Source of the DNA: JADFSZ01 sp022560555 [NCBI: PVC group bacterium]
Lineage (GTDB): Bacteria > GCA-001730085 > JADFSZ01
Reading direction: 5' to 3'
Length of the DNA: 9,426 bases
Assembly (NCBI GenBank): GCA_022560555.1
Contig: JADFSZ010000055.1
Coordinates: forward strand, 1-9,426
Position numbers and translations under genes: made by a program. Below are positions 1 to 9,426 of this stretch, piece by piece; position 1 is the first letter of the stretch, and each line of letters opens with the position of its first letter. A model generated the notes under the pieces. It saw only the letters and a list, made by a program, of their open reading frames with translations. It was not told the origin of the DNA and searched no databases.

Positions 1-90
1 ATTATGATTCTAACCATGGGTTCATTGGTCCTTTTTATTGTTGTCGCGATGATGCTCCCGATATTCCAAATGAACTCCATGCTTGGCTAG
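1..90 (+). CDS. gspF: Type II secretion inner-membrane platform protein GspF, C-terminal end only
   Basis: Frame 1 is open from the window edge to a TAG stop and encodes 29 residues. They include a hydrophobic stretch ending in AMMLPIFQMN, which matches the conserved last transmembrane segment and tail of the GspF/PilC family (typically FIVxAMLLPIFxMN). GspF is the polytopic inner-membrane platform that couples the GspE ATPase to pseudopilus assembly. Its position just before gspG is the standard T2SS order (E-F-G-H). The rest of the gene lies outside the window, so nothing can be said about its length or N-terminal cytoplasmic domains. Confidence 0.85.
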   Translation: MMILTMGSLVLFIVVAMMLPIFQMNSMLG

Positions 91-202
91 TCATGGGACA
101 TGTGACATGAGCCAAAAAAATGATAGTTAAGAGTTCGGGATCATGTGACATGATTTAAGTATTTAAAAGACCCGTTTTTGACTTTTTACTCATGACTCAT
201 GA
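91..202. promoter_or_regulatory. Cluster of CATGNNN near-palindromic boxes upstream of gspG
   Basis: The 155-bp gspF-gspG gap holds seven CATG tetramers, at 92, 99, 106, 142, 149, 191 and 198. Within each group they are phased exactly 7 bp apart, and the groups start about 50 bp apart. TCATGTGACATGA (141-153) is a perfect palindrome around one central base, and so is TCATGACTCATGA (190-202). ACATGTGACATGA (98-110) differs from the first at one position. The longer match GGGA(T)CATGTGACATGA occurs at 95-110 and 137-153. This could be an operator array controlling gspG and downstream genes, or a dispersed intergenic repeat. A TTGACT hexamer at 178-183 precedes the last box, but no well-spaced -10 follows it, so no promoter is assigned. 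Confidence 0.4.
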
Positions 203-234
203 CCAATATAAACTCATAAACGCAGAACATATTT

Positions 235-241
235 AAGGAGG
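235..241 (+). promoter_or_regulatory. Strong ribosome binding site of gspG
   Basis: AAGGAGG sits 4 bases before the ATG at 246 and is a near-perfect Shine-Dalgarno sequence. It is the strongest one in this operon; most downstream genes have weak sites and rely on stop/start overlap. That fits GspG being the major pseudopilin, needed in more copies than the minor pseudopilins. Confidence 0.75.
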
Positions 242-245
242 ACAA

Positions 246-680
246 ATGTTGATTAAAACTAATAATGCATTTACTCTCATCGAGCTCATGCTTGTGATCA
301 TTATTATCGGGGTTTTGGGGACAATGGCCGTGAAAAATCTCAAAGGCCGGTCGGGTGAAGCCCGTATGGCTGTTGCCAGGGCGGATATAGAGACGAACAT
401 TGCCGGAGCCTTGGATCTGTATGAGCTTGATAATGGCCTGTATCCCACAACGGATCAGGGGCTCGCAGCGCTGATCAGAAAACCATCATCAGCGAAAAAT
501 TGGAATGGCCCCTATCTAAAGAAGAGAAGAATCCCGAAAGATCCATGGGGCAATCCGTATCAATTTCAAAACCCCGGGACAAACAATACGGACGATTATG
601 ATCTTTTCTCGATGGGAAAAGACGCTTCTCCCGGAACCGAAGATGATATTAGTAATTGGGATGATGAGGATGAGTTTTAG
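246..680 (+). CDS. gspG: Major pseudopilin GspG
   Basis: This 144-residue protein is the major subunit of the T2SS pseudopilus, made in the inner membrane and assembled into a short periplasmic filament. It has an 8-residue leader, MLIKTNNA, then the class III prepilin motif FTLIE with Glu at mature +5 and a hydrophobic helix to about residue 28. The family's C-terminal signatures follow: LDNGLYPTTDQGL (61-73), DPWGNPYQFQNPG (99-111) and the calcium-binding loop MGKDASPGTEDDISNW (123-138). The residue before the cleavage site is Ala rather than the usual Gly. The protein ends in an acidic tail (DDEDEF). Length and domain order are normal for GspG. The ATG is set by the strong Shine-Dalgarno and the leader length. 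gspH starts inside or just after its 3' end. Confidence 0.95.
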   Translation: MLIKTNNAFTLIELMLVIIIIGVLGTMAVKNLKGRSGEARMAVARADIETNIAGALDLYELDNGLYPTTDQGLAALIRKPSSAKNWNGPYLKKRRIPKDPWGNPYQFQNPGTNNTDDYDLFSMGKDASPGTEDDISNWDDEDEF

Positions 681-1212
681 AAAGTGTTTTATGGGGAGTT
701 CAAGCGGCCGTTTTAGGGAAAGTTTTAAAGTTTTTTTTAAAAAAGATTCAAAAAAAGCGTTTACCCTTATAGAGCTTCTTATTGTCGTGGTGATCGTGAG
801 CATTTTGGTTGTGATCACCGTACCCCGGTTTCGGGGAAGTTTTGAATTTATACGCTTTGAAAATAGTGTGAGGAATTTTACGAAACTTGTTCGTTACGGG
901 CAAGACCTTGCTGTGATTTACCGGAGACACTATCGATTGAAAGTGGAGGAGAGAGAAGGGGCGTTCTGGCTGGAGCACGAAGGAAAAACAAAGGGACGTT
1001 TTGAAAAGGTTTCGGGAAAATGGGGGAAAAAATATTTTATACCGAGTTTTGTTGACCTCAAAACCGATAAAAAAGAATACGTCTTTTATTTGGATGGCCG
1101 TTCCCAAACAGGAGAAGTTGAATTTGAATTTAGGGATCGGTATACGTATACGGTTAAACTTCTTGGTACGCGAGGACATGTTGAAATCATAGAGGAAACC
1201 AATCGACAGTGA
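670..1212 (+). CDS. gspH: Minor pseudopilin GspH-like protein
   Basis: This protein is assigned as a minor pseudopilin of the T2SS tip complex. It has a basic leader ending KKDSKKA, then FTLIELLIVVVIVSILVV (Glu at mature +5) as the N-terminal helix, followed by a soluble domain of about 130 residues. That domain is rich in beta-type stretches such as KKEYVFYLDGRSQTGEVEFEF, as expected for GspH. Cleavage would be after Ala. The start is uncertain: in-frame ATGs lie at 661, 664, 670 and 691, none with a convincing Shine-Dalgarno. I chose 670 (180 aa, 11-bp overlap with gspG); 691 would give 173 aa and a 23-residue leader. The leader is long for a prepilin and is encoded by A/T homopolymer runs. 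The GspH call rests mainly on gene order, since the globular domain is poorly conserved. Confidence 0.82.
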   Translation: MSFRKCFMGSSSGRFRESFKVFFKKDSKKAFTLIELLIVVVIVSILVVITVPRFRGSFEFIRFENSVRNFTKLVRYGQDLAVIYRRHYRLKVEEREGAFWLEHEGKTKGRFEKVSGKWGKKYFIPSFVDLKTDKKEYVFYLDGRSQTGEVEFEFRDRYTYTVKLLGTRGHVEIIEETNRQ

Positions 1213-1610
1213 GTCCACCCCCCATAAAGGAAATAGAAAAAAAACAGGGCATGCTTCTTTTGGAAGTGATTGTCGCCATGGTTGTTTTATCTGTCGGTTT
1301 GACCATGATGATGCGGTCTTTTTCGATTTCCATTAAGGCGGCTCGCGTGGTTCAGAATTATTTTTACGCGGTTGTGCGCGTGGAAAATCTTGTTTGGGAT
1401 CTGGAAGAGAACTATGCGGGCCTGCAGGGTGAAGGTAAAAGAAGCGATATGTACGGTGAATATCAGACAGCGGTCGATTCGTTTGATCTTAGTCCTCAGG
1501 CCCTTAAAAAATCGACCGTTGAAGTCTATTGGCAAGAAGGAAAACGAAGAGAAGGCGTAAAATTCACTTCCTTGTTTTATGTCCCCCTACCCGGTGAGTC
1601 AGAGCGATGA
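1209..1610 (+). CDS. gspI: Minor pseudopilin GspI
   Basis: This 133-residue minor pseudopilin is predicted to join GspJ and GspK in the pseudopilus tip that primes assembly. The leader is 14 residues ending KKQG, followed by MLLLEVIVAMVVLSVGL. Glu is at mature +5 and Gly at -1. The MLLLEVIVAM form is typical of GspI, as opposed to FTLIE in G, H and J. The start is GTG at 1209, overlapping the gspH TGA (GTGA); the next ATG (1251) would remove the leader. An AGAGGA lies about 12 bases upstream. The C-terminal half (STVEVYWQEGKRREGVKFTSLFYVP) matches the GspI pattern of a short beta region ending in a strand. Its end overlaps gspJ by ATGA. Confidence 0.9.
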   Translation: MSPPPIKEIEKKQGMLLLEVIVAMVVLSVGLTMMMRSFSISIKAARVVQNYFYAVVRVENLVWDLEENYAGLQGEGKRSDMYGEYQTAVDSFDLSPQALKKSTVEVYWQEGKRREGVKFTSLFYVPLPGESER

Positions 1611-2260
1611 AAAATCAAAAGGCTTTTACCCTGATAGAACTTGTCGTTGCATTGACGATTTTTTCCGTATTGGGCATCGCGGTGTTTTCGACTCTTTCCA
1701 TGGGGCTAAGTTCCTGGCGTAGAGGAGAGAGCCAGGAAAAGGCTTATCAGGATATACGTATTTTTTTCGATGTTCTGGGAGAAGAAATGCGTAACGCCGT
1801 TGACCTTATTGATCAACCCTTTCAGGGAGAGGAACAAAAGATTAAATTTGCTTTTATCAAAAATGTTTACAATCCCGAAGATGCTTCTACAAATAAAGAG
1901 CTTGGTATTGTGGAGTATCTGTTGAAAAAGGAAAAATCAGCTTTGACTCTCTATCGGCAATATTGGGCGTATCCGGCTGATCCGAAGGCAAAGAACAGGG
2001 GCGGCAAAATTCTTTCAGGTATCAAGGAAATATCATTAAAATACTGGGGGTATGAATCAAACGAAGACGAAAGCCAAGAGCCTCCTGTTTACACATGGGC
2101 ATCATCTTGGGATTCATTGGGAGAATTACCGGGAGGCGTCAAAATCCATCTGGCCATGATGGCCGAAAAAGATTATGATCCAAAAATTTCGATTGAGAAG
2201 AAAATTAAAATATTCAGCGGCTCAGGAAAGATTGTCCGTTCTGAAGAGGCAGGAATCTAA
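1607..2260 (+). CDS. gspJ: Minor pseudopilin GspJ
   Basis: This 217-residue minor pseudopilin is a component of the I-J-K tip complex. The short leader MKNQKA is followed by FTLIELVVALTIFSVLGIAVF, with Glu at +5 and Ala at -1. The periplasmic domain of about 190 residues is the right size for GspJ. It includes the early conserved SSWRRGESQEKAYQDIR region (31-47) and a late GVKIHLAMM strand (177-185). The ATG overlaps the gspI stop by ATGA and has little Shine-Dalgarno of its own, so translation is probably coupled. Ordering between I and K supports the assignment. Confidence 0.9.
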   Translation: MKNQKAFTLIELVVALTIFSVLGIAVFSTLSMGLSSWRRGESQEKAYQDIRIFFDVLGEEMRNAVDLIDQPFQGEEQKIKFAFIKNVYNPEDASTNKELGIVEYLLKKEKSALTLYRQYWAYPADPKAKNRGGKILSGIKEISLKYWGYESNEDESQEPPVYTWASSWDSLGELPGGVKIHLAMMAEKDYDPKISIEKKIKIFSGSGKIVRSEEAGI

Positions 2261-2261
2261 A

Positions 2262-3401
2262 TTGTACACAAAGAACGGGGCGATTCTTATCCTCACCCTA
2301 TGGGTCATGATGATTATCACGGTTCTCGCGGTTGGCTTAGCGTTTAGAATGAGAATTGAGATTCGGATGACGCAAATTTTCATTGCCAAAACCGAAATTG
2401 TGGAAATCGCAAAATCCGCCCTCTATCGAGCGTTAGGTGAATCGATAAATGATCTCGAGCCTGTCGGCGAAGAGGAGGCTCAAGGCGGCGACGTTTTTTC
2501 CTACAATCTTTCTTGGGCCGTAAACACTGACTTGTATAAGGACATTGAGTTGGGGCGAGGCCGATTTGATATCCGATTTGAATACGAGCTATCCGAAGAT
2601 GAGAATCAAAAGGAAATATTTTACGGACTCAAAGATGAACAATCATTGATTAACTTAAATTTTGTGGCTTCGATGAAGGATAAAAGGAAAGCCAAGAGGA
2701 TCATTAAATCTATACTTGGCCCTGATGTGGATCAAGATGAAAAAACGCTTGTTGCCGGAGCCATTATTGATTGGGTCGACAAATCCGAAGAAGACGGAGG
2801 TTTATCTGAAGTTAGTATCGGGGGAGCCGAAGACAGCTTTTATGCCTCTTTGAGCCCGGCCTATCAAGCGAGAGATGGTTTGTTAAAGACCGTTGAGGAA
2901 TTAAAATTTGTCAGGGGTGTTACGGATGAGATTTATGAGCGCTTGAAGAAATATGTGACGGTTTACGGAAAGGGAAGCACAAATATTAATACGGCGCCGA
3001 GAGAGGTGCTTTTGGCTTTGGGGAATTTGGGGGAGAGTTTTGTTGATGCCATGTTGGATTGGCGTTTAGGTGAAGATGGCCGTATGGGGACCGATGATGA
3101 CGGCATTTTTACGAGCCTTCAGGATATAGAAGTGAATTTAGGGTATCCCTCCGGAAGTATCGCGGCTCTTGATGAGCTTCGGCAAACGAAGACCGTTTCA
3201 AAAGAAGCCGAAGATCAAGGCTTGGAAGCGGCTCAACTCATCGGTGTGACCTCCGATGTGTTTCGAGTACATATTTTTGCCTCTTTGGAAAACAGCCCGG
3301 TAACAAAGGAGCTTGATGTGGTGTTTCAAAGAGAGCGTCCCGAGCCTGGTGAAGAAAACAGTATTGAAAAGTACCGGATCCTTTATTGGTTTGAGAAATG
3401 A
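2262..3401 (+). CDS. gspK: Minor pseudopilin GspK (TTG start)
   Basis: This 379-residue protein is the largest minor pseudopilin and caps the T2SS pseudopilus tip. The TTG at 2262 is chosen as the start: AGGA (2251-2254) lies 7 bases before it, gspJ ends 1 base before it, and it gives a 6-residue leader ending TKNG, followed by AILILTLWVMMIITVLAVGLA. Like other GspK proteins it lacks Glu at +5. Internal signatures are GAIIDWVD with the following acidic stretch, NINTAP (241-246) in the SAM-like domain typical of the family, and an Asp-rich loop GEDGRMGTDDD (270-280) resembling calcium-binding loops. An upstream ATG at 2175 is in frame, but using it would bury the leader behind 29 extra residues and overlap gspJ by 86 bp. 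Confidence 0.92.
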   Translation: MYTKNGAILILTLWVMMIITVLAVGLAFRMRIEIRMTQIFIAKTEIVEIAKSALYRALGESINDLEPVGEEEAQGGDVFSYNLSWAVNTDLYKDIELGRGRFDIRFEYELSEDENQKEIFYGLKDEQSLINLNFVASMKDKRKAKRIIKSILGPDVDQDEKTLVAGAIIDWVDKSEEDGGLSEVSIGGAEDSFYASLSPAYQARDGLLKTVEELKFVRGVTDEIYERLKKYVTVYGKGSTNINTAPREVLLALGNLGESFVDAMLDWRLGEDGRMGTDDDGIFTSLQDIEVNLGYPSGSIAALDELRQTKTVSKEAEDQGLEAAQLIGVTSDVFRVHIFASLENSPVTKELDVVFQRERPEPGEENSIEKYRILYWFEK

Positions 3402-3433
3402 GTTGCTTAGAGAAACGAAAAGAACATGTATGA
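3398..3433 (+). other. Possible 11-codon relay ORF between gspK and gspL
   Basis: An ATG overlaps the gspK TGA (ATGA at 3398-3401) and opens a short frame encoding MSCLEKRKEHV. Its TGA overlaps the gspL ATG in a second ATGA (3430-3433). Ribosomes ending gspK could restart here and then again at gspL, carrying coupling across a 28-bp gap. It also covers the region where the gspL ribosome binding site should lie. The peptide itself has no recognisable function. The arrangement may be chance. Confidence 0.3.
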
Positions 3434-5250
3434 AAACATATGATATCGTATTGAAATCTTTTAACCTGAAGCGTGTCGATATTGCGCGTCAGTGTCTATC
3501 GGGCTTGTTCAAATTAACTGACGAACAGGCTCAGAACATATTAAATCAGGCTCCCGTCATTGTGCTTGAGCGTGTTTTGAAAAAAGAAGCTCACGTTGTC
3601 TCTAAAGAATTGAAGAACGGTGGAATTATAGTAAAAAGATATCCCGCCGGGCAGATGGGCAAAAAAGTTTCACGTATCGTATGGCCAAGCCCCCCCTCCA
3701 TACATGTACCCGGCACTCCCAAGGTTCGTAAAATCAAAACAACGATTTTGCGTGTCGTACGAAAAACCCAGCCCCAAGGACCTAAAGGAACGTTGTTAGG
3801 AATAGAATTCAATGCCGGGATTCTAAAAATGATAAAGTTTTCCGAGGAAAGAGATGGTTTGAAAACTGATCGTGTCGTTGTCTCTCAATTAAATGAATTG
3901 TCGGATGAAGAGATTGTCAGTCAGATCAAAACAATCATCTATCAATATAAAATGCAGTCAGAGCATATTATCGGCGTTCTTCCCCGCGAATATACTACGG
4001 CTCGCATGCTCGATTTTCCGTCCGCGGATGATACGGAAATTGAAAATATGGTCCGGTTCCAAGCCGTCAAAATGGTTCCTTTTTCAAAGGAGGAAATGAT
4101 TGTTGATTTTCAGGTTTTAGGGGCCTCTCAAGAAGGATTTTCCCGTGTGATGGTTTTTATCGTCAAGCGGGATATTATTGAGAGGTATCTTGGCATTTTC
4201 GCGAAATCAAATCTTTTCCCCACGCGGCTGACGATTAATACATCTGAAATGTGCGCCGCTCTCGGCGATTATTTTAAGGAGATCCGCCTGAATGAAACCT
4301 CCTCAACCATGGTCATTGATTTGGACTATCGAAATTCCAACATTCTTGTGTTTGATCATCAGTGGCCCCTGATCACGCGTTCCGTTGATATTGGGCTTGT
4401 GGATTTGGATGACCAAACCTTGCCCCGTACTCAGATCGAGAACGCGTGTCAGCAGCTTGCGGTTGAAATCCGGACAACGATAACGGCTGTCCGTAAGGAT
4501 TTGAAAGGACAAAAACTTGACCAAATTGTCGTTGTGACCGGTTCTGAGAGTATCTTTACCTGCCTCAAGACGTATGTACAGTCCTTTGGGGAAAATCTCA
4601 AAAGGATCGATTCGTCCCTGCTCTTAAAAAGAAAGATCACGGCTCATAAAAAGGATGTTTCCGAATTTGTATCTTTCCTGGGATGCATGGGCTTGCTCGT
4701 CCGGAGTAAAAAGCGTCCGTTGAATCTGATGCCGAAGGAACTCTTGGAAAAGAGAAAGCACATACTATTTCGGCAAAATATCCAACGTCTCGCCTTTTTA
4801 TCAGGGGTCCTTTTGGTATCCCTGGGGCTGGTATTTTCGGGGCATCTGGGACGTTACAAAAAGTATATTCGAGCGTTGGAGGCCAAAATCGAATCGTTCG
4901 GTCCTCAAGCCCGTAAAATAGAAGTTATGAAAAAAAGGCTTTCCATCTTAAATGATCAATTTGCTCCCGAAAAATCTGTTTTGAATGTTTTAAAAGAGCT
5001 TTATCGTCTCATTCCTGATGACGTTTTTATCAATCAATTCGAATTTGAAGATAGCCGCGTTGTGTCGATTCGGGGGTCCGCCAAAAACCGTGTTGATGTA
5101 TATGCCATGGTAAAAACCATGGACGAATCAGGGTTGTTTGAAAGTATTGAGCTGAGAGGCGGAATTAGCACTCGGAAAATTCGTCAAGAAGTACTATATG
5201 ATTTTAACGTATACGGAAAAATAAAAACGAGCATGAAAGAAGCGAATTAA
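3430..5250 (+). CDS. gspL: GspL-like T2SS platform protein: L7/L12-like domain + PilM-like actin fold + PilN-like domain
   Basis: This 606-residue protein should be the cytoplasmic and inner-membrane adaptor binding the GspE ATPase. Residues 1-71 resemble the ribosomal L7/L12 C-terminal domain (YDIVLK start, an AP at 41-42, and K-x-x-A-x5-L-x3-G-x-x-V near the end). A basic Pro-rich linker follows (72-119). An actin/PilM-like fold spans about 120-425 with altered nucleotide motifs: GIEFNAGILK (124-133), VIDLDYRNSN (295-304) and VVTGSES (368-374). The PilN-like part starts with LNLMPKELL (431-439). It has one membrane segment (about 453-470), a short coiled coil and a periplasmic ferredoxin-like domain (about 525-600). 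The ATG at 3430 is the first good start after gspK. Its place between gspK and gspM supports the call. Typical GspL proteins are about 400 residues, so this one is long. Confidence 0.85.
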   Translation: MKTYDIVLKSFNLKRVDIARQCLSGLFKLTDEQAQNILNQAPVIVLERVLKKEAHVVSKELKNGGIIVKRYPAGQMGKKVSRIVWPSPPSIHVPGTPKVRKIKTTILRVVRKTQPQGPKGTLLGIEFNAGILKMIKFSEERDGLKTDRVVVSQLNELSDEEIVSQIKTIIYQYKMQSEHIIGVLPREYTTARMLDFPSADDTEIENMVRFQAVKMVPFSKEEMIVDFQVLGASQEGFSRVMVFIVKRDIIERYLGIFAKSNLFPTRLTINTSEMCAALGDYFKEIRLNETSSTMVIDLDYRNSNILVFDHQWPLITRSVDIGLVDLDDQTLPRTQIENACQQLAVEIRTTITAVRKDLKGQKLDQIVVVTGSESIFTCLKTYVQSFGENLKRIDSSLLLKRKITAHKKDVSEFVSFLGCMGLLVRSKKRPLNLMPKELLEKRKHILFRQNIQRLAFLSGVLLVSLGLVFSGHLGRYKKYIRALEAKIESFGPQARKIEVMKKRLSILNDQFAPEKSVLNVLKELYRLIPDDVFINQFEFEDSRVVSIRGSAKNRVDVYAMVKTMDESGLFESIELRGGISTRKIRQEVLYDFNVYGKIKTSMKEAN

Positions 5251-5251
5251 G

Positions 5252-5791
5252 ATGTTGTCTGTTCAGTTATCAAAAAGGGAAAAAAATATATTCATGCTTT
5301 GTGTTATCGTTATACTGGGCGCTCTTTTTTATACGTATATGGTTCAGCCCGTCGTGCGGTATGCGGGCAGTATCTTTGGACAGATAGACGAACTTGAAAC
5401 TTCCTTGGCTCACGACCGCAGGATTCTTGCTCTCGCTTCGACGATCGAAGCCAACTATCAAGAAATCATCGGACGGGTTAAAATGACTGATTCTGATGAT
5501 ATCAATGTGATGTTTACGGATATCGATCGTATCGCGGCCATTCATCAAATTGATATGACGGATATTAAGCCGCTCGATACAAAAGAAATGGAATTTTATA
5601 TCGAAAACAAAATTAATATTGAAGGGTTTGCCGCGGTTGAGAATCTTGTCAGGTTTATTTATGAAATTGAATCAGTCGCGAATCTCATGAAAGTGTATAA
5701 ACTGAGACTGACAGCCCGGAATCGAGCGGGCACAAAAGGGGTGGGGTTTAGTATGATTATTAATCGGGTGCGGATACCCACTCATGAGTAA
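5252..5791 (+). CDS. gspM: T2SS platform protein GspM (PilO-like)
   Basis: This 179-residue bitopic inner-membrane protein has a short cytoplasmic N-terminus (MLSVQLSKREKN), one membrane segment at about residues 13-32, a periplasmic helix to about residue 75 that could form a coiled coil, and a C-terminal alpha/beta domain of ferredoxin-like pattern. The last part includes INIEGFAAVENLVRFIYEIE, a motif shared by PilO and GspM proteins. It is expected to dimerise with the PilN-like half of GspL. It starts 1 base after the gspL stop, with AAAGAAG upstream as a weak ribosome binding site. The call rests on position and topology more than on strong sequence identity; PilO-like would be an equally fair name. 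Confidence 0.85.
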   Translation: MLSVQLSKREKNIFMLCVIVILGALFYTYMVQPVVRYAGSIFGQIDELETSLAHDRRILALASTIEANYQEIIGRVKMTDSDDINVMFTDIDRIAAIHQIDMTDIKPLDTKEMEFYIENKINIEGFAAVENLVRFIYEIESVANLMKVYKLRLTARNRAGTKGVGFSMIINRVRIPTHE

Positions 5792-6557
5792 TCGGCGCTC
5801 TCGAGACATCCTAGCCGTTGACATCGGAAACACAACGATTTCTTTCGGTGTGGTTCGTAGGGGGCGACTGTTGTTTACGAGCCGTATGGAGACCGGCAAG
5901 AAAGCTCAGTCTCAGGACCGGATTGTGCATAAAGCCTGCAAAAAATATCACATCGATAAAATTGTTGTGAGCAGTGTTGTTCCTGAAAAAAACACGTGGA
6001 TGAAACGCGTGTCGCGAAAATATTTTTCCAAAACACCGCATTTTTTGGATGCCTTGGCTGTGAAAAAAATGGGAATTCGGATTGCCTACCGGCCTGTGTC
6101 TTCTGTCGGTGCTGACCGGCTGGCGCTGGCTCTTGCTTGTTTTTCCATGAAACTTCCGCTGGTGATTATCGATTTTGGGACGGCCCTCACTTTTGATGTT
6201 CTCAGTGATAAGAAAGAATACCTGGGGGGCATTATTTTTCCGGGCCCCGCGTTAGCCTTCAGGACGCTCGGTGAGAAGGCGAGCTTATTGAAAGGGATAG
6301 CCCCCTTGCGTGATCCAAAAAAAATACTTGGTTCATCCACACCGGAAAGCTTAGGGAGCGGAAAACAATACGGGTATTTATCTTTAGTCGAAGGAGTCAT
6401 CAGGCGACTCGAAAAACATCTTCGGCATCCTTGTACCGTAGTGTTCACGGGGGTCGATTCTAAATACGTGTATCAAGCGTACAAACATCCGCGTAAACAT
6501 TACAATCAGTTTCTTGTGCTCAAAGGATTGAGCCTTTGGGCACAAAATCTCACGTAG
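5784..6557 (+). CDS. coaX: Type III pantothenate kinase
   Basis: CoaX phosphorylates pantothenate to 4'-phosphopantothenate, the first step of coenzyme A synthesis, in the cytoplasm. The 257-residue length is normal. Visible ASKHA-fold motifs are DIGNT (13-17, phosphate 1), GADR (109-112, containing the catalytic Asp), IDFGTALTFD (129-138, phosphate 2), LGGIIFPG (147-154) and SSTPESLGSGKQYGY (184-198). The usual TGG of the adenosine region appears as FTGVDS (221-226), a small deviation. The ATG overlaps the gspM stop by 8 bp, so it is probably cotranscribed and coupled with the secretion genes although unrelated in function. No terminator is evident before the convergent hpnH 23 bp downstream. 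Confidence 0.95.
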   Translation: MSNRRSRDILAVDIGNTTISFGVVRRGRLLFTSRMETGKKAQSQDRIVHKACKKYHIDKIVVSSVVPEKNTWMKRVSRKYFSKTPHFLDALAVKKMGIRIAYRPVSSVGADRLALALACFSMKLPLVIIDFGTALTFDVLSDKKEYLGGIIFPGPALAFRTLGEKASLLKGIAPLRDPKKILGSSTPESLGSGKQYGYLSLVEGVIRRLEKHLRHPCTVVFTGVDSKYVYQAYKHPRKHYNQFLVLKGLSLWAQNLT

Positions 6558-6580
6558 AAACGATGGGATCGGAAGTGATA

Positions 6581-7684
6581 TTATTTGACCCCGGCCATGT
6601 CCGGAACAGGCAGGGGAACGTCTTTTTTGTGGGGAAGGTGCGGCATTTTTTCTGAATCAGGAGGGATGATGTTCGGCCCCAAAATCGTGCCTTTGATCGT
6701 TGCGAAAAATCCTTTGAGAGATCCGAACGTATAATCGACCGCCGTTGGTTCGTGACCGCAGTGGACCATGCAGTTGACACATTTTGGATTCCCGCTCGCT
6801 TGTCCGTATTTGTGCCACTCGGTTTTTTCCATGAGATCCTTAAACGTCGGAACATATCCTTCTTGCAGAAGATAGCAGGGCAATTGCCAGCCGAAAATAT
6901 TGTATGTTGGATTTCCCCATGGGGTACATTCAAAATGGCGTGATCCCGCAATGAATTCCAAAAAGAGAGGGGAATGATTAAACTTCCAGCTCTTTTTAGG
7001 TCGATAAAGCAACTCTCTAAAGAATTTATAGGATTGGTTTCTTTTAAGGAAGTGCTCTTGATCCGGAGCTTTGTCATAGCTGTAACCGGGAGACAGCATC
7101 ATGCTCTCAACGCCTAGAGCCATCATGTCATCCAAAAACCCGCGAAAATGTTCGCCGTCATGCCCGTCAAAAATGGTTGTATTGGTGGTGACGCGAAATC
7201 CGCGCTCAACGGTTTTTTTGATGGCCTGTACGGCTCTTTTATATGTCCCGTTTAAGCACACGGATATATCGTGCTCTTTCTCAGGTCCATCCATATGAAT
7301 GGAAAAACTCAAATATTTAGAAGGTGTGTATTGATCCATCTTCTTTTCAAGCAGAAGAGCGTTTGTGCATAGATATATGTATTTCTTTCGCTTGATGAGT
7401 GCTTCGACAATTTGAGGCATTTGAGGATGAAGTAAAGGCTCTCCTCCCGGAATGCTCACAATGGGAGCGCCGCATTCTTCGTCGGCTTGCATGCACTGCT
7501 CAAAACTTAACTGCTTCTTAAGAATATCTGCAGGATATTGGATTTTTCCGCAGCCCTTACAGGCAAGGTTGCACCGAAAGAGGGGCTCTAACATTAAAAC
7601 CAGCGGATATCGTTTACGTCTTTTGAGATGCTGCTTGATGACGTACGATGTGACAGTCCACATTTGTGAAATTGGAACACTCAT
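6581..7684 (-). CDS. hpnH: Radical SAM adenosylhopane synthase HpnH
   Basis: HpnH joins the 5'-deoxyadenosyl radical from SAM to a hopene (diploptene) to form adenosylhopane, the first step in making C35 bacteriohopanepolyols. The N-terminal block RKRYPLVLMLEPLFRCNLAC (23-42) is characteristic. The radical SAM cluster cysteines are C38, C42 and C45, and the SAM-binding GGEP is at 80-83. YLCTNALLLEKK follows, with C106 at the position I recall being reported as important for catalysis. Family features continue with SPGYSYDKAPDQEHFL (198-213), CTPWGNPTYNIFGWQ (253-267) and a C-terminal CVNCMVHCG (302-310). The last ~30 residues are a Pro/His-rich tail. On the - strand AAGGA lies 9 bases before the ATG, and mtaB ends 13 bp upstream, so the two form an operon. 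No other hopanoid gene is in the window. Confidence 0.93.
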   Translation of the reverse strand: MSVPISQMWTVTSYVIKQHLKRRKRYPLVLMLEPLFRCNLACKGCGKIQYPADILKKQLSFEQCMQADEECGAPIVSIPGGEPLLHPQMPQIVEALIKRKKYIYLCTNALLLEKKMDQYTPSKYLSFSIHMDGPEKEHDISVCLNGTYKRAVQAIKKTVERGFRVTTNTTIFDGHDGEHFRGFLDDMMALGVESMMLSPGYSYDKAPDQEHFLKRNQSYKFFRELLYRPKKSWKFNHSPLFLEFIAGSRHFECTPWGNPTYNIFGWQLPCYLLQEGYVPTFKDLMEKTEWHKYGQASGNPKCVNCMVHCGHEPTAVDYTFGSLKGFFATIKGTILGPNIIPPDSEKMPHLPHKKDVPLPVPDMAGVK

Positions 7685-7697
7685 AACTTGATTTCCT

Positions 7698-9005
7698 TTA
7701 TAGACATAATCGACCCTCTAATCCCTCCGGGGCCGCTTGTGAGAGTTTAACGTTATATATCTGATTTTTTAAATGCTTGTCTGATTTTACAAAAACACGT
7801 ATGAAATTGCAAGTATAACCTAACCAAAATTCATGATCCTTTTCTTCAAATAAAACAGGTTTGATTTGGCCGATAAACGAAGCATTGTAGTGGCGGCGTT
7901 TATGTTCACTTAGGTGTCTGAGTTTGGCAGAGCGGGCTTTTTTGATAGCCTCAGACACGTGCCCTTTGAGGCCGCATGCACGCGTTCCGTCTCGCATTGA
8001 ATAGCTGAATACATGAGCATAAGCCAAGGGGCTTTTTTTGAAAAAGCAGCATGTGTCTTCAAAATCTTCCTCAGTCTCACCGGGGAATCCCACCATAATA
8101 TCTGTTCCAATGCAAATATCCTTAACCCGGGATTGTGCCATAGAGATAAATTCCTCAAATTCTTCTCGAGTGTATTTGCGTGACATGGCCTTAAGGGTCT
8201 TGTTTGAGCCGGATTGGAGAGGGATGTGTAGATAAGGCAGCAAGGCATGCGTATCGTCATTCATGGCTTTGAAAAGGCCGGGAGGAATCGTTGTGGGCTC
8301 TATGGAGCTGAGGCGTATTCTCTGAATGCCCGGGACTTCATTGAGCTTGTGGATGAGGGGCTCGATAGTGCTGTTTTCGCTTTGATATGTTCCAAGATTA
8401 ACTCCCGTAAGGATGATCTCCCGGGTTCCTTGTTGAGCGAGGGTGACGGCTTCATCAAGAATATTGGATAATTTACGACTTCGGGCACGTCCTCTCGCAA
8501 AAGGGATAATGCAAAAAGTGCACATAAAATCACACCCATCCTGAATTTTGAGATTTACGCGTGTGTTTAGCTTGGCCTGGCCGATGGGATCAATCGTAAA
8601 ATCTTCCCGAAGAAACTTATCCCTGATAATGACGGGTTCCTTGTTTTTCCCCAGATTGACGTAATGAAGCACATTGAGTTTTTCCTGATTGCCGATAATA
8701 AGGTCCACACCGGGAATGTTGGCAATAGCTCTATATCCCATTTGAGAGTAGCAGCCGACAACAGCCAGATAGGCGCCGGGGTTTTTCTTAATGAAAAAGC
8801 GAATGGCCCGCCGGGATTTTGCGTCAGCCATTGCTGTTACTGTGCATGTATTAATAATCGCCAAATCGGCTTTGTCCCCGAACGGAACGAGCTTGTATCC
8901 TGAATGCTCCAGTTGACGTGCCATAAGAGCCGTTTCGGATTGGTTGAGCCGACAGCCAAGGGTATGAACGGAGGCTTGTTTTGTTTGACTTTGTGTCTGA
9001 AGCAT
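7698..9005 (-). CDS. mtaB: tRNA t6A37 methylthiotransferase MtaB
   Basis: MtaB converts N6-threonylcarbamoyladenosine at position 37 of ANN-decoding tRNAs to the 2-methylthio form. The 435-residue protein has all three parts of the family. The N-terminal UPF0004 domain has cluster cysteines C18 (TLGCRLNQSE), C54 (NTCTVTAMADAKSRR) and C85 (VVGCYSQ). The radical SAM domain has C158, C162 and C165 (DGCDFMCTFC) followed by IIPFARGRARSR, and further on LHIPLQSGSN and DIMVGFPGET. A C-terminal TRAM-like RNA-binding region covers about 370-435. The pattern GCRLNQ with TCTVTAxADxKSR points to MtaB rather than MiaB or RimO. GAGAG about 6 bases and AAAGG directly before the ATG serve as ribosome binding site. 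It is the first gene of the leftward unit. Confidence 0.95.
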   Translation of the reverse strand: MLQTQSQTKQASVHTLGCRLNQSETALMARQLEHSGYKLVPFGDKADLAIINTCTVTAMADAKSRRAIRFFIKKNPGAYLAVVGCYSQMGYRAIANIPGVDLIIGNQEKLNVLHYVNLGKNKEPVIIRDKFLREDFTIDPIGQAKLNTRVNLKIQDGCDFMCTFCIIPFARGRARSRKLSNILDEAVTLAQQGTREIILTGVNLGTYQSENSTIEPLIHKLNEVPGIQRIRLSSIEPTTIPPGLFKAMNDDTHALLPYLHIPLQSGSNKTLKAMSRKYTREEFEEFISMAQSRVKDICIGTDIMVGFPGETEEDFEDTCCFFKKSPLAYAHVFSYSMRDGTRACGLKGHVSEAIKKARSAKLRHLSEHKRRHYNASFIGQIKPVLFEEKDHEFWLGYTCNFIRVFVKSDKHLKNQIYNVKLSQAAPEGLEGRLCL

Positions 9006-9207
9006 CCTTTACTCTCATTAAAAGTTAATAAACGTGGACTTATTCTAACTATAATACTATGATCTTTCTATTTAAATCTCAAGTACCTTAAACAGCTGCG
9101 TCAAGAAGTGTCTGATTTTAAAACAAGAATTAAGATATAGATAACATTAAAGTTAAGAAGAATTTTATTGTCCTTATTTCGTCCGCGTGTACATAAGAGA
9201 AATTTTC
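9006..9207. other. AT-rich divergent intergenic region between mtaB and lepB
   Basis: This 202-bp stretch separates the divergent mtaB and lepB starts and must contain both promoters if they are independently transcribed. I see no RNA gene, convincing terminator or long ORF. A near-direct repeat, CATTAAAAGTTAA at 9016-9028 and CATTAAAGTTAA at 9145-9156, lies near each end, but in such AT-rich DNA it may be chance. No clear -35/-10 pair is visible for lepB. Confidence 0.5.
9054..9082 (-). promoter_or_regulatory. Candidate sigma70-type promoter for mtaB-hpnH
   Basis: On the - strand TTGAGA (9077-9082; 5 of 6 to the -35 consensus) is followed after 17 bp by TAGTAT (9054-9059; 4 of 6 to the -10 consensus). 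This would place the transcript start about 40 bases before the mtaB ATG. In AT-rich DNA such matches arise readily, and an overlapping TATTAT with a longer spacer is an alternative -10. Confidence 0.25.
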
Positions 9208-9426
9208 ATGACACGGTTAAAAAAGCGAAAGTTTTATGATTCCGCATATGTTCCGCACGAAAATCGAAAGGCCACTATTTTAGCCTGTATTATGCTGTGG
9301 TCTTTGATATTTTGCTTTGTCATCACAAAATTTATTCTTGGAACCGTTGACATTGTCGGGCACAGCATGCTTCCAACGCTCAAAGACCAAGAGCGGTATG
9401 TGATAAATCGGATCGCGTACAATTTT
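9208..9426 (+). CDS. lepB: Signal peptidase I, N-terminal part (cut by window end)
   Basis: This type I signal peptidase cleaves signal peptides from exported proteins at the outer face of the inner membrane. Only the first 73 residues are present. A basic N-terminus (MTRLKKRK) is followed by a membrane segment at about residues 22-44 and then VDIVGHSMLPTL (47-58), the family's box with the catalytic Ser53. The catalytic Lys and the remaining boxes would lie beyond the window, so an intact gene cannot be confirmed. AAGAGA, 7 bases before the ATG, is a weak ribosome binding site. Functionally it fits beside a T2SS, whose substrates first need Sec/Tat export and signal cleavage, but it is a general housekeeping enzyme. 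Confidence 0.92.
   Translation, partial: MTRLKKRKFYDSAYVPHENRKATILACIMLWSLIFCFVITKFILGTVDIVGHSMLPTLKDQERYVINRIAYNF

Follow-up and report, generated by a model that had tools for sequence, protein, structure and literature searches.

The GspL protein of the type II secretion system (T2SS) encoded on contig JADFSZ010000055.1 of the PVC group bacterium JADFSZ01 sp022560555 begins with a domain (residues 3-70) whose match to the C-terminal domain (CTD) of ribosomal protein L7/L12 (bL12) was confirmed by sequence comparison. The favored interpretation, given a probability of roughly two in three, is that this platform protein gained a diverged L12 CTD-like N-terminal domain that would act as a cytoplasmic docking arm for one more protein partner.

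Architecture of GspL and its locus

The window, that is, the whole stretch of DNA analysed, is 9,426 bases long and represents an entire contig (C23) of a 1.66 Mb assembly of 222 contigs. T2SS genes occur on it in the order F'-G-H-I-J-K-L-M, starting inside the end of gspF. The gspL gene (3430-5250, + strand, 606 residues) lies between gspK and gspM, and this position in a gsp operon, together with a PilM-like domain, one transmembrane (TM) segment and a PilN-like domain, identifies the product as GspL. The features are as follows.

1..90, + strand: C-terminal end of GspF (translation; ending the same as in GspF of contig C94)
246..680, + strand: GspG major pseudopilin (PF08334, E 5.2e-36)
598..1212, + strand: GspH-like pseudopilin, open frame (PF07963, E 1.9e-7; operon position)
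1209..1610, + strand: GspI-like pseudopilin (prepilin-like start, by eye, and operon position)
1607..2260, + strand: GspJ (PF11612, E 7.8e-7)
2175..3401, + strand: GspK, open frame without a fixed start (PF21687, E 5.2e-17)
3430..3642, + strand: L7/L12 CTD-like module, GspL residues 1-71, modelled fold 3-72 (PF00542, HMM, L12-guided model, superposition on 1ctf)
3643..3789, + strand: basic, proline-containing linker, residues 72-120 (net charge +11 for 73-120)
3799..4380, + strand: PilM-like actin-fold cytoplasmic domain, residues 124-317 (PF11104, E 2.2e-10, over cut-off)
4780..4836, + strand: single TM segment, residues about 451-469 (hydropathy maximum)
4987..5211, + strand: PilN-like periplasmic domain, residues 520-594 (PF05137, E 6.7e-10, over cut-off)
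5252..5791, + strand: GspM/PilO-like gene (PF04350, E 5.1e-5, over cut-off; PF04612, E 8.3e-5, and NF040576, both below cut-off)

The GspH-like frame probably starts further in than drawn, close to the N-methylation motif at residue 51. For GspL, the ATG at 3430 is a plausible start on sequence grounds; an alternative start codon, TTG, is found at 3403, nine codons upstream. Over the N-terminal domain, codon usage scores 0.127 in the reading frame and below zero in each of the five alternatives, as compared with 0.34 for the PilM part. The frame and start are those described in the original prediction, which would have failed had translation begun near the linker; the in-frame coding signal extends across the domain. 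The linker following the domain is also basic and proline-containing as described there, and the L12-like domain itself carries a charge of +6. The topology of the GspL family places the N-terminal region in the cytoplasm.

A type III pantothenate kinase gene is located 3' of gspM, and genes for HpnH and MtaB, both over the NCBIfam cut-off, lie on the opposite strand. The HpnH adenosyl-hopene transferase (6581-7684, - strand, 525 bits) points to hopanoid synthesis in this small-genome bacterium. The start of a further frame (9187-9426) is broken off by the contig end and contains GHSMLPTL, which we take to be a signal-peptidase-I-like motif. Contig C94 of the same genome encodes GspD-E-F and is likely the upstream part of the gspL locus. 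The two GspF ends (C94:5071-5155 and positions 1-86 of the window) are 96.5% identical over 86 bases and then diverge, as could result from a strain variant, a paralogue or an assembly break. In the genome, the T2SSE ATPase family is matched nine times, and there are several PilM/GspL-like genes (contigs C21, C22, C35, C89, C94, C118, C122 and C187), which is many for 1.66 Mb.

Resemblance of the N-terminal domain to the L7/L12 CTD

The likeness was first proposed from an alignment by eye with the E. coli protein, and its landmarks were all recovered: YDIVLK (residues 4-9), Ala-Pro (41-42), KKEA (51-54), L-x3-G (61-65) and V68, the spacing from YDIVLK to Ala-Pro being 31 residues in GspL and 30 in E. 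coli. Pfam model PF00542 matched GspL residues 1-77 with an E-value of 3.1e-4 (residues 4-66, model positions 1-62 of 67), at a score of 21.4 bits that is below the curated cut-off of 25.9; the E-value for the whole protein is 0.031. In a search of PDB sequences with the domain, all 11 matches at E<=10 are L7/L12 (bL12), the best with an E-value of 0.016. An HMM built from 31 L12 CTDs scored 29.4 bits on the domain, 0.5 on the reversed sequence and 11.6 on the best shuffle (4887 scored of 5000 made). Comparison of the domain with ribosomal L12 by hhalign gave a probability of 91.6% (best of 30 shuffles 4.1%), and that with ClpS 13.7%, confined to residues 4-39 (the highest of 30 shuffles reaching 3.2%). 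The resemblance exceeds chance, and the proposed L7/L12 CTD-like module at the GspL N-terminus stands. The N-terminal dimerisation domain and hinge of bL12 are absent, GspL beginning only a few residues ahead of the CTD-like domain; NCBIfam model TIGR00855 scored 16.2 bits on GspL against a cut-off of 84.4.

Structure prediction bore out the L7/L12 fold in part. AlphaFold2 run on the single sequence of residues 1-81 was uninformative (pLDDT 51.5, pTM 0.37), and Foldseek with that model found nothing under E 0.001 (best E 1.3) and no L12 among the best 50 matches. When residues 1-73 were modelled with an alignment whose other 8 rows were all L12-type, obtained from a DNA-pattern search of viral contigs, the pLDDT was 94.6 and the pTM 0.76, with the beta-alpha-alpha-beta-alpha-beta order of L12. 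The best Foldseek match of this guided model is 1ctf (E 3.1e-5, TM 0.85/0.91), onto which it superimposes in VIA-align at 1.0 Å over 68 residues (Z 13.2). The alignment biased the model towards L12, so that the model is consistent with an L12 fold and is no independent proof of it; the independent support for the relationship comes from the sequence statistics. Structures of ClpS were intermixed with the lower L12 rows (Z 10.4 to 8.5), and penicillin-binding proteins reached 7.6. A kinship in fold between the L12 and ClpS domains, also part of the original prediction, holds for structure, but ClpS is clearly the more distant of the two by sequence. In the viral contigs (L169-L209), a GLGLKEAK stretch occurs in varied, mostly small proteins, and an L12 domain was often partly matched.

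Several of the L12 residues K65, I69, K70, R73, L80, K81 and K84 presumably bind translation GTPases. In a joint alignment these are replaced in the GspL domain by R, R, Q, S, D, E and Q, respectively; the PDB-search alignment pairs R20, instead of Q, with K70, so that the pairing in helix 1 is unsure. K65, I69, K70, R73, K81 and K84 are kept in 30-31 of 31 ribosomal rows, and L80 is likewise invariant or nearly so. Among 21 fused, non-ribosomal rows (see below) they are rarely kept (K65 in 2, I69 in 3, K70 in 2, R73 in 1, L80 in 2, K81 in 0 and K84 in 7). At core positions, L58, P91, A103, G114 and V117 are identical in the GspL domain and V56 and V87 are conservatively replaced. The presumed translation-factor face of bL12 is mostly replaced in the GspL domain. 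The domain is not a ribosome component.

Distribution and kinship of the domain

Searches were made in 386 genomes, comprising that of the organism itself, one other of the same phylum (G001) and the rest, which as far as listed are marked as of the same taxonomic domain. GspL matched 26 of them at E<=1e-12. A total of 34 PilM/PilN-matching frames were read from the loci of these 26 genomes, in-genome paralogues and G001, and 10 further frames in the phyla to which four well-matching genomes belong (9, 5, 4 and 44 genomes; the 4-genome phylum gave none). The resulting 44 frames include one gene counted twice, one downstream PilN piece and one frame cut by a contig edge; a weak match in G001 (L007) is outside the count. 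An L12-like N-terminus was found in 0 of these 44 other GspL/PilM-type frames, the best score being 4.4 bits, which agrees with the suspicion in the original prediction that the extension is not standard GspL architecture. Several of the frames have basic tails of some 30-70 residues, comparable to the present linker, without an L12-like domain (by eye). The second GspL of the organism, on C21 and 22% identical, begins with its PilM domain and has no L12-like domain. In G001, the single L12-like match is a 141-residue frame of L12 size, and the domain is absent from the one PilM frame read. A search of genome contigs with GspL gave one match, from Tepidibacter, to the PilN region only (residues 474-605). 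The L12-like domain on GspL is known from one contig of one assembly, with no orthologue of the same architecture among the genomes searched.

A search with the GspL domain matched 236 of the 386 genomes at E<=1. The 29 best other places fetched were all ribosomal L12 CTDs; lower in the list, two longer frames, on membrane-type proteins, looked like true relatives. Most of the long-frame matches fetched in this single-domain search were apparent chance matches, three of which read like gyrase A (by eye). A four-domain profile that included the GspL domain matched 351 of 386 genomes at E<=0.05, mostly L12 as judged by frame length and not each verified; 14 long-frame stretches were taken among the matches listed. 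One candidate, L106, proved to be ribosomal L12. The non-ribosomal set assembled among the matches listed comprises 21 domains, carried by 15 proteins from 13 genomes, GspL included, with 2 of the 21 chosen by eye. The 14 other proteins, from 12 other genomes, include several with TM segments, proline-rich stretches (by eye) or zinc ribbons. Ten of the 14 were scanned with Pfam: Ribosomal_L12 was above cut-off in 2, at 90.7 bits in a zinc-ribbon protein with two copies and at 27.5 bits in a membrane protein, and in none of the other 8; Yip1, YbjQ, or TPR and peptidase regions were recorded on others. L100:2834-3676 encodes a zinc ribbon with two L12 domains, and L102 and L103 a zinc ribbon with L12-like, TPR and peptidase parts; L104, L097 and L107 also belong to this loose set.

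Membrane proteins with two C-terminal L12-like domains were found just downstream of EF-G genes in genomes G098, G365 and G236 (L063:4579-8272; L222:4635-6659 and from 6691; L223:7579-11366), the other two being 97% and 61% identical to the G098 protein. A gene resembling an alpha/beta hydrolase (by eye) lies upstream in these loci. The two-domain protein may dock EF-G at the membrane. In L228, a protein with TM segment, zinc ribbon and L12-like end (9521-10297) is encoded 2.6 kb from a TypA/BipA-looking gene (12898-14733, judged by eye; 37% identical to EF-G across 156 columns), a proximity that may be due to chance.

By its sequence, the GspL domain appears to resemble this loose set of fused, non-ribosomal L12-like domains. 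Its hhalign probability against the 20 others is 97.7% (best shuffle 11.9%), a value flattered relative to the 91.6% for ribosomal L12 by the presence of the GspL domain in the search profile; the 20 domains reach 98.4% against ribosomal L12. A tree built from 52 rows places the 31 ribosomal domains on one side (support 89/78), with the organism's own L12 among them and the GspL domain outside; finer points of the tree are unsafe because of the few columns and long branches. The GspL domain may be closer to the fused domains than to ribosomal L12, on a comparison subject to this selection bias. Its origin by recent copying of the organism's L12 gene was considered and rejected, given the positions of the two in the tree. 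In the organism's own genome, the wider profile at E<=10 matched only the GspL domain and the L12 gene.

Possible roles of the domain

In the proposed course of events, a diverged L7/L12 CTD-like domain would have been acquired at the N-terminus of a GspL of PilM-TM-PilN type, on a basic, flexible linker. The GspL cytoplasmic domain and the N1 domain of GspE are described in PMC6882859 as pairing 1:1 and as modelled in an outer ring around the GspE hexamer. The added domain would then be positioned cytoplasmically next to the motor, with as many as six such flexible arms surrounding the GspE hub, and the arm could tether one additional protein, either a component of the machine or a regulator, to the platform. 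A docking role is suggested by the uses of the fold and by its repeated joining to other proteins; as to the partner, a machine part is the plainest guess. A narrower form of this interpretation, possible though doubtful, is that the domain is internal to the machine and makes an extra contact to GspE, GspF or a neighbouring GspL, stiffening the GspE-GspL hub; GspE was also one of the candidate recruits in the original prediction. It would fit with the basic nature of domain and linker and with the contacts reported in PMC6882859 and PMC3815138, in which the GspL cytoplasmic domain binds GspE N1 and both contact GspF. It is disfavored by the absence of the domain from the other GspL frames and by GspE of C94, which consists of an ordinary MshEN domain and a motor domain; if C94 is the upstream part of the locus, there is no pointer in GspE to a special docking site.

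Docking of a GTPase of the translation type, such as EF-G or LepA, to the inner membrane, by which the secretion platform would be linked to translation, is considered unlikely. The predicted fold is the same as that of the L12 CTD, which is the common site for translational GTPases according to PMC10931766, and the two-domain membrane protein stands just 3' of the EF-G gene in 3 genomes of 2 families. However, the factor-face residues are mostly replaced in the GspL domain, no EF-G-like match is present on the gspL contig, and the EF-G-linked proteins differ from GspL in architecture. The replaced residues alone do not count out such docking, since the EF-G-linked domains have also lost most of them (K84 is kept in 4 of 6 rows, and K65, K70, R73 and K81 are kept in none). 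Far bolder and very improbable is the generalisation that fused L12-like domains are a bacterial means of bringing translation-type GTPases to the inner membrane, with GspL coupling the T2SS to translation or to an EF-G-like switch. A lineage-specific addition of no functional consequence, or an artefact of assembly, is quite unlikely: the domain is known from one genome only, but it lies in an open frame with coding signal, is diverged with its core preserved, falls outside the ribosomal branch and is no piece of the organism's own rplL gene. The least credible role is that of a ClpS-type adaptor that would work at the membrane and bind N-degron peptides or a Clp ATPase. Structures of ClpS rank high in the fold comparison, but the sequence comparison described above is weak and partial and excludes ClpS as nearest kin, no PF02617 match was obtained at E<=0.01 in the organism's genome, and the Asn-Asp pair that follows strand 1 in most of the ClpS rows is absent. 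This pair presumably has a role in ClpS function.

Comparison with known systems

No report of an L12-like domain on GspL was found in the open-licence literature. What is new is the attachment of a known fold to a known component of the machine, observed to date in a single genome; L12-type modules within unrelated proteins have been published. An extra module on a well-studied platform protein with known cytoplasmic partners (GspE and GspF) offers a handle on what else may dock there. The wider set, in which membrane and zinc-ribbon proteins of bacteria carry L12-like domains and one kind adjoins EF-G genes, has a function that can be tested.

According to PMC7159879, vWA proteins in conflict systems of Bacteroidetes contain inserted L12/ClpS domains; these too have an L12-type extra module, but on another host protein and in another lineage, and are likened here by description, not by sequence. 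In phages, bL12 domains are variably present inside larger, unrelated proteins with the factor-interaction residues conserved, according to PMC6375957, whereas most of the presumed factor-face residues listed above are replaced in the GspL domain. ClpS is alike in fold class (Z up to 10.4), with a weak profile match of the GspL domain that lacks the Asn-Asp pair. The likeness to the bL12 CTD (PF00542) lies in the sequence profile, the order of strands and helices and the predicted fold; the GspL domain differs from bL12 in being joined to GspL without the L12 dimerisation domain, in a one-residue insertion in the first helix region and in the replacement of most factor-face residues. The remainder of the protein resembles GspL and PilM/PilN of type II secretion and type IV pili in its PilM-like domain, TM segment, PilN-like domain and position between GspK and GspM, and it differs from the 44 compared GspL/PilM frames in its extra N-terminal domain of about 72 residues.
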